Shown: piece by piece, positions 1 to 64,000 of the stretch
Layout of the letters: each line of letters opens with the position of its first letter
How positions within the stretch are numbered: position 1 is the stretch's first letter
Source: Bradyrhizobium prioriisuperbiae
Lineage (GTDB): Bacteria; Pseudomonadota; Alphaproteobacteria; Rhizobiales; Xanthobacteraceae
Assembly: GCF_032397745.1 (NCBI RefSeq)
Contig: NZ_CP135921.1
Location: 3,770,501 to 3,834,500, forward strand
DNA: 64,000 nt
Direction: 5' to 3'
The notes under the pieces: model-generated
What the model was told of the DNA's origin: nothing
The model's database searches: none
The model's input: the letters and a program-made list of their open reading frames with translations, nothing else
Made by a program: the position numbers and the translations under genes

Positions 1-242
1 GGAACCGTGCAGGGCGCGGCGATGGCGTTGACGCCGGTGAGGTCGCCGCCGACGAAAACGGCGGATTCAAAGCCCTGCGGCTTGGTGACGCCGCGCAGCA
101 CGGCATGCGCCACCGGGCTGCGCAGGAAGGCGACTTCGCTTTGGCCGGGAAGGATGATGTCGGACACATACTGGCCGCGGCCGTGCATCAGCCGCGCGTC
201 TTCCTTCCGAGGCACCCGTGCGCCGATGCCCTGATTTGCCAT
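1..242 (-). CDS. xanthine dehydrogenase-family molybdopterin-binding large subunit, N-terminal fragment
   Basis: The gene reads leftwards from an ATG at 242 and runs off the left edge, so only about 80 N-terminal residues are present. The visible opening, with RVPRKEDARLMHGRGQYV, then LPGQSEVAFLRSPVAHA, is the typical start of the aldehyde oxidase/xanthine dehydrogenase/CO dehydrogenase large (molybdopterin) subunit. A GGAAGGA ribosome-binding site lies about 7 nt before the ATG. These enzymes hydroxylate aromatic or heteroaromatic rings or aldehydes and work with FAD and 2Fe-2S subunits, which must lie outside the window if present. The substrate cannot be told from this fragment. Confidence 0.85.
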   Translation of the reverse strand, partial: MANQGIGARVPRKEDARLMHGRGQYVSDIILPGQSEVAFLRSPVAHAVLRGVTKPQGFESAVFVGGDLTGVNAIAAPCTV

Positions 243-271
243 GCTCATTCCTTCCCACAGAAAATTATTGT

Positions 272-299
272 GTTACCGGGCCCAGCGAGGCCCGGTAAC
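272..299 (-). terminator. hairpin terminator after the TRAP receptor gene
   Basis: A perfect 11-bp inverted repeat (272-282 with 289-299) with a 6-nt loop lies between the stop of the TRAP receptor gene and the start of the molybdoenzyme gene, both read leftwards. On the minus strand the stem is followed by an A/T-rich stretch, as in a rho-independent terminator. Confidence 0.6.
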
Positions 300-316
300 A
301 GCCGGCGACTTTGCGC

Positions 317-1399
<1,083 letters not shown>

Positions 1400-1803
1400 C
1401 GTGATACTCCTTGAAGGTTGGCGCTCATGATCATGAGCGGGCATCAAACGGGATGGTAAAACCGCCGGTCCGCAGCGACAGCGCTGCGAACGCGGACAAC
1501 GCGACGACCAAACAGATCTCGTTCCGATTGCGCTGCGCGCATCGTTCCTCCGGAGAGTCTTCCCCAGTGCTTTCTTGCGCCAGGCTTCCTCACGATCCGG
1601 CAATGTCGCTGTCGGGCATGCCGGATAAATTATGCTGGTATACTGATGAAAATGTTAGAACCTGTCAAACAACAAACGCGCGCGCAATGCAGGCGACGCG
1701 AAGAATCTCGCCGGCGATCGTTTCGTTGTTGCAGGATTGAGCAGCGCGCATAAGGAAGCGGCGCTGCGCGAACAGCAATGCAGCAGCGCCAACGCGTGGT
1801 TGT
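1400..1803. other. 404-bp intergenic region, no gene seen
   Basis: This lies between the 3' end of the ABC permease gene and the start of the TRAP receptor gene, so it must hold the TRAP receptor promoter on the minus strand. Open frames here lack convincing starts or composition. It contains one copy (1631-1649) of a 19-nt motif shared with two other upstream regions of this locus. Confidence 0.6.
1631..1649. promoter_or_regulatory. shared 19-nt motif, copy 1
   Basis: Sequence TATGCTGGTATACTGATGA. It matches copy 2 (4472-4490) at 16 of 19 positions and copy 3 (6326-6344) at 15 of 19. It lies about 230 bp before the TRAP receptor start. It may be an operator of the nearby MarR regulator or a promoter element; which of these is inference. 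Confidence 0.5.
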
Positions 1804-2604
1804 TCAGTGCCCGGAAGATCGCGCTGCGCTGTGGTGCCACGGCAATGCAAGCCGTTCGGCGAGACTGACGGCTTCCATCAGCAGAACGCCGAGCACGGCC
1901 AGAAGCGTGATGGCGGCGAACACCCGGGGCGTGTCGAACATGCCCTGCGCGCTCAGGATGACGTAACCGAGGCCGCGCTGCGAGGACACGAACTCGCCGA
2001 CAATGGCGCCGACCAGCGCCAGCGACATCGAAACCTTCAGACCTGCGAAGAGATGCGGCAGCGCGCAATAGAGCTTGATCCGGGTCAATACCTTCCAGCG
2101 CGATCCGCGCAGGGTCCGCGCCAGGTCGATGGTATCGGGCGGCACCGAACGCAGGCCGAGAATGGTGTCGATCACCACGGCAAACACCGCGATCAGGAAG
2201 GCGATCGCGATCTTCGGCTCGGAGCCGGTGCCGAACCAGATGATGCAGAGCGGGGCGAGCGCGACCTTGGGCACGCTGTTGAGCGCCACGAACAGCGGAA
2301 ACAGCAGCCGGTCCAGCAGCTTCCATTCGGTGATGAGGACTGCGAACAGCACGCCGAGCACGGCGGCCACGGCAAAGCCCGCCAGCGTGATCCCGAGCGT
2401 ATAGCTCGCCTGTTGCGCAAACCACAGCGGTGATTGCGCCAGCTCCGTGATGATCTCAGAAGGCGCCGGCAGCAGCACGGGGCGGATCTGGTAGACCCGG
2501 CACGCCAGCTCCCAGAGCAGCAGAAAGACAGCCGCGCCGATGAACGGAATGGCCTTGCGGCCGATCGCAGCACCAGCGAGCGAGATACGGGACACGTCAG
2601 TCAT
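1804..2604 (-). CDS. ABC importer permease, SsuC/TauC-like
   Basis: Inner-membrane permease of about 266 residues (BPD_transp_1 type). Several hydrophobic segments are visible, and the cytoplasmic EAA loop that contacts the ATPase is seen as RTLRGSRWKVLTRIKLYCALP. It belongs to the SsuC/TauC/ThiX group that imports sulfonates, nitrate, pyrimidine precursors or aromatic acids. The ATG at 2604 overlaps the ATPase stop in ATGACTGA (8 bp), which argues for translational coupling. The frame is open 12 codons further upstream, but the overlapping start is more natural. It is the last gene of a three-gene operon. Confidence 0.87.
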   Translation of the reverse strand: MTDVSRISLAGAAIGRKAIPFIGAAVFLLLWELACRVYQIRPVLLPAPSEIITELAQSPLWFAQQASYTLGITLAGFAVAAVLGVLFAVLITEWKLLDRLLFPLFVALNSVPKVALAPLCIIWFGTGSEPKIAIAFLIAVFAVVIDTILGLRSVPPDTIDLARTLRGSRWKVLTRIKLYCALPHLFAGLKVSMSLALVGAIVGEFVSSQRGLGYVILSAQGMFDTPRVFAAITLLAVLGVLLMEAVSLAERLALPWHHSAARSSGH

Positions 2605-3361
2605 GCAGCAGCCCCATGCTTTCGAACAGCCCGCGGACATGGCGGGCGTAGGTTCCGAACGCAGCGCTTTCGCGCACCGCCAGCTTGCGATCCGTGGGCA
2701 GCGTGATCGGAATATCGTCGATCACCTTGCCCGGCCGCGGGCTGAACACGACAATGCGGCTGGACAGGAAGATCGCCTCCGAGATGCTGTGGGTGACGAA
2801 GATTACCGTCATGCGCCGGTGCATCCAGAGCCGGTACAGATCGACATTGAGCTGGTCCCGCGTCAGCGCATCGAGGGCGCCGAATGGTTCGTCCATCAGC
2901 AAAAGCCGCGGGTCGAGCAGCAGGGAACGACACATGGCGACGCGCTGGCGCATACCGCCCGACAGCGCCCGCGGGTAGGCGTGAACGAAGCCGCCGAGGC
3001 CCGCCATCTTCAGCAGCTCCAGTGCGCGCGGCTCGAACTGGCTCTTGCGCGCGCCGCTGAAGTCCGCGGGCAGCAGCACGTTGTCCAGCACATTCATCCA
3101 GTCCAGCAGCGCGTCGCGCTGGAATGCCATGCCGAGCCGGTCGGGCGGGCCGTCGATGCCCTTGCCGTCGATCGACAATGCGCCGCTGGTGGTTTGTTCC
3201 AGTCCGGCCAGGCAGCGCAGGAAGGTGCTCTTGCCGCAACCGCTGGGGCCGAGCAGGCTGACGAACTCGCCTTCCGCGATATCGATCGAAATGTTGTCGA
3301 TCGCGGTGAGGCCATCCGCCGGCCCGCCGAAACGCTTGCCGACATCCCTGGCAACGATCAT
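2597..3361 (-). CDS. ABC importer ATP-binding protein, SsuB/TauB-like
   Basis: A 254-residue ATPase that powers the adjoining permease. Walker A (GPSGCGKST), the signature LSGGMRQR, Walker B (LLLMDEPFGALD) and the H-loop region (VIFVTHSISEAI) are all intact and in order. It sits 7 bp downstream of the receptor gene and overlaps the permease by 8 bp, so receptor, ATPase and permease form one operon. Similarity to the nitrate/sulfonate/taurine class fits the NMT1-type receptor. The ligand is not known. Confidence 0.9.
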   Translation of the reverse strand: MIVARDVGKRFGGPADGLTAIDNISIDIAEGEFVSLLGPSGCGKSTFLRCLAGLEQTTSGALSIDGKGIDGPPDRLGMAFQRDALLDWMNVLDNVLLPADFSGARKSQFEPRALELLKMAGLGGFVHAYPRALSGGMRQRVAMCRSLLLDPRLLLMDEPFGALDALTRDQLNVDLYRLWMHRRMTVIFVTHSISEAIFLSSRIVVFSPRPGKVIDDIPITLPTDRKLAVRESAAFGTYARHVRGLFESMGLLHD

Positions 3362-3368
3362 TGCGGGC

Positions 3369-4406
3369 TCACTTCAGGCTCGCGCCGACGTCGGCGACGA
3401 TCTTCGGGTCGATCAGGTCGTTGGTGAAGAGATCCTTCGGATCGATCGTCTGCCCGAGCAATCCGCCTTCGGAGAGGATGCTCACAGCCTGCTGCCAGTC
3501 GCCCAGTGCCATGCTGCCGAACGGCAGCGATTTGACGGCCTCGGTCAGGGCATAGTCCTTCAAGGTATCGATCTGCTGGCGCAGCACCTTGGGGTCGAGC
3601 TTGGACTGCGGCCGCGCGGCAATGATCGCCTTCACCCCCTCGTCCTCATGACCGTTGAAGATGTAGGCCCAGCAGCCGGCGACGACACTGACAAAACGCT
3701 TGAGCGGGTCGCGCTTCGCGGTGATGGTCTTTTCGGTTGCAAACAGGCCGAAGCTCGGAAATTTCAGGCCGTTTTCGGAAAACCGCACCGCGGTCGACGG
3801 CCGCTGCGCCTCGACCACGGCCAGGAAGAACGGCACGGATGAGAAGGCGGCATCGGTACGGCTGGTCATGTACATGCCCGCCTTGCCGGCGGCATCCACG
3901 TTGAGCAGCTCGACATCGTCGCGCTTCAATTTTCCGGCCGCTAGGAAACGATCGATGAAGGGCGCCTCGAGCGAGCCGGCGGTGAAGGCGATCTTCTTGC
4001 CTTTAAGGTCGGCCGGTCCCTTGATGCTGCCATCCTTCGGCACCAGCAGGCCGATGTCGTTCTCCTGGATGAAACCCGCGATGGCTTTGACCGGCAGGCC
4101 TTTTGAACGCGCGATGGCCATCGGCGCGAGCGAGGCATGGCCGACATCATATTCGCCGTTGCCGACGATCTGCACCGTCGACACCGAGCCGTTGCCGTCA
4201 TCCAAAGTAACGTCGAGCCCATATTTTTTGAACAATCCCGACTGCTGGGCGAGATGGAATGGCGCCTGATCGCCCCAGGGCGTCCAGTCTAGACGCACCC
4301 TGATGGCATCTGCCGCAGTCGCCGGCGCGGCGAACGCCAGCCCCGCGAACAGCGAGCCGGATAGAAACGATGTGATTGCGCGGAAGCGATGACGGAGGTG
4401 CAGCAT
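3369..4406 (-). CDS. ABC transporter periplasmic receptor, NMT1/THI5-like
   Basis: Receptor of about 345 residues for the ABC importer encoded next. The ATG at 4406 has GAGG six bases upstream and opens a signal peptide (basic start, hydrophobic core, cleavage near AFAAPATAA). The mature part has the NMT1/THI5 fold features: VRLDWTPWGDQAPFHLAQQ, then GLFKKYGLDVTL, and the GPADLKGKKIAFTAGS segment. Known relatives bind pyrimidine precursors, sulfonates or aromatic acids. Because a ring-hydroxylating oxygenase and a MarR regulator lie next door, an aromatic ligand is my inference. The upstream region carries copy 2 of the shared motif, about 70 bp before the start. Confidence 0.85.
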   Translation of the reverse strand: MLHLRHRFRAITSFLSGSLFAGLAFAAPATAADAIRVRLDWTPWGDQAPFHLAQQSGLFKKYGLDVTLDDGNGSVSTVQIVGNGEYDVGHASLAPMAIARSKGLPVKAIAGFIQENDIGLLVPKDGSIKGPADLKGKKIAFTAGSLEAPFIDRFLAAGKLKRDDVELLNVDAAGKAGMYMTSRTDAAFSSVPFFLAVVEAQRPSTAVRFSENGLKFPSFGLFATEKTITAKRDPLKRFVSVVAGCWAYIFNGHEDEGVKAIIAARPQSKLDPKVLRQQIDTLKDYALTEAVKSLPFGSMALGDWQQAVSILSEGGLLGQTIDPKDLFTNDLIDPKIVADVGASLK

Positions 4407-4471
4407 GGAAACCTCGAAACGATCTGTAACCGGCACATGGCAGGCTAGCAGATTTGCAGGGGCGCGCAAGA

Positions 4472-4490
4472 TATGCAAGTGTACTGATGA
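4472..4490. promoter_or_regulatory. shared 19-nt motif, copy 2
   Basis: Sequence TATGCAAGTGTACTGATGA, in the divergent region between the ABC importer operon (leftwards) and the MarR gene (rightwards). It lies about 66 bp before the receptor start, nearly the same distance as copy 3 from the start of its leftward gene. It is a candidate operator for the divergently encoded MarR protein. Confidence 0.5.
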
Positions 4491-4657
4491 ATTTTGATGT
4501 CAGTGCCAACGGTGGTTGCCGGTGGGCGCTGCGTTTCGCTGTGAAAAAGCGCAGTGGGCGTCGCACCTGACGCGAAATCTCTGGTACGTTCGCGAGCAAT
4601 TGCGGATGACCGGGGCGCATGCGCGCCGACACCAGACAGACAGGATACCAAAAGCCA

Positions 4658-5227
4658 ATGCCGATACGCCGCGCCACCACCAAGCCGAAGCCCGCCGAAC
4701 CCACACCACCCCGTGCCAAACGCAGTGCTGCCGACGCGCCGGCGCCCGTGGCGCGCAAGGCGCCGCGGTCTCCGGAGATGCCGCTGTGGGCGCGGCCCGG
4801 CTATCTGCTGCGGCGGTTGCATCAGATTCACTATGCGCTGTTTTTCGAGGAGTGCGCCGACTTCGATATCACGCCGGTGCAATATGGGCTTCTGACGACG
4901 CTGTCGCAGAATCCGGACCTCGACCAGAATTCCCTGGGGCGCGAACTGGGGATCGACCGCACCAATGTTGCCGATGTGTTGGCGCGGCTGTCCCGGCGCG
5001 GTCTGCTGGAGCGCCACCGCAGCAAGGAAGACAAGCGCATGGTGCTGGCGCGGCTGACGCCTGCCGGGCAGCGCGTCACCGACGAGATGTATCTGGCGAT
5101 GCAGCGGGCCCAGAACCGGCTGCTGCAGCCGCTTCCGGCCGAGGAGCGCAAGGCCTTCATCAACACGCTGCTGCGACTGATCGACGGCAACAATCATCTG
5201 GGACGGACGATCTACAACCCGAGCTGA
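4658..5227 (+). CDS. MarR-family transcriptional regulator
   Basis: A winged-helix regulator of about 189 residues. After a Pro/Ala/Lys-rich N-terminal tail of some 40 residues the MarR fold follows: FDITPVQYGLLTTLSQNP, the recognition region LGIDRTNVADVLARLSRRG, and the wing RHRSKEDKRMVLARLTPAG. I use the ATG at 4658; the frame is open to 4619 and neither start has a strong ribosome-binding site. It is transcribed divergently from the ABC importer, a usual arrangement for a MarR repressor that controls itself and its neighbour. Aromatic acids are common MarR ligands, which fits the surrounding genes. Confidence 0.87.
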   Translation: MPIRRATTKPKPAEPTPPRAKRSAADAPAPVARKAPRSPEMPLWARPGYLLRRLHQIHYALFFEECADFDITPVQYGLLTTLSQNPDLDQNSLGRELGIDRTNVADVLARLSRRGLLERHRSKEDKRMVLARLTPAGQRVTDEMYLAMQRAQNRLLQPLPAEERKAFINTLLRLIDGNNHLGRTIYNPS

Positions 5228-5241
5228 CCGTCCATCAGGGT

Positions 5242-5886
5242 CTAGAACGCGTCCGGCTGGGTGTTCGGCTGCGTGTTGCGGAAGGCGTCGAGCTCCATGC
5301 AGCGTCCGAAAATTCCCTTGATGATGGGGTAATCGTCGACCGAGCAATCGAATCGCGCCGCATTGAACACCTGCGGCACCAGGCAGATGTCGGCCATGGT
5401 GACGCTGTCGCCAAAGCAGAAGGCGCCGTGCAGCTTCGTGTCGGCGAGATAGTCCTCCAGCCCGCGAAACCCTTCGGTGACCCAGTGCGCGTACCACGCC
5501 TTGGTGGCGGTCTCGTCGGCGCCGAACTGCGCCTTCAGGTGTTTGAGCACGCGCACATTGTTCAGCGGATGCATCTCGCATCCGATGATCTGCGACACCG
5601 CCCGCACATAGGCGCGCGAGCGGATATCTTTCGGGATCAGCGACGGCTCGGGATAGCTTTCATCGAGATATTCGATGGTCGCCATCGACTGGATGTAGCT
5701 GTCGGCGTCGTCCACCAGCAGCGGGAGCAACTGCTGCGGATTGAGCGCGCAATACTCCGGCGCGCGATGCTCCATCTTCGGCAGGCTGACGTAATGGGGC
5801 TCATAGGCGAGCCCCTTGTACGCCAGCGCGATCCGCAGCCGGAACGAGGTCGACGACCGGAAGAACGTGTAGAGCCGCCGCTGCAC
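5242..5886 (-). CDS. zeta-class glutathione transferase, maleylacetoacetate/maleylpyruvate isomerase-like
   Basis: About 214 residues from a GTG at 5886. The zeta-class active-site segment SSTSFRLRIALAYKGL near the N-terminus, followed by LNPQQLLPLLVDD and a substrate-binding IEYLDESYP, identifies the family. It isomerises cis to trans ring-cleavage products (maleylacetoacetate to fumarylacetoacetate, or maleylpyruvate to fumarylpyruvate) using glutathione. The start sits 5 bp after the stop of the upstream small gene, so the two are co-transcribed. The frame is open far upstream with no sensible protein, which is why I take the GTG. Next to a ring hydroxylase it suggests a gentisate- or homogentisate-type route. 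Confidence 0.82.
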   Translation of the reverse strand: MQRRLYTFFRSSTSFRLRIALAYKGLAYEPHYVSLPKMEHRAPEYCALNPQQLLPLLVDDADSYIQSMATIEYLDESYPEPSLIPKDIRSRAYVRAVSQIIGCEMHPLNNVRVLKHLKAQFGADETATKAWYAHWVTEGFRGLEDYLADTKLHGAFCFGDSVTMADICLVPQVFNAARFDCSVDDYPIIKGIFGRCMELDAFRNTQPNTQPDAF

Positions 5887-5891
5887 GGCGA

Positions 5892-6260
5892 TCAGCCCGC
5901 GGCCTTCTGAAGGATTTCGTCCGGCGTGGACGACACCACTTCCACATACTTCGGAACGAATTTGCCGCCCTCGATGTATTTGATGAATTCCGGCTTGATC
6001 TCGTTGGCGAGGATCTTGCGGATCTTGGCATGCTCTTCGATGTCGGCCCACTCGGCGATCAGGAAGAAGCGCTGCGGGTCCTCGGTGTCGCGACACAGTA
6101 CGCCGTCCTTCACCTGCGCGGACGATTTGTGCATCGGGTTGTCGTCGGAATAGTCGAACTTTTCGAACAGCTCGATGAAACGCGCTTCCTCGCCGGCCTG
6201 CACGCGAAAATCGTAGATGTGCAAGAAGTTGCCTTTGGTGGCGATGGGCTCCTGCGCCAT
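5892..6260 (-). CDS. small ABM-like (dimeric alpha/beta barrel) protein
   Basis: A 122-residue cytoplasmic protein with a pattern typical of antibiotic-biosynthesis-monooxygenase-like domains: an opening strand LHIYDFRVQ, the helix AGEEARFIELFEKF, and the strand FFLIAEWAD followed by a helix rich in acidic residues. GGAAAGGA lies before the ATG. It is the first gene of a two-gene unit with the isomerase and diverges from the dioxygenase gene. Relatives include quinol monooxygenases and muconolactone-isomerase-like proteins. The actual reaction here is unknown, but a role in handling an oxidised aromatic intermediate is plausible. Confidence 0.65.
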   Translation of the reverse strand: MAQEPIATKGNFLHIYDFRVQAGEEARFIELFEKFDYSDDNPMHKSSAQVKDGVLCRDTEDPQRFFLIAEWADIEEHAKIRKILANEIKPEFIKYIEGGKFVPKYVEVVSSTPDEILQKAAG

Positions 6261-6325
6261 GTCGAAGTCCTTTCCTGTGTGTCTGTTTTGAGCCGGTCTA
6301 AATCGCGTGTTGTGCCCGGACTAAA

Positions 6326-6344
6326 TATGAGGTTATACTGACGA
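6326..6344. promoter_or_regulatory. shared 19-nt motif, copy 3
   Basis: Sequence TATGAGGTTATACTGACGA, between the leftward ABM-like gene (start 66 bp away) and the rightward dioxygenase gene (start 67-85 bp away). It includes TATACT, which with TTGTGC at 6310-6315 (18-bp spacing) could also be a rightward promoter. It may therefore be an operator, a promoter element, or both. Confidence 0.5.
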
Positions 6345-6410
6345 TCTACCCAAGGCAATACGCGATCTCATTTTCGCGATGAGATGCGATCAATTCGGAT
6401 CATCACGCGC

Positions 6411-9314
6411 ATGGCATGGCAGCGAGCGGCGTCACTGAAATCGATTCCCAAGGATGGTGTGCTCGGTGTGAAACTCGATGGCACGCCGATCGCACTCTAT
6501 GATCTGCAGGGCGAGATCCGTGCGACGCACGGCATCTGCACCCACGCGCTGGCTTTCCTGGCCGATGGATTTGTCGAGGACGGCAAGATCGAATGCCCCT
6601 TGCATCAAGGGCTTTTCGATATCCGCAGCGGCAAGGCGCTGTGCGCGCCGCTGACCAAGGACATCGCCACCTACGCCGTGAAGGTGGAGGGCGACGATGT
6701 GCTGGTGGACCTGGAGCAATCAGGCCGTTCGACAGGTGATGTCTCCACAGATAATGCCTTGACCAGCGTTGAGCCCCTTGCAACGAGCGACAACGCCGCC
6801 GCCGCAACAAATGTCGTCATCGTCGGTGCCGGCCAGGCCGCCGCCGCCGCGATCGTCGCAATGCGCGATGCCGGCTTCAACGGCACCATCGATCTCGTCG
6901 GTGATGAAGTCCACCTGCCCTATGAGCGTCCGCCCTTGTCGAAGGAGGCATTGCTCGGACAGCCGACTGCCTTTCAGCCGCGGCTGAGCGAGGAGGACGC
7001 GCGGCGGTACGGCGTCAAACTTCATCTGGGTCAACGCGCTGTCGCAGTCGATTCGCGCGGACGGACTGTCAGCCTGGAGGGTGGCGAAGCGTTGTCCTAC
7101 GACGCGCTGCTGCTTGCCACCGGCGGCAGGGCGCGGCGCCTGGCTTTGCCGGGCAGCGACCTCCCGAATGTGTTGCATCTGCGCACGATCGAAGATGCAG
7201 CCATGATCGAGCGGGCTTTCGCGACCGCCACCCATGTCGGCATCATCGGAGGTGGTTTCATCGGCCTCGAGCTTGCGTCTTCGGCGGTTGCGCGCGGCCT
7301 TGCGGTCACGGTGCTGGAACGCGAGCCGGAAATCATGGCGCGCATTCTGCCGGCGCCGCTCGGTCGTGTGTTCCGCGCGCTGGCCCGGCGGCATCAGGTC
7401 GACGTGCGCCGCAACGCTGACGTCACCGAAATCACCCGGCGCGGCAAGAGGCTGGGCATCCACACCGGTGGCGAGATCATCGAGGTGGACGCGGTGCTGG
7501 TGGGAATCGGGTTAGAGCCGAATCTCGATCTGGCGCAGGCCGCGGGCTGCACCGTTGCCAACGGGATCGAGGTCGACGCCGATGGCCGCACCAGCGTCCC
7601 GAACGTCTGGGCCGCCGGCGATTGCACGCTTCATCATGTTGCCGCCGCGGGCGGTCGCCGGATCAGGCTGGAGAGCTGGCACAACGCAGAGGAGCAGGGC
7701 GCCGCCGCGGGCCGCTCCATCGCCGGTGCGGCGTCGGCCGCGCTCAAGCGGCCATGGTTCTGGACTGATCAGTTCGGTCTCAACATCCAGATGCTCGGTA
7801 CCATCGCGCCGACCGATCTGGTGGCCCATTCGGGCGCGGCTGGCGCCAGCGCCGGTGCGGTCTATCGCACCATCGATCGCGCCAGTGGCCGGCTGACCGG
7901 CGTGGTTGCCTTCTCGGACGCCCAGGCGATCCGGGCTGCGCGCGCCGAGCTCGAGTTATCCGCGCCGTTCGACCTGATGGCGGCCGGCGCGCAGGTGCTC
8001 TCCGCCGACACGCACACGGATGATGATTCTTCAGACGACCACTCGGAGGCCAGCGACATGACCGCAAATCCCCCGCTCTCGATTACCACCCGTTACGCCT
8101 GGCCGAAGGAAGGCCTGCGCCGGATCCCCGACTGGGTCTACACCGACCAGACCATCTACGAGCGCGAGATCGACAAGATCTTCCACGGCCGCACCTGGAA
8201 TTACGTGGCGCTGGAATGCGAGGTGCCGAATCCCGGTGACTACATTCGCTCCAATGTCGGGCCGACCCCGATCGTGGTGTCGCGCGCCGAGGACGGCAGC
8301 ATCCATGCGTTCGAAAATCGCTGCGCTCATCGTGCCGCGGAGTTCTGCCGCGAGCTCAGCGGCAACGCCAAGGAGTTCGTTTGCCCTTACCACCAGTGGT
8401 CCTATGACCTGAAGGGCAATCTCGCCGGCGTTCCCTTCCGGCGCGGTGTCGACGGCAAGGGCGGGATGCCGAAGGATTTTAAAGCCGCTGACCACGGTCT
8501 GCGCCAGCTCAACGTCACCACCCACCGCGGCGTGGTGTTCGCCTCCTATCAGCAGGATATGGAATTGCTGCAGGATTATCTGGGACCTGAGATCCTGGCC
8601 GAATTCGAAGCGACGTTCGATGGCCGCAAGCCGAGACTGCTGGGACATTACCGCCACTCTTTGCCGGGCAACTGGAAACTCTACCACGAAAACCTGAAGG
8701 ACCCGTACCACGCGACCCTGCTGCACACCTTCCTGGTGACGTTCGGCCTCTTGGTGGCCGGCAACAAGTCGCTGATGCTGGCAGATCCCACCGGCCGCCA
8801 CGGCGTGATGGCTTCGGCCAAGTCCGACGGCAAGAACGTGAGCAGCGACACCAAGAAGGAAATGCGGGCGTATCGGGAGAGCATGGAACTGGCCGAGCCG
8901 CGATTCATGGATTTCATCGACGAGTTCAAGAGCCCGTGGTCGGTCACGATGGCGACGATCTGGCCGAACCTGATCATCCAGCGCGAGATGAACACGCTCG
9001 GCGTGCGCCAGATCGTCCCGACTGGTCCCCATGAATTCATCATGAAGTGGACGATGTTCGGTTTCGAAGGCGACGACGAGGAAATGACCCGGCATCGGTT
9101 GCGACAGGGTAATTTGATGGGCCCGGCGGGCTTCCTCGGCCTTGAGGACAACGAGGCCATCAAGTTCGTGCAGGACGGCATGCAGCGGGTGCCGAACGGC
9201 CGCCATCTGGTCGAACTCGATCCCGCGGTCGCGGCCGGCACCTCGGATACCCTGATTTCAGAGGCGGCGATCCGGGCGATGTACCAGCACTGGCGCCAGG
9301 AAATGGGGCTGTGA
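6411..9314 (+). CDS. three-module ring-hydroxylating dioxygenase: Rieske ferredoxin + FAD reductase + oxygenase alpha subunit in one frame
   Basis: One uninterrupted frame of 967 codons from the ATG at 6411 (976 from 6384). Residues below are counted from 6384. A Rieske ferredoxin fills about 11-111 (C52, H54, C71, H74). A FAD/NAD(P)H reductase fills about 143-535 (VIVGAGQAA, GIIGGGFIGLELAS, AAGDC). An acidic linker of about 20 residues leads to an oxygenase alpha subunit from M559, with Rieske ligands C647, H649, C667, H670 and iron ligands H776, H781 and probably D922. The alpha part, 418 residues, has the length of salicylate 5-hydroxylase or AndAc-type anthranilate dioxygenase subunits, which normally work with separate ferredoxin and reductase proteins. 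A good internal ribosome-binding site precedes M559, so a separate alpha subunit may also be made. The beta subunit follows directly. The aromatic substrate is inferred, not proven. Confidence 0.88.
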   Translation: MAWQRAASLKSIPKDGVLGVKLDGTPIALYDLQGEIRATHGICTHALAFLADGFVEDGKIECPLHQGLFDIRSGKALCAPLTKDIATYAVKVEGDDVLVDLEQSGRSTGDVSTDNALTSVEPLATSDNAAAATNVVIVGAGQAAAAAIVAMRDAGFNGTIDLVGDEVHLPYERPPLSKEALLGQPTAFQPRLSEEDARRYGVKLHLGQRAVAVDSRGRTVSLEGGEALSYDALLLATGGRARRLALPGSDLPNVLHLRTIEDAAMIERAFATATHVGIIGGGFIGLELASSAVARGLAVTVLEREPEIMARILPAPLGRVFRALARRHQVDVRRNADVTEITRRGKRLGIHTGGEIIEVDAVLVGIGLEPNLDLAQAAGCTVANGIEVDADGRTSVPNVWAAGDCTLHHVAAAGGRRIRLESWHNAEEQGAAAGRSIAGAASAALKRPWFWTDQFGLNIQMLGTIAPTDLVAHSGAAGASAGAVYRTIDRASGRLTGVVAFSDAQAIRAARAELELSAPFDLMAAGAQVLSADTHTDDDSSDDHSEASDMTANPPLSITTRYAWPKEGLRRIPDWVYTDQTIYEREIDKIFHGRTWNYVALECEVPNPGDYIRSNVGPTPIVVSRAEDGSIHAFENRCAHRAAEFCRELSGNAKEFVCPYHQWSYDLKGNLAGVPFRRGVDGKGGMPKDFKAADHGLRQLNVTTHRGVVFASYQQDMELLQDYLGPEILAEFEATFDGRKPRLLGHYRHSLPGNWKLYHENLKDPYHATLLHTFLVTFGLLVAGNKSLMLADPTGRHGVMASAKSDGKNVSSDTKKEMRAYRESMELAEPRFMDFIDEFKSPWSVTMATIWPNLIIQREMNTLGVRQIVPTGPHEFIMKWTMFGFEGDDEEMTRHRLRQGNLMGPAGFLGLEDNEAIKFVQDGMQRVPNGRHLVELDPAVAAGTSDTLISEAAIRAMYQHWRQEMGL
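8044..8060 (+). promoter_or_regulatory. internal ribosome-binding site and ATG for the oxygenase alpha subunit
   Basis: GGAGG at 8044-8048 lies 9 nt before the in-frame ATG at 8058, exactly where the alpha-subunit homology starts. This is better than either candidate signal at the 5' end of the long frame. It suggests that the alpha subunit can be translated on its own although no stop codon separates it from the reductase. Confidence 0.6.
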
Positions 9315-9316
9315 CC

Positions 9317-9856
9317 ATGGGCGAGGGGGTTATGACGCGTCATCTGTCCACAGCCGTGCCCGCGACCGATCCGCGTCTCGATGCGGTGATGTTGCGTTAC
9401 GATATCGAGGCCTTCAACACCGCCTATGCCGAGACGCTGGACGAGCAGCGGCTGATGGACTGGGCTGAGATGTTCACCGACGACGCGCACTATGTCGTGG
9501 TCTCGCGCGAGAACTATCAGCGCAATCTGCCCGTCGGCCTCATCTACTGCGAGAACCGGGGCATGATCCGCGACCGCGCGTTCGCGCTGAAGGAGACCGC
9601 GATGTTCGCGCCGCGTTATCTGCGCCACCTGATCGCCAATCTCAGTGTCGGGCCCGAGCAAAGCGACGGCATCATCGTGGCGCGCGCCAATTACGTGGTG
9701 CTGCAGGTGCTGTTCGATCGCCCGGATGCCACGCTGCATCAGGTCGGCACTTATTATGACAAATTCCGTCGCACCGATCATGGCCTCAAGCTCGCGGAGC
9801 GGCGCTGCGTCTACGACAATCTGCTGGTGCCGAACGCGCTGTGCCTGCCGGTCTGA
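9317..9856 (+). CDS. ring-hydroxylating dioxygenase beta (small) subunit
   Basis: About 179 residues with the SnoaL/NTF2-like fold of oxygenase beta subunits: a helical start (LRYDIEAFNTAYAETLDEQ), then WAEMFTDDAHYVVVSRENY, and the C-terminal strand region KLAERRCVYDNLLVPNAL. It forms hetero-oligomers with the alpha subunit and is mainly structural. The start is ambiguous: a GTG at 9311 overlaps the upstream stop, an ATG at 9317 follows an AGGAAATGGGG stretch, and another ATG lies at 9332. The immediate contact with the alpha gene shows a single operon and fits two-subunit salicylate/anthranilate-type oxygenases. Confidence 0.88.
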   Translation: MGEGVMTRHLSTAVPATDPRLDAVMLRYDIEAFNTAYAETLDEQRLMDWAEMFTDDAHYVVVSRENYQRNLPVGLIYCENRGMIRDRAFALKETAMFAPRYLRHLIANLSVGPEQSDGIIVARANYVVLQVLFDRPDATLHQVGTYYDKFRRTDHGLKLAERRCVYDNLLVPNALCLPV

Positions 9857-9872
9857 TCGGGGATTCGTGGTC

Positions 9873-11306
9873 GTGAGTGGCAAAGACTTGTTGTTCAACT
9901 CGGCGCTGGACTTGCGCGAGCGTATCCGGTCGCGCCAGATATCGTCGATGGAGGCGACGGCCGCGGTGCTGCAGCGGATTGCGGACACGCAACCGACGCT
10001 CAATGCGTTCATCACCGTCGATGGCGACAATGCCTTGAAAGCGGCGGCTGAGGCCGATATGGCCGTAACCCGCGGCGACGATCTCGGTCCGCTGCATGGC
10101 GTTCCGGTTTCGATCAAGGACATTATCAACACTGCGGGCCTGCGCACCACCTGGGGCTCGCGGTTGATGGCCGACAACGTGCCTGACGCCGACGCCGTGG
10201 CGGTCGCCCGCTTGAAGAAAGCCGGCGCCATCATTGTCGGCAAGACCACCACGTCGGAATTCGCCCACAAGCTCCTGACCGACGCGCCGCTATTCGGCAT
10301 CACACGTAATCCCTGGGACGTGAGCCTCACGCCGGGTGGCTCGAGCGGCGGCTCGGCGGTTGCGGTGGCCGCCGGCATGGGTCCGCTGTCGCTGGCCACC
10401 GACGCCGGCGCCAGCACGCGGCTGCCGGCGGCGCTGACCGGAATCGTCGGGCTCAAGCCGACGCTCGGCGTAATCCCGCACAACCAGGTGCCGGATGGGT
10501 TCAATAACTTCATCCATCTCGGCGTGATGGCGCGCACCGTTGCCGACACCGCGCTGATGCTGGACGTGATCTCCGGGGAACACTCTTCTGATCCGCATTC
10601 CCTGGGGCGGCTGCGCCTCGATACATTGTCCGCGCTGGCCAGCGGGACAAAAGAGATCGGTCGCCTCAAGATCGCCTGGCGGCCCCTGATCGGCAACACG
10701 CTGCTCGACGATGAGATCCGGCGTGCCTGCGAGGAGGCACTCGATGTATTCCGCGAGCTGGGCTGCGTCGTTGATGTTCGCGACGATCCGGTCGAAAACG
10801 CCGAGCCGGCGTGGCGCATCCTGCAGCAATCGAACTGGGCGGCGCGGTTCTTTGCCAGGCTGGACGACGTGGAGGCGCAACTCGATCCCAGTTTTGTCGA
10901 CGGCATTCGCGCGGGCGGCGGATACTCGGGCCAGCAGCTTCTGCAGGCGACCTACAAGCGGACGCAACACTTCCGCACGGTGCAGGGCTGGTTCGCCGAT
11001 TACGATCTGGTGCTGACGCCCACCTGCAGCCGGCCGCCGCTGCCCGTCACAGCGCGCGCGCTCGACCCGATCAGCATCAACGGAACTGACGCCGGCGATA
11101 TGCGGCAGAGCTGGGTATCATACCTCAATCTGTTCGATCTGACCGGACATCCGGCCATCAGCATCCCCTGCGGCTTCACCGGTGCCGGCCTGCCGGTCGG
11201 ATTGCAGATTGTCGGCCGCTGGCATCAGGATGCGACTGTGCTTCAGGCTGCGGCAGCCTTCGAGGTGGCGCGCCCCTGTGCGCATCACGTGCCTCCTGAC
11301 CTGTAA
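9873..11306 (+). CDS. amidase signature family hydrolase
   Basis: About 477 residues. The Ser-cisSer-Lys triad is visible: Lys in HGVPVSIKDIINTAG, the cis-Ser in the Gly/Ser-rich GGSSGGSAVAVAAGMG, and the nucleophilic Ser in TDAGASTRLPAALTG, where the family usually has a GGGS variant. A GTG at 9873, about 9 nt after GGGGA, is the most likely start; the frame is open well upstream inside the beta-subunit gene. It hydrolyses an amide, releasing ammonia or an amine. As the last gene of the dioxygenase operon it may release the aromatic acid from an amide, or act on a pathway intermediate; the substrate cannot be read from the sequence. Confidence 0.83.
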   Translation: MSGKDLLFNSALDLRERIRSRQISSMEATAAVLQRIADTQPTLNAFITVDGDNALKAAAEADMAVTRGDDLGPLHGVPVSIKDIINTAGLRTTWGSRLMADNVPDADAVAVARLKKAGAIIVGKTTTSEFAHKLLTDAPLFGITRNPWDVSLTPGGSSGGSAVAVAAGMGPLSLATDAGASTRLPAALTGIVGLKPTLGVIPHNQVPDGFNNFIHLGVMARTVADTALMLDVISGEHSSDPHSLGRLRLDTLSALASGTKEIGRLKIAWRPLIGNTLLDDEIRRACEEALDVFRELGCVVDVRDDPVENAEPAWRILQQSNWAARFFARLDDVEAQLDPSFVDGIRAGGGYSGQQLLQATYKRTQHFRTVQGWFADYDLVLTPTCSRPPLPVTARALDPISINGTDAGDMRQSWVSYLNLFDLTGHPAISIPCGFTGAGLPVGLQIVGRWHQDATVLQAAAAFEVARPCAHHVPPDL

Positions 11307-11325
11307 CGAATCGCCTTGCTCTCAA

Positions 11326-11619
11326 TCAGCGTTCGGATGCAGAGATTGTTGGCCTTTGCGTCAGCAGGCTTCTTTTCCAGACGTTGACGGCCTTGTCCAC
11401 CGCAGCTCCGCCCTGGAAGATGAACTCCTCGACCTTGACGATGATCGCTGGAATGTCAGGTTTTACCGCGTCGACGACCTTGTGCAGGGCCTCCGCTTCG
11501 AGCTCGGATCGCACCGTAATGATCTTGTAGTCGTAGAGCTCCGCCTCGCCGAGCAGCTTCAGCGCATTGCAAACGTCAACAATTCGAGAAACGGGAACGT
11601 GAACCAGATAATTCGCCAT
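11326..11619 (-). CDS. small protein of unknown function
   Basis: About 97 residues from the ATG at 11619, which has GGAGG 7 nt upstream; the frame is open to 11667. The pattern of alternating strands and helices (YLVHVPVSRIVDVCNALKLL, then YDYKIITVRSELEAEALHKV, then IPAIIVKVEEFIF) suggests a compact alpha/beta fold without signal peptide or membrane segment. I do not recognise a family. It lies 19 bp from the convergent amidase gene, and 133 bp separate it from the end of the upstream TRAP operon, so it is probably transcribed alone or as a distal gene of that operon. Confidence 0.6.
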   Translation of the reverse strand: MANYLVHVPVSRIVDVCNALKLLGEAELYDYKIITVRSELEAEALHKVVDAVKPDIPAIIVKVEEFIFQGGAAVDKAVNVWKRSLLTQRPTISASER

Positions 11620-11752
11620 CAACAGCCTCCGACCGGCGACTTTGGACGAGTCTCCGCCGCTTGCCAATGTCGAATGAGGGCAGGCCGGCCATGCTGCGAA
11701 GCGACAATAAATCGCGCGCCTGTCATTGAACCAAATCTGTGATTCACGCGAC

Positions 11753-13843
11753 TTAGGCGATGGCTTGGCGACTACGTCGCATCAGCGATAACGCCAGCAG
11801 ACTGGTCGGGATCAGAATGGCGAGGCCGAGGCCCGTCACCTGCCATTGCGACAGCGGCATGATGCCGCCGCCGGGCGTCGCCAGCACGAATCCACCCAGC
11901 ACCAGCAGCACACGGAGCGGCCACTCGAGCACGCCGGTGCGCCTGAGATCGCCGATGCCGACCTGATAGCCCTGAATGCCGCCGCAAATGAATAGCGTGC
12001 CGATGCCCGCCAGCGCCATCAGTCCGAGGGCTGCGAGATAGGGGCTGTCGCCCTGCAGCACCAGAGCCGGGTTGAGCACGAAGAAGAACGGCAAGAAGTA
12101 GATGATGCTACCCACCCACATGGATTCCCAGCCGGTCTTCATTGCCGGTGATCCGGCAATGCCGGCGGCTGCGAACGACGCGATGGCCACCGGCGGCGTG
12201 ATCGACGACAGCATGCCCCAATAAAAAATGAACATGTGCACGGCCATGCGATTCAGCCCGAGCTTTTCCAGCGCGGGCGCAACCAGGATAGCGAGGAAGA
12301 TGTAGCAGGCTGTGGTGGTCAATCCGAGCCCGAGGATCAAGCTGGTGACGGCGCACATCACGAGCAGCAGGAAGGCGTCGTCGCCGGCAATGCGCAGGAG
12401 GTCATTGGCGAGGCTGGAGACGACCCCGGTCATCGAGAACGCGCCGATCAGCAGGCCGCAGCCGGCGAGGATGCCGACAAGTTCGACAAAGGTGCGGCCG
12501 TTGGTTTCGAGGAACTTTGCGATCGTGGAGAACGTCCAGCGCGTATCCCTGGAGAACAGCTGGTTCAGGATCAACAGCAGCACCGTGGCGTAGAACGGCG
12601 CATGGCTCTCGCGCTTGAAATACAGCAACATGACGATCAAGAGCGCGATGACGAAGATATAGTACCAGCCGCTCCTGATGGTGTCCGAGATCCGCGGCAG
12701 CTCGCTGCGTGGAATGCCCTTCAGGTCATGCCGCGCGGCATAGGCGTCGACCTGGAGGAACAGGCCGAGATAATACAGTGCGGCGGGGATGATCGCCGCG
12801 ACCGCAATCTCCGCGTAACTGACGTTGAGGAATTGCGCGATCACGAAGGCGGTGGCGCCCATCACCGGCGGCGCCAGCACTGCGCCGGTCGAGGCACAGG
12901 CTTCGATCGCTGCGGCATAAGACGCGCGAAATCCGCTGCGCTTCATCGTCGGAATCGTCATGGTGCCGGCCGTCAGCACATTGGAGATGATCGAGCCGGA
13001 CATCATGCCGAGCAGGCCGCTGGCGAGGATACAGACTTTCGCCGCGCCCCCGCGGAACGTGCCGCACAGCGCGAATGCGATATTGATAAAAAATTTTCCG
13101 GCCCCGGTCATCATCAGCGCGGTGCCGAACACCAGGAATCCGATCACGGTGTCGGCAAAGGCCTGGATCGGAATGCCGAGCAGGCTTTCGCCGGACAGCG
13201 TGTGATAGGCAGCGGCCTGCTCCAGCGTCGATTGGGTGCCCCGGAACGGCCCGAGCCATTTGGCGTCGGCGAAAAGCGGGTAGACGGTGAAGGGAAAGAC
13301 GCTGAGCAGCAGGCTCCAGCCGCCGGTTCGCCGCAGCGCCTCCATCAGCACGGCCCACATCACGAAGCCGCCGGCGATCACGGCTTTGGGCGCACCGTCG
13401 AATTCCCAGCCGGCCTGCGCGGCCTTGCGGATGTTCAGCATGAGCCAGATCGAGGCGGCGAACGTCAGCACGAACAGCACCACGTCGTACCAGGGGATGC
13501 GATCCAGCGGAGAGGTTTGTGTGCCCGGGAAAATCAGGAAGGTGAACGGCAGCATCAACGCGATCAGCAGATAGAAATATTCGGTGTTGAGCTGGGTGTA
13601 GTCGACGAAGAAGCGCAGCGCGAACTGCTGGTTGATGCATAACAGGATGGTCATCGCAGTGGCAGCGATCAACCCCCAGCGCCATCCGCCGCGCAAGCTC
13701 CGCACGCGGGTGACCTCGGCCTCCTGCATGCCGCCGGTGGCCGCATGCGGGTCATCGAACTCGATGCGCTTCGGGGCAGCATCGGGGACTGTCAGCGCTA
13801 CAGGCGCGAGAGAAGGGGAGCCGTCGGGCTGCATGCTGGACAT
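11753..13843 (-). CDS. TRAP transporter fused permease (small plus large membrane subunits, TAXI type)
   Basis: A 696-residue integral membrane protein with many hydrophobic segments spread over its length, after a soluble N-terminus of about 50 residues. The size and order match fused 4TM/12TM TRAP permeases. The DctM-like core is visible in the Gly-rich segments SGSIISNVLTAGTMTIPTMK and GAVLAPPVMGATAFVIAQFL and, later, the second repeat with GLGLTTTACYIFLAILVAP. AGGGA lies 6 nt before the start. Together with the adjacent TAXI receptor, 52 bp upstream, it makes a complete sodium- or proton-driven importer; TAXI systems are reported for small organic acids and amino acids. Confidence 0.9.
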   Translation of the reverse strand: MSSMQPDGSPSLAPVALTVPDAAPKRIEFDDPHAATGGMQEAEVTRVRSLRGGWRWGLIAATAMTILLCINQQFALRFFVDYTQLNTEYFYLLIALMLPFTFLIFPGTQTSPLDRIPWYDVVLFVLTFAASIWLMLNIRKAAQAGWEFDGAPKAVIAGGFVMWAVLMEALRRTGGWSLLLSVFPFTVYPLFADAKWLGPFRGTQSTLEQAAAYHTLSGESLLGIPIQAFADTVIGFLVFGTALMMTGAGKFFINIAFALCGTFRGGAAKVCILASGLLGMMSGSIISNVLTAGTMTIPTMKRSGFRASYAAAIEACASTGAVLAPPVMGATAFVIAQFLNVSYAEIAVAAIIPAALYYLGLFLQVDAYAARHDLKGIPRSELPRISDTIRSGWYYIFVIALLIVMLLYFKRESHAPFYATVLLLILNQLFSRDTRWTFSTIAKFLETNGRTFVELVGILAGCGLLIGAFSMTGVVSSLANDLLRIAGDDAFLLLVMCAVTSLILGLGLTTTACYIFLAILVAPALEKLGLNRMAVHMFIFYWGMLSSITPPVAIASFAAAGIAGSPAMKTGWESMWVGSIIYFLPFFFVLNPALVLQGDSPYLAALGLMALAGIGTLFICGGIQGYQVGIGDLRRTGVLEWPLRVLLVLGGFVLATPGGGIMPLSQWQVTGLGLAILIPTSLLALSLMRRSRQAIA

Positions 13844-13895
13844 GAAGATCCCTGGATATGCTTGAGCGATGACTGCAGCGACGGCTTTGCGGCCG

Positions 13896-15062
13896 TTACT
13901 CCTCGAAGCCGTTCGGCATGCCAGCCTTGGCCAGCGCGGCCTGCCGCGCCGCCATCCATCCCTGCAGGAATTTCGCCTCGTCCGCGGGTGGATTGCTCTT
14001 GCCGTACTCGGCCCAAGCCGATGTCAGCACCGTCTGCCGTTTCAGGAGGCCGTTGTTGTGGGCCTCGTTGTCATCGGTCCAGTGGCCTGCTTCCTTCAGC
14101 GCCTTTGCCGCGCCGGGATGCACTGGCACGACCCAGTTCATGGTCTGGGTCTTGACCGCAAGGCCGGTCGCGCCCGGCGCACCGTCCTTGTAGGCATCGA
14201 AGTTGACGATCATCGCCTTGGTGATCGCGTACACCTGATCGGCCGGTTGCGATCCGTAGACGGTCGCGATCGGATAGGGGTAGGTGCCGAGTTCGATCGG
14301 GTTCGATGGCGAAATTCCAGCACCGCAGGTGGCGACGAGTGGATTGAAGAACGCGCCGACCCGCTTGACCCGTTCCCATCCCGCCTTGTCGGCGTGAGGC
14401 AGTGGCGGCCAGATAATGCCGCGCGGCGAATTTTCCAGCTCCCGCGCCGGTGCCGTGATGGTGGTGGCGAACGCGGCGTCGGCGTCGTTGTTAATGACGC
14501 CTTTCCACATCGCGCTGTAGCTGGCGAACTCGACGATCTTGACGTCGTTCTTGGTCAGCCCGCCAAAGGCGATGATCGCCAGCGCGTTCTGGTTCAAAGC
14601 GGGCGAGCCGACCACGAAGCCGAGCCGCTTGCCCTTGAGATCCTTGATCTGGGTGACGCCGGTGTCCCGTGCCACGCCGACCGAGCCGGCGTTGCAGTCG
14701 ACCGACGACAGCGTGATCTGCAGCGGTTGTGGTCCCCATTCCTTGGCGCCGAACTCGAACACGCCTTCCTGAGCGAAATAGGCGCCTGATCCCATCCAGG
14801 AGAGCACCGCGCGGCCCGCGCGAAGCGGCGCCAGCCGCGCCACATCGTTGCCCGCCGGCAGCACGCGTACGTCGGATCCATATTTGTCTTTCATCATCTT
14901 GCCGACGGCGACCGCGATATTGAAGCCTGCGGTTCCGGTGTCATAAGCGGTGAACGACATGGTCGGCGGCAGCTTGAGATCTTGCGCGCGAGCGATCGTT
15001 GGACCGGAGAATGTCGATGCGGCAAGCGCGATCGAGGCAAGCGCAATGATCTGGCGGCTCAT
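13896..15062 (-). CDS. TAXI-family TRAP periplasmic receptor
   Basis: A 388-residue receptor with a clear signal peptide (hydrophobic residues 5-20, cleavage near ARAQ). TAXI features are present: SFTAYDTGTAGFNIAVAVGK, the segment DVARLAPLRAGRAVLSWMG, and IKDLKGKRLGFVVGSPALNQ. GGGAGGA precedes the ATG by 8 nt. It delivers its ligand to the fused permease encoded just downstream, and the two genes form an operon. The many aromatic and Asn/Asp residues in the C-terminal half fit a small polar ligand, but the ligand is unknown. Confidence 0.88.
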   Translation of the reverse strand: MSRQIIALASIALAASTFSGPTIARAQDLKLPPTMSFTAYDTGTAGFNIAVAVGKMMKDKYGSDVRVLPAGNDVARLAPLRAGRAVLSWMGSGAYFAQEGVFEFGAKEWGPQPLQITLSSVDCNAGSVGVARDTGVTQIKDLKGKRLGFVVGSPALNQNALAIIAFGGLTKNDVKIVEFASYSAMWKGVINNDADAAFATTITAPARELENSPRGIIWPPLPHADKAGWERVKRVGAFFNPLVATCGAGISPSNPIELGTYPYPIATVYGSQPADQVYAITKAMIVNFDAYKDGAPGATGLAVKTQTMNWVVPVHPGAAKALKEAGHWTDDNEAHNNGLLKRQTVLTSAWAEYGKSNPPADEAKFLQGWMAARQAALAKAGMPNGFEE

Positions 15063-15435
15063 GGATCAAGTCCTCCCCTTGGAATTATTCTTTTGATTGT
15101 TTTCGCTGTGCGAAATTCTTATTGTCTCTCATAATCATGTCATCGCATCCGGCCGATGGCAATGCCGTCGGGCGAGCGCCGCCATCGATGCCAAACCGTC
15201 ACTCAGTCAGATCGCTCAAGATACCATCACATCATTTTCAAAGCCGGTGTCGAACGTTTCTCTCAGCTGCCAAAAGAGTTCCTGCCTGAGCCTCGTCAGG
15301 TTCGGCGCGTAGAGGTAATCGAGATGCGAAGGGGGTTTGCAAAGGATGCACCTGTTCCAGGGACAAGTCCGCAATGGATTTATCGTTGCGGCGGCACTAG
15401 GATTGTGTCGCATAATGTTGGAAGGGCCGATCACG
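15063..15435. other. 373-bp divergent intergenic region
   Basis: This is the shared upstream region of the TAXI operon (leftwards) and the Sel1-repeat gene (rightwards). It is more A/T-rich near 15090-15150, where the TAXI promoter is expected. I see no convincing gene, repeat or strong hairpin in it. Confidence 0.5.
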
Positions 15436-16005
15436 ATGAGGAGCGCCGGGCACGATTGCCGTGTCGAAGGCAAAACCAATCCGGTGGGGCTTCGCACTCG
15501 GGCTGGACTGATCCGGGCCCTTTGTGTGATCCTAGCGATTGCCATGCTGCCGCTCTTGACGATCGATCCGGTCGAAGCCGCAACGCTTCGCCAGGGCATT
15601 TCCGCTTTCTCACGCCAGGATTATGCGGCGGCGACCCGGATCCTGATCCCGCTGGCGGAACGAGGCGATCCCGCCGCCCAAGCCTATCTCGGCTTCATGT
15701 TCGAGACCGGGCGGGGCGTGCCGCAGAACTATACCGAAGCTGCGTTCTGGTATCGCCGATCCGCGGAACAAGGATTCAGTGGCGCGCAATATTCACTCGG
15801 TCTTCTGTACGACAAAGGGCAGGGGGTTCCCAAGGACATCGTCGAAGCCAGCAAGTGGTTGAATCTCGCCACAGCAGCAGCGTCGGGAGACGGACGGGAA
15901 TTCAGGGTGCGGATCCGCGATGCGGTGACGTCGAAAATGACGCGGGGGGAAATCGCGGTGTCGCGGCGGCGCGCGATGGAGTGGCTGCCAAACCCCGAGC
16001 GTTGA
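15436..16005 (+). CDS. exported Sel1-repeat protein
   Basis: About 189 residues from the ATG at 15436, preceded by GGAAGGG; the frame is open to 15337. A basic N-terminus followed by a hydrophobic stretch (about residues 22-42, ending VEAAT) looks like a signal peptide or anchor. Two Sel1-type helical repeats follow, recognised by GDPAAQAYLGFMFETGRGVP and FSGAQYSLGLLYDKGQGVP. Sel1 repeats are protein-binding scaffolds. It is convergent with gspD (60 bp apart); a periplasmic assembly role near the secretion system is possible but not shown. Confidence 0.8.
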   Translation: MRSAGHDCRVEGKTNPVGLRTRAGLIRALCVILAIAMLPLLTIDPVEAATLRQGISAFSRQDYAAATRILIPLAERGDPAAQAYLGFMFETGRGVPQNYTEAAFWYRRSAEQGFSGAQYSLGLLYDKGQGVPKDIVEASKWLNLATAAASGDGREFRVRIRDAVTSKMTRGEIAVSRRRAMEWLPNPER

Positions 16006-16065
16006 CCGTTCGTCTTCGGCAACAATGCGAGAACAGGCTGCAGGCGGAGCTGCCTGGTGCCGAGA

Positions 16066-18387
16066 TCAGCGTGCGGGTCTGGAAGGAACCACCGGCACCG
16101 GCAGGCTGGTGCCCACCAGGCGGCCATTCATCTTGGAGCGCAACTCCTCCGCGATCATATGGGCGTCGAGGGCGTCGCGAACCACCGTTGGCCGAATGAA
16201 CAGGATGAGTTCGGTGCGTGAACGGGCATTGGTCTGGCGGCCGAAAGCGTCGCCGACGCCCGGAATTTGATCCAGCACTGGGATGCCCTGTCGTCCCTTG
16301 TCTTCCCGTTCACTGATCAGCCCGGCGAGCAGCACCGTCTGGCCGCTGACCACGGAAATCGAACTCTTCACCCGTCGCTGCGACACGGTCGGTGTCAGGC
16401 TCGTCGCCGGGGTTCCCGCCGCGACGTTGCTGATTTCCTGTTCGATGTCGAGCACCACATTGCCGTTGGCGTTGGCGCGCGGCAGCACGCGCAGGATGAT
16501 GCCGGTGTTGCGATAGTCGATGGTATTCACGACCGTGTTGTTGGACGTGAGCACCGTCGCGCTGCCGGTAGAGACCGGCACCTGATCGCCGACCTGCAGG
16601 GTCGCCGTTTGATTGTCGAGGACGACCAGCGACGGATTGGACAGCACCTTGACGTTAGTCACGCCGTGCAGCGCGTCCAGCACCACGCGCGGCGAGGCCT
16701 CCGATCCCACCAGCAGATTGAAGCCCGGCAGCACGCGGTTGATCGCAGCTGACGTTGCCGCGCTCGCGAGATTGTTGACCAGCGATCCGGTGTCGGGTTT
16801 CAGCCCGAGATTCTGGCTGCTGAGGAAGAACTGGACGCCATAATTGAGATTGTCGTTGAGGGTGACCTCGGCGATGGTCGCTTCGATGGCGATCTGGCGC
16901 TGCGGCCGGTCGATCTGCCGGATCGTCTGTTCGATAATGCGGTGCGCTTCCCGGTTGGCGTACACCAGGATCGAGTTGTTGGTCGTATCAGCGGTGATCC
17001 GCACGTTTGGCAGGATGCCGGCAGGGCGCGCGTTGTTGGTGCCAGCCCCGCCTGCGGCGCTGAGATCCTGCGCGGGAACTCCGGTGTCTGCCGGACTCGT
17101 CCCCGGGTTGTTGGCGCCACGGATATTGGCGTTCAATGTCACCTGGCTGCCCGGACTTGCCGGCGGCACGCCGCTCAAGGCCACCAGTGGCGCCGGCGGC
17201 GAGGAGGCGGACGAGATCCCCGATCCCGGCGAGATCTGGCTGGATGCGCCGTCCAGGGTTCCGCCGGCTTTCTGCCCCACCAGAATTTCGTTGAGCAGGG
17301 CCGTGACTTGTCGCGAATTGCCGTAGCGCAGCGGGTAAACCTTGAGGTTGGTGCCGTCCATGTCGGCCTGGTCTAGCCGCGCCACCCATGTTCCGGCGCG
17401 CTTGAGGAATTCCGGCTTCTGGCTCACCACCAGAATCGAATTCAGCCGGGCGATGGGCTGGAACTTGATCATGCTCTGGGACATGCCGCCTTCGCCGGAA
17501 TCCATGATCTTTTCGATCTCGGAAATCACCGGTTCCGGTGCGCTGTTGCGGAGCGGGAAAATGCCCACCGACTGGCCGCGCATCCAGTCCGCATCGAAGC
17601 TCTGAATGGTCTCGATCGCGGCATTCCGGTCAGCACCGCTGCCCTGGATGATCAGGGTGTTGCGGGCGACATCCGGGCGGATCGTATTCGCCTTGACGCC
17701 AAAGGCGTCGAGCAGCTTGAAGACGTTTTGTGCCGAGACGTAGCGCAGCGGCACGACGCTGATGCCCTGGCCCGGCTCTGCCGTCGCGGTCCGGTCGATG
17801 CCGCCGCTTCCGCCAGCTTCGTTCGCAGGGATCAGGCGATAGCCGCCGTTGCGGTCTTTTACCAGAGCGACGTTCGACATCCGCAGCGCATTTTCCAGCA
17901 CATACAGCGCATCGACCTTGGGAATCGGACGAACCGACGCCAGCGTCACCGTGCCCTGGACCCGTGGATCGATGCTGTAGCCGACACCCATGATGTCGCC
18001 GAGAATGACTTTTGCGACGGTTGCGACGGGCGCGTTGTCGAAGTTGAGATCGAAGCCGCCGCCACTGCTGGCCGCCTCGTTTGCGGCTGCTGCTGAATTC
18101 GGGCCGCGCGTGCCTTCGCTCAGATAAATCGCCGGCTGCCGGGAGGCGCCGGGGCTCAATGACGTTTCACCGCTCGCGATGGTCTGGCGCGGCTCCAGGT
18201 CCAGCGCGCGGATCTTGTCGGTGATGTCCTGGGCGCGCGGATCTTTCGGATTGCTCTCCAGCGCCTGGTCCGACGTGATGCAGGCGGTGAGCAGACAACC
18301 GAAGACAAAAAGAAGCAGCGTTCCAGTCAACCCTGAACGCAGGCGCGGAAGCAGGTGAGCCACCTTCAACAAAATACGCCTATCCAC
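16066..18387 (-). CDS. gspD: type II secretion outer-membrane secretin GspD
   Basis: A 773-residue secretin. The start appears to be a GTG at 18387. A signal sequence ends in a lipobox (CLLTAC), so it is probably a lipoprotein and may self-target to the outer membrane. N-domains follow: N0 around FDLNFDNAPVATVAKVILGD, then N1-N3 with YVSAQNVFKLLDAFGVK and LKVYPLRYGNSRQVTALLNE. A Ser/Gly/Pro-rich insert separates the N3 halves. The C-terminal secretin domain has VGDQVPVSTGSAT, TGIILRVLPRANANG and LILFIRPTVVRD. It forms the outer-membrane channel. It is transcribed divergently from gspE, so the system is split over two units with a shared 135-bp promoter region. Confidence 0.94.
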   Translation of the reverse strand: MDRRILLKVAHLLPRLRSGLTGTLLLFVFGCLLTACITSDQALESNPKDPRAQDITDKIRALDLEPRQTIASGETSLSPGASRQPAIYLSEGTRGPNSAAAANEAASSGGGFDLNFDNAPVATVAKVILGDIMGVGYSIDPRVQGTVTLASVRPIPKVDALYVLENALRMSNVALVKDRNGGYRLIPANEAGGSGGIDRTATAEPGQGISVVPLRYVSAQNVFKLLDAFGVKANTIRPDVARNTLIIQGSGADRNAAIETIQSFDADWMRGQSVGIFPLRNSAPEPVISEIEKIMDSGEGGMSQSMIKFQPIARLNSILVVSQKPEFLKRAGTWVARLDQADMDGTNLKVYPLRYGNSRQVTALLNEILVGQKAGGTLDGASSQISPGSGISSASSPPAPLVALSGVPPASPGSQVTLNANIRGANNPGTSPADTGVPAQDLSAAGGAGTNNARPAGILPNVRITADTTNNSILVYANREAHRIIEQTIRQIDRPQRQIAIEATIAEVTLNDNLNYGVQFFLSSQNLGLKPDTGSLVNNLASAATSAAINRVLPGFNLLVGSEASPRVVLDALHGVTNVKVLSNPSLVVLDNQTATLQVGDQVPVSTGSATVLTSNNTVVNTIDYRNTGIILRVLPRANANGNVVLDIEQEISNVAAGTPATSLTPTVSQRRVKSSISVVSGQTVLLAGLISEREDKGRQGIPVLDQIPGVGDAFGRQTNARSRTELILFIRPTVVRDALDAHMIAEELRSKMNGRLVGTSLPVPVVPSRPAR

Positions 18388-18441
18388 GCTACGGTGAACT
18401 GAAAAACAGCAGGCTTAAGTAAGAGCAAGTTTTGCAGAAAA

Positions 18442-18471
18442 TTGACACCTTCATTATGTTTTTGCTAAAGA
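18442..18471 (+). promoter_or_regulatory. candidate promoter of the gspE operon
   Basis: TTGACA at 18442-18447 and TAAAGA at 18466-18471, spaced 18 bp, lie in an A/T-rich stretch about 50 bp before gspE. The -35 box is a perfect match to the consensus; the -10 box is moderate. Confidence 0.45.
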
Positions 18472-18522
18472 ATTATGTCAACAGGCTATTGAATCCGATT
18501 TCCACAAGCGATCTCTTTTCCA

Positions 18523-20238
18523 GTGAACAGGTTAGCGTTGAGACATTCGATGCGAGACCTTTCCGCAGAGAATTTTAGACAGCACCTTCTCGAGAAATAT
18601 GCGCTGCGGTCAGCAGCGCGCGGAGGGGCTGAGAAGCCTCCCGGCTCGACAGGTGTGCGTCCGCTGAAGGACTTGTGGGAAGCAACTGATCTGTCCGCGG
18701 CCGAATTCGCTGATGAGGTATCCGACTATTGGAGCGTGGCCCGTCTCGGTCTGCCGCAACTGCTCAGTGGTATCCCATGCCTGGACGGTTTCTCGCGTCG
18801 CTTCCTGCGTGAAGCCACGCTGTTCCCGATGCAGGCGCCCAGTGGCGGTTATCGGCTTGCCGTCGCCGATCCGTCCGATACGGCGGCCATTCGCGCGGCG
18901 GAAATCGTCTTTGGCGAGCCGGTCGATATTGTCGTGGCTTCGTTCGAGGACATCACGACGGTGCTGGACCAGCGCCTGAATGCCGACGACGCGGTATCCG
19001 ACAACGCTGTCAAAGGAGCCATCCAGCAGTCCGACGACGATATCGAGAGTCTGCGCGATCTTGCGAGCGGTGCGCCGGTCGTGCGTGCGCTCAACGATCT
19101 GCTGGAGCGCGCCGTGGAACTGCGCGCCAGTGATATTCACATCGAGCCGTTCCGCACCGGCCTTGTCGTGCGCATGCGTGTCGACGGGCTGCTGCGGGCC
19201 ATGCCGGCGCCGGCAGGTATTCCGCCGCAGGCCCTGATCTCCCGCATCAAGATCCTGGCCAGCCTGAATATCGCCGAGCGGCGGTTGCCGCAGGATGGTG
19301 CTGCACGGGTCCGGGTCAGCCGCGCCGAGCTCGATGTTCGCGTCGCCACGATGCCGACGCAACACAGCGAAAGTGCGGTGATACGCCTGCTGCCGCGGGA
19401 TCGTGGTCTGCTGGAAATGGGGAAGCTCGGCCTCTCAGTGCGGGACGAAGAGGTCCTGACCAGGCTGCTGGCGCTGCCGCACGGTATGATTGTGGTGACA
19501 GGGCCGACCGGCAGCGGAAAAACCACGACGCTCGCGACCATGCTGTCGATCCTGAACGAGCCGACCCGCAAGATCCTGACCATCGAAGATCCCGTCGAAT
19601 ACGAAATTCCAGGCATCAACCAGTCGCAGGTCAAACCGGCGATCGGCCTGACGTTCGCTGCTGCGATGCGCTCATTCGTCCGCCAGGATCCCGACGTGAT
19701 CATGGTCGGCGAGATCCGTGACGCGGAGACCGCGCACATCGCCATTCATGCGGCGCTGACCGGCCACCTGGTGCTGACCACGCTGCACACCGACACCGCG
19801 GCCGCCGCGGTGCCGCGCCTGATCGATCTCGGCGTCGAGAGTTTTCTGCTGAAGTCCACGCTGCGCGCCGTGGTGGCCCAGCGTCTGGTTCGGGTGCTGT
19901 GCGACCGATGCAAGGTTCCGCACCGCCTGACGGCCGAAGACATCAAGAAGGATCCGCGGTTTGCGGTGATCGGCTTCGAGGCGGGCGAGGTCTTTCACCA
20001 AGCCGCCGGCTGCGAGCGCTGCGGCGGTACCGGCTATCGCGGTCGTAACGGCGTCTTCGAGCTTCTCGAAATGTCGGATGACCTCCGCAAGCTGATCGGT
20101 CCACAGACGGATTCGCATACCATTGACAGCGCCGCCATCGGCGGCGGCATGACGACGATGCTGGCGGATGCCGTCGCCAAATGCCGCGCGGGGTTGACCA
20201 CGGTTCCCGAGGTCTTCCGCGTCACGACGGTCAGGTGA
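18523..20238 (+). CDS. gspE: type II secretion ATPase GspE
   Basis: A 571-residue cytoplasmic assembly ATPase, starting at a GTG at 18523 or an ATG at 18550. The N-terminal half is the T2SSE_N domain. The ATPase core has the Asp box (RASDIHIEPF), Walker A GPTGSGKTTT near residue 327, Walker B DPDVIMVGEIRDAETA, and the His box GHLVLTTLHTDTA. The zinc-binding tetracysteine region (CDRCKVP and CERCGGTGYRGR) marks it as a GspE rather than a PilT. It drives pseudopilus growth through GspL and GspF. First gene of a long rightward operon, five base pairs before gspF. Confidence 0.95.
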   Translation: MNRLALRHSMRDLSAENFRQHLLEKYALRSAARGGAEKPPGSTGVRPLKDLWEATDLSAAEFADEVSDYWSVARLGLPQLLSGIPCLDGFSRRFLREATLFPMQAPSGGYRLAVADPSDTAAIRAAEIVFGEPVDIVVASFEDITTVLDQRLNADDAVSDNAVKGAIQQSDDDIESLRDLASGAPVVRALNDLLERAVELRASDIHIEPFRTGLVVRMRVDGLLRAMPAPAGIPPQALISRIKILASLNIAERRLPQDGAARVRVSRAELDVRVATMPTQHSESAVIRLLPRDRGLLEMGKLGLSVRDEEVLTRLLALPHGMIVVTGPTGSGKTTTLATMLSILNEPTRKILTIEDPVEYEIPGINQSQVKPAIGLTFAAAMRSFVRQDPDVIMVGEIRDAETAHIAIHAALTGHLVLTTLHTDTAAAAVPRLIDLGVESFLLKSTLRAVVAQRLVRVLCDRCKVPHRLTAEDIKKDPRFAVIGFEAGEVFHQAAGCERCGGTGYRGRNGVFELLEMSDDLRKLIGPQTDSHTIDSAAIGGGMTTMLADAVAKCRAGLTTVPEVFRVTTVR

Positions 20239-20243
20239 TCCTG

Positions 20244-21455
20244 ATGCCTAGCTATCGCTATCGTGCCCTGAACAGCCGCGGCGAACTGATCAGCGGAGCG
20301 ATCGCCGCCCCCGCGCCAGGTGACGTCGCGGTACGCGTCGAGCGTCTCGGTCTGGTTCTTGTCGACACCGTCACGGTCGACGACTCCGGCGGGATGAGCT
20401 GGGCCTTCGGCCTTTTCAACCAGCCGCGCGCGGAGGATGTGACGGTCTTCACTCGGGATCTCGCGCTGTTGTTGCGCGCCGGCGCCCGGATCAATGACGG
20501 CCTCGAGCTTCTGTCGGCCGATCGCGATTTCGGGCGGCTGCGTCCGGTCGTGGCCGATGTGAGATCGCATGTGGTCGCGGGCGAGAGTTTCGCCGAAGCC
20601 CTGGCGCGGCATCCGACGATGTTTCCCGCGATTTATCTCGCACTGGTGCGTGTCGGTGAGGCCTCCGGGTCGCTTGACCAAGTGCTCGAAGTCCTGGCGG
20701 ACGAGCGCGCCCGCACCGAGGCGTTGAAGCGACGACTCGGCGACGCCGCCCGTTATCCGCTGTTCGTGCTAGGCGCGGCCGGCTGCGTGCTGCTGTTCTT
20801 TCTGATGTTCGTGCTGCCGCAGTTCGGCTCCGTGCTGCAGGATTTTGGTGCGAAGATCGATCCGATTCTGGTCGGCTTCCTCGGTGTATCGGCGTTTCTG
20901 CGCGCCAATTCCGAAATCGTGCTGACGGTGATTCTGTTGATGCTGACGGCAGGCTGGCTGGTGCTGCGCCGGCCGGCGGTTCGTCGCTCGCTGTTCGATC
21001 TGCTCGCCCGGCTTCCCGGCATCCGGGATGTGGTGACCTTTTACCGCACGGCGCTGTTCTGCCGAAACCTTGGTGTCTTGCTGGGAAGCGGCGTCAATCT
21101 GACCACCACCCTTCGTATTCTCATCGATATGATGGCGGCGATTGGCTCCTCGGCGGTGTGGACGGCCGCCGCGGATCGGATCCGCCACGGCGCCAAGCTG
21201 TCGGATGCGCTGGCCGAGACGCGGGCGTTGCCGTCCATGGCGGTGCGGATGCTGCGGCTCGGTGACGAAACCGGGCAGCTTCCGATGCTGGCCGGACGGA
21301 TCGCTGAATTTTATGAGGCGAAGCTGCAACGCACGCTCGATCGCATTGTCGGGATTGCGGGACCCGCAGCCATCATTGTCATCAGCGCCGTTGTCGGCGG
21401 CCTGATCGTTTCGGTCATGACCGCACTCATGTCAGTCAGCCAGATCGTCGGCTGA
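20244..21455 (+). CDS. gspF: type II secretion inner-membrane platform protein GspF
   Basis: A 403-residue membrane protein with two T2SSF domains (about 70-195 and 270-395) and three hydrophobic segments (YPLFVLGAAGCVLLFFLMFV near 170-190, one near 225, and one at the C-terminus). Typical segments are FTRDLALLLRAGARINDGLE, LVRVGEASGSLDQVLEVLAD and FCRNLGVLLGSGVNLTTTLR. The ATG at 20244 follows the gspE stop by 5 bp. It anchors the ATPase and the pseudopilins in the inner membrane. Confidence 0.94.
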   Translation: MPSYRYRALNSRGELISGAIAAPAPGDVAVRVERLGLVLVDTVTVDDSGGMSWAFGLFNQPRAEDVTVFTRDLALLLRAGARINDGLELLSADRDFGRLRPVVADVRSHVVAGESFAEALARHPTMFPAIYLALVRVGEASGSLDQVLEVLADERARTEALKRRLGDAARYPLFVLGAAGCVLLFFLMFVLPQFGSVLQDFGAKIDPILVGFLGVSAFLRANSEIVLTVILLMLTAGWLVLRRPAVRRSLFDLLARLPGIRDVVTFYRTALFCRNLGVLLGSGVNLTTTLRILIDMMAAIGSSAVWTAAADRIRHGAKLSDALAETRALPSMAVRMLRLGDETGQLPMLAGRIAEFYEAKLQRTLDRIVGIAGPAAIIVISAVVGGLIVSVMTALMSVSQIVG

Positions 21456-21468
21456 GGGTAACCAGGAG

Positions 21469-21933
21469 ATGATGATTGTGGGTCGAGACCTTGCCAAAAA
21501 AAATTCTCTGCGCCGGCGTCGACGGACCCAGGCCGGCTTCACGCTTGTCGAAATGCTGGTCGTCATCACGATCATCGGGATGATCATGGCGCTGGTCGGA
21601 CCGCGCGTGCTCAATTATCTCGGTCAGTCGAAGATTAAGGCGGCCAAAATCCAGATCGACAGCTTTTCCAGCGCGCTCGATCTCTATTATCTCGACCTCG
21701 GCCGATATCCGACAACAAACGAAGGACTGGCCGCCCTGGCCCAGGCGAATGCCAAACCGGGCTGGAACGGGCCCTATTTGCGCGGTGGCGTTGTTCCAAA
21801 GGATCCCTGGGGCAACAACTACGTCTATCGTTCGCCGGGAGAGCGCAACCCCTACGACATCATCTCGTTCGGATCGGACGGGCAAGAAGGCGGAAGTGGA
21901 ACAGCAACCGACATTGCGAGTTGGCAGCGCTGA
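21469..21933 (+). CDS. gspG: major pseudopilin GspG
   Basis: A 154-residue prepilin. A long basic leader ends at G23, followed by FTLVEMLVVITIIGMIMALV: the type IV prepilin cleavage site with Glu at mature position 5 and the hydrophobic spine. The C-terminal half has the GspG features LDLYYLDLGRYPTTNEGLAAL, WNGPYL, DPWGNNYVYRSPG and SFGSDGQEGG, including the calcium-loop region. AGGAG directly precedes two ATGs at 21469 and 21472, so the exact start is uncertain. It builds the shaft of the pseudopilus. Confidence 0.95.
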   Translation: MMIVGRDLAKKNSLRRRRRTQAGFTLVEMLVVITIIGMIMALVGPRVLNYLGQSKIKAAKIQIDSFSSALDLYYLDLGRYPTTNEGLAALAQANAKPGWNGPYLRGGVVPKDPWGNNYVYRSPGERNPYDIISFGSDGQEGGSGTATDIASWQR

Positions 21934-22390
21934 GCAGGCTGGCACGCGCGGCGGTTTCGCGCTGATCGAAATCGTGTGCGTCCTGGCCATCATCGGATTG
22001 CTCGCCGCCATTATTCTTCCCGCGATTCCGCGGGCGACCTCGCGCGCAAAGCTTGAAAGCTACGCGGTGGAAACGGCGGCGTTGCTGAAGGCGGACCGCA
22101 GTGCGGCGTTGCGGCGAAGGATCCAGGTGGTGACACGGGTCGACGCCGCGACGCGCTCGATACGCTCCGGCGTCAGCGGTCGTGTCATCCGGTTACCGGG
22201 CGACGTCTCTCTCAACACCCTGCTGGCATCGCGGTGCGCCGATCGGTCCGCCGGCGCGTCGATCGATTTCTTTCCGTCCGGAATGTCGTGCGGAGGTGTC
22301 ATTGCACTGACGCGCCCTGGCATCGGTTATGAGGTTCGCGTCAACTGGCTGACCGGAGGAATCGACATTGTTGCGCAAAAGCCGCTCTGA
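21896..22390 (+). CDS. gspH: minor pseudopilin GspH
   Basis: A small prepilin of about 164 residues. I take the GTG at 21896, preceded by AGAAGG, which makes it overlap the end of gspG by 38 bp; a TTG at 21914 is an alternative. The processing site is G20 followed by FALIEIVCVLAIIGLLAAII, with Ala in place of the usual Thr at mature position 2. The rest is a short globular domain ending in VRVNWLTGGIDIVAQ. It caps the pseudopilus with GspI, J and K. Confidence 0.85.
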   Translation: MEQQPTLRVGSAEQAGTRGGFALIEIVCVLAIIGLLAAIILPAIPRATSRAKLESYAVETAALLKADRSAALRRRIQVVTRVDAATRSIRSGVSGRVIRLPGDVSLNTLLASRCADRSAGASIDFFPSGMSCGGVIALTRPGIGYEVRVNWLTGGIDIVAQKPL

Positions 22391-22763
22391 CGACCGGGGT
22401 TTCACCCTGATCGAGGCTTTGGTCGCCCTCGCGATCGTTGCCGCGGTCTTGTCGTCGATCGGAGCCGTGATTGCGACCACCACGCGTGGCTCGCGCGGCA
22501 TCGATCAGCGCCTCGCTCTGGCCGGCGCCGCGGAAACCTTGATGGCGACTTTGCCCGGGCGGCTGCTCCTGAAGAGCGGAAGCCAGTCGGGCGAACTGGC
22601 CGACCAGCGGTGGCGGATCGATGTGTCACCGATGACGCCGGCGGACGACGATCCGCAAGCCGGTCGATGGATGCCAGTGGTGGTGACCATGCGCCTGCAG
22701 GGGCCCGGCGGAGCCAGTGTTCAGGCCACCACGGTGCGTCTGGTGCCGAGGGCGGGACAATGA
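22368..22763 (+). CDS. gspI: minor pseudopilin GspI
   Basis: A 131-residue minor pseudopilin. It starts at a TTG at 22368 with GGAGG 8 nt upstream, inside the last codons of gspH (23-bp overlap). The prepilin site is G11 followed by FTLIEALVALAIVAAVLSS. The periplasmic part is a short GspI-type domain with RWRIDVSPMTP and VVVTMRLQGPGG. It nucleates the pseudopilus tip complex with GspJ and GspK. The following gene starts in an ATGA overlap with its stop. Confidence 0.87.
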   Translation: MLRKSRSDDRGFTLIEALVALAIVAAVLSSIGAVIATTTRGSRGIDQRLALAGAAETLMATLPGRLLLKSGSQSGELADQRWRIDVSPMTPADDDPQAGRWMPVVVTMRLQGPGGASVQATTVRLVPRAGQ

Positions 22764-23464
22764 GATCCTCGCAGGAGGTTGCGGCAGGGAACGAGGCCGG
22801 CTTTACGCTGATTGAAGTGTTGCTGGCGACTCTGTTGATGACCGTCATCCTTGGCGCGCTTGTGACCGTCACGGCGCAATGGCTGCCGAACTGGAACAGA
22901 GGGATCGCGCAGGTCCAGCGGGCCGAACGGCTGGCGCTGGGTCTCAACCGCATCCTGGCCGATCTGTCGGTGGCCGAGATGGTGCCACTGAACGGCGAAG
23001 CCAAGACGCCGCTGTTCGAGGGGGCCGAGTTGTCCGTCACCTTCGTGCGGACCGCGGTTGGTCCCAACATGCGGCCCGGGCTTGAAGTCGTCCGCTTCCT
23101 CGAAAAAGCCGATCAGCAGGGGCTTGCCATGGTCCGCGAGCGCGCGCCCTTCGCGCCGCTGCGGGAGGATGAGCAACTCCGATTTGCCGACCAGGTCGTT
23201 CTGGTCCGCTCGCCCTACCGGGTGTCGTTTTCCTACGCGGGGCCGGATCAGGTCTGGCAGCGGACATGGCGCGGTCTCGGCCGCCTGCCGGATACGATTC
23301 GCGTGACCGTCCGCGACGCGGCGACGGCACGAGTGCTCGCGGTTTCCAGCGCCGCCATCGTCCGCGTCAACGCGCCGGCCGACTGTGCGCGAGCGCGGGA
23401 TCCGAAGTTCTGCCTGAGTGAGCTGTCCAATCCTGGCAAGCCTGGAAGGGAGGCTCCTCTCTGA
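22760..23464 (+). CDS. gspJ: minor pseudopilin GspJ
   Basis: About 234 residues from the ATG at 22760, which overlaps the gspI stop as ATGA. The prepilin site is G14 followed by FTLIEVLLATLLMTVILGAL. A larger globular domain follows, as usual for GspJ, with LNRILADLSVAEMV and VSFSYAGPDQVWQRTW. Two cysteines near the C-terminus (CARARDPKFC) may form a disulfide. Part of the tip complex with GspI and GspK. Confidence 0.87.
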   Translation: MRSSQEVAAGNEAGFTLIEVLLATLLMTVILGALVTVTAQWLPNWNRGIAQVQRAERLALGLNRILADLSVAEMVPLNGEAKTPLFEGAELSVTFVRTAVGPNMRPGLEVVRFLEKADQQGLAMVRERAPFAPLREDEQLRFADQVVLVRSPYRVSFSYAGPDQVWQRTWRGLGRLPDTIRVTVRDAATARVLAVSSAAIVRVNAPADCARARDPKFCLSELSNPGKPGREAPL

Positions 23465-23476
23465 GGAGCATGTTCC

Positions 23477-24421
23477 ATGCAGGCCACCCGCGCGAAACCT
23501 TGCCATTCACTCGAAGGCGACTGCCATGCGGCGGACGGTTTCATCGTCGTTGCCGCGCTCTGGATCCTGGCCGCGCTGGCCGCGCTGGCGATGATCTATC
23601 TGACTTATGTCACCAACACGGCGGTGGTCGTGTCGGGAACGACCGACCGGCTCCAGATCGATGCCCTTGCAACGGCGGGGGTCGAGCTTACGGCCTATCG
23701 GCTGGGAGCATTTCAAAAGGATCTTCGTCCGAGCAGCGGCCGGTTTCGCAGCCGCATCGGGCCGGCGGAGATTTCGGTCGCGTTTCAATCCGAAGCCTCC
23801 CGGATCGATCTCAATGCGGCGCCGAAAGAACTGCTGGCGGGGCTGATGAGGGGCTTGGGCACGTCCGCGTCCAATGCCGCCAGCTATGCAGACCGCATCG
23901 ACGCCTGGCGAACACCAGGAGCGGCCGCCGCCAACGACACCGAAAATTCGTTCTACCGGACCGCGGGACTTGCCTACCTGCCGCGACATGCGCCATTTCC
24001 CCAGGTCGAAGAGCTTTGGCTGGTTTACGGCATTCCACCGTTTCTGATCGAGCAAATGATGCCGTTCGTTACCGTGTTCGGTGGCGGTGCGTCGATCAAC
24101 GTTTTCGACGCGGCGCCGCAAGTCATGGCGGCTCTTCCGGGGATGACGCCGGACAAGCTTCAGGCGTTGCTGTCAGGGCGCGATGATTCGCGAACAGATC
24201 CGCAGTCGCTGTTGAAGCTGGCGGGAGGCGAGGCATCGCTCACTGGATCCGGCAGCTATCGGGTCACCATCGGTGTCGGTCTCGGCGGCGGCCGCAAGGC
24301 GACTGTCGAGGCGGTGATTCTGCTTCTCGATGACGGCGACGAGCCCTATCGTATACTGTCGTGGCGCAACGGAACGGACGGCAGCTCCGCGCCGGTATCC
24401 GGGCAGGCAGGTGGGCAATGA
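23477..24421 (+). CDS. gspK: minor pseudopilin GspK
   Basis: A 314-residue protein with a GspK-type prepilin start, G21 followed by FIVVAALWILAALAALAMIY, lacking the Glu at position 5 as expected for GspK. The helical insert is recognised by EASRIDLNAAPKELLAGLMR and YADRIDAWRTPG, and the saposin-like region by FPQVEELWLVYGIPPFL. It sits at the pseudopilus tip. Thirteen base pairs after gspJ, and its stop overlaps the gspL start. Confidence 0.9.
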   Translation: MQATRAKPCHSLEGDCHAADGFIVVAALWILAALAALAMIYLTYVTNTAVVVSGTTDRLQIDALATAGVELTAYRLGAFQKDLRPSSGRFRSRIGPAEISVAFQSEASRIDLNAAPKELLAGLMRGLGTSASNAASYADRIDAWRTPGAAAANDTENSFYRTAGLAYLPRHAPFPQVEELWLVYGIPPFLIEQMMPFVTVFGGGASINVFDAAPQVMAALPGMTPDKLQALLSGRDDSRTDPQSLLKLAGGEASLTGSGSYRVTIGVGLGGGRKATVEAVILLLDDGDEPYRILSWRNGTDGSSAPVSGQAGGQ

Positions 24422-25470
24422 CATTTCTCCGAACGCTGGGCGCGATTTTCCTCGCCTGGACCAACAGCGTTGCCGCTGCCATTGTCGGTGGGCTCGAACG
24501 CGTGGTGTCACCGCGGGTGGTGCGCCTGGTCGAGGAAGAGTCGGATGTATTCCGGGTTGAGGCCACGGATCGGTCCGGGGCCGTGCCGCAACAGGTGCGC
24601 TTGCGCGACGGTGTGCTGTCCGCACCGGACCTCGCACCGATCCTGAAGGGAAGCCGGATTGAAATTATTCTCCAGCCGAAGCGCGTCCTGTTTCGTCCGC
24701 TCGAGCTGCCGTCGCGCGCGGCGGATTTCCTGGACGGAATCGTGCGGGCGCAAATCGACCGGCTGACACCCTGGACGATCAATGAGGCGGTGTTCGGCTG
24801 CAGCAGTCCGGTCGCAACCGGCGGCGACAGCATCACGACCATCGTCGCGGTGACCACACGCAAGATCGCGGCGGCTTACGTTCACGCCGTCTCAAGTTTC
24901 CATCCCGCCGCGGTTGCGATCTGTGCCAATATCGCGGAGCACGATGCGGGACGAGTCAAGTTGTTCGAGCAAAGCTCCCGTGGGCATCTCGACGTGGTGC
25001 GCCTCGGCCGCGTATTGCTGGTCGCTCTCGCGGCCACGGCGATGGCCACGGTGGTGTCGCTTGCGGTGTCGGCTTATATGGTCGACGATCTCGCCGCACA
25101 GGAGGACGAACTCGCGCGCCAAGTCGCGCAGCGGCGCGCTGCCATTCGCGCCGGAGGCGCTGGCGAAAGCTCCCCCACGGCGGCCCTCGAGCGCCGCAAA
25201 CACGAAACGCCGTCAAACGTCATCGTTCTTGACGCGCTCAGCCGGGTGCTTCCCGATCATACCTATGTGACCGAGCTGCATGTTCAGGGCGGCAGGATCC
25301 AAGTCTCGGGCATCACCGGTGATGCGCCGTCGCTGATTTCCCTGATCGAACAGTCGCGGCATTTCACACGCGCCACCTTCTATGCTCCGACCACGCGCGC
25401 AGCCTCTGATTCCGGCGATCGGTTTCATATCGAAGCGAGCATCCAGCCGAACAACGTGCCGAACCCATGA
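24418..25470 (+). CDS. gspL: type II secretion platform protein GspL-like
   Basis: About 350 residues from the ATG at 24418 (ATGA overlap with gspK). An N-terminal cytoplasmic actin-like region contains LRDGVLSAPDLAPILKGSRI and FRPLELPSRAADFLDGIVRA. One membrane segment (about residues 200-222) is followed by a coiled-coil-like stretch (DLAAQEDELARQVAQRRAAI) and a ferredoxin-like periplasmic end. This is the GspL/PilMN arrangement that links GspE to the pseudopilus. Sequence identity to classical GspL is low, but the position and topology are convincing. Confidence 0.82.
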   Translation: MTFLRTLGAIFLAWTNSVAAAIVGGLERVVSPRVVRLVEEESDVFRVEATDRSGAVPQQVRLRDGVLSAPDLAPILKGSRIEIILQPKRVLFRPLELPSRAADFLDGIVRAQIDRLTPWTINEAVFGCSSPVATGGDSITTIVAVTTRKIAAAYVHAVSSFHPAAVAICANIAEHDAGRVKLFEQSSRGHLDVVRLGRVLLVALAATAMATVVSLAVSAYMVDDLAAQEDELARQVAQRRAAIRAGGAGESSPTAALERRKHETPSNVIVLDALSRVLPDHTYVTELHVQGGRIQVSGITGDAPSLISLIEQSRHFTRATFYAPTTRAASDSGDRFHIEASIQPNNVPNP

Positions 25471-26036
25471 TGCAGGAGCAAACCATCACGCGGTATCTTG
25501 CGCGCTCGCCACTGATCGCGTCGCTCTTGTACGTGGTTGTCGTCGGCAGTTTGCTGGTCACGACCGGCCTCACGGTGTCGGATATTCTCGACCGTCGGCG
25601 TGCGCTGGCGCAGACCTCGGAGATGCTGGATCAGATCAAGGGGCGCAAGGGCGGCGCCCCGTCAGCCGGGGCGATCGGGCCCGCCCGCCCCGGAACGCCT
25701 TTCCTGGAAGGGCCGACGGTCACGGTTGCAGGCGCGGCGCTGCTGCAGCGGGTGGCGGGCGCGATCGGCAATGCCGGGGGGACGGTCCAGTCCTCGCAGG
25801 TCGATCTGCAGGGCGTGCTGGCCAGGGACGGTTTTGTAGGGCTTCTGGTCAGTTGCGAAATGGACCAGCCTGCCTTGCAGAAGGTGCTGTACGATCTCGA
25901 AGCCGGCATGCCATTCCTGTTTGTCGATCAGCTCGACGTGCAGTCTCCGCAAACCACGGCGGTCGGCGAAGGCGGCGGCACCGGCCGCGTGAGGGTGGTG
26001 CTCGGTGTCTCCGGGCAATGGCAGGCCGGGAAGTGA
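25467..26036 (+). CDS. gspM: type II secretion protein GspM-like
   Basis: A 189-residue protein starting in an ATGATG that overlaps the gspL stop. One N-terminal membrane segment (SLLYVVVVGSLLVTTGLTV, about 19-37), a short coiled region and a periplasmic ferredoxin-like domain with GLLVSCEMDQPALQKVLYDL give the GspM layout. It partners with GspL in the inner-membrane platform. Confidence 0.8.
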   Translation: MMQEQTITRYLARSPLIASLLYVVVVGSLLVTTGLTVSDILDRRRALAQTSEMLDQIKGRKGGAPSAGAIGPARPGTPFLEGPTVTVAGAALLQRVAGAIGNAGGTVQSSQVDLQGVLARDGFVGLLVSCEMDQPALQKVLYDLEAGMPFLFVDQLDVQSPQTTAVGEGGGTGRVRVVLGVSGQWQAGK

Positions 26037-26143
26037 GCGGGAGAGGGGATAGTCTGATTCGGACTGACCGTTGCCGCCGAAGATGCTAGACATACGTCAT
26101 TGACGCGAAGTTCTTTCGACAGGCTTGGTTTGACGGCGGTGGA

Positions 26144-26848
26144 ATGCAGAAGATGGTCGGGATCCGTACCAGAATCCGTGTTGGCGCGATTTGCCTGACG
26201 TTGATTGTTGTCGGGGAGATCCGGCCGTCGCATGCGGTGTCGTCTCGCGACCTGGATGTATTGCCCGATAATATCATGGCACCGACCGTTGGCCCGATCG
26301 AAACCGAGCGGCGATCGCTGCCGGACGCCAGGCGCGATCCGACTGCCCCGGCGCCGTCGTCGAAAACAGCTCCGTCACTGTCCGGAAACCCGCTGTGGTC
26401 GGTCCCGCTCTCCAGACTTTCGGCCACCCGCGACCGTCCGATCTTTTCAGCCTCCCGGCGTCCGCCGCCGCAAGCGGTCGCCGGTCCGATCGCAGAGCCA
26501 GTGACACCACAGGCGCCGGCATCGCTGCCTGACCCCCTGAAACTGAAATTGATCGGGGCCGTCGTCGGCGAGACCGATGCGATCGCGGTGTTCGTCGATC
26601 GCGCGAGTAACGGCATCGTCCGCATGCGCCGGGGCGATGTTTATGCGGGTTGGCAACTCGGTTCCATTGTCGGACGCGAAGCCACGCTGAAAAACGGCGA
26701 TCGAATCGAGACAGTGGTGATGGTGAGGGAGACACCCACGGCGCCGATGGAGAGTGTGCCGCCGCCGCCGGCCGTTGTGTCCGGCACGTCGTTCGCGCCC
26801 TTTACGCCGCGATCAACGCCGAAAAACGGCGAGCACGACGGGCTCTGA
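26144..26848 (+). CDS. GspN/GspC-like type II secretion protein
   Basis: About 234 residues. A signal-anchor-like N-terminus (IRVGAICLTLIVVGEI) is followed by a Pro/Ser-rich linker, then LSATRDRPIFSASRRPPP and a small beta-rich domain with LKLKLIGAVVGETDAIAVFV and MRRGDVYAGWQLGSIVG, which resembles the homology region of GspC. A Pro-rich tail ends it. No other GspC is in the window, so this protein probably takes the GspC role of linking the platform to the secretin. It lies 107 bp after gspM. The functional assignment is inference from fold and position. Confidence 0.72.
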   Translation: MQKMVGIRTRIRVGAICLTLIVVGEIRPSHAVSSRDLDVLPDNIMAPTVGPIETERRSLPDARRDPTAPAPSSKTAPSLSGNPLWSVPLSRLSATRDRPIFSASRRPPPQAVAGPIAEPVTPQAPASLPDPLKLKLIGAVVGETDAIAVFVDRASNGIVRMRRGDVYAGWQLGSIVGREATLKNGDRIETVVMVRETPTAPMESVPPPPAVVSGTSFAPFTPRSTPKNGEHDGL

Positions 26849-27244
26849 GCCGAGCCGCTGAACACGCATCATCGATAGGTCAAGCTCACTCCGTCCTCGG
26901 TGCGTGCTCACCGAGCCAGAGAATGGTGCCCGCAATGCGTGTTACGGCGCAACGATCATCTTCGGAGTGATCGGCAGAAGTCTGCGCTGCAATCTGATTT
27001 AGTGTCGAAATGCGCTCAACACGTTCAAATGTCAGACGTGAAACTTTGTCGCAGTCGAAGATGCATTTTCAACGCGGCTGAAGCGCGAACCTTTTGGTGC
27101 GTCGTCCGACGTATGGGCAGGCTTGCAATTCACTTTAGCTAACTTCGCAGCGATCCGGTGCACGCGAGAACGAGTGCTGCCGGAAAGGCAGACCTTTGTT
27201 TTTTTGACGGCCAATTTCAATCACCAAACCACTGGAGAGCAGAC
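26849..27244. other. 396-bp intergenic region between the gsp operon and the beta-helix genes
   Basis: A hairpin (26896-26902 with 26909-26915, perfect 7-bp stem, 6-nt loop) lies just after the last gsp gene but has no T-run. The rest should hold the promoter of the first beta-helix gene. No gene is visible. Confidence 0.5.
26896..26915 (+). terminator. possible terminator after the gsp operon
   Basis: Perfect 7-bp stem CTCGGTG/CACCGAG with a 6-nt loop, 48 bp downstream of the GspN/C-like stop. There is no T-tract, so it is only a weak terminator candidate. Confidence 0.3.
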
Positions 27245-28000
27245 ATGAAGAAGTTCGCATTACTCGCCGCTTGCGGCGCGATTCTCGCGGCCACCTCATT
27301 CGCCGCACCTGCCCACGCGCAGTCGCGCACCTGGGTATCCGGTGTCGGCAACGACGCCGATCCTTGCAGCCGCACCGCGCCCTGCAGGACCTTCGCGGGC
27401 GCCATCTCGAAGACCGCGACGGCAGGTGAAATCAATTGCCTCGATTCCGGCGGCTTCGGCGCGGTGACCATCACCAAGGCGATTTCGATTATTTGCGACG
27501 GCGTGATTGGTGGCGTGCTTGCCGCGGGCACCAATGGAGTGATCGTGAATGCAGCGGCCTCGGAGGTCTTGTTGTCGGGCCTCGACATCGAAGGGTTCGG
27601 GACGGGCCTTAATGGCGTCCGTGTTCTTAATGCGGCGACGGTGACGATCCGGAACACGTCGATCCGAAACTTTACGCAGCGTGGCGTCAGCCTGGAAGGG
27701 CCGGCGAATACCCGGGTCTATCTCCAGGACTCGCAGATCATCAGCAACACGCTGGGCGGCTTCCGCATGCAGGGAGTCGGAGGGGCATCCAACAATGCGG
27801 TCATTGAACGTACGACGTTCGATTTGAATGCGGGCACTGCCATCGATCTCGTTGGCCCGGGTCAGGTCATCCTCTCCGCAAATACGGTGGGGTTCTCTCC
27901 CACCAGCGTTGCGTCATCAGGTGGCGTGGCCACAATCTCCTACGGGAACAATCTCTTCCGGACGTCCGCGGCGATTACACAGACGCTCGGGCTTCAATGA
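27245..28000 (+). CDS. exported right-handed beta-helix protein, paralog 1
   Basis: A 251-residue exported protein. The signal peptide ends at APAHA (about residue 25). Then comes TWVSGVGNDADPC, SRTAPCRTFAGAIS, typical of the N-terminal cap of parallel beta-helix proteins. Repeated short strands rich in Asn, Ile, Val and Gly follow (VRVLNAATVTIRNTSIRNFT, VYLQDSQIISNTLGGF). Cysteines 41, 47, 65 and 84 may form two disulfides. No catalytic motif of pectate lyases was recognised. GGAGAG before the ATG lies in a leader shared with paralog 2. Its place just after the gsp operon makes it a candidate secreted substrate, which is inference. Confidence 0.83.
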   Translation: MKKFALLAACGAILAATSFAAPAHAQSRTWVSGVGNDADPCSRTAPCRTFAGAISKTATAGEINCLDSGGFGAVTITKAISIICDGVIGGVLAAGTNGVIVNAAASEVLLSGLDIEGFGTGLNGVRVLNAATVTIRNTSIRNFTQRGVSLEGPANTRVYLQDSQIISNTLGGFRMQGVGGASNNAVIERTTFDLNAGTAIDLVGPGQVILSANTVGFSPTSVASSGGVATISYGNNLFRTSAAITQTLGLQ

Positions 28001-28019
28001 GGCCTTATGCCACTCGCCA

Positions 28020-28045
28020 TGTCCTGCAATCGATATTGCCGGACA
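28020..28045 (+). terminator. hairpin after beta-helix paralog 1
   Basis: A 26-nt hairpin: 5-bp and 5-bp stem parts split by one mismatch, with a CGAT loop, 20 bp after the stop of paralog 1. There is no T-run, so it may be a weak terminator or an mRNA-stabilising end. Confidence 0.35.
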
Positions 28046-28215
28046 CGGCCAGCTGACGTCGCGATGGTAATCGCTGAACGGAGTGCACCGCATTTTTGCT
28101 CCGAACAAATATCAATTTTTCCCGCTCGCTTCGCATTTCTAAATTTCGGAGAGGGCCGGCGTCATGACTTTGGTTCTTGATCCCCATTCAAAATTCCAAT
28201 CATTGGAGAGCAGAT

Positions 28216-28980
28216 ATGAAAAAATTTGCGTTGTCGTTTCTTGCCGCTGTCGGTGCCGTTCTCGCGGTCGCGTCGTATGCCGCGCCTGCCCACGCCCAGG
28301 CGACGCGCACCTGGGTGTCCGGCGTCGGCGACGATGTCAATCCCTGCAGCCGCACGGCGCCGTGCAAAACATTCGCGGGAGCCATTTCGAAGACGGCGAC
28401 GGCCGGCGAAATCAATTGCCTCGATTCCGGTGGTTTCGGTGCGGTGACCATTACCAAATCGATTTCGATCCTCTGTGAAGGTGTGATTGGTGGCATACTT
28501 GCCGCAGGCACCAATGGGGTGATCGTAAATGCTGCGGGTGCCGAAGTTTTGTTGTCGGGGCTCGACATTGAAGGATTCGGGACAGGCCTGAACGGTGTCC
28601 GGGTGCTCAACGCTGCCACGGTCACGATCCGGAACTGCTCGCTCCGCAACTTCACGCAACGGGGTGTCAATCTGGAGGGACCGGCCAATACCCGAGTTTA
28701 TCTGCAGGACTCGCAGATCATCAGCAATACGCTGGGCGGCTTCCATATGCAGGGAGCGGGCGGGGCGGCCAATAACGCGTTCATCGAACGAACGACGTTC
28801 GATCTGAACCCGGGCACTGCCATCGATCTCGTCGGCCCTGGTCAGGTTATCTTGTCTGGAAACACGGTAGGTTTCTCTCCCACCAGCGTTGCGATATCGG
28901 CTGGCGCCACCACGATCTCGTACGGGAACAACATATTCCGGACCGCCGCGGCAATTACCCAGACGCTCGCGCATCAATAA
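28216..28980 (+). CDS. exported right-handed beta-helix protein, paralog 2
   Basis: A 254-residue close paralog of the gene at 27245, alike from the signal peptide to the last residues. The export signal ends at APAHAQ; cysteines 44, 50, 68 and 87 are all kept. Shared segments include GAISKTATAGEINCLDSGGF and VYLQDSQIISNTLGGF. The leader TTGGAGAGCAGAT before the ATG is nearly identical to that of paralog 1, so the duplication included the 5' region. The two coding regions are separated by 215 bp, too far for a tight operon; each may have its own promoter. Confidence 0.83.
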   Translation: MKKFALSFLAAVGAVLAVASYAAPAHAQATRTWVSGVGDDVNPCSRTAPCKTFAGAISKTATAGEINCLDSGGFGAVTITKSISILCEGVIGGILAAGTNGVIVNAAGAEVLLSGLDIEGFGTGLNGVRVLNAATVTIRNCSLRNFTQRGVNLEGPANTRVYLQDSQIISNTLGGFHMQGAGGAANNAFIERTTFDLNPGTAIDLVGPGQVILSGNTVGFSPTSVAISAGATTISYGNNIFRTAAAITQTLAHQ

Positions 28981-29092
28981 TCTCAGGTCGATCCGCTTGC
29001 TCGCCGGGCGTGGTTGGCAGATGTGCTTCCGATATGTGAGCGACAACATCTCTCGGTTCTCGCGCTCAAATTGTGGGGGCGCCGAGAGGTGT

Positions 29093-29112
29093 CGCCGGTT
29101 CCGAAACCGGCG
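29093..29112 (+). terminator. hairpin terminator after beta-helix paralog 2
   Basis: Perfect 8-bp stem (29093-29100 with 29105-29112) with a CCGA tetraloop, followed by TTTGT. It lies 113 bp downstream of paralog 2. Confidence 0.5.
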
Positions 29113-29147
29113 TTTGTCGCAAGGCACATGTGGTGCGATATTTTGTC

Positions 29148-29176
29148 GCAGCGGTTGTTGAGAGCACAACCGCTGC
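29148..29176. repeat. inverted repeat, 11-bp perfect arms
   Basis: GCAGCGGTTGT (29148-29158) pairs perfectly with ACAACCGCTGC (29166-29176) over a 7-nt loop. Second hairpin behind paralog 2; no T-run follows. Confidence 0.5.
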
Positions 29177-30198
29177 GCGTGCCTCTTTGCTCCATTCGAT
29201 CCGCAATGCACTTTGGGTCAACAACGAGCCGTTGCCGTCGCGATCATTTGCGGCTGCCCCGTGTGGTGCAGATGATGGAGCGGTGGCTAGATTCCGCAAC
29301 CGCCCGTTTGGTTAGCAGGTGCGATGTCGTTGCGATTCCTGCCCGCGCGATCATGGTGGTGAAAGATGCTGATGCTGACGTCGACCGGTAACGGCCGCAC
29401 CAAAGCGTCAGCGGGAAAATACGTCTCTCGTTTTCGATGCTCCTTTGTCGCAGTCGGCCCGCATCACCTCCCGACGATGAAGCGAGAATATCATTCACGA
29501 CAGGTGATGATCGCCGACCAACGCGAGGCGGAAGCGAGTCAGAGTTTGCTTGGCTGGATCAAAGAGGGTTTCGATCGAATGCAATGACCCTCTCCGTTAT
29601 TGCGGCAGTTGAGAGAGCTCAACACAGAGAATTCATACAGCCAGCGCTTATCGTCATTGCTGCAATTCTCATCATTCTACGTATTTTTGCAGGTGCGCCG
29701 GTAACATGCGTGGTGCCCCGGCGCTAGGCCGATGACGGCGATGTGCCCGCAACGGCTTGCGTCGGGCTTCACCGCAGTGAATGCCGCGGCATCAGTGCTT
29801 ATTGTCGAATCTCGAGATCGACCGCTCTGGCACCACACATCGATGGTGTTTGCGCTCTCGCTGTGGGGAAGGTCATGATCTGAAATGACCCGACGCTGAA
29901 CTTTGAACAGTAGGAGCAGCGAATCTCTCTTGAGAGAAATTTCCGGAGTCGCTTGCCAGTGCACTGTCGAGCAAGAATCCGGCTGTTCTTATTTGCGCAA
30001 CCGGAGGTTGGGGCCTGCTGGAATGTGGCCTAAAGCAGCCGCTATTGTGGCGCGGAGCACTTTTGCGTAAATTGCATTTCAAATAATAAAATTTTGCATG
30101 TCGACGGGCGCACGACGTGCTGTTTTCAAAGCGTACGTTCCCAAGTTCGGTTGATTACTGCTGCCCATTTTAATCATTCATTGTATCTGGAGACCAAT

Positions 30199-30969
30199 AT
30201 GAAAAAGCTCGGGCTGCTTGCGCTCGCCATCATGGGCGGGATTCTCGCCATTACAGCTTATTCGGCACCTGCCCACGCGCAGGCGACACGAACCTGGGTG
30301 TCCGGGGTCGGCGACGACGCCAACCCGTGCAGCCGGACTGCGCCGTGCAAGACTTTCCCGGGTGCAATCTCCAAGACGGCTGCGGGCGGCGAGATCAACG
30401 TGCTTGATCCCGGTGGATTTGGCGGAGTCACCATCACGAAAGCGATCAGCATCATCTCCGAGAGCATCGAAGCTGGGGTTCTCGTTTCCGGAACCAATGC
30501 CATCATCGTGAACGCCGGCGTGAACGATAAGGTGCTGCTCTCAGGTCTTGATATCGAAGGTTTGGGGACGGGCCTGAATGGCGTCCGTATCCTCAATGCG
30601 GCGACCGTAACGATTCGGAAATGCTCTATCCGGAATTTCACGCAGCGCGGGGTCGATCTGGAGGCTGCAAACGCCAATTCGCGTGTTTTCATACAAGACT
30701 CGCAGATCATCAATAACACGCTGGGCGGCTTCTTTTTGCAAGGGCAAGCGGGCGTCGTGAACAATGCCGTCATCGAAAGGACGACATTCGACCTCAACGG
30801 AGGGGCCGCAGTGAGCGTTTCGGGTCCGGGGCAGGTTGTTCTCTCGGCAAACACCCTGGCGTTCTCCGTCCCCAGCCTGTTGATCGCCGGCGGAACGACC
30901 GTGATTTCTTACGGCAACAACGTTTTCCGAAGCACGGGTACGCCAACCCAGACCATTCCTCTTCAGTAA
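30199..30969 (+). CDS. exported right-handed beta-helix protein, paralog 3
   Basis: A 256-residue third paralog, more diverged than the other two. The signal peptide ends at APAHAQ and the start of the mature protein (TRTWVSGVGDDANPCSRTAP) is kept. Cysteines 44 and 50 remain, but the second pair is replaced (Val at 68 and Ser at 87). The helix-forming region is alike (NGVRILNAATVTIRKCSIRN). CTGGAGA precedes the ATG at 30199. It is separated from paralog 2 by 1.2 kb, and the 5' leader is only partly alike. Confidence 0.82.
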   Translation: MKKLGLLALAIMGGILAITAYSAPAHAQATRTWVSGVGDDANPCSRTAPCKTFPGAISKTAAGGEINVLDPGGFGGVTITKAISIISESIEAGVLVSGTNAIIVNAGVNDKVLLSGLDIEGLGTGLNGVRILNAATVTIRKCSIRNFTQRGVDLEAANANSRVFIQDSQIINNTLGGFFLQGQAGVVNNAVIERTTFDLNGGAAVSVSGPGQVVLSANTLAFSVPSLLIAGGTTVISYGNNVFRSTGTPTQTIPLQ

Positions 30970-31531
30970 TCTTCTGATATCGCTGCCGCCATCCCATGCG
31001 ATTGCTCGCGTGTGATGGCGGCGGCGTGTTGCGATCCATGCCGCACGTGCGACGCATTGCGGGGAGACGCCTGAGACGCAGAGGAATCGCACATCTCGTC
31101 GAGACGCGCGATCTGTCATTGCCAGACGATGCCAGTTTGATGTCTTCCAGCGAATCGAAGGCTCCTGCACAGATCAAGAATTGCGTAGGGATCCTTCGCG
31201 CCAAAAATGCTTTTGCAGGTTCGAACTCCTCGTTGACGACAACGCAACCTTGCGTATAGGCTCGATTTATTCGAGCTTCGAAATAATTTGATACGCCTGT
31301 TCTTCATGTCCGCCGCACATGTTTTTCAACCGCGGTTATCGCGATGTCATCAAACTGAACGATCTCGCGGTTACATTTTCGGCATTATCCAACATCGGGA
31401 TCAATCCCAACCTGAGTTTCTCGTTCGAAGTTCGATGCCGCGAGTGGGCCATCGCTGAGCGGTGCAATTGATTTTCGCGTGTACGCCCTTCAACCGGCCC
31501 GTCTATTTCCAGGGCATCAGGGATCACGATC
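30970..31531. other. 562-bp intergenic region before the VCBS/RTX gene
   Basis: A hairpin (30985-30993 with 31014-31022) ends the beta-helix gene. The remainder, with A/T-rich patches near 31260-31310, must carry the promoter of the large VCBS/RTX gene. No gene is seen. A tRNA B-box-like GGTTCGAA near 31219 is not part of a cloverleaf. Confidence 0.5.
30985..31022 (+). terminator. hairpin after beta-helix paralog 3
   Basis: A 9-bp perfect stem (GCCGCCATC with GATGGCGGC) and a 20-nt loop, 16 bp after the stop. There is no T-run, so it is only a candidate terminator. Confidence 0.35.
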
Positions 31532-34500
31532 ATGTCCAATCACAATCCGACCTTTACCTCGTCTGCAGCCAGCACCAGCTTCAGCGAAACCGCAAACACG
31601 ACGAACTCCGCGACACCGCATCTCGCAACCGGCACCCTCGGCTTCCGGGACAGTGACAGGACCGATAGTCACACGACATCCGCGTCGTTGCGCACCGCGT
31701 CGTTGTCGGGGGGCGGAGGCGTTCCCGCGGCCGCGCTGGCGGATTTGAACGCGGCGATGTCGTCGTCCATCCTCAGCGACAGCAACGGGTCCGGCGTGGT
31801 CAAATGGTCCTTCAGCGCCGCCGACAACGATTTTGATTTTCTCGCCAAGAACCAGACCTTGACGCTCACCTACGACATCCTGGTTGCCGACAATCACGGC
31901 GGATCAGTTAAGCAGACGGTGACGGTGAACGTCACTGGAACCGACGACAAGCCCGTGATCGCGGTCGTGCCGGTCGCGACCGTGTCCGAGCAGGTTGGCC
32001 AGACCCTGTCATTTTCGCCGGACACAGCTCATCTCGCCCTGCAGTTCACCGATCCCGACCTCGCCAATGTCGGGCACACCGCCTCTGTCATCGCCGCGTC
32101 GGCGTCCGGCGCTACGGCCGGCCTTCTGCCCGGCGGGATCGGCTCCGCCGAGTTGTTGGCATTCTTTCACATCGACAATGTCGTCAAGGCGTCCGGCTCC
32201 GCGAACGGGACCATCAACACCACGTTCCTGGCCCCGGATCTTGCTTTCGACTACCTCGCGGCCGGCGAGCATCTGAACATCACCTATACGGTGCAGCTCG
32301 ACGATCATGCCGGCGGCGTCAGCACACAAAACGTCATCGTGACGATCATCGGCACCAATGATGCGCCGATCTACCTCAGCGGGCCGGAGTCCGCGCATTT
32401 CACCGAAGGACAGAACGTTACGCCCGCCGGAAACCTCGTGGCACACGGTGATTTCCTGTTCGCCGACCTGGATTTGTCGGATACCCACACGGTATCGTCG
32501 ACAGTCACCGCGGTGCGTTCGGGCGGCGGATCAATTCCGCTCTCCAACGCAGCATTGCTGGCGGCGATGTCCACGTCTGTTCATGATTCCACTTTGCATC
32601 TGCTCGGTGATGTCGACTGGAATTTCGCGATCTCCAACGCCGCGGTGAGCTTCCTCGGCGCCGGCGAGACGCTGACGCTGACCTACACCATCAAGCTGAC
32701 TGATTCCGCGCTCGCCTCCGACACCCAGATCGTGACGGTGACGATCCTCGGAACCAATCATCCGGTCGCGATCACCAGTGGACCGGGGGCGGCGTCTCTC
32801 ATTGAGCTGGCGGATACCACCGGCTCGTCGCTGCCCAATTCGACCAGCCCGGTCCCGACTGGGTCCCTCGCTTTCACCGACCAGGACACCGGTGACACAC
32901 ACGCGGTGGCCGTATCGGTTGCTTCGGCGGTCTGGTCTGGAGGTTCGGGAGTTCCGGTCGCTACCCAGGCGGATTTGGCCACGGCACTGGCGACCACTTT
33001 GCACGACTCCACCGGTACGGGTACCGGCAGCGTTGATTGGTCATTCAGCGTTCCTGACCGGGACCTCGACTTCCTCGCAGCGGGCGAGACGCTGGCGATC
33101 ACCTACAACGTGAAGGTCTCCGACGCGGCCACGAATGCGGTACAGACCGTCACAGTCACCGCCACCGGAACCAATGATGCCGTGACGATGACGAGTGGGC
33201 CGCAATCGGCGTCGTTGTCGGAGAGACCGAACACCACGGGATCGCCCGTGCTCGATACCACGAGCCCTGTTCCGACCGGCACGCTGAATTTTGCCGACGT
33301 CGACCTGTCGGATACCCATCAGGTCAGCGTGGTTCTCGACACGGCCGTATGGTCTTTCAATTTTGATGCCATACCGGCGGCTACGTTGGCCGATCTTCAA
33401 GCGGCATTGATAACGACTTTGCATGATTCAACCGGCCCCGGCACCGGCGGTATCGACTGGACGTTCAGCATTCCGGACCGCGACCTGGATTTCCTCGGCG
33501 CCGGAGAGACCTTGACTGTCACCTACAACGTGACCGTCAGCGATGCCGCCACGAGTTCGACCCAGGTCGTGACGATCACCGTGAACGGCGCGGACGACCC
33601 TCTTGTGGTGAATTCCGGAAATATCGCGATTGCCGATACGACCGGCGTCGACGCCGGCACCGTCATAGCCTTCGACAATTTGTTTACCACCGGAATCATC
33701 AATGCCGGAGACTCCAGCACCATTGCGGACGTCACTTCTGTCAATGGCAATGCCGCCAATGTGGGGCACGCGGTAGCGGGTCTGTATGGAACACTGGTTC
33801 TTCAGCCCGACGGCGGCTACACCTACACCGCGAATTCCGCGCTTGACGCTCTGTCGGCCGGCGATACCGCGGTGGACCACTTCACCTTCACCGTCGTCGA
33901 TACCCATGGCCGGACTGCATCGAGCACGCTGGATTTCAATATCACCGGCAGCTATGAGGCACCGCAGATCGGCGCGAGCAACGTGTTTGGAACGGTGATC
34001 GAAGACGCCGGTCCAGTGCTTCTCGTCAATGGCGGGTTCGAGGCCGGGAACCTCTCTGGATGGACCGCCAGTTCGGACGTATCGGCCGAATTCCAGGGAA
34101 TCGGTGGTGCGTTTGGGAATTATACCGCCAGGCTCGAACATTCCGGTAGCTTGACTCAATCAGTGGCAACAAATGCGGGGCAGCACTACACGCTGAGCTT
34201 TGTCGTCACCGGAGATCCGGAAGCGTTTTCGTCAACGTTTCACGTCTCTTGGGGTGGTGTGGAGCTGTTCGGAACCAGCCACGTCGACAATGGCTTCACG
34301 TATTATACGTTCGACATCGTCGGCGACGGATCGTCAATGCCCCTGACATTCTCTTATTCGACGGACGGTACCACCGGTCTCTTCCTGGACCAGGTTTCGC
34401 TGCAGTCGCCGACGGGGCCCGCTACGGAAACGACTGACGGCAACATCGCCTTCTCCGATCTCGAAACCGGCGATACACATACCGCGAGCTTCAGTGCTCA

Positions 34501-35446
34501 GGGAACCGGTTATGTCGGTACATTCTCACTTGATCCCGTGACGGAAACGTCGGGAAACGGCTCGGTTAACTGGCACTTCACCGTCGATAATGCCGACATT
34601 CAGTATCTCTCGGCGGGGCAGACCCTGGTTCAGACCTACACCGTGCTCATCACGGACGATCATGGGGTGTCGAAGGCCCAGGATGTCAGCGTCGCGATCA
34701 ACGGCGCCAACGATGCGCCGACGGCGCATGGCGAAACGGTCGTTACGGATGTCGATGCCAACGGGTCGGTCGCCATTCCAACGTTCGCGCTGCTTGCCAA
34801 CGATACCGACCCCGACATGCTCGACACGCTCGGTGTTCACTCCATCACCGGAAGTTCGGGCGGGACGGCGTTCCAATCCGGCGATGTGTTTTTCTCCGAC
34901 GATGCCACCAATGGCGGTGCCTTCACCTACGACGTTACCGATGGGAGGGCGGTGTCCGGGGCGGCGACAGCGACCGTCATCAATCAGGCGACAGGCAGCG
35001 CGACCCTGACGGGCACCGGGGGAGACGACATTGTCATCGGCCATGGGTCCGGCCAGACGCTGAACGGTGGCGGAGGCAACGACGTGCTGATCGGAAATGC
35101 CGGCGGCGCAACCCTCACCGGCGGCACCGGCAACGATACCTTCGTCTTCCAGCAGGCAACCGGTGGGTCAAGCACGATCACCGACTTCAACAACAGTATC
35201 GAACACGATCGGATTGCTCTGTCCGCCAGCGGCCTCGGCGGCGGCTTGACAGCCGGCATGGATACCTCGTTCGTGTTCGAAAGCTCGGCCGACGGTCAGT
35301 TCGCCTCGACCGACAGCCGTCTCCACTTCGACACGGCGAATGCGACGCTGTATTACAGCGTCGACGGCACCACCGCGTCCGCTGTTGCGCTGGTCCAGCT
35401 TCAGCCGGGAGCGACGCTGCATGCGCACGACCTGTTGGTCGTGTAA
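31532..35446 (+). CDS. large VCBS-repeat/RTX-type secreted or surface protein
   Basis: A 1304-residue acidic, Thr/Asp/Gly-rich protein without cysteines or signal peptide. Five units of about 135-140 residues fill roughly 10-691, each ending in a GTNDAP-like joint, as in VCBS adhesin repeats; units 4 and 5 (414-553, 554-691) are nearly alike. A further VCBS unit spans about 692-810. A jelly-roll module with LLVNGGFEAGNLSGW (about 829-965) interrupts the next VCBS unit. A cadherin/Ig-like unit and an RTX calcium-binding block (about 1163-1210: GGDDIVIGHG, GGGGNDVLIGN, GGTGNDTFVF) end the protein. The layout is typical of type I secreted adhesins or biofilm proteins. No type I exporter lies in the window. 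Confidence 0.85.
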   Translation: MSNHNPTFTSSAASTSFSETANTTNSATPHLATGTLGFRDSDRTDSHTTSASLRTASLSGGGGVPAAALADLNAAMSSSILSDSNGSGVVKWSFSAADNDFDFLAKNQTLTLTYDILVADNHGGSVKQTVTVNVTGTDDKPVIAVVPVATVSEQVGQTLSFSPDTAHLALQFTDPDLANVGHTASVIAASASGATAGLLPGGIGSAELLAFFHIDNVVKASGSANGTINTTFLAPDLAFDYLAAGEHLNITYTVQLDDHAGGVSTQNVIVTIIGTNDAPIYLSGPESAHFTEGQNVTPAGNLVAHGDFLFADLDLSDTHTVSSTVTAVRSGGGSIPLSNAALLAAMSTSVHDSTLHLLGDVDWNFAISNAAVSFLGAGETLTLTYTIKLTDSALASDTQIVTVTILGTNHPVAITSGPGAASLIELADTTGSSLPNSTSPVPTGSLAFTDQDTGDTHAVAVSVASAVWSGGSGVPVATQADLATALATTLHDSTGTGTGSVDWSFSVPDRDLDFLAAGETLAITYNVKVSDAATNAVQTVTVTATGTNDAVTMTSGPQSASLSERPNTTGSPVLDTTSPVPTGTLNFADVDLSDTHQVSVVLDTAVWSFNFDAIPAATLADLQAALITTLHDSTGPGTGGIDWTFSIPDRDLDFLGAGETLTVTYNVTVSDAATSSTQVVTITVNGADDPLVVNSGNIAIADTTGVDAGTVIAFDNLFTTGIINAGDSSTIADVTSVNGNAANVGHAVAGLYGTLVLQPDGGYTYTANSALDALSAGDTAVDHFTFTVVDTHGRTASSTLDFNITGSYEAPQIGASNVFGTVIEDAGPVLLVNGGFEAGNLSGWTASSDVSAEFQGIGGAFGNYTARLEHSGSLTQSVATNAGQHYTLSFVVTGDPEAFSSTFHVSWGGVELFGTSHVDNGFTYYTFDIVGDGSSMPLTFSYSTDGTTGLFLDQVSLQSPTGPATETTDGNIAFSDLETGDTHTASFSAQGTGYVGTFSLDPVTETSGNGSVNWHFTVDNADIQYLSAGQTLVQTYTVLITDDHGVSKAQDVSVAINGANDAPTAHGETVVTDVDANGSVAIPTFALLANDTDPDMLDTLGVHSITGSSGGTAFQSGDVFFSDDATNGGAFTYDVTDGRAVSGAATATVINQATGSATLTGTGGDDIVIGHGSGQTLNGGGGNDVLIGNAGGATLTGGTGNDTFVFQQATGGSSTITDFNNSIEHDRIALSASGLGGGLTAGMDTSFVFESSADGQFASTDSRLHFDTANATLYYSVDGTTASAVALVQLQPGATLHAHDLLVV

Positions 35447-35472
35447 CAGCAGCTTGGCTGCTCACTTGCTTG

Positions 35473-35506
35473 GACCGAGGGCCCCTTGATTTGAGGGCTC
35501 TCGGTC
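35473..35506 (+). terminator. hairpin terminator of the VCBS/RTX gene
   Basis: A 12-bp stem with one mismatch (35473-35484 with 35495-35506) and a 10-nt loop, 26 bp after the stop codon. No T-run follows. Confidence 0.5.
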
Positions 35507-35588
35507 ATGCATGCCTCGATAGCCACTCGACGCAAGTTGGCCGGCGCGATTCGCGCCATGCTTTGCACTGTCTGATCGCAGTGTCGGG

Positions 35589-36737
35589 GTGCATTCATTG
35601 GCCAACAGTCCGTTCTACACGGCGGAACATCTTGCTTTTCGCGAGGTGATGCGCCGGTTTGTCGAGCGCGAGATCGAGCCCCATGCGTTTCGCTGGGACG
35701 AAGCGGGGGAGTTCCCGCGCGAGCTTTATCTGAAGGCTGCGAACATAGGTCTGCTGGGCCTGGGTTTTCCCGAGGAGTTCGGCGGCGTCGCCTGTGATCA
35801 GTTCATGCGCATTGTCGCGTCGCAGGAGCTGGCGCGGGCTGGCTGCGGCGGCGTCAGCGCCAGCCTGATGAGCCACACCATCGGCGCGCCACCGATTGCG
35901 CGGGCCGCGCGCGCGGAGGTGAAGGCGCGGATGTTGCCGGAGATTCTGTCCGGTCGCAAGATTTCTGCACTCGCCATCACCGAGCCGGGCGGCGGGTCGG
36001 ACGTCGCCAATCTCCGTACCAAGGCGCGGCGGGACGGCGACCACTATATCGTCAGCGGTGAGAAGACCTTCATCACCTCGGGCATGCGGGCCGATTACAT
36101 CACGGTCGCGGTGCGCACCGGCGGCGAGGGCGCCGGCGGCGTCAGCCTGCTGCTGATCCCGGGCGATACGCCGGGTTTGTCGCGGACACCGCTGAAGAAG
36201 ATGGGCTGGTGGGCGTCGGATACCGCGTCCCTGCATTTCGACGACTGCCGCGTGCCGGCCGAGAATCTGATCGGCGAGGAAGGCGCGGGCTTCAAGATCA
36301 TCATGCAGAATTTCAACAGCGAGCGCATGGGTATGGCGGCCGGCTGCACCGGCTTCGCCCAGGTCTGTGTCGAAGAAGCGATCGCCTATGCCAAGGAGCG
36401 CCACACCTTCGGCAAGCCGATCGCGCATCACCAGGTGATCCGCCATAAGATCGTCGACATGGCGCAGAAGGTCGCGGCGACCCAGGCGATGCTGGAAATG
36501 CTGGCGTGGCGGCTGGAGCAGGGCGAAAATCCGGTGGCCGAGATCTGCATGATGAAGAACCAGGCCACCCAGACCATGGCGTTCTGCGCCTCCGAGGCGG
36601 TGCAGATTTTCGGCGGCGCCGGCTTCATGCGCGGCGTCAAGGTGGAGCGAATCTACCGCGAGGTGAAGGTCAATGCCATCGGCGGTGGCACCGAGGAGAT
36701 CATGAAGGATCTTGCCAGCCGCCAGATGGGGCTGTGA
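35589..36737 (+). CDS. acyl-CoA dehydrogenase (first of two)
   Basis: A 382-residue FAD enzyme that forms the alpha,beta double bond of an acyl-CoA. The three-domain layout is visible: an N-terminal helical part, the FAD region ALAITEPGGGSDVANLRTKA with KTFITSGMRADYITVAVRTG, and the C-terminal helical part with ERHTFGKPIAHHQ and a YREVKVNAIGGGTEEIM end. The start is a GTG at 35589 with a GGGG stretch nearby. It is the first gene of a rightward block that continues with a second dehydrogenase and a GST. Electrons would go to ETF. Confidence 0.9.
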   Translation: MHSLANSPFYTAEHLAFREVMRRFVEREIEPHAFRWDEAGEFPRELYLKAANIGLLGLGFPEEFGGVACDQFMRIVASQELARAGCGGVSASLMSHTIGAPPIARAARAEVKARMLPEILSGRKISALAITEPGGGSDVANLRTKARRDGDHYIVSGEKTFITSGMRADYITVAVRTGGEGAGGVSLLLIPGDTPGLSRTPLKKMGWWASDTASLHFDDCRVPAENLIGEEGAGFKIIMQNFNSERMGMAAGCTGFAQVCVEEAIAYAKERHTFGKPIAHHQVIRHKIVDMAQKVAATQAMLEMLAWRLEQGENPVAEICMMKNQATQTMAFCASEAVQIFGGAGFMRGVKVERIYREVKVNAIGGGTEEIMKDLASRQMGL

Positions 36738-36764
36738 GCCCGACATCATAATAGGAACCACAAG

Positions 36765-37937
36765 ATGCTGTTCTCCACCGAGCACGACGAGCCGCGCCGG
36801 ATTCTGCAGAAATTCATCGCCAACGAGATCAATCCGTTCGTGGATGAATGGGAGAGGGCCGGTATTTTCCCGGCCCATGCTCTGTTCAAGAAACTCGGCG
36901 CACTCGGTTTTCTCGGCCTCAACAAGCCGGTGGAATTCGGTGGCCAGGGGCTCGACTACAGTTTTGCGCTGATGATGGCGGAGGAACTTGGCGCCATCCG
37001 TTGCGGCGGGGTGCCGATGGCGATCGGGGTGCAGACCGATATGGCGACACCGGCGCTGGCGCGGTTCGGCTCCGATGATGTCAGGCGCGAGTTCCTGGCG
37101 CCCGCGGTGTCCGGCGATGCGGTGGCCTGTATCGGCGTCTCCGAGCTCGGTGCCGGTTCGGACGTGTCGGGGATCAAGACCAATGCCCGCTCCGATGGCG
37201 ACGATTATGTCATTGACGGCGGCAAGATGTGGATCACCAACGGCACGCAGGCCGACTGGATTTGTCTTTTGGCCAACACCGGCGATGGCCCCAAGCATCG
37301 CAACAAGTCGCTGATCTGCGTGCCCATGACAAGCAAGGGCGTCACCATCGCCCGCAAGCTGGACAAACTGGGCATGCATTCCTCGGATACCGCACAGATT
37401 CATTTCGATGGCGTGCGCGTGCCCAAGCGCAACCGGATCGGCGAGGAAGGCCACGGCTTCACCTATCAGATGATCCAGTTCCAGGAGGAGCGGCTGTGGG
37501 GCGCGGCCGCCTGCCTCAAGGCGCACGAGGTCATCATCGAGGAGACCATCGCCTATACGCGGGATCGCAAGGCGTTCGGGCAGAGCATCCTCGACAACCA
37601 GACCGTGCACTTCAAGCTGGCGGAGATGCAGACCGAGGTGGAATTGCTGCGCTCGCTGGTCTATCGCGCCGGCGAAGCCCTGGTCGCGGGCGAAGATGTG
37701 ACCCGGCTTGCGACCATGGCAAAGTTGAAGGCGGGGCGGCTGGGGCGGCAGCTCACCGATGCCTGCTTGCAATATTGGGGCGGCATGGGCTTCATGAATG
37801 AGACATTGGTCAGCCGTGCCTATCGCGACAGCCGTCTCGCTTCCATCGGCGGCGGCGCCGACGAGGTAATGCTGATGGTGCTGTGCAAGATGATGGGCAC
37901 ACTGCCGGGACTGCAGAAGAGCGATACCTCCAGATGA
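36765..37937 (+). CDS. acyl-CoA dehydrogenase (second), citronellyl-CoA-dehydrogenase-like
   Basis: A 390-residue acyl-CoA dehydrogenase 27 bp after the first. FAD-binding segments ACIGVSELGAGSDVSGIKTN and DGGKMWITNGTQADWICLL are intact; the C-terminal end has SRAYRDSRLASIGGGADEVM, a form reported in my memory for the AtuD-like group of acyclic terpene breakdown. Two dehydrogenases side by side may form a heteromer or act on successive intermediates. The stop overlaps the GST start as ATGA. Confidence 0.88.
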   Translation: MLFSTEHDEPRRILQKFIANEINPFVDEWERAGIFPAHALFKKLGALGFLGLNKPVEFGGQGLDYSFALMMAEELGAIRCGGVPMAIGVQTDMATPALARFGSDDVRREFLAPAVSGDAVACIGVSELGAGSDVSGIKTNARSDGDDYVIDGGKMWITNGTQADWICLLANTGDGPKHRNKSLICVPMTSKGVTIARKLDKLGMHSSDTAQIHFDGVRVPKRNRIGEEGHGFTYQMIQFQEERLWGAAACLKAHEVIIEETIAYTRDRKAFGQSILDNQTVHFKLAEMQTEVELLRSLVYRAGEALVAGEDVTRLATMAKLKAGRLGRQLTDACLQYWGGMGFMNETLVSRAYRDSRLASIGGGADEVMLMVLCKMMGTLPGLQKSDTSR

Positions 37938-38587
37938 TCACACTCTATCACTGCGCGGCTGCGCGCTCGTTCCGTCCACTCTGGACCCTGGAGGAGCTCG
38001 GGCTGCCCTACGAGCTGAAGATGCTGCCGTTCCCGCCGCGGGTGCTGGCCAAGGAGTATCTCGGCCTCAATCCGCTCGGGACCATCCCGCTGATGCTCGA
38101 TGGCGACACGCGGATGACGGAGTCAGCCGGTATCTGCCAATACCTCGTGACCAAATACGGGCCGACGCCGCTTGCCATCACGCCGGAGGAGCCGGGTTAC
38201 GGCGCGTTCATCAATTTCCTGCATTTCGGCGAGGCGACGCTGACATTTCCACAGACGCTGGTGCTGCGTTACACTCAGCTCGAGCCCGAGGAGCGTCGCA
38301 ATCCCCAGGTCGCGGCCGACTACGCCAAATGGTTTTTCGGTCGGCTGCGCGCGATCGAAGCTCTTACGAGCGAGCAGGAATTCCTGTGCGGCGGCCGTTT
38401 TACCGCCGCTGATGTCTCTGTCGGTTATGCCCTGTTGCTGGCGACACGGATCGGGATCGCCAAGGATTTCGGCCCGGCGGTGAGGTCCTATTGGGAGCGG
38501 TTGCGGCAGCGCGATGGATATCTGCGCGCGGTGGCGGCGGAGCGGCTGGCCGGCGAACAGCAGAACGTTGCGCCGCGCACACCCTGA
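37934..38587 (+). CDS. glutathione S-transferase-like protein
   Basis: A 217-residue two-domain GST: a thioredoxin-like N-terminus (MITLYHCAAARSFRPLWTLE) with a Ser in the catalytic region, LNPLGTIPLMLDGDTRMTES for glutathione contact, then the all-helical domain. ATGA overlap with the acyl-CoA dehydrogenase shows co-transcription. Its role in the cluster may be detoxification of a reactive enoyl or epoxide intermediate; this is inference. Confidence 0.85.
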   Translation: MITLYHCAAARSFRPLWTLEELGLPYELKMLPFPPRVLAKEYLGLNPLGTIPLMLDGDTRMTESAGICQYLVTKYGPTPLAITPEEPGYGAFINFLHFGEATLTFPQTLVLRYTQLEPEERRNPQVAADYAKWFFGRLRAIEALTSEQEFLCGGRFTAADVSVGYALLLATRIGIAKDFGPAVRSYWERLRQRDGYLRAVAAERLAGEQQNVAPRTP

Positions 38588-38652
38588 GATGCCGATGACC
38601 GGCTGAAATCGTTCAACTCTTTTCGATTTCCCGCGCGGCGGTATTCCGCGGG

Positions 38653-38750
38653 AGAGCTTCCGTTCCGATAGAATCGGAACCGAAGCTCTAGATTCTTGTT
38701 TTGACGCGTTTTCTTGACGCGAACCGGTGTCCACTTCGCTGGAAAACGCT
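38653..38750. repeat. intergenic palindromic repeat, Bradyrhizobiaceae type
   Basis: It begins with a 37-nt hairpin (38653-38669 with 38673-38689, one mismatch, AGA loop), then a T-rich stretch, and TTGACGCG repeated at 38701-38708 and 38714-38721. From memory this pattern (hairpin plus a GAACCGGTGTCCACTTCGCT tail) occurs in many copies in Bradyrhizobium and relatives. It may also act as the terminator of the upstream operon. Confidence 0.6.
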
Positions 38751-38862
38751 TCAATTCGCGCCTCCCGCTCCCCATGACAAGGAGCTCCGTTGGTGTATGC
38801 TCGCGCCGCCCCGCAAGAGGGCGACGCGGCGACAGCCCAAAATGCCCCGGGAGGGACAACGA

Positions 38863-39693
38863 ATGAAGCATGAGCGCCGCGATTCCAATCGTGATTTCGA
38901 TCATGGTTCCGGCCACTTGATGCTGATCAGCCCGGAGCGGGTGTTCTATGCCGGGCTGCTGGGCCGGCCGCGCGGCCGCACCACCGGCTCGCTCATGATT
39001 TATGTCAGCATCGAAGGCCGACTGAAGCTGACACAGAATGGCCGCTGCGACGAAGGCCTCACCATCGCGACCGTACGGCCCAATGTGCCCCATACCATCG
39101 AAAGCGAGTTCCGCTCGGTCATCAACGTGACCATCGAACCCGAAACCGTCACGCCAGCCGCGCTGGAGCAATTGATACAGCGGGTGAGCGATGATGGGCC
39201 GACGCTGGTCGAGCGGATTCGCGGGGCCTATCACCAATGGCGGCTGGAGAAGCGCCGCGGCGGCTTCACCACCCAGGAGTTCGACAGCATCCTGCTCGGC
39301 GAGGTTTTGCCGCGCCGGCCGCTCGATGCACGCATTGTCGCGGCGATCGCGCGCTTGAACGTGTTCTCCGGGCCGGCGGTGACCGCGGCGGACTGCGCCG
39401 ACGCCATCAACCTGTCGCAATCGCGCTTCCTGCATCTGTTCAAGCAGGAGACCGGGATCTCGTTTCGCGCCTACCGCGCCCACAAGCGGGCGCGCCACCT
39501 GCTGCACTTCGTCAATGACGACATCAATCTCGCCCACTTGGCCCAGGACATCGGTTATCCGGATTCGACCCACTTCTGTCATTCGATCCGGCGCTTCTAC
39601 GGGCTGAAGCCCCGCGCCATTTTTTCCGGATCGCGCGATCTGCGGATCTACCGCAGCGATGCCTCCGATGGCGCGCAACTGGTGACGGCGTAA
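38863..39693 (+). CDS. AraC-family transcriptional regulator
   Basis: About 276 residues from the ATG at 38863, with GGAGGG 8 nt upstream; the frame is open further upstream across the repeat. The C-terminus holds the two AraC helix-turn-helix motifs: INLSQSRFLHLFKQETGISF and NLAHLAQDIGYPDSTHFCHS followed by IRRFYGLKPR. The N-terminal part, with LMIYVSIEGRLKLTQNG, may be a ligand-binding domain. It sits between the dehydrogenases and the BKACE gene and is the obvious candidate to control the cluster. Confidence 0.88.
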   Translation: MKHERRDSNRDFDHGSGHLMLISPERVFYAGLLGRPRGRTTGSLMIYVSIEGRLKLTQNGRCDEGLTIATVRPNVPHTIESEFRSVINVTIEPETVTPAALEQLIQRVSDDGPTLVERIRGAYHQWRLEKRRGGFTTQEFDSILLGEVLPRRPLDARIVAAIARLNVFSGPAVTAADCADAINLSQSRFLHLFKQETGISFRAYRAHKRARHLLHFVNDDINLAHLAQDIGYPDSTHFCHSIRRFYGLKPRAIFSGSRDLRIYRSDASDGAQLVTA

Positions 39694-39786
39694 GCCGTTG
39701 CTCGCGGGCGAATAGCCAGTCAGCGCAAGAGTTTCGCTGTCCCGGTCCCCATCATGCGGGCGTTGCAGCATGGGGATAAAACAAGC

Positions 39787-40653
39787 ATGGCCGACAAGGC
39801 GGTGATCACCTGCGCGCTGAATGGCGTGCTGACCGACCCGAAACAGCATCACGTTCCGGTGACGCCGGAGCAGATGGCGCGCGAAGCGAGGGCCGCGTTC
39901 GATGCCGGCGCCAGCGTTATGCACATTCACTTGCGGCAGCAGGCGCCGGACAAGGGGCATCTGCCGTCGTGGGATGTCGAAGTGTCCCGCGAAGTCCAGC
40001 AGGCGATCCGCGAGGCCTGTCCCGGCGTCATCATCAACCACACCACCGGCGTGGTCGGCCCCGATTATGCCGGCGCGCTGGATTGCGTGCGCCAGACCAA
40101 ACCGGAAATGGCCGCCTGCAATGCCGGCTCGCTGAATTACCTGAAGGTCAAGGCCGACAACACCTGGGCCTGGCCACCGCATCTGTTCGACAACCGGATC
40201 GAGAAGATCCAGGATTATCTCGATGTGATGAAAGCGGCCGGCACGCTGCCCGAATTCGAGTGCTTCGATGTCGGCATCGTGCGCAGCGTCGGCATGTACC
40301 GCCAGACCGGCATGTATTCGGGGCCGCTCGAATACAACTTCGTGATGGGCGTGGCCTCGGGCATGCCGGCGGATCCGGATCTGTTGCCGATCCTTTTGAA
40401 GCTGAAGGCCCCCGACGCCAACTGGCAGGTGACGGCGATCGGTCGCGCCGAGATCTGGCCGCTGCATCTGCGCTGCGCCGAACTCGGTGGTCACCTGCGC
40501 ACCGGCCTGGAAGATACTTTCTACCGGCCCGACGGCAGCAAGGTGACGTCGAACGGGCAGTTGATCGAGAGCATCGCCGCCTGCGCCCGCAAGGCGGGGC
40601 GTGAGATCGCCAGCCCCACTGAGGCCAAAGCCATCTTCGGCATCAGGCACTGA
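39787..40653 (+). CDS. beta-keto acid cleavage enzyme (BKACE/DUF849 family)
   Basis: A 288-residue TIM-barrel protein of the BKACE family. The zinc ligands H46 and H48 are in MHIHLRQQ, and the family segments VIINHTTGVVGPDY, EFECFDVGIVRSVG and HLRTGLEDTFYRPDG are present. The family uses acetyl-CoA to cleave a beta-keto acid into acetoacetate and a shorter acyl-CoA. The specific substrate here is unknown. It stands at the head of the CoA ligase/carboxylase/hydratase genes. Confidence 0.87.
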   Translation: MADKAVITCALNGVLTDPKQHHVPVTPEQMAREARAAFDAGASVMHIHLRQQAPDKGHLPSWDVEVSREVQQAIREACPGVIINHTTGVVGPDYAGALDCVRQTKPEMAACNAGSLNYLKVKADNTWAWPPHLFDNRIEKIQDYLDVMKAAGTLPEFECFDVGIVRSVGMYRQTGMYSGPLEYNFVMGVASGMPADPDLLPILLKLKAPDANWQVTAIGRAEIWPLHLRCAELGGHLRTGLEDTFYRPDGSKVTSNGQLIESIAACARKAGREIASPTEAKAIFGIRH

Positions 40654-40698
40654 TCGCGGGCGGGACGGCTGAATCAATTGCCGCTTTCTGGAGGGTAC

Positions 40699-42297
40699 AT
40701 GACGGATCTGACTGCCACCGGCGGCGTCCCCGGGCCCGGCCGGATCGGACGGGTTGCTATCGGCGATCTGCTGCGCCGCGCGGCGCGGCGATTTCCCGAT
40801 CGCACCGCGCTGACCGATGGTGTGAAACAAATCACCTTCACCGAGATCGAACGCGACGCCAATCGCTTCGCCAACTACCTGGTTGCCCGCGGGCTGAAGC
40901 CCGGCGACAAGATTTCGACCATCTGCAACAATTCCGTGGAGATGGTCAAAGCGCTGTTCGGCATCCATCGCGCCGGCCTCGTCTGGGTGCCCATCAACAC
41001 CATGCTCGGCCCCGACGACATGGACTACATCATCGATCATGCAGGCGTCTGCTTTGCGCTGATCGACGACAACCTGCATGCACAGCCGGAGCGGCGGGCT
41101 GCGCTTGAGAAGCGCAAGGTCGAGCTGATCGCGGTCGATCTCACCGGCAAGGCCAAGGCGGCCGGTCTCGAAAGTTTCAACGATCTGATAGTCGGGCAGT
41201 CTGACATCGAGCCCGAGATCGCCTTCGACGATCATGACCTGGCGATGATCATCTACACCTCCGGCACCACCTCGCGGCCGAAGGGCGCGATGCACTGCCA
41301 TCTCGCGGTGGTGATGGCGGTCATGAGCAACGCCATCGAAATGGGCCTCGGCCGCAACGACGGCATCACCGGGCAGTTCCCGCTGTTTCACTGCGCCGGC
41401 CATGTGCTGCTGCTGAGTTATCTCTCGGTTGGCGGCAAGATGGCACTGATGCGCGGCTTCGATCCGGTGGTGGCGATGGAGGCCATCGCCCGCGACAAGC
41501 TCACCGTGTTTGTCGGGCTGTCGCTGATGTACCAGGCAATCCTCGATCATCCGCGCCGCAAGGAGTTCGACCTGACGTCGCTGCGGGCCTGCATCTACAC
41601 TATGGCGCCGATGGGCCGGCCGCTGCTGGAGCGCGCCATCGCCGAACTCTGTCCCAATTTCGTGTTGACCAGTGGGCAGACCGAAATGTATCCGGCCACC
41701 ACCATGTCGCAGCCGGACCGGCAACTGGAGCGGTTCGGCAACTACTGGGGCGAGTCGCTCATCGTCAACGAAACCGCGATCATGGACGACGATGGCAATC
41801 TCCTGCCGCCGGGCCAGATCGGCGAGCTGGTACACCGCGGCCCCAACGTCATGCTCGGTTATTACAAGGATCCCGGCGCCACCGAAGCCGCGCGAAAATT
41901 CGGCTGGCATCACACCGGCGATCTCGCGCTGATCGACGCCCATGGCGAGGTGCTGTTCATCGACCGCAAGAAGGACATGATCAAGTCCGGCGGCGAGAAC
42001 GTCGCATCGGTGCAGATCGAGGAGACGCTGCTGGCGCATCCGGCGGTGGCCAATGCCGCCGTGGTCGGCCTGCCGCATCCGCAATGGGGCGAAGCGGTCT
42101 CGGCCTTCGTCAAGCTGAAGCCGGGGGTGCAAGCGAGCGAAACCGAGATATCAGAGCACTGCCGTAAGACACTCGGCGGCTTCCAGGTGCCGAAGCTGGT
42201 GCGGATTCTCGACGAGATGCCGATGACGGCAACCGGCAAGCTGCGCAAGGTCGACCTGCGCAACCGCTATGTCGACCATTTCGGCACGCAAGGATGA
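40699..42297 (+). CDS. acyl-CoA ligase (AMP-forming)
   Basis: A 532-residue adenylate-forming enzyme. The ATG at 40699 follows GGAGGG. The phosphate-binding segment IIYTSGTTSRPKGAMHCH (near 185), the middle motif SGQTEMYPATTM, the adenylation segment HHTGDLALIDAHGEVLFIDR and the C-terminal catalytic Lys in the TATGKLRKVDL motif are intact. It activates a carboxylic acid to its CoA ester, the likely entry step of the cluster. The chain length or type of acid is unknown. Confidence 0.9.
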   Translation: MTDLTATGGVPGPGRIGRVAIGDLLRRAARRFPDRTALTDGVKQITFTEIERDANRFANYLVARGLKPGDKISTICNNSVEMVKALFGIHRAGLVWVPINTMLGPDDMDYIIDHAGVCFALIDDNLHAQPERRAALEKRKVELIAVDLTGKAKAAGLESFNDLIVGQSDIEPEIAFDDHDLAMIIYTSGTTSRPKGAMHCHLAVVMAVMSNAIEMGLGRNDGITGQFPLFHCAGHVLLLSYLSVGGKMALMRGFDPVVAMEAIARDKLTVFVGLSLMYQAILDHPRRKEFDLTSLRACIYTMAPMGRPLLERAIAELCPNFVLTSGQTEMYPATTMSQPDRQLERFGNYWGESLIVNETAIMDDDGNLLPPGQIGELVHRGPNVMLGYYKDPGATEAARKFGWHHTGDLALIDAHGEVLFIDRKKDMIKSGGENVASVQIEETLLAHPAVANAAVVGLPHPQWGEAVSAFVKLKPGVQASETEISEHCRKTLGGFQVPKLVRILDEMPMTATGKLRKVDLRNRYVDHFGTQG

Positions 42298-42307
42298 TGC
42301 AGCAGCC

Positions 42308-43923
42308 ATGGCCCTGATCGACAACACCATCGCGCCGAGCGGCGCGGCTTTTCAGGCCAATCGGGCCGGCATGCTGGCGCTGATCGACCGCATGCGGTCG
42401 CTGGAGGAGCGGGCACGCGCGGCGTCGGCGGCGGCGAAGGAACGTTTCCACAAACGCAGCCAGTTGCTGCCGCGCGAGCGCGTTGCGCTTCTGCTTGATC
42501 CGGATACACCGTTCATCGAGCTGTCGACCCTCGCCGGCTACATGTTCGATGTACCCGATGCCGACAAGAGTATTCCCGGCTGCGGCCTGATCGCCGGCAT
42601 CGGCTTTGTGTCCGGCGTGCGCTGCATGGTCAGCGCCAGCGATTCCGGCATCGATGCCGGCGCGCTGCAGCCGATGGGGCTCGACAAGCAGTTGCGGGTG
42701 CAGGAGCTCGCACTGGAAAACAAGCTGCCGCTGGTGCAACTGGTGGAAAGCGCCGGCGCTAATCTCCTGCGCTATCGCGTCGAGGACTTTGTCCGCGGCG
42801 GCAACATCTTTCGCAATCTCGCCCGATTGTCAGCCGCCGGGCTGCCGGTGGTCACCGTGACCCATGGCTCGTCGACCGCGGGTGGCGCCTACCAGACCGG
42901 CCTGTCGGACTATATCGTGATGGTGCGCGGCCGCACCCGGGCGTTTCTCGCCGGGCCGCCGCTGCTGAAGGCGGCCACCGGCGAAATCGCCACCGAAGAG
43001 GAGCTCGGCGGCGCCGAGATGCACACCAGCATTTCCGGCCTCGGCGATTATCTCGCCGGAGACGACCGCGATGCGCTGCGTATCGCCCGTGACATCATGG
43101 CCGGCCTTGCCTGGGATCGCCCGTCGCGCGACGGCGATACCGTCTTCGTGCCGCCGCGCTACGATCCGGAGGAACTGCTCGGCATCATGCCGATGGATCA
43201 CAAGCGTCCGGTCGACATGCGCCAGGCCATTGCGCGGTTTGTTGACGGCTCCGACTTCATCGAGTTCGGCGCCGATTACGGTCCGGCCACGGTATGCGGT
43301 CATGCCAAGATCGAGGGACATCCGGTCGGCATCATCACCAACAACGGGCCACTCGATCCCGCCGGCGCCAACAAGGCGACGCATTTCATCCAGGCCTGCT
43401 GCCAGTCGCGCACGCCGCTGCTCTATCTCAATAATACCACCGGCTACATGGTCGGCCGCGCCTATGAGGAGGCCGGCATGATCAAGCACGGCTCGAAGAT
43501 GATCCAGGCGGTGACCAGCGCCACGGTGCCGCAGATCACGCTGTATTGCGGCGCCTCGTTCGGCGCGGGCAATTACGGCATGTGCGGCCGCGGCTTCCAT
43601 CCGCGGTTCTGTTTCTCCTGGCCCAACGCCAAGACGGCGGTGATGGGCGGCGAGCAGGCGGCGGAAACCATGGCCATCGTCACCGAGGCGGCGGCCGCGC
43701 GCAAGGGCAAGCCGGTGGAGCGCGAGCAGCTCGATAAGATGAAGGCGAAGATCACTGCGGTGTTCGATGGCCAGATGGATGTGTTCGCCACCAGTGCACG
43801 GGTGCTTGACGACGGCGTGATCGATCCGCGCGATACCCGTGCGGTGCTGGCAGAAGTGCTGGCGATCTGCCGCGAAGCGGAGCGGCGCAACCCGCAGCCG
43901 ATGCAGTTCTCGGTTGCGCGGCC

Positions 43924-43927
<4 letters not shown>
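42308..43927 (+). CDS. acyl-CoA carboxylase carboxyltransferase (beta) subunit
   Basis: A 539-residue carboxyltransferase of the methylcrotonyl-/geranyl-CoA carboxylase beta type. Both halves of the crotonase-like fold are visible: VTHGSSTAGGAYQTGLSDYI and YNNTT-like LYLNNTTGYMVGRAYEEAGM, KHGSKMIQAVTSATVPQITL, and the C-terminal MGGEQAAETM. The length fits MCC beta subunits. It transfers CO2 from biotin to an acyl-CoA. Its stop overlaps the alpha-subunit start. Confidence 0.9.
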
Positions 43928-45933
<2,006 letters not shown>

Positions 45934-45943
45934 GAGGCGCACA

Positions 45944-46723
45944 ATGAGCGACAGCACAGCCGTTCTGCACGACAAGCGCGGACCTGCGTTCTGGATCACT
46001 ATCAACCGGCCGGACAAGCGGAATGCGCTCAATGCGGATGTGATCGCCGGGATCAAGGCCGGTTATCACAAGGCCCACAACGATCCCGATATCCGTGTGA
46101 TCGTGCTCACCGGTGCTGGCGACAAGGCGTTTTGCGCCGGTGCCGATCTTCAGCCTGGAAAATCCTTCACCTTCGATTTTGCCAAACCGAATGTGGATTA
46201 TGCCGACATGCTGCGGCTGGCGCAGGGCGCTACCAAGCCAAGCATCGCCCGGGTCAATGGTGCCTGCATGGCGGGTGGCATGGGGCTGCTCGCCATGACC
46301 GACATGGCGGTTGCCGCCGATCATGTCGCGTTCGGCCTGCCGGAGGTCAAGGTCGGCGTGTTTCCCATGCAGGTGATGAGCCTGCTGCAGGCGATTGCGC
46401 CACTGCGCCTGATCAATGAATGGAGCCTCACCGGCGAGCCGTTCGACGCCCATGCCGCAAAAGATGCGGGCCTTCTGAATTACGTGGTGCCGGCGGCCGA
46501 GCTCGACGCCAAGGTGGACTGGCTGGTCGGGCGCATCAGTGACAAGTCGCCGACCGCGATCCGCCGCGGCAAATACGCCATGCGCGCCATTGCGTCGATG
46601 TCATTTGACGAAGCCATTGCCTTTACCGAAAGCCAGATCGCGTTGTTGGCAATGACCGAGGATGCCAGGGAAGGCCTGGCGTCGTTCGCCGAAAAGCGCA
46701 AACCCTCCTGGCCGGGCAAATAG
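45944..46723 (+). CDS. enoyl-CoA hydratase/isomerase, methylglutaconyl-CoA-hydratase-like
   Basis: A 259-residue crotonase-fold protein. CoA-binding DKAFCAGADLQPG and the oxyanion segment NGACMAGGMGLLAMTDMAVA are present. The first catalytic Glu of classical hydratases is replaced (Gly in that segment), while the second, in FGLPEVKVG, is kept; this replacement is common in methylglutaconyl-CoA hydratases. The gene lies 10 bp after the carboxylase alpha gene and probably hydrates the carboxylated enoyl-CoA. Confidence 0.85.
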   Translation: MSDSTAVLHDKRGPAFWITINRPDKRNALNADVIAGIKAGYHKAHNDPDIRVIVLTGAGDKAFCAGADLQPGKSFTFDFAKPNVDYADMLRLAQGATKPSIARVNGACMAGGMGLLAMTDMAVAADHVAFGLPEVKVGVFPMQVMSLLQAIAPLRLINEWSLTGEPFDAHAAKDAGLLNYVVPAAELDAKVDWLVGRISDKSPTAIRRGKYAMRAIASMSFDEAIAFTESQIALLAMTEDAREGLASFAEKRKPSWPGK

Positions 46724-46784
46724 GCGGATTGCTCAGGGGATGTCGTCGCGATATCACGACCGGCCGTCACATTCGGGGATCGTC

Positions 46785-47990
46785 ATGAAGGCAACCGCCG
46801 CGCTTCTTCTTGTTTCCGTCGTCGCTTCGGTGTCACCGGCTCTGGCGCAGAAATCAACACCTGGCGTCACCGATACCGAAATCCGCATCGGCAACACCAT
46901 GCCCTACAGCGGGCCAGTGTCGGCATTCGGCCTGGCCGGACGGGTGATGTCGGCCTATTTCGATCAGGTCAACGGCAAGGGCGGGATCAACGGCCGCAAG
47001 CTGAATCTGCTGTCGCTCGATGATGCCTTCTCGCCACCGAAGACCGTCGAGGCGGTCCGCCGCCTAGTCGAAAGCGACAACGTCGCCTTCATTTTCGGCA
47101 CCATGGGCACGGCGCCGAGTTCGGCCGTCGCCAAGTATCTCAACATCAACAAGGTGCCGCAGATCTTCCTGATCAGCACGGCGGCGAAGTGGAATGATCC
47201 CGTCAACATGCCGTGGTCGATCGCGCTGCCATGGGGGCCGAACTACCTGATGGAAGCGGCGATGGATGTGCAGTATGCGCGGGCGCAGAATCCGAACGCG
47301 CGTTTTGCCGTGCTCTACCAGAACGACGATGCCGGCAAGGAGTATCTGCGTGGTGTGCGCGAGGCGCTGGGTGCGGATGCCGACAAGGCGATCGCCATGG
47401 CTTCGAGCTTCGAGGTGGCTGATCCGACAGTGGATTCCCAGGTGCTGACGCTTGCCAGCACCAAGGCCGATGTCTTCATGATCTATTCGGTGACGCCGCG
47501 CGCCTGCGCCCAGGCCATCCGCAAGGCCTTTGAAGCCGGCTGGTTGCCGTTGCGTTTCATCTCCAGCGGTTGCGCCAACACCACCGCGGTGATGGCGCCG
47601 GCCGGCCTCGAGGCATCAGCCGGCATCCTCTCGCTGGGCGCACTGAAACCCTACGATGCCGAGACGGCCAAGGACCCCGGTCTCGCCGAGTACACCGCAT
47701 TCATGCGGGAGCGTTTCGCGAACACCGACCCGAACAACTCTGCCGCGATCTATGGATATTATGTGTCGCAGGCGCTAGTGGTCCTGCTCGAACGTTGCGG
47801 CAACGATCTCTCCCGCGAGAACATCATGGCGCAGGCCACCAGCCTGAAGAATATCGAGTTGCCGATGCTGATGCCCGGCATCACCCTCAACACCAGCAAG
47901 GACGATTTCCGCGCTATCAAGGACGGTTACATGGTGCGCTTTGACGGCAGCCGCTGGTCCGTGATCAGCGAGCGGCTGCGCGGGAACTAG
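46785..47990 (+). CDS. periplasmic receptor of a branched-chain-type ABC importer
   Basis: About 401 residues. A signal peptide ends at ALAQ (about residue 22). The receptor has TDTEIRIGNTMPYSGPVSAF, INGRKLNLLSLDDAFSPPKT and the IFGTMGTAPSSAVAKYLN hinge region of the LivJ/LivK family. GGGGA lies before the ATG. Membrane and ATPase genes are absent, so it must share a transporter encoded elsewhere. It is the last gene of the cluster and probably captures the substrate that the CoA ligase activates. Confidence 0.87.
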   Translation: MKATAALLLVSVVASVSPALAQKSTPGVTDTEIRIGNTMPYSGPVSAFGLAGRVMSAYFDQVNGKGGINGRKLNLLSLDDAFSPPKTVEAVRRLVESDNVAFIFGTMGTAPSSAVAKYLNINKVPQIFLISTAAKWNDPVNMPWSIALPWGPNYLMEAAMDVQYARAQNPNARFAVLYQNDDAGKEYLRGVREALGADADKAIAMASSFEVADPTVDSQVLTLASTKADVFMIYSVTPRACAQAIRKAFEAGWLPLRFISSGCANTTAVMAPAGLEASAGILSLGALKPYDAETAKDPGLAEYTAFMRERFANTDPNNSAAIYGYYVSQALVVLLERCGNDLSRENIMAQATSLKNIELPMLMPGITLNTSKDDFRAIKDGYMVRFDGSRWSVISERLRGN

Positions 47991-48289
47991 CAGGGCAGGT
48001 GATCGAGACCCGGATCTCGACGCTCGATTGTGCAGGTTTTGCGACCAAACTGGTCGATTGTGTGATTTTGACCCTGAATCGCCTGCGTCTCTCGACATTC
48101 GAAACCAACTCACCTAGCGTCGATGATGAGTTGCCGCTCCGGTGGCTGAATGCGCTTGAGCGCAGACAGCGGCGATTGTGGCCTCGTGACGTCTGTTCGG
48201 ACGTCCGGAGGGCGGCATGGCACCCCGCACATCTTGTTTGGCGTACGTTTTGTTCGGCGTACGTCGGTATGACGGGAGTCTGTTTAAGC
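47991..48289. other. 299-bp intergenic region before the LpxA-like gene
   Basis: It holds a short inverted repeat near 48003-48019 and a perfect direct repeat GGCGTACGT at 48240-48248 and 48256-48264, 16 bp apart, just before the LpxA-like gene. No gene is seen. The direct repeats may be regulatory. Confidence 0.45.
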
Positions 48290-49111
48290 ATGGCTATGAT
48301 CCACCCCTCGGCCCATGTCGCGGCCGGGGCGCGTATTGCCGATACTGTCGAGATCGGCCCGAACTGCACGATTGGCGGCGATGTGACCATCGGTCCGGGC
48401 TGCCATCTGGCGGCCTTCGTCAACATCGGCGGCTTCACATCGATTGGCCAGGATACGCGGATTGGCGCCTTTGCGTCGCTGGGAACGCCGCCACAATCGA
48501 TCGCGGCGGGTGACTCGACGGGCCGGCTGGTGGTCGGTGCCGGCTGCAATCTCGGCGGACATGTCACCATCAATGTGGGCACCCGGGATGGCGGGAATGT
48601 CACCGTGGTCGGCGATCGGTGTCGCATGCTGGCCTACAGCCACGTCGCGCACGACTGTTCGATTGGATCGGATGTCACGCTTGGTCTCGGGGTGGCGTTG
48701 GCGGGTCACTGCCAGGTTGGCGATTTCACCCAGTTCGACAATTATTCGGCCGCGCACCAGTTCAGCCATGTCGGTGCGTCGGCCATGGTCGAGATGCGGA
48801 CGTTCGTGCGCTCAGACGTCATCCCGTTCGGTCTTGCGGCGGGGGACCTCTCGTATTTGGGCGGATTCAATCGCCTGGGGCTGCGGCAGCGGGCGTTCAG
48901 CGAAGCCGACATCGACATCGCCGAGGAGGCGTATCGCGGCATATTTTTCGGAGCCGACACCTTTGCCAGCCGGCTGAATCTCGTGGCCGGCAGATATCAG
49001 GGGCACATTCTCGCGGACCAGATCATCGACTTCATTCGGGCCGACAGACGTCGGCCGCTCTGTCACCCCCTGCGGCAGCGGACATCCCGTCGGGTGAGGG
49101 AGATGTCCTGA
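48290..49111 (+). CDS. LpxA-like hexapeptide acyltransferase
   Basis: About 273 residues with left-handed beta-helix (hexapeptide) repeats from the first residues: IHPSAHVAAGARIADTVEIG, then GPGCHLAAFVNIGG. The LpxA active-site region with the catalytic His is kept (SHVAHDCSIGSDV), and the segment VIPFGLAAGDLSYLGGFNRLG matches UDP-GlcNAc acyltransferases. LpxA starts lipid A synthesis, but this copy stands alone, away from any lpxD-fabZ-lpxB genes, and has an Arg-rich C-terminal tail. It may be a second lipid A acyltransferase or a sugar acyltransferase with other donor use. Start at 48290, with alternatives at 48269 and 48296. Confidence 0.78.
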   Translation: MAMIHPSAHVAAGARIADTVEIGPNCTIGGDVTIGPGCHLAAFVNIGGFTSIGQDTRIGAFASLGTPPQSIAAGDSTGRLVVGAGCNLGGHVTINVGTRDGGNVTVVGDRCRMLAYSHVAHDCSIGSDVTLGLGVALAGHCQVGDFTQFDNYSAAHQFSHVGASAMVEMRTFVRSDVIPFGLAAGDLSYLGGFNRLGLRQRAFSEADIDIAEEAYRGIFFGADTFASRLNLVAGRYQGHILADQIIDFIRADRRRPLCHPLRQRTSRRVREMS

Positions 49112-49210
49112 GGCCAGTTGCTGAGGTGTAGCGATACGGTGGCGTATTGCGATCCCGACGCCAGCCTGATACGTTACCGTATCAAACCAGCGTCTGCCGG
49201 GAACGCCCTC

Positions 49211-49675
49211 ATGACCGCACGCGAGCCCCAGGATCCGGACTATCAGGAGCGGGTCATCGCGAGCTTCGACCGCCAGCAGGCGATGCGGACACTCGGCATA
49301 GCGATAACGCGCATGGCGCCCGGCAAGCTCGATCTCGCCATGGCGTATGACGCGGCCTACACCCAGCAGCACGGTTTTGTTCATGCCGGCATCATCACCG
49401 CGGGACTCGACAGTGCCTGCGGTTACGCTGCCTTTACGCTGATGCCCGCTGATTGCGATGTGTTGACCGTCGAATTCAAGACCAACCTGCTGGCGCCGGC
49501 GAGCGGCGACCGGTTTGAGTTTCGCGCCGAGGTGATCAAGCCCGGGCGCACCCTCACGGTGTGCGAAGCCCGGGCGTTCGCGCTGCGCAACGGCGAGGAA
49601 AAACTGGTGGCCACCATGTCGGCAACGCTGATGGTGCTGCGTGGACCGCAATCAGCGACCGCTAATGCGGGGTGA
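49211..49675 (+). CDS. PaaI-family hotdog thioesterase
   Basis: About 154 residues from the ATG at 49211. The hotdog fold with QHGFVHAGIITAGLDSACGY and the strand pattern VLTVEFKTNLLAPASGD is typical of PaaI/YbdB-like thioesterases, which hydrolyse aromatic or short acyl-CoA esters to the acid and free CoA. It lies 99 bp after the LpxA-like gene and is convergent with the XRE-cupin regulator. Confidence 0.83.
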   Translation: MTAREPQDPDYQERVIASFDRQQAMRTLGIAITRMAPGKLDLAMAYDAAYTQQHGFVHAGIITAGLDSACGYAAFTLMPADCDVLTVEFKTNLLAPASGDRFEFRAEVIKPGRTLTVCEARAFALRNGEEKLVATMSATLMVLRGPQSATANAG

Positions 49676-49693
49676 GTTTGCATTGAAGCAATT

Positions 49694-49829
49694 CCGTCAT
49701 CCTGAGGTGCGAGCCTTGCGGTGCACTTGCACCGCTGGGCGAGCCTCGAAGGATGAACGGCCAATGAGCTGCCGCCCGGGCCGTCGCCCTTCGAGGGCCA
49801 TCCTGCGGATGGCCACCTCAGGATGACGG
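49694..49829. repeat. 136-bp palindromic intergenic repeat
   Basis: Perfect 16-bp terminal inverted repeats (CCGTCATCCTGAGGTG at 49694-49709, its complement at 49814-49829) bound an element with further internal stems. It sits between two convergent genes and may terminate transcription from both sides. The sequence style is that of multicopy intergenic repeats in Bradyrhizobium and relatives (from memory, not checked). Confidence 0.65.
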
Positions 49830-49861
49830 ATGACATTGGTCGAACCATATCTCATCGGGCG

Positions 49862-50464
49862 CTAGCGCTGCACCACGATGACCAGCACCTTGCTGCGTTT
49901 GCGCACGCTGCGGACATTGTGTTTCACCGATCCGGGAAATTGCAGGTAATCGCCCTCATTGAGCAATTGCGTGCGGTTGCCGAGCTCGATTTCGACGGCG
50001 CCTTCCAGCACAAAGAAGATCTCCTCGCCGCTGTGGTGGGCCGTGGCGGATTTGCGCATTTCGGTATCCGCTGCCGAAAATTCGACCACGAACGAGTTGA
50101 TCATGGGATCGTTGCTGCGGCTCAGCGCGGCAAAGGCATAACCGCCATCGGTGGCGGTCGCCTTGCGGAAGGTGCGCCCCGCGGCTTTCGACAGATGCGA
50201 TTTGCCGGCTGCGGTCGGCTCGCCCAGCAGTTCGGCGACCGAGGCGTGCAGCGCGTCGGCCAGCCGCATCAGCATGGCGAGCGACAGCGATTTCTGCCCG
50301 CGCTCGAATCGTGACAGATGGCCCTTGCTGACGCCGGTGTGTGCGGCGAGCTCGTCGAGGGTCATGCGCTGATGCAGCCGCAGCGATTTTGCGCGGGCGC
50401 CGACATCATTGCTCTCCGGGCTGGCGTCGGAGCGGGGAGCCTTGCTGACGGCCTTCTTCGCCAC
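49862..50464 (-). CDS. XRE-family regulator with C-terminal cupin domain
   Basis: A 200-residue two-domain regulator starting at a GTG at 50464. Residues about 22-80 hold the helix-turn-helix (MTLDELAAHTGVSKGHLSRF). Residues about 120-198 hold a cupin, with ATAHHSGEEIFFVLEGAVEI and a second motif QFPGSVKHNVRSV; the His/Glu metal-ligand pattern is partly kept. Such proteins sense a small metabolite in the cupin and repress a neighbouring operon. It is divergent from the MFS transporter and class II aldolase genes, its likely target. Confidence 0.85.
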   Translation of the reverse strand: MAKKAVSKAPRSDASPESNDVGARAKSLRLHQRMTLDELAAHTGVSKGHLSRFERGQKSLSLAMLMRLADALHASVAELLGEPTAAGKSHLSKAAGRTFRKATATDGGYAFAALSRSNDPMINSFVVEFSAADTEMRKSATAHHSGEEIFFVLEGAVEIELGNRTQLLNEGDYLQFPGSVKHNVRSVRKRSKVLVIVVQR

Positions 50465-50652
50465 GTGCTTTCGGACCTTCCATTGCGATTCGCGCCTGCG
50501 ACCATAAAGCCGGTCGCTGCGCGGCCAAATCGGCTTTTACCCGATCTGCCCAAAATTCTCGCGCCTGCGAGATAAAAATTGAGCTTGCAAATCGGACGGG
50601 CGCGGCGGAAGTTGGCTATAGGACAATAAAAGTTGTCTTTCAGGAGGCGCCC

Positions 50653-51993
50653 ATGGTTGAAATAGCCGACGTCACGGCGGAATCCTTCGCACAGCCTTTT
50701 CCGGACTCCGTGGCGGACAGCCGCTCGATGCTCAAGGTGACACTTGCCACCATGATCGGGAGTGCGATCGAAGCCTTCGATTTCCTGACCTATGGCACCG
50801 CGGCCGCGCTGGTATTCAACAAGCTGTTCTTCCCGACCTTCAATCCCACCGCCGCGCAGCTGGCGGCGTTCGGTGCGTTTGCCGCGGGGTTCTTCGCGCG
50901 CCCGGTCGGCGGTCTCATTTTTGGTCATTATGGTGACCGGCTCGGCCGCAAGAAAATGCTGATGCTCGGCCTGGTGCTGATGGGCGTGGCCACGGTGGCC
51001 ATCGGCCTGCTGCCGACCTATGCCTCGATCGGCCTTGCCGCGCCGATCCTGCTGATTGTCCTGCGCATTGCTCAGGGCATTTCGTTCGGCGGCGAGTATG
51101 CCGGCGGCATGCTGATGATGGTCGAGCACGCGCCGGCCGCGCGTCGCTCGTTCTTCGGCAGCCTGCCGCAAGGCGCAACCCCGGTCGGGCTGATGCTGTC
51201 CACCGGCGCATTCGCGCTGGCCAGCCTGTTGCCGGAGGAAGATTTCCTGGCCTGGGGCTGGCGGGTGCCGTTTCTCGCGAGTGTGGTGATGTTTGCGATC
51301 GGCGCCTATATCCGCCGGGATGTTGCGGAATCGCCGGTCTTTGTCGCCATGAAAAGCGAGCAGAAGATTCGCGCCTTTCCGGCCCGCGACGTTATCAGGC
51401 GGCACTGGCGCTCCCTGCTGCTGCTGATCGGCGGCAAGCTCGGCGAGGTCACGCTGTACTTTACGCTCGTGGTGTTTTCGGTCTCCTACGCCATCGGCAC
51501 GCTCGGGTTTTCCCGCAGCGAGGTGTTGCGCGCGATCACGGTGGCCGCCGCCTTCCAGATCGTCGGCATTCCCTTGTTCGGCTGGCTTGGCGACAAGGTC
51601 GGCTCCCGTCGTCTCTATATCGCCGGCGGCCTGCTGCTGGCGGTGTCGGCGGTTCCGCTGGTGATAGCGCTCGGCAGCGGATCGGCGCTGGCGTTCCAGA
51701 TCGCCGTCATTGTCGGACTCTCGATCAACTATGCGGCGATGTTCGGTCCGCAATCGCATCTCTACAGCGAGCAGTTCCCGCCGGAGCTGCGTTATTCCGG
51801 CATGTCGATCGGCATCCAGGTTGCCGGTGCGCTGGGTGGCGGGCTTGCCCCGATCGTGGCGACAACGCTGATTGCGAGCTTCGGCACCATCCAGGCGGTC
51901 GGGGTGTATCTCGCCGGCCTCGGCCTTCTCGCCGCGGCCTGCGCCTTCCTGATGCGGCAGACCTATCAACCGGCGTCCCAAATCCAGCTCTGA
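50653..51993 (+). CDS. MFS metabolite:proton symporter, MHS/ShiA-KgtP-like
   Basis: A 446-residue, twelve-segment membrane protein of the metabolite:H+ symporter family. The N-terminal MIGSAIEAFDFLTYGTAAAL and the loop motif FGHYGDRLGRKKMLMLGL (the MFS signature between TM2 and TM3) are clear. AGGAGG precedes the ATG by 7 nt. Family members import organic acids such as shikimate, 2-oxoglutarate or citrate. It is followed after 21 bp by the aldolase gene, so the two are probably one operon for uptake and use of a hydroxy acid. Confidence 0.88.
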   Translation: MVEIADVTAESFAQPFPDSVADSRSMLKVTLATMIGSAIEAFDFLTYGTAAALVFNKLFFPTFNPTAAQLAAFGAFAAGFFARPVGGLIFGHYGDRLGRKKMLMLGLVLMGVATVAIGLLPTYASIGLAAPILLIVLRIAQGISFGGEYAGGMLMMVEHAPAARRSFFGSLPQGATPVGLMLSTGAFALASLLPEEDFLAWGWRVPFLASVVMFAIGAYIRRDVAESPVFVAMKSEQKIRAFPARDVIRRHWRSLLLLIGGKLGEVTLYFTLVVFSVSYAIGTLGFSRSEVLRAITVAAAFQIVGIPLFGWLGDKVGSRRLYIAGGLLLAVSAVPLVIALGSGSALAFQIAVIVGLSINYAAMFGPQSHLYSEQFPPELRYSGMSIGIQVAGALGGGLAPIVATTLIASFGTIQAVGVYLAGLGLLAAACAFLMRQTYQPASQIQL

Positions 51994-52014
51994 CATCCAC
52001 AGAGGATAACAACC

Positions 52015-52791
52015 ATGTCGGCAACACCCCTCAAGGCCCATGCGGACAAGACCCATCACGCCAAACGCGTGGACGCCGATCTCGAAAGTCTGCACCGGAC
52101 CAGCAGCTGGACCGATCAGGAAAAACTGACGTTCACCGCCCACATCCTGGCCGCCGAAGGCCACTTCGGCGGGCTGGCCGGCCAGCTGACCGCGCGGATC
52201 GGGCCGGACCGGTTTCTGACACTGCCGCTCGGCACCGGCTTCGACGAAGCCAAGCCCACCGGTTTCATCATGGTCGACGGCGATCTCAACGTGATCGAAG
52301 GTGACGGGATTCCCAATCCCGCCACGCGATTCCATCTGTGGATCTACAAACACAAGCCGGCCATTCGCTCCATTGTGCACACCCACCCGCCGGCCACCTC
52401 GGCCCTGTCCATGATCGGCCAACCGCTGATCGTCGCGCACATGGACGTGTGCATGTTCCAGGACCAGTGCGCCTATCTGCCGGATTGGCCGGGGCTTCCG
52501 ATCGGGGACGAGGAGGGGATCGTTATTTCCGCTGCGCTTGGCGAGAGGAAAACCATTTTGCTCGCCAATCACGGCCTGATCACCACCGGCAATACGATCG
52601 AGGAGGCGGCCTATCTCGCCTTCTTCTTCGAACGCGCGGCGGCGCTGCAACTGACCGCTGCGGCCGCCGGCACAATCCATCCGGTCGATCCCGACAAGGC
52701 GCGGGAGGCGCGCGACTTTCTGCTCAAGCCCAAGATCGTCGAGATGACCTTCGAATACCTGGCCCGCAAGGTCGAACGTCAGAGAATGTAA
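52015..52791 (+). CDS. class II aldolase/adducin-family protein
   Basis: A 258-residue zinc-dependent aldolase-fold protein. The metal-ligand region IVHTHPPATSALSM and the later LANHGLITTGNTIEEAAYLA with a third His are present. Family members act on hydroxylated short acids or sugars phosphates, as aldolase, epimerase or decarboxylase. It probably acts on the compound brought in by the MFS transporter. The exact reaction is unknown. Confidence 0.82.
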   Translation: MSATPLKAHADKTHHAKRVDADLESLHRTSSWTDQEKLTFTAHILAAEGHFGGLAGQLTARIGPDRFLTLPLGTGFDEAKPTGFIMVDGDLNVIEGDGIPNPATRFHLWIYKHKPAIRSIVHTHPPATSALSMIGQPLIVAHMDVCMFQDQCAYLPDWPGLPIGDEEGIVISAALGERKTILLANHGLITTGNTIEEAAYLAFFFERAAALQLTAAAAGTIHPVDPDKAREARDFLLKPKIVEMTFEYLARKVERQRM

Positions 52792-52891
52792 TGTGAGAGC
52801 TCAAGGCGTCCGGCTGGTGCCGGAGCCGTTTCGCCTCCAGACGTGCGCGCAAGAGCATGTCGAGGCCACATCAGAAGCGGATCATGTTGGA

Positions 52892-52922
52892 TTCCCCGCG
52901 CTGTTGCGTCGAGCGCGGGGAA
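52892..52922 (-). terminator. hairpin terminator after an unknown gene
   Basis: Perfect 11-bp stem (TTCCCCGCGCT with AGCGCGGGGAA) and a 9-nt loop, 11 bp downstream of the leftward gene ending at 52933. There is no T-tract on that strand. Confidence 0.5.
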
Positions 52923-52932
52923 TAAGCGGAAA

Positions 52933-53232
52933 TCAGGCCGCGTAGCCCTTGATCTGGGGCGCCTGCACGGCGCGTAGCGCCGGCTTCGGCGCAACGGCGC
53001 GGAGTCTCGCTGTTTCGGCCAACTGGCGGTCGACTTCCGCGATGCTCTCCGGTGCGACCTCGCGGGCGACAGGGGCCATCTCGCGGGCCGGATGGTCGGG
53101 GCTCGCCACCAGGCGCGAGGTGGCCGCCATTTGCAGTGCGGTGGCGATTTCGCCGGCGCTGGTGCCGGTCTTCAGCAGCAGCAAGATCAGGAGGGCCTTG
53201 ACGTCGGAGTTGAGGATATCTGCGTCCTGCAT
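52933..53232 (-). CDS. unknown protein of 99 residues
   Basis: No family recognised. The N-terminal part (LNSDVKALLILLLLKTGTSA) is a hydrophobic helix-like stretch followed by a possible helix GEIATALQMA; the rest is Ala/Pro/Glu-rich and probably disordered, with a run of APVAREVAPES. It lies 32 bp after a second unknown gene on the same strand; the two are probably co-transcribed. Confidence 0.55.
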   Translation of the reverse strand: MQDADILNSDVKALLILLLLKTGTSAGEIATALQMAATSRLVASPDHPAREMAPVAREVAPESIAEVDRQLAETARLRAVAPKPALRAVQAPQIKGYAA

Positions 53233-53264
53233 TGGTATTCCCCGTTATTGCCAGTTTTTGCCGA

Positions 53265-53837
53265 TTACAGTTGGTTCGGTTGAGCGCCGAACAGTCTTTC
53301 GAAGAACGGCGTCGGCTGCGCCGGTTCTGTCGATTCTTTTTCCGCGACATGGTTGAGCGTCCGTGCAGTTTCGATGTGCTTGGCGCGGACGCGGGTGGTG
53401 CGGACACGGGGGCGCGGCACCGGATCGGATGACGCGACAATCGGAATGTCTTCGATGCTTCGGCGAAGCGCGACCAACTCGGTCACGCGCGCAGTGGCCT
53501 GATTGAGGTCGGTCAACCCTACGCGGCAAAGGCCGTCAGCGGGCTGCACCGTCTCGCGCGCCACCACCTTGACAATCGGCGCGGCAGGCGTCGCGACAGG
53601 TGCGGTGGCTGCGACAGGGACGGAAATCGGGGCGGCGTTGATTTTGACGCTTGTGAGCAGGCTGGCGTAGGCTGCCAGAAAGGGCATAAAGGCAAAGCAC
53701 AGAGCGGAGATAACCACGACCGCGGTGGTGACGGTGACCCAGCGGACCATGCGGCCATCCGAGAGCACGATCGACGGAGGCACGGACAGTTGCGACAGCA
53801 ACTCCTCCAGTTCTTCGATCTGCGCGTCCGTGTTCAT
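53265..53837 (-). CDS. unknown single-span membrane protein, 190 residues
   Basis: No family recognised. An acidic start (MNTDAQIEELEELLSQLSV) precedes one membrane segment (WVTVTTAVVVISALCFAFMP, near 33-52), then an Ala/Pro/Val-rich linker and a helix-like segment GLTDLNQATARVTELVALRR with a Cys just before. The C-terminus is basic, then Pro-rich. The layout suggests a bitopic membrane protein with an extracytoplasmic part. Confidence 0.6.
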   Translation of the reverse strand: MNTDAQIEELEELLSQLSVPPSIVLSDGRMVRWVTVTTAVVVISALCFAFMPFLAAYASLLTSVKINAAPISVPVAATAPVATPAAPIVKVVARETVQPADGLCRVGLTDLNQATARVTELVALRRSIEDIPIVASSDPVPRPRVRTTRVRAKHIETARTLNHVAEKESTEPAQPTPFFERLFGAQPNQL

Positions 53838-53922
53838 GGGGCGGAGAGTCCGGCTGGTATGGTTAATCGATCCTTAATTTGATTCTGTCTTGCGTGTTTG
53901 TGCGTAACGGCCCCGTATTCCG

Positions 53923-54120
53923 GTGAGTCAAATGCGCGCCGCCGATTTCGAGCGCGTGAGCGTCGCCTTCCGATCGATGCAATGGCCTCTGGAGGCCCTT
54001 CGGATCCCGCCCGCCACGACTGCCCACATCCTGAGCAGGAATCCGGAAAATCCGGTGTTGGAAGGTCGATTTCTTGCACGGCAGCATCTTGCGTGGGCGG
54101 TCCGGATTATGGACAAATGA
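53923..54120 (+). CDS. possible small protein upstream of ppc
   Basis: A 65-codon frame from a GTG (53923) or ATG (53932) that ends 30 bp before ppc. Residues such as FERVSVAFRSMQWPLEALRI look protein-like. No family is recognised and the ribosome-binding site is weak. It may be a real small gene co-transcribed with ppc. Confidence 0.35.
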   Translation: MSQMRAADFERVSVAFRSMQWPLEALRIPPATTAHILSRNPENPVLEGRFLARQHLAWAVRIMDK

Positions 54121-54150
54121 TGCACTGCAAAAAGTTGGAAGGGATGGGCC

Positions 54151-56991
54151 ATGTCTGCCGAGGTCAAGACGTCCGAGGTGAAGGCGCCCGGTGCGGGAAT
54201 GCCGGTCTATGACGAGACCCGCGGCGCGGGGTTCGAGGACACCCAGCTTCGCAACGACATCCGCCAGCTTGGCCGTATCCTGGGCGACACCGTCCGCGAC
54301 CAGGAGGGGGCGGCGGTGTTCGACCTGGTCGAGCGCATCCGGCAGACCTCGATCCGCTTCCACCGTGACGAGGACCAGGAAGCCAAGCGCGAGCTTGACG
54401 AGATCCTGAGCCGGATGTCGATCAGCGACACGGTGCGGATTGTCCGCGCCTTCAGCTATTTCTCCCATCTCGCCAATATCGCCGAAGACCAGAACCACAT
54501 CCGCCAGAACCGCTCCCGCATCCTGGCCGGGCAGTTGCCGGAGGCCTCGACGATGGCCGGCGCGGTCGCCCGTGCCCGCAAGGCCGGCATCGGCGCCGAG
54601 CGGCTGCGGCAATTCTTCGATGAGGCCCTGGTCAGCCCGGTGCTGACGGCCCATCCGACCGAAGTCCGCCGCAAGAGCACCATCGATCGGGAAATGGAGA
54701 TCGCGGCGCTGCTGGACCACAACGAGCGCACCCGGATGACCGCGGATGAGCGGCGCGACAGCGAGGAGCAACTGCGCCGCGCCGTGCTGACGCTGTGGCA
54801 GACCAACCTGCTGCGCCGGACCAAGCTGACCGTGCTGGACGAAGTTGCGAACGGCTTGTCGTTCTACGATTACACGTTCTTGCGGGAATTGCCCCGGCTG
54901 CACTGCGCCCTCGAAGACCGGCTGCAGGCGGAGGAAATGGCGAACCGGGATGTCGCCGAGAACGCGCTGGAGCATGATGAGCTGGCCTCGTTCGTGCGGG
55001 TCGGCAGCTGGATCGGTGGCGACCGCGACGGCAATCCCTTCGTCACCGCCGATGTGCTGCGCGACACCACCCGCATGCAGAGCACCCGGATCCTGCGGTT
55101 CTATCTCGACGAGCTGCATCAGCTCGGCGCCGAACTGTCGCTGGCGTCGCAACTGGTCGAGCTGTCCGAGGAGCTGCAGGCGCTGGCGAAACAGTCGCCG
55201 GATGCTTCGCCCCATCGCCGCGGCGAACCCTATCGACTGGCGATATCAGGCATCTATGCCCGCCTTGCCGCCACCGCGATGAAGCTCGACGGCATCGATT
55301 CCGATCGCCGCCCGGTCGGCAAGGCTGCGGCCTATGACGGCGTGGCGGATTTCCGCGCCGATCTCGATGTCATCCATCGTTCGCTGCTTGCGAATAATTC
55401 CGCCGTCATCGCCCGGGGACGGCTGCGCCAGCTGCGCCGCGCGGTGGATTGTTTCGGCTTCTATCTCGCCAGCCTCGACATCCGCCAGAACTCCGCCGTG
55501 CACGAGCGCACCTTGATCGAACTGTTCGATGCGGCGATGCCTGAGGTCGGCTATCGCGACCTCGATGAGGACGCCCGCATCGACCTCTTGGCCCGCGAAC
55601 TCGCCACGGTGCGGCCGCTGGTGTCGCCGTTCGTCGCTTATGGCGAGGAGACCCGCGGTGAACTGGCATTGCTGCACGCCGTCGCCGACGCGCAAAAGCT
55701 GCTTGGCGACAAAGCCATCACCCAGTGCATCGTGTCGATGACCGAAGGCGTCTCGGATCTGCTGGAAATTGCGGTGCTGCTGAAGGAGTCCGGCATCATC
55801 GATCCCTCGGGAGCAAGCCGCATCAATGTGGTGCCGCTGTTCGAAACAATTAAAGACCTGCAGCACTGCGCCGAGATCATGGACCGGCTGCTGTCGCTGC
55901 CGGTCTATCGCAAGCTGGTCGACAGCCGCGGCGGTGTCCAGGAAGTGATGCTGGGGTATTCCGACAGCAACAAGGATGGCGGCTTCGTCACCTCCGGCTG
56001 GGAGCTCTACAAGGCCGAGATCAGTCTCATTGAAGTGTTCAAGCGTCACGGCGTGCGGCTGCGGCTGTTCCATGGCCGCGGCGGTTCGGTCGGCCGCGGC
56101 GGCGGGCCGAGCTACGATGCCATCATCGCCCAGCCGGGCGGCGCGGTGAACGGCCAGATCCGCATCACCGAGCAGGGCGAAATCATCTCCAGCAAATACT
56201 CCAATGCGGAAGTCGGCCGCCGCAACCTGGAAATCCTGGTTGCGGCGACGCTGGAAGCCAGCCTGATCCAGCCGCAGCAGGCTGCGCCGCGCGAAGATTA
56301 TCTGGTCGCCATGGAAGAGCTGTCGTCGCTCGCCTTCGCGGCCTATCGCAATCTCGTGTACGAGACCGAAGGCTTCACCGATTATTTCTGGGAATCCACC
56401 GTGATCTCGGAAATCTCCGGCCTCAACATCGGCAGCCGGCCGGCCTCGCGCAAGCAGACCCGCCGCATCGAGGACCTGCGCGCGATTCCCTGGGTGTTCA
56501 GCTGGGCGCAATGCCGCCTGATGCTGCCGGGCTGGTTCGGCTTCGGTACCGCCGTGGAGACCTGGATCAAGCAGCACCCCGACAAGGGCATTGAACTGCT
56601 GCAGGAGCTCTATCGCGAGTGGCCGTTCTTCCGCACGTTGCTGTCGAACATGGACATGGTGCTCTCAAAGAGCAGCATTGCCATCGCCTCGCGTTATGCG
56701 GAGCTCGTCACCGACAAGAAGCTGCGCGACACCATCTTCCAGCGCATCCGCACCGAGTGGCAGACCTCGATCCGCCTGTTGCTGCAGATCATGGAGCAGG
56801 ACCGCCTGCTGCAAGGCAACCCGCTGCTGGAACGCTCCATCCGCAACCGCTTTCCTTATCTCGACCCGTTGAACCACACCCAGGTCGAGCTGCTGAAAGC
56901 CCACCGAGCCGAGAATGCCGACGAGCAAGTGCTGCGCGGCGTGCAGATCACGATCAATGGAATTTCGGCGGGGTTGAGGAATAGCGGGTGA
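54151..56991 (+). CDS. ppc: phosphoenolpyruvate carboxylase
   Basis: A 946-residue enzyme making oxaloacetate from PEP and bicarbonate, the main anaplerotic step in many alphaproteobacteria. The catalytic His is H168 in [13 protein letters not shown]; the second key region is [11 protein letters not shown], and the glycine loop [19 protein letters not shown]. The C-terminal [11 protein letters not shown] is the usual end. GGAAGGGATGG before the ATG at 54151 is a good ribosome-binding site. Full length. Confidence 0.95.
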
Positions 56992-57020
56992 TCTTCAAAC
57001 TCGGAGATCATTATTTTTTC

Positions 57021-57110
57021 CGTCATGCCCGCACTTGGTGCGGGCATCCACGCCTTTACAGCATTACCAAAAGAAAGACATGGATGGCCGGGACAAGCCC
57101 GGCCATGACG
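57021..57110. repeat. 90-bp palindromic repeat between ppc and the RraA-like gene
   Basis: An outer 7-bp inverted repeat (CGTCATG/CATGACG) bounds two perfect hairpins: a 10-bp stem at 57025-57047 and a 9-bp stem at 57084-57106. It lies between convergent genes and may stop transcription from both. Confidence 0.6.
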
Positions 57111-57124
57111 AAAAACAGCGAACG

Positions 57125-57856
57125 CTAAATCGCCCCTGAGCCCGACCCCGTATCCCCCAGCGTCGCCTTGAAGCGTTTCAGCGTCTCTTCGTTCGGCGGA
57201 TAGGTGCCGCGCAGCGGCGCGCCCTTACGGATTTCGTCGAGCACGAAGCTCTCCAGCTTGTCCTGGTTGAAGCCCTCCAGCGCCACCTCATCGGCGATGC
57301 CGCGCGGCAGCACGATCACGCCGTCGCCATCGCCCACCATGATGTCGCCGGGGAAAACGGGGGCGGTGCCGCAGCCGATCGGCACGTTGAGGTCGACGGC
57401 GTGATGCCGGGTCAGGTTGGTCGGCGCGGAGCGGGCCGCGCAGTAGGTCGGCATATCGAGCTCGGCGATCTCGTCGGCATCGCGCAGGCCGCCGTCGGTG
57501 ACGATGCCGGCGCAGCCCCGGATCATGGCGCGGGTGGCAAGAATGCCGCCGGCGGATGCGGCGGAATGATCGCCCCGGCAATCCATCACCAGCACATGGC
57601 CCGGGGGCACCGTCTCGATCGCCTTGCGTTGCGGGTGCTCGGGATCACGGAACACCTCGATGGTGTCGATATCTTCGCGCGCGGGAATGTAGCGCAGGGT
57701 GAAGGCCGGGCCGACCATCTTCAGCGGCCGGCTGGTGAGCCGCGGCACGCCCTGGATGAATTGTGAACGCAGGCCGCGCTTGAACAGGATGGTGGCCAGT
57801 GTTGCAGTGGAGACCACCATCAGGCGGTCACGGGTCTCGGAAGACAATTCGGTCAT
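57125..57856 (-). CDS. RraA-family protein, HMG/CHA-aldolase-like
   Basis: A 243-residue protein of the RraA/4-hydroxy-4-methyl-2-oxoglutarate aldolase family. The family segment is GGILATRAMIRGCAGIVTDG followed by LRDADEI, with the Arg and Asp of the divalent-metal and oxyanion site. An acid-rich IETVPPGHVLVMDCRGDHS precedes it. The family cleaves 4-hydroxy-4-substituted 2-oxoacids to pyruvate plus a 2-oxoacid, or inhibits RNase E. Catabolic neighbours favour the aldolase role. Its ATG overlaps the stop of a small upstream gene. Confidence 0.85.
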   Translation of the reverse strand: MTELSSETRDRLMVVSTATLATILFKRGLRSQFIQGVPRLTSRPLKMVGPAFTLRYIPAREDIDTIEVFRDPEHPQRKAIETVPPGHVLVMDCRGDHSAASAGGILATRAMIRGCAGIVTDGGLRDADEIAELDMPTYCAARSAPTNLTRHHAVDLNVPIGCGTAPVFPGDIMVGDGDGVIVLPRGIADEVALEGFNQDKLESFVLDEIRKGAPLRGTYPPNEETLKRFKATLGDTGSGSGAI

Positions 57857-58107
57857 GGTGCGTCCTTGGCGTCGGCGATGGTGGTGCGAAGCAGATCGCT
57901 CGCGATCAGGTTTCGGTAAAAAAAACTCGGCCTGTTTGGCGGCGTGATGCGTTGCGAACAGCGGGGTCTCGCGCAGCGCCGCGAGGGTGGTCTCATCCTG
58001 CGCGTCGAGGCGGGCGGTGGCAATGGCGGACGCGCGCCGCCGTCCAGGTCATGGCCGCCGAGAGCGACACGCAAGAGCCGCAGGCCGGCGAGATCGTAAG
58101 ACTGCAT
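57853..58107 (-). pseudogene. small gene with two compensating frameshifts upstream of the RraA-like gene
   Basis: The frame from the ATG at 58107 opens MQSYDLAGLRLLRVALGGHD, then turns into Arg/Pro-rich text, and ends FFYRNLIASDLLRTTIADA at a stop that overlaps the next start (ATGA). A second frame in the middle reads ASAIATARLDAQDETTLAAL, then RETPLFATHHAAKQAEF, like a normal protein. One base lost in the GC-rich run at 58027-58043 and one gained in the A8 run at 57918-57925 would join all three parts into a protein of about 84 residues. It is a decayed gene or a sequence error. Function unknown; co-transcribed with the aldolase. Confidence 0.55.
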
Positions 58108-58331
58108 GGTTGTCTCACCCCTTGATCGAAGAACTGGTGTCATCACCAACACGTCCGGCTGCCACAAGGCGCCCCCAAAGCATCTTTACAACATTGAGCC
58201 GAACAGTTTCCCTCCCCAGGTCGCCCTGATCACGGGACGGTACAGTTCAAGCTGTTATCCGGCCTTTGGAGTGTTGCTACAAACTGTAAGTAAAGTTGTA
58301 AATATGTTAGATTTGCGTCCCGGGCGGAACC

Positions 58332-59060
58332 ATGCGTGGATCTGATAACAGCAACATGATGAGTCGACGGACGATGACCGCCCGGGTGAAGCTGAGCGAC
58401 AAAGCCTATGAATACATCCTCAGCCAGATCATCAGCGGCGCTTACCCCGTCGACAGCCGGCTGCCGACCGAGACCGATCTCGCCGACAAGCTCGGCGTCT
58501 CCCGGCCGATCGTGCGCGAGGCACTGCTGCGGCTGCGCGACGACGGCGTGATCGCCTCGCGCCAGGGATCGGGCTCCTATGTGCTGCGCCGGCCGGCCAA
58601 GGATGTCGGCATGTTCTCGCCGGTCGGCAGCATTGCCGATATCCAGCGCTGCTTCGTGTTTCGCGTCGCGGTCGAGGGCGAGATCGCTGCGATCGCGGCG
58701 CGGATGCGCGACCCCGATGGCATGACGCGGCTGCGCGGGGCGTTCGCCGCACTCGAAATCATCACCGAGCAGGGCAAACTTGGCGTGGAGGAGGACGTCG
58801 CATTTCACCGCGCCGTGGCCGAGGCCACCGGCAATCATTTCTTTGTCGCGACCCTGCAAAGCCTGCACGACCAGATCGCCGCCGGGATGAACCTCAACCG
58901 CAATCTGTCGCTGATCCAGCCGCGCAGCCGCTTGCTGATGGTCCAGGTCGAGCACAAGGCGATCGTCGATGCCATCGAGGCCGGTGACGAAGCCGGCGCG
59001 CGCACCGCCATGCACACACATCTGGAATGCGCCCGGCGCCGGATATTCGAAGGCGGCTGA
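58332..59060 (+). CDS. GntR/FadR-family transcriptional regulator (FCD domain)
   Basis: About 242 residues. The N-terminal winged helix has [20 protein letters not shown] and [20 protein letters not shown]. The C-terminal FCD helical domain shows [20 protein letters not shown] and [20 protein letters not shown], with the Asp/His residues that bind metal and ligand. It is divergent from the RraA-like operon and is followed at once by the DHDPS-like gene, so it may control both. Starts at 58332, 58356, 58359 or 58374 are possible. Confidence 0.87.
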
Positions 59061-59128
59061 ACGATCATCTTTGGTGTATAGCCGATAGATGTTCCCTTTT
59101 GGACTTTCACTCGCAGCATCGAGGCATC

Positions 59129-60013
59129 ATGTCGGCATCCGCGGATCTTCACGGCGTCTTCCCTTATCTCGTATCGCCGATCGACGCCGGCGGGCAGATC
59201 CGCACCGATGTGCTGGGGCGGCTCTGTGACGATCTGATCAAGGCCGGCGTGCACGGCCTGACGCCGCTGGGCTCGACCGGCGAGTTCGCCTATCTCAATG
59301 CGGCGCAGCGCACCGCGGTGGTGAAAACCACCATCGAAGCCTCCGCGCGGCGCGTGCCTGTGGTGGCCGGCGTGGCGTCGACCTCGACGGCGGATGCGGT
59401 GGCGCAGGCCAGGGCTTATCAGCAGCTCGGCGCCGACGGCATCCTGGCCATCCTGGAAGCGTATTTCCCGGTCAGCGATGCGCAGGTCGAAAGCTACTTC
59501 CGTGCCATCGCCGACGCCGTGGATATTCCGGTTGTCATGTACACCAATCCGCAATTCCAGCGCTCCGACCTGACGCTCGATGTCATCGAACGGCTCGCCC
59601 AGCATCCGCGCATCGGCTACATCAAGGATGCCTCCACCAACACCGGCCGGCTGCTGTCGATCCTCAACCGCTGCGGCGACGCCATTCGGGTGTTCGCCGC
59701 ATCCGCGCATATTCCCGCCGCCGTGATGCTGATCGGCGGTGTCGGCTGGATGGCCGGCCCGGCCTGCGTGGTGCCGCAGCAGAGCGTCGCTTTGTACGAC
59801 CTCTGCAAGGCCGGCCGCTGGGACCAGGCGCTGATCCAGCAGCGCAAGCTCTGGCGCATCAACGAAGCCTTCGCACGTTTTAATCTGGCCGCCTGCATCA
59901 AGGCCGGCCTCACCCTCCAGGGCTACGACGTCGGCGACCCCGTGCCGCCACAGGCGGCGCTGAGCGAGGCCGATCGCAAGGTGGTGCAGAAGTTGTTGGA
60001 GGAGTTGGCTTGA
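59129..60013 (+). CDS. dihydrodipicolinate synthase/N-acetylneuraminate lyase-family aldolase
   Basis: A 294-residue TIM barrel that cleaves or forms a pyruvate-linked carbon-carbon bond. The Schiff-base Lys is K166 in GYIKDAS, the catalytic Tyr Y138 in VVMYTNP, and the GSTGEF loop is in [18 protein letters not shown] lies just before the ATG at 59129. The neighbours (a GntR regulator, an RraA-like aldolase) point to catabolism, not lysine synthesis. The substrate is unknown. Confidence 0.86.
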
Positions 60014-60061
60014 GAATGATTTGGAAAAGCCAGTGTGAGCGCTGGCGCATCATCCCCACTC

Positions 60062-60154
60062 CGTCATTGCCGGGCTTGACCCGGTAATCCAGCTTATGCG
60101 CGGCAGGACTTCAGTGAAGAAAGCTGGATCACCGGGTCAAGCCCGGTGATGACG
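60062..60154. repeat. 93-bp palindromic repeat between the aldolase and lacI-type genes
   Basis: Two 34-nt arms (60062-60095 and 60121-60154) match with three mismatches and enclose 25 nt. The core arm is CCGGGCTTGACCCGG. It separates two convergent genes and is a strong bidirectional terminator candidate; the type occurs in many copies in related genomes, as I recall. Confidence 0.65.
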
Positions 60155-60179
60155 CTGAATATGGAGAAACGTCGTCTCC

Positions 60180-61271
60180 CTACGACGCCGCCAGATCCGC
60201 ATCGCTGCGCGCGACACTGCGAATCCTGGCCACCGAATCCCGCACCACCAGCTCCGGTGTCAGCACGATGCGGTTGGTTTCGATCGGCGTGTCGTTGATC
60301 ATGGCGATCAGGAGCTTCGCGGCCTGGATGCCGAGATCGGCGGTGGGGGTGTGGATGGTGGTCAGCGCCGGCGCGATCGCGTCCATGAACTGCATGTTGT
60401 TCATGCCGACTAGCGAAATCTGCGACGGACAGCGGATCTGGTTGGCCCGAAGATGACGAAGCGCGCCGACTGCCAGCATGTCGTTGGCGGCCGAAATCGC
60501 GGTGATGTCGGGATGCTCGCGCAGCAACTGCGCGCAGGCGGTCTCGCCATCCTCCACGGTGAATTCGGCGGCAAACACCACCGATGGCGAGACGCCATCC
60601 CCGGCGCGGGCGCGGCAGGCGCGGCGGAAGCCGCGGTAGCGATGATAGCCGGTCGAGACGTTTTGCGGGCCGGCGATATGGGCGATGCGGCGGTGGCCGT
60701 GGTCGGCGAGATGTGCCACCACGATTTCCATTGCCCTGGTGTCGTCGACCCGAACGCTCGGGATCAGCTCGGACTCGGCGGCGCGAAACACCGAGACGGT
60801 AGGGATGTTGGCCTCGACGCAGACATCGACATCGGGATCGTTGCGCGCGAAGGTCGCGATCGCGAGGCCTTCGACGCCCTGGCGGATGAAGCGCTCGATC
60901 AGCGCGCCCTGGCGTCCCGGATAGTTGTCGGTGTTGCCGACAATGGTGACATAGCCGATCTCGGCAAAGCAGTCCTCGATGGCGCGAACGATCGGAGGGT
61001 GAACCGGGTCGCCGAGATGCGACACGATCACGCCGATGGTGTGCGAGCGCTGGGTGCGCAGGCCGGACGCCAGCGCATTGGCGCGGTAGCCCATTTCCCT
61101 CACGCAGGTCTCGACGCGCTCGATCATCTCCGGCGAGATCAAATGGCGCTTTTCCGGATTGAGCGCACGCGACACCGTGGACCAATGCACGCCTGCGCGC
61201 TTCGCCACGTCGATGATGGTGACGCGTGCGGCGCGTTCAGGAACCGTCTTCGAAGGTGTCTTTCGAACCAT
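60180..61271 (-). CDS. LacI-family transcriptional regulator
   Basis: A 363-residue repressor-type protein. The N-terminal helix-turn-helix is TIIDVAKRAGVHWSTVSRAL with the hinge ANALASGLRTQRSHTIGVIV. The periplasmic-binding-protein-like core follows, with VSHLGDPVHPPIVRAIEDCF and DMLAVGALRHLRANQI. It is divergent from the maleylacetate reductase gene, its probable target. The ligand is unknown. Confidence 0.89.
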   Translation of the reverse strand: MVRKTPSKTVPERAARVTIIDVAKRAGVHWSTVSRALNPEKRHLISPEMIERVETCVREMGYRANALASGLRTQRSHTIGVIVSHLGDPVHPPIVRAIEDCFAEIGYVTIVGNTDNYPGRQGALIERFIRQGVEGLAIATFARNDPDVDVCVEANIPTVSVFRAAESELIPSVRVDDTRAMEIVVAHLADHGHRRIAHIAGPQNVSTGYHRYRGFRRACRARAGDGVSPSVVFAAEFTVEDGETACAQLLREHPDITAISAANDMLAVGALRHLRANQIRCPSQISLVGMNNMQFMDAIAPALTTIHTPTADLGIQAAKLLIAMINDTPIETNRIVLTPELVVRDSVARIRSVARSDADLAAS

Positions 61272-61597
61272 TCCGCGTCCCGGTGAGTCTCAGTCCGTGA
61301 ACCTACCCGAACTCGCCGGCAATGGCACGCGATGTTGATCCGGATGACGGACAAAGAAACCCAAGGTTTCGAAATTGAGGCTTGGAAAATTCGCCGGGTC
61401 GTGATCCCAGCGTATCGTCGAAAACCCCTGCAAACACCGATTGACAAACGTGTGCATAAAAACTAACAGTGCAGGCGGGGAAACATGACCGTGCCGCGCG
61501 GCTGGCTTCAACTGGCCGTGACGGCATCGCTCATGCGCGGAAAAATCGCGCGCCGCGATCGATGGCGTGCATAATGCAAGCGCGGACCAAGGAGTAG
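61272..61597. other. 326-bp divergent region between the LacI-type and maleylacetate reductase genes
   Basis: It contains TTGACA at 61441-61446, a possible -35 box with a weak -10 near 61464, and the near-perfect palindrome TGCATAATGCA at 61568-61578, 20 bp before the reductase start. The palindrome may be the operator of the divergent LacI-type protein. No gene is seen. Confidence 0.45.
61568..61578. promoter_or_regulatory. candidate operator palindrome
   Basis: TGCATAATGCA is a palindrome apart from its central base, 20 bp before the maleylacetate reductase start. Position fits repression by the divergent LacI-type regulator. It is a short site and could be coincidental. Confidence 0.3.
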
Positions 61598-62674
61598 ATG
61601 ATGGACCGGTTCGTCTATCAGTCGGCACCCATGCGGGTGGTCTTCGGGACGGGGACGCTGGCGGAATTGCCGGCGGAGCTCGAGCGTCTGTCGATCAGTC
61701 GCGCGCTGGTTCTGACCACGCCGCCTCAGGAAAAACAGGGACACGACATCGCGGCGCTGCTTGGCGCGCGCGCCGCCGGCATATTCTCCGGCGCCACCAT
61801 GCACACGCCGGTCGACGTGACTGAGCTGGCGATGGCGCAGGTCAAGGCGCTCAATGCCGACGGCGTGGTTGCGGTCGGCGGCGGCTCCACCACCGGGCTT
61901 GGCAAGGCGATCGCGTTGCGCACCGATTTGCCGCAGGTGGTGGTGCCCACCAGTTATGCCGGCTCGGAGATGACGCCGATCCTGGGCGAGACCCGCGACG
62001 GCCTCAAGACCACGCAGTCGAGCCCGAAAATCCTGCCCGAGACCGTGGTCTATGACGTGGACCTCACCATGTCGTTGCCGCCGGGCATGACCGCGACCTC
62101 CGGCATGAACGCGATCGCGCATGCGGTCGAGGCGCTCTACGCCCGCGAAAAGAATCCGATCATCTCATTGATGGCGGAAGAGGCCATTCGCGCACTGGCG
62201 ACGGCCCTGCCTGTGATCGTTGCAACACCGGGCGATCGCGAGGCGCGCTCCGGTGCGCTGTATGGCGCCTGGCTGGCCGGGACGTGCCTGGGCGCAGTCG
62301 GCATGGCACTGCATCACAAGCTTTGCCACACCCTCGGCGGCACCTTCGATCTGCCGCATGCGGAAACCCACACCATCGTGCTGCCTCACGCGATGGCCTA
62401 CAACGCGCCCGCGGTGCCGGAGGTCGCGGCGCGCATCGCGCGGGCGCTCGGCACCAGCGATGCAGCGCAGGGACTTTACGATCTGGCGCGCCGTCTTCAT
62501 GCGAAGCTCGCCTTGAAGGACATCGGCATGCCGGAGAGCGGCATCGACAGGGCCGCCGACCTCGCTGTGACCAATGCCTACTGGAATCCGCGGCCGCTGG
62601 AGCGCGGCGCGATCCGCGACTTGATCGCGCGGGCCTTCGCGGGCGAGGCGCCCGTCACCGTGCCGCTGGCATGA
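61598..62674 (+). CDS. maleylacetate reductase
   Basis: A 358-residue iron-alcohol-dehydrogenase-fold enzyme that reduces maleylacetate to 3-oxoadipate with NAD(P)H, a late step of resorcinol, hydroxyquinol and chloroaromatic breakdown. The N-terminal FVYQSAPMRVVFGTGTLAEL, the nucleotide-binding VVAVGGGSTTGLGKAIALRT, and the His-rich GMALHHKLCHTLGGTFDLPH are diagnostic. AAGGAG precedes ATGATG. No hydroxyquinol dioxygenase is in the window. The next gene starts 8 bp after its stop. Confidence 0.9.
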   Translation: MMDRFVYQSAPMRVVFGTGTLAELPAELERLSISRALVLTTPPQEKQGHDIAALLGARAAGIFSGATMHTPVDVTELAMAQVKALNADGVVAVGGGSTTGLGKAIALRTDLPQVVVPTSYAGSEMTPILGETRDGLKTTQSSPKILPETVVYDVDLTMSLPPGMTATSGMNAIAHAVEALYAREKNPIISLMAEEAIRALATALPVIVATPGDREARSGALYGAWLAGTCLGAVGMALHHKLCHTLGGTFDLPHAETHTIVLPHAMAYNAPAVPEVAARIARALGTSDAAQGLYDLARRLHAKLALKDIGMPESGIDRAADLAVTNAYWNPRPLERGAIRDLIARAFAGEAPVTVPLA

Positions 62675-62681
62675 GCGTCCC

Positions 62682-64000
62682 ATGACCGGTACGGCGACCC
62701 GCACGCTGATCCGCTCCGCCACGATCGTGACCATGGACGATCGCCTCGGCGATCTTGCCAGCGCCGATCTGCTGGTCGAGGGCGGGCAGATCATCGATAT
62801 CGGTCCGAACATCGCGGCGAGCGATGCGGACGTCATCGACGGCCGTGACCGCATTGTGATTCCCGGGCTGATCAATGCGCATATGCACACCTGGCAGACG
62901 GCGCTGCGCGGCTATGCGGCGAACTGGACCCTGCTGGAATATTTCCGGCGCATGCATGCCGGTCTTGCCACCTTGTTCACGCCGGACGACATCTACATCG
63001 CCACCGTGATGGGCGCGCTGAACCAGATCAATATGGGCGTCACGACGCTGGTCGACTGGTGTCACAACAACCCGACCCCGGCGCACACCGACGCTGCCGT
63101 GCGCGCGCTGCTCGAAAGCGGCATCCGCGCCGCCTTCTTTCATGGTTCGCCCAAGCCGGAGCCGAAGCCGGGCGAACCGCATTTCTCGGAAGTCCCGCAC
63201 CCGCGCCATGAGGTCGAGCGTCTGCTGGCCGGCCCGTTGTCCGATCGCAATGGCCTGGTAACGCTGGGGCTTGCGATTCTGGGGCCGCATTATTCCACCC
63301 TCGACGTGTCGCTGCAGGATTTCCGGCTGGCGAAGGAATTCGGTTTGGTCGCCTCGATGCATCAGGGCGGCGGGCCGGCGAAGACATCAGGTGGCTGGGA
63401 GAAACTGATCGAGGCCGGCCTTGTCGGCCCCGGCGTCAACATCGTGCACGGCAACGATCTCTCCGACGATCTGCTGGCGCGCTTTGTCGATCTCGGCGTG
63501 TCGTTCTCGGTCACGCCGGAAAACGAAATGATCCAGGGCCATGGCTTTCCAATCACCGGCCGTCTGTTGAAGGTGGGGGCGCGGCCGTCGATCGGGATCG
63601 ATCTGGAATCCGTGCTGGCCGGCGACCTCATCGCGGTGGCGCGGGTGGCGCTGTCGACCCAGCGCGCGCTGGACAATGCCGAGGCACGTCGCGCTGGCGG
63701 TCCCATTCCCGCCACCACCACAATCCCCGTGCGCGAGGCGCTGCGCTGGATCACCATCGAAGGCGCGCGCATGCTTGGTCGCGAAGCCGAGATCGGTTCG
63801 CTGTCGGTCGGCAAGCGCGCCGACCTCGTGGTCATCGACGCCGGCGCCCTGAACATGTCGCCGGTGCACGATCCGGTGTCGACCGTGGTGATGCAGACCG
63901 GCCTTACCAACATCGAGGCGGTGATGATCGACGGCGTCTGGAAAAAGCGGGCCGGGCGCCTGCTGGCCGGCGGCATTGAAGACAAGCAACAGGAACTGGC
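62682..64000 (+). CDS. amidohydrolase, ATZ/TRZ-like, truncated by the window end
   Basis: Residues 1-439 of a metal-dependent amidohydrolase; the end lies off the right edge. The zinc ligands are seen as H67 and H69 in NAHMHTWQ, H227 in SMHQGGG, H256 in VHGNDLSD and D307 in GIDLES. The N-terminal beta-sandwich with DGRDRIVIPGLINAHMH is typical. The family (atrazine chlorohydrolase, TrzN, SsnA, 8-oxoguanine deaminase) hydrolyses C-N or C-Cl bonds on rings. Cotranscription with maleylacetate reductase suggests a role in aromatic or heterocyclic breakdown. The frame is continuous up to base 64000. Confidence 0.87.
   Translation, partial: MTGTATRTLIRSATIVTMDDRLGDLASADLLVEGGQIIDIGPNIAASDADVIDGRDRIVIPGLINAHMHTWQTALRGYAANWTLLEYFRRMHAGLATLFTPDDIYIATVMGALNQINMGVTTLVDWCHNNPTPAHTDAAVRALLESGIRAAFFHGSPKPEPKPGEPHFSEVPHPRHEVERLLAGPLSDRNGLVTLGLAILGPHYSTLDVSLQDFRLAKEFGLVASMHQGGGPAKTSGGWEKLIEAGLVGPGVNIVHGNDLSDDLLARFVDLGVSFSVTPENEMIQGHGFPITGRLLKVGARPSIGIDLESVLAGDLIAVARVALSTQRALDNAEARRAGGPIPATTTIPVREALRWITIEGARMLGREAEIGSLSVGKRADLVVIDAGALNMSPVHDPVSTVVMQTGLTNIEAVMIDGVWKKRAGRLLAGGIEDKQQEL

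Follow-up and report, generated by a model that had tools for sequence, protein, structure and literature searches.

A single open frame of 967 codons occupies positions 6411–9314 of the window, i.e., the whole 64,000-nucleotide stretch of Bradyrhizobium prioriisuperbiae DNA analyzed here, and lies within an ORF that is open from 6384 to 9314 (Table 1). When 16 fused proteins were aligned, each of them, by its database start, began no more than one residue from the MAWQ encoded at 6411 of the window, which makes 6411 the likely start. Pfam assigns two Rieske matches (Rieske_2 and Rieske), Pyr_redox_2, Reductase_C, and Ring_hydroxyl_A to the encoded chain. According to the Pfam and NCBIfam spans, it comprises a Rieske ferredoxin (residues 3–99), an FAD/NAD(P)H reductase (residues 134–521), and an oxygenase alpha subunit (about residues 559–966). 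A preliminary description of the locus had claimed that ferredoxin, reductase, and alpha subunit share one frame, and this was borne out by the open frame and by the Pfam domains.

Table 1. Features of the fused gene and of its surroundings, in window coordinates.
Feature	Position	Strand	Basis or remark
Molybdenum hydroxylase large subunit, end (PicA-like)	1..248	-	rest and two more subunit genes just left (L160 14399-18749)
ABC importer: permease, ATPase, NMT1/THI5-type binding protein	1804..4478	-	also beside several relatives
MarR-family regulator, PicR-like by position	4619..5227	+	Pfam
Zeta-class GST, maleylacetoacetate/maleylpyruvate isomerase type; start inferred	5242..5880	-	TIGR01262 above cut-off
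Small ABM-domain protein, also in many related clusters	5892..6260	-	PF03992 just under cut-off
Rieske ferredoxin module, residues 1-103	6411..6719	+	Rieske_2; AndAb model match under cut-off
FAD/NAD(P)H ferredoxin-reductase module, residues 129-525	6795..7985	+	Pyr_redox_2, Reductase_C; high pLDDT
Variable reductase/oxygenase stretch, residues 536-577, holding the internal initiation site	8016..8141	+	hypervariable in alignment
Internal Shine-Dalgarno core GGAGG	8072..8076	+	8 bases before the internal ATG
Internal in-frame start ATG (M559)	8085..8087	+	near start position of unfused alpha subunits
Alpha-subunit module, 409 residues, predicted second product	8085..9314 (stop included)	+	Rieske, Ring_hydroxyl_A
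Oxygenase beta subunit; longest ORF overlaps the alpha stop codon	9311..9856	+	Ring_hydroxyl_B
Amidase ORF, overlaps the beta gene; start provisional	9645..11306	+	Pfam Amidase

Numbered from 6411, the ligands of the first Rieske site are C43/H45/C62/H65 and those of the second are C638/H640/C658/H661, and both sets are invariant in the 63 aligned of 121 proteins. The same applies to H767, H772, and D913, which we take from knowledge of the family to be the likely iron ligands. The fused protein therefore carries the CxH...CxxH site as well as the His/His/Asp iron site of a Rieske alpha subunit. Both Rieske sites of the preliminary description are present, as are its mononuclear iron ligands, but its numbering was mixed, with the sites given as C52 and C647 onward counting from 6384 and M559 counting from 6411. 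Biphenyl and toluene dioxygenase reductases are among the solved relatives of the reductase module. An AlphaFold model (pTM 0.50) was confident for the ferredoxin and reductase modules and poor for the alpha part, and pLDDT values below 50 were found at the linker residues 107–129, 536–538, and 540–577.

A protein search yielded 580 matches at E ≤ 0.001; identity was 63–88% for the best 120 of them. Among these best 120, the database check proposed earlier for the three-module order revealed the same domain set in 119; the remaining protein has 862 residues and no listed ferredoxin domain. As length and domains recur in 119 of the best 120, the frame is not a product of chance. On the DNA level, 124 sequences were sorted by frame into 39 three-module fusions, 23 unfused sets, five ferredoxin–alpha fusions, one copy of the window (L003), and 56 sequences with only an alpha subunit in reach. 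L003, as a truncated copy of the window, and four loci repeating an included genome were left out before counting, and five fused copies came in later, which gives 40 fused DNA copies (39 + 5 − 4). All 40 are open throughout, so the lack of a stop codon between the reductase and M559 is no sequencing accident. The fusion of ferredoxin, reductase, and alpha subunit is real and selected.

Full-length one-frame matches (E ≤ 1e-190) were found in 18 of 265 genomes of the genus of L012 (Bradyrhizobium) and in 10 of 295 sampled genomes of the family of L014 (Xanthobacter), eight more of the 295 matching over the alpha part only at the same threshold. In a class-wide sample, the fusion occurred in 6 of 385 genomes, including the window's own, and it is present in one of the three genomes of the window's own small genus. 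Holders by name include Bradyrhizobium, Xanthobacter, Oceanibaculum, Pacificispira, Paracoccus, and the gammaproteobacterium Alloalcanivorax. In the gene table of a Paracoccus plasmid (L004:9567-10814), the alpha gene is annotated from the internal ATG onward, although the open frame already runs from 7866; the ferredoxin–reductase part has no listed gene in this table, which is incomplete by design.

The internal start of each fused copy was located by a rule that is blind to the Shine–Dalgarno (SD) sequence, namely the 5'-most ATG in the 75 bases before an anchor or else the 5'-most GTG in the 42 bases before it. Picking the start by the best SD energy was biased and was replaced by this rule. 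An SD core was defined as GGAG, GAGG, or AGGA beginning 14–7 bases before the chosen start, and the 40 copies were grouped at 75% identity into 28 clusters. The rule found a start in all 40 copies (33 ATG, 7 GTG). Such a match is not rare by itself, and the evidence lies in the SD core and the codon bias, not in the bare 40/40. The core was present at −14 to −7 in 35 of the 40 copies and 25 of the 28 clusters, compared to a mean of 2.06 of 28 in equal-width windows further upstream (7 of 28 in the nearest window, which adjoins the zone). Of the remaining ATGs in the 28 genes, 70 of 603 in frame and 55 of 679 out of frame had a core at this distance. The resulting enrichment (Fisher, 3e-19) is overstated by the P value because the clusters are kin. 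For two of the three clusters without a core, L092 and L105, the rule chose a non-aligned codon, and the third, L128, is a true miss; in the RNA-structure and codon tests, the start of L092 and L105 (2 of 28 rows) was shifted by hand to the aligned position. The gene's own first start satisfies the SD-core rule in only 17 of 28 clusters.

Codon choice at the site is biased. In the SD zone, GAG and GAA encode Glu at a ratio of 32:2; this ratio is 1033:771 over the remainder of the gene and 11:26 in the linker immediately preceding the zone. GGA serves for Gly in 5 of 7 cases against 233 of 2633 elsewhere; Lys and Gln codons show no significant bias (4:0 each). Furthermore, in all 28 clusters, local RNA structure at the site was weaker than the average for its ORF, a raw value that includes the base composition of the linker. 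A conserved SD sequence and a conserved start codon are thus present within the frame, but two results run contrary. A duplex-energy test with redrawn codons, in which Glu residues were held fixed, gave values below 0.05 in only 2 of 35 cases, and the ferredoxin/reductase junction, used as a negative control, was only partly clean, with a start codon at an energy of ≤ −6 in 13 of 35 (the window's GTG included). An ATG was found at this junction in only 8 of 35.

On the protein level, Met occurs in the junction stretch of 101 of 118 anchored three-module proteins and of 45 of 87 anchored proteins from the reductase-less list (P0122-P0210), with 3 of 121 and 2 of 89 proteins lacking an anchor, respectively. 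Most of P0122-P0210 are ferredoxin–alpha fusions without the reductase module; three of the 89 have fewer than 530 residues and one has no listed ferredoxin domain. The notion that Met is replaced only by Val was dropped, as Val stands in 17 of 17 Met-less three-module proteins but also in 41 of 42 Met-less reductase-less ones.

These data have to be weighed against the possibility that only the full-length chain is made, with the Met and the purine-rich codons being a relic or serving an acidic flexible linker. The weak outcome of the codon-redrawing test and the richness of the SD zone in Glu (34 of 112 codons) would fit this possibility. However, the linker is otherwise hypervariable, the SD core begins in varying codon phases and is found even in L017, which has no acidic residues there, and the choice of Glu and Gly codons is biased beyond the needs of the amino acids. 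Moreover, Met is absent from 42 of 87 reductase-less proteins but from only 17 of 118 three-module proteins, a contrast that reflects few events, since about 40 of the 42 form one lineage of near-copies. We consider exclusive synthesis of the full-length chain unlikely. Much less probable still is that the purine-rich stretch slows elongation between domains to aid folding, without any initiation. Its location at a domain boundary agrees with such a role, but its spacing to the start codon is that of initiation, and unfused genes begin their alpha subunit in the same region.

Because a ribosome-binding site and the alpha start are kept inside the frame, both products are to be expected, and the sequence data indicate that the long chain and the free alpha subunit are probably both produced. 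The long chain is probably selected, as the frame is open in 40 of 40 fused copies, and the short product probably is as well, as its start site is also kept. The choice between a whole chain and a separate alpha polypeptide, as originally posed, is therefore probably a false one, the kept internal SD and start predicting both. As for the acidic flexible linker proposed between reductase and oxygenase, its acidic stretch just before M559 is partly a translated SD sequence.

To place the fusion among its relatives, we used a quick maximum likelihood tree of 109 alpha sequences (82 loci and 27 chosen database proteins), from which alpha-only rows with less than 49.3% identity were left out. The tree is midpoint-rooted and without bootstrap, and the base of the fused clade is unresolved. 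All 52 three-module rows belong to one clade of 73 rows (SH-aLRT 100), which also holds 15 ferredoxin–alpha and six alpha-only rows, and the 23 unfused sets fall outside of it. Well-supported branches force at least four changes to the ferredoxin–alpha form; therefore, modules were lost again several times. The loci L116-L119 and L121 (longer stretches L144-L147 and L149) are ferredoxin–alpha fusions without a reductase, nested in the three-module clade. Among the six alpha-only rows of the clade, a reductase piece remains in frame in L030, and the others come partly from short contigs. At L028 (same sequence as L122), L120, L123, and L088, the alpha subunit is about 80% identical to that of the window; ferredoxin and reductase were not found adjacent on these short contigs, and the partners may be out of reach.

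The unfused sets indicate how a fusion can arise. Counted from the first base of the reductase stop codon, their alpha start lies 14–69 bases downstream in 19 of 23 sets; it overlaps this stop codon in 3 of 23, L048 being irregular. Reductase and alpha are in a common frame in 12 of 23, and an SD core precedes the alpha start in 21 of 23 (AAGG accepted as core). Loss of one stop codon between reductase and alpha therefore fuses the genes and leaves the ribosome-binding site inside. Tree and frames suggest that an ancestral four-gene picB set (ferredoxin, reductase, alpha, and beta) gave rise to the fused form in a picolinate-type cluster. Under the simplest scenario, the stop codons separating ferredoxin, reductase, and alpha would have disappeared a single time, in the common ancestor of a clade that is mainly alphaproteobacterial. 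The alpha subunit's own SD sequence and start codon would have stayed in place and, as their conservation suggests, been kept.

The gene neighborhood was searched in 60 sequences, using labelled proteins from annotated records and the window as queries. A related MarR gene lies beside 34 of the 39 three-module loci (window counted), and a PicA-like molybdenum hydroxylase beside 31, or 32 with the window, where the genes reach in from the left. PicC or PicD is found beside 13 of the 39 loci, a window-like amidase without PicC beside 16, and neither is in reach at 10. Unlike in known pic clusters, no match to PicC, PicD, PicE, PicF, or PicG was obtained within the window. In the host genome, PicD is matched only at 36%, and the best PicC-like match (44%; L162, G000:C1:8064682-8065659) has a TGA within the matched stretch. 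As there is no close PicD and the PicC-like frame has a stop, the lower pathway is different from that already known. An amidase, a zeta-class GST, and an ABM protein (5242-6260 and 9645-11306) stand in place of PicC/PicD/PicE/PicF/PicG, and together they may form a so far undescribed lower pathway acting on the aza-gentisate 3,6-dihydroxypicolinate. Past the amidase, 11326-15062 holds a 113-residue ORF that matches no family, along with genes of a TAXI-type TRAP transporter, for which no close counterpart was found beside the relatives searched.

Among the closest known systems is PicB of the Alcaligenes and Bordetella pic clusters. The unfused relatives are ordered ferredoxin–reductase–alpha–beta, and their alpha subunits are 61–69% identical to that of the window in 23 of 23 sets. 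In Alcaligenes faecalis (L022), this gene order lies beside a molybdenum hydroxylase. The genes are separate there, whereas the window has one chain with a kept internal start. In the window, the ferredoxin, reductase, alpha, and beta parts, though fused, likewise lie near a PicA-like molybdenum hydroxylase and a MarR regulator, and the carboxylate-binding active-site Arg of the group is present as R866. This residue is invariant in the 63 aligned proteins and aligns to R309 of TPADO, assuming a numbering offset of 2. Owing to the gene neighborhood and the closest unfused relatives, hydroxypicolinate is the likely substrate, and the reaction would therefore be a monooxygenation, so that the earlier label of a dioxygenase probably does not apply. 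The protein most likely represents a joined PicB1-B2-B3 with a different lower pathway (amidase, zeta GST, and ABM protein); which of the numbers B1, B2, and B3 denotes which fused part is our assumption. According to one report, PicA and PicB act on picolinate and 6-hydroxypicolinate, leading to 3,6-dihydroxypicolinate (PMC10142695), and another assigns hydroxypicolinate 3-monooxygenase, with its active-site Arg, to the alpha family of the window protein (PMC9060491). The likely role is that of PicB, a 6-hydroxypicolinate 3-monooxygenase, rather than anthranilate or salicylate oxidation.

Action on salicylate or anthranilate, as by enzymes of the salicylate 5-hydroxylase or AndAc type, was considered as well. 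The alpha subunit does belong with this group, in agreement with its first assignment. The salicylate 5-hydroxylase NagGH uses separate electron-transfer proteins. It is the closest solved relative by sequence (PDB 7c8z) and has the alpha family and the catalytic residues in common with the fused protein, but its gene setting differs. AndAc is the best NCBIfam model, and a GST of the maleylpyruvate-isomerase type adjoins the gene. However, the four component models of AndA-type anthranilate dioxygenase (AndAa-d) each match the window under the equivalog cut-off, with AndAc (NF041684) scoring 394 bits against a cut-off of 750. One gentisate dioxygenase query had no match in the window, and the closest unfused relatives are housed in pic-type clusters, so we regard salicylate or anthranilate as doubtful substrates. 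A MarR regulator had first suggested the auxin (iad) oxygenase of Variovorax and Bradyrhizobium, an identity that we rejected as highly improbable. The structure 7yls, which we take to be IadD, reached 112 bits compared to 422 for salicylate 5-hydroxylase, and IadC is reported to be a PDR-type FMN reductase.

Reductase, ferredoxin, and oxygenase sites lie in one chain, and the beta subunit is separate and adjoins it. The view that only beta would be needed in addition thus agrees with the set of parts encoded, which appears complete. A 2025 review notes that self-sufficient Rieske oxygenases have yet to be identified and advocates building fusions artificially (PMC12445004). Among the matches listed from titles and abstract beginnings of the openly licensed literature, no description of a natural ferredoxin–reductase–alpha fusion was found. 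Each module is familiar by itself; what is new is that they are joined in a single chain that retains an internal start.

Translation from 6411 would yield a single 967-residue polypeptide combining NAD(P)H oxidation with ferredoxin and oxygenase, and translation from 8085 would yield a free alpha subunit of 409 residues. Both alpha forms would assemble with the separate beta subunit into alpha3beta3 hexamers, where only part of the alpha subunits bear an electron-delivery arm; such mixing would restrict how many bulky reductase arms each trimer carries. We therefore favor, with a probability of about 0.6, a dual-start fused picB gene whose products form mixed hexamers and most likely hydroxylate 6-hydroxypicolinate at C3. 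A broader proposal, to which we give even odds, is that this is the first natural Rieske family with a whole electron-transfer chain in its alpha subunit, characterized by dual alpha forms, mixed hexamers at a set ratio of arms to active sites, and repeated excision of modules (giving ferredoxin–alpha and perhaps free alpha). With at least 120 homologues, the family would offer a natural candidate for a self-sufficient Rieske oxygenase that evolution has already refined. Retention of the internal start suggests that fused and free alpha subunits are combined in nature, which to our knowledge is a design rule unused in engineered fusions. A comparable arrangement is described in a report on archaeal Cas11b (PMC11899642), where a start inside a long frame likewise gives a C-terminal product for the same complex; the window gene differs in that it encodes an oxygenase and its long form adds redox domains.
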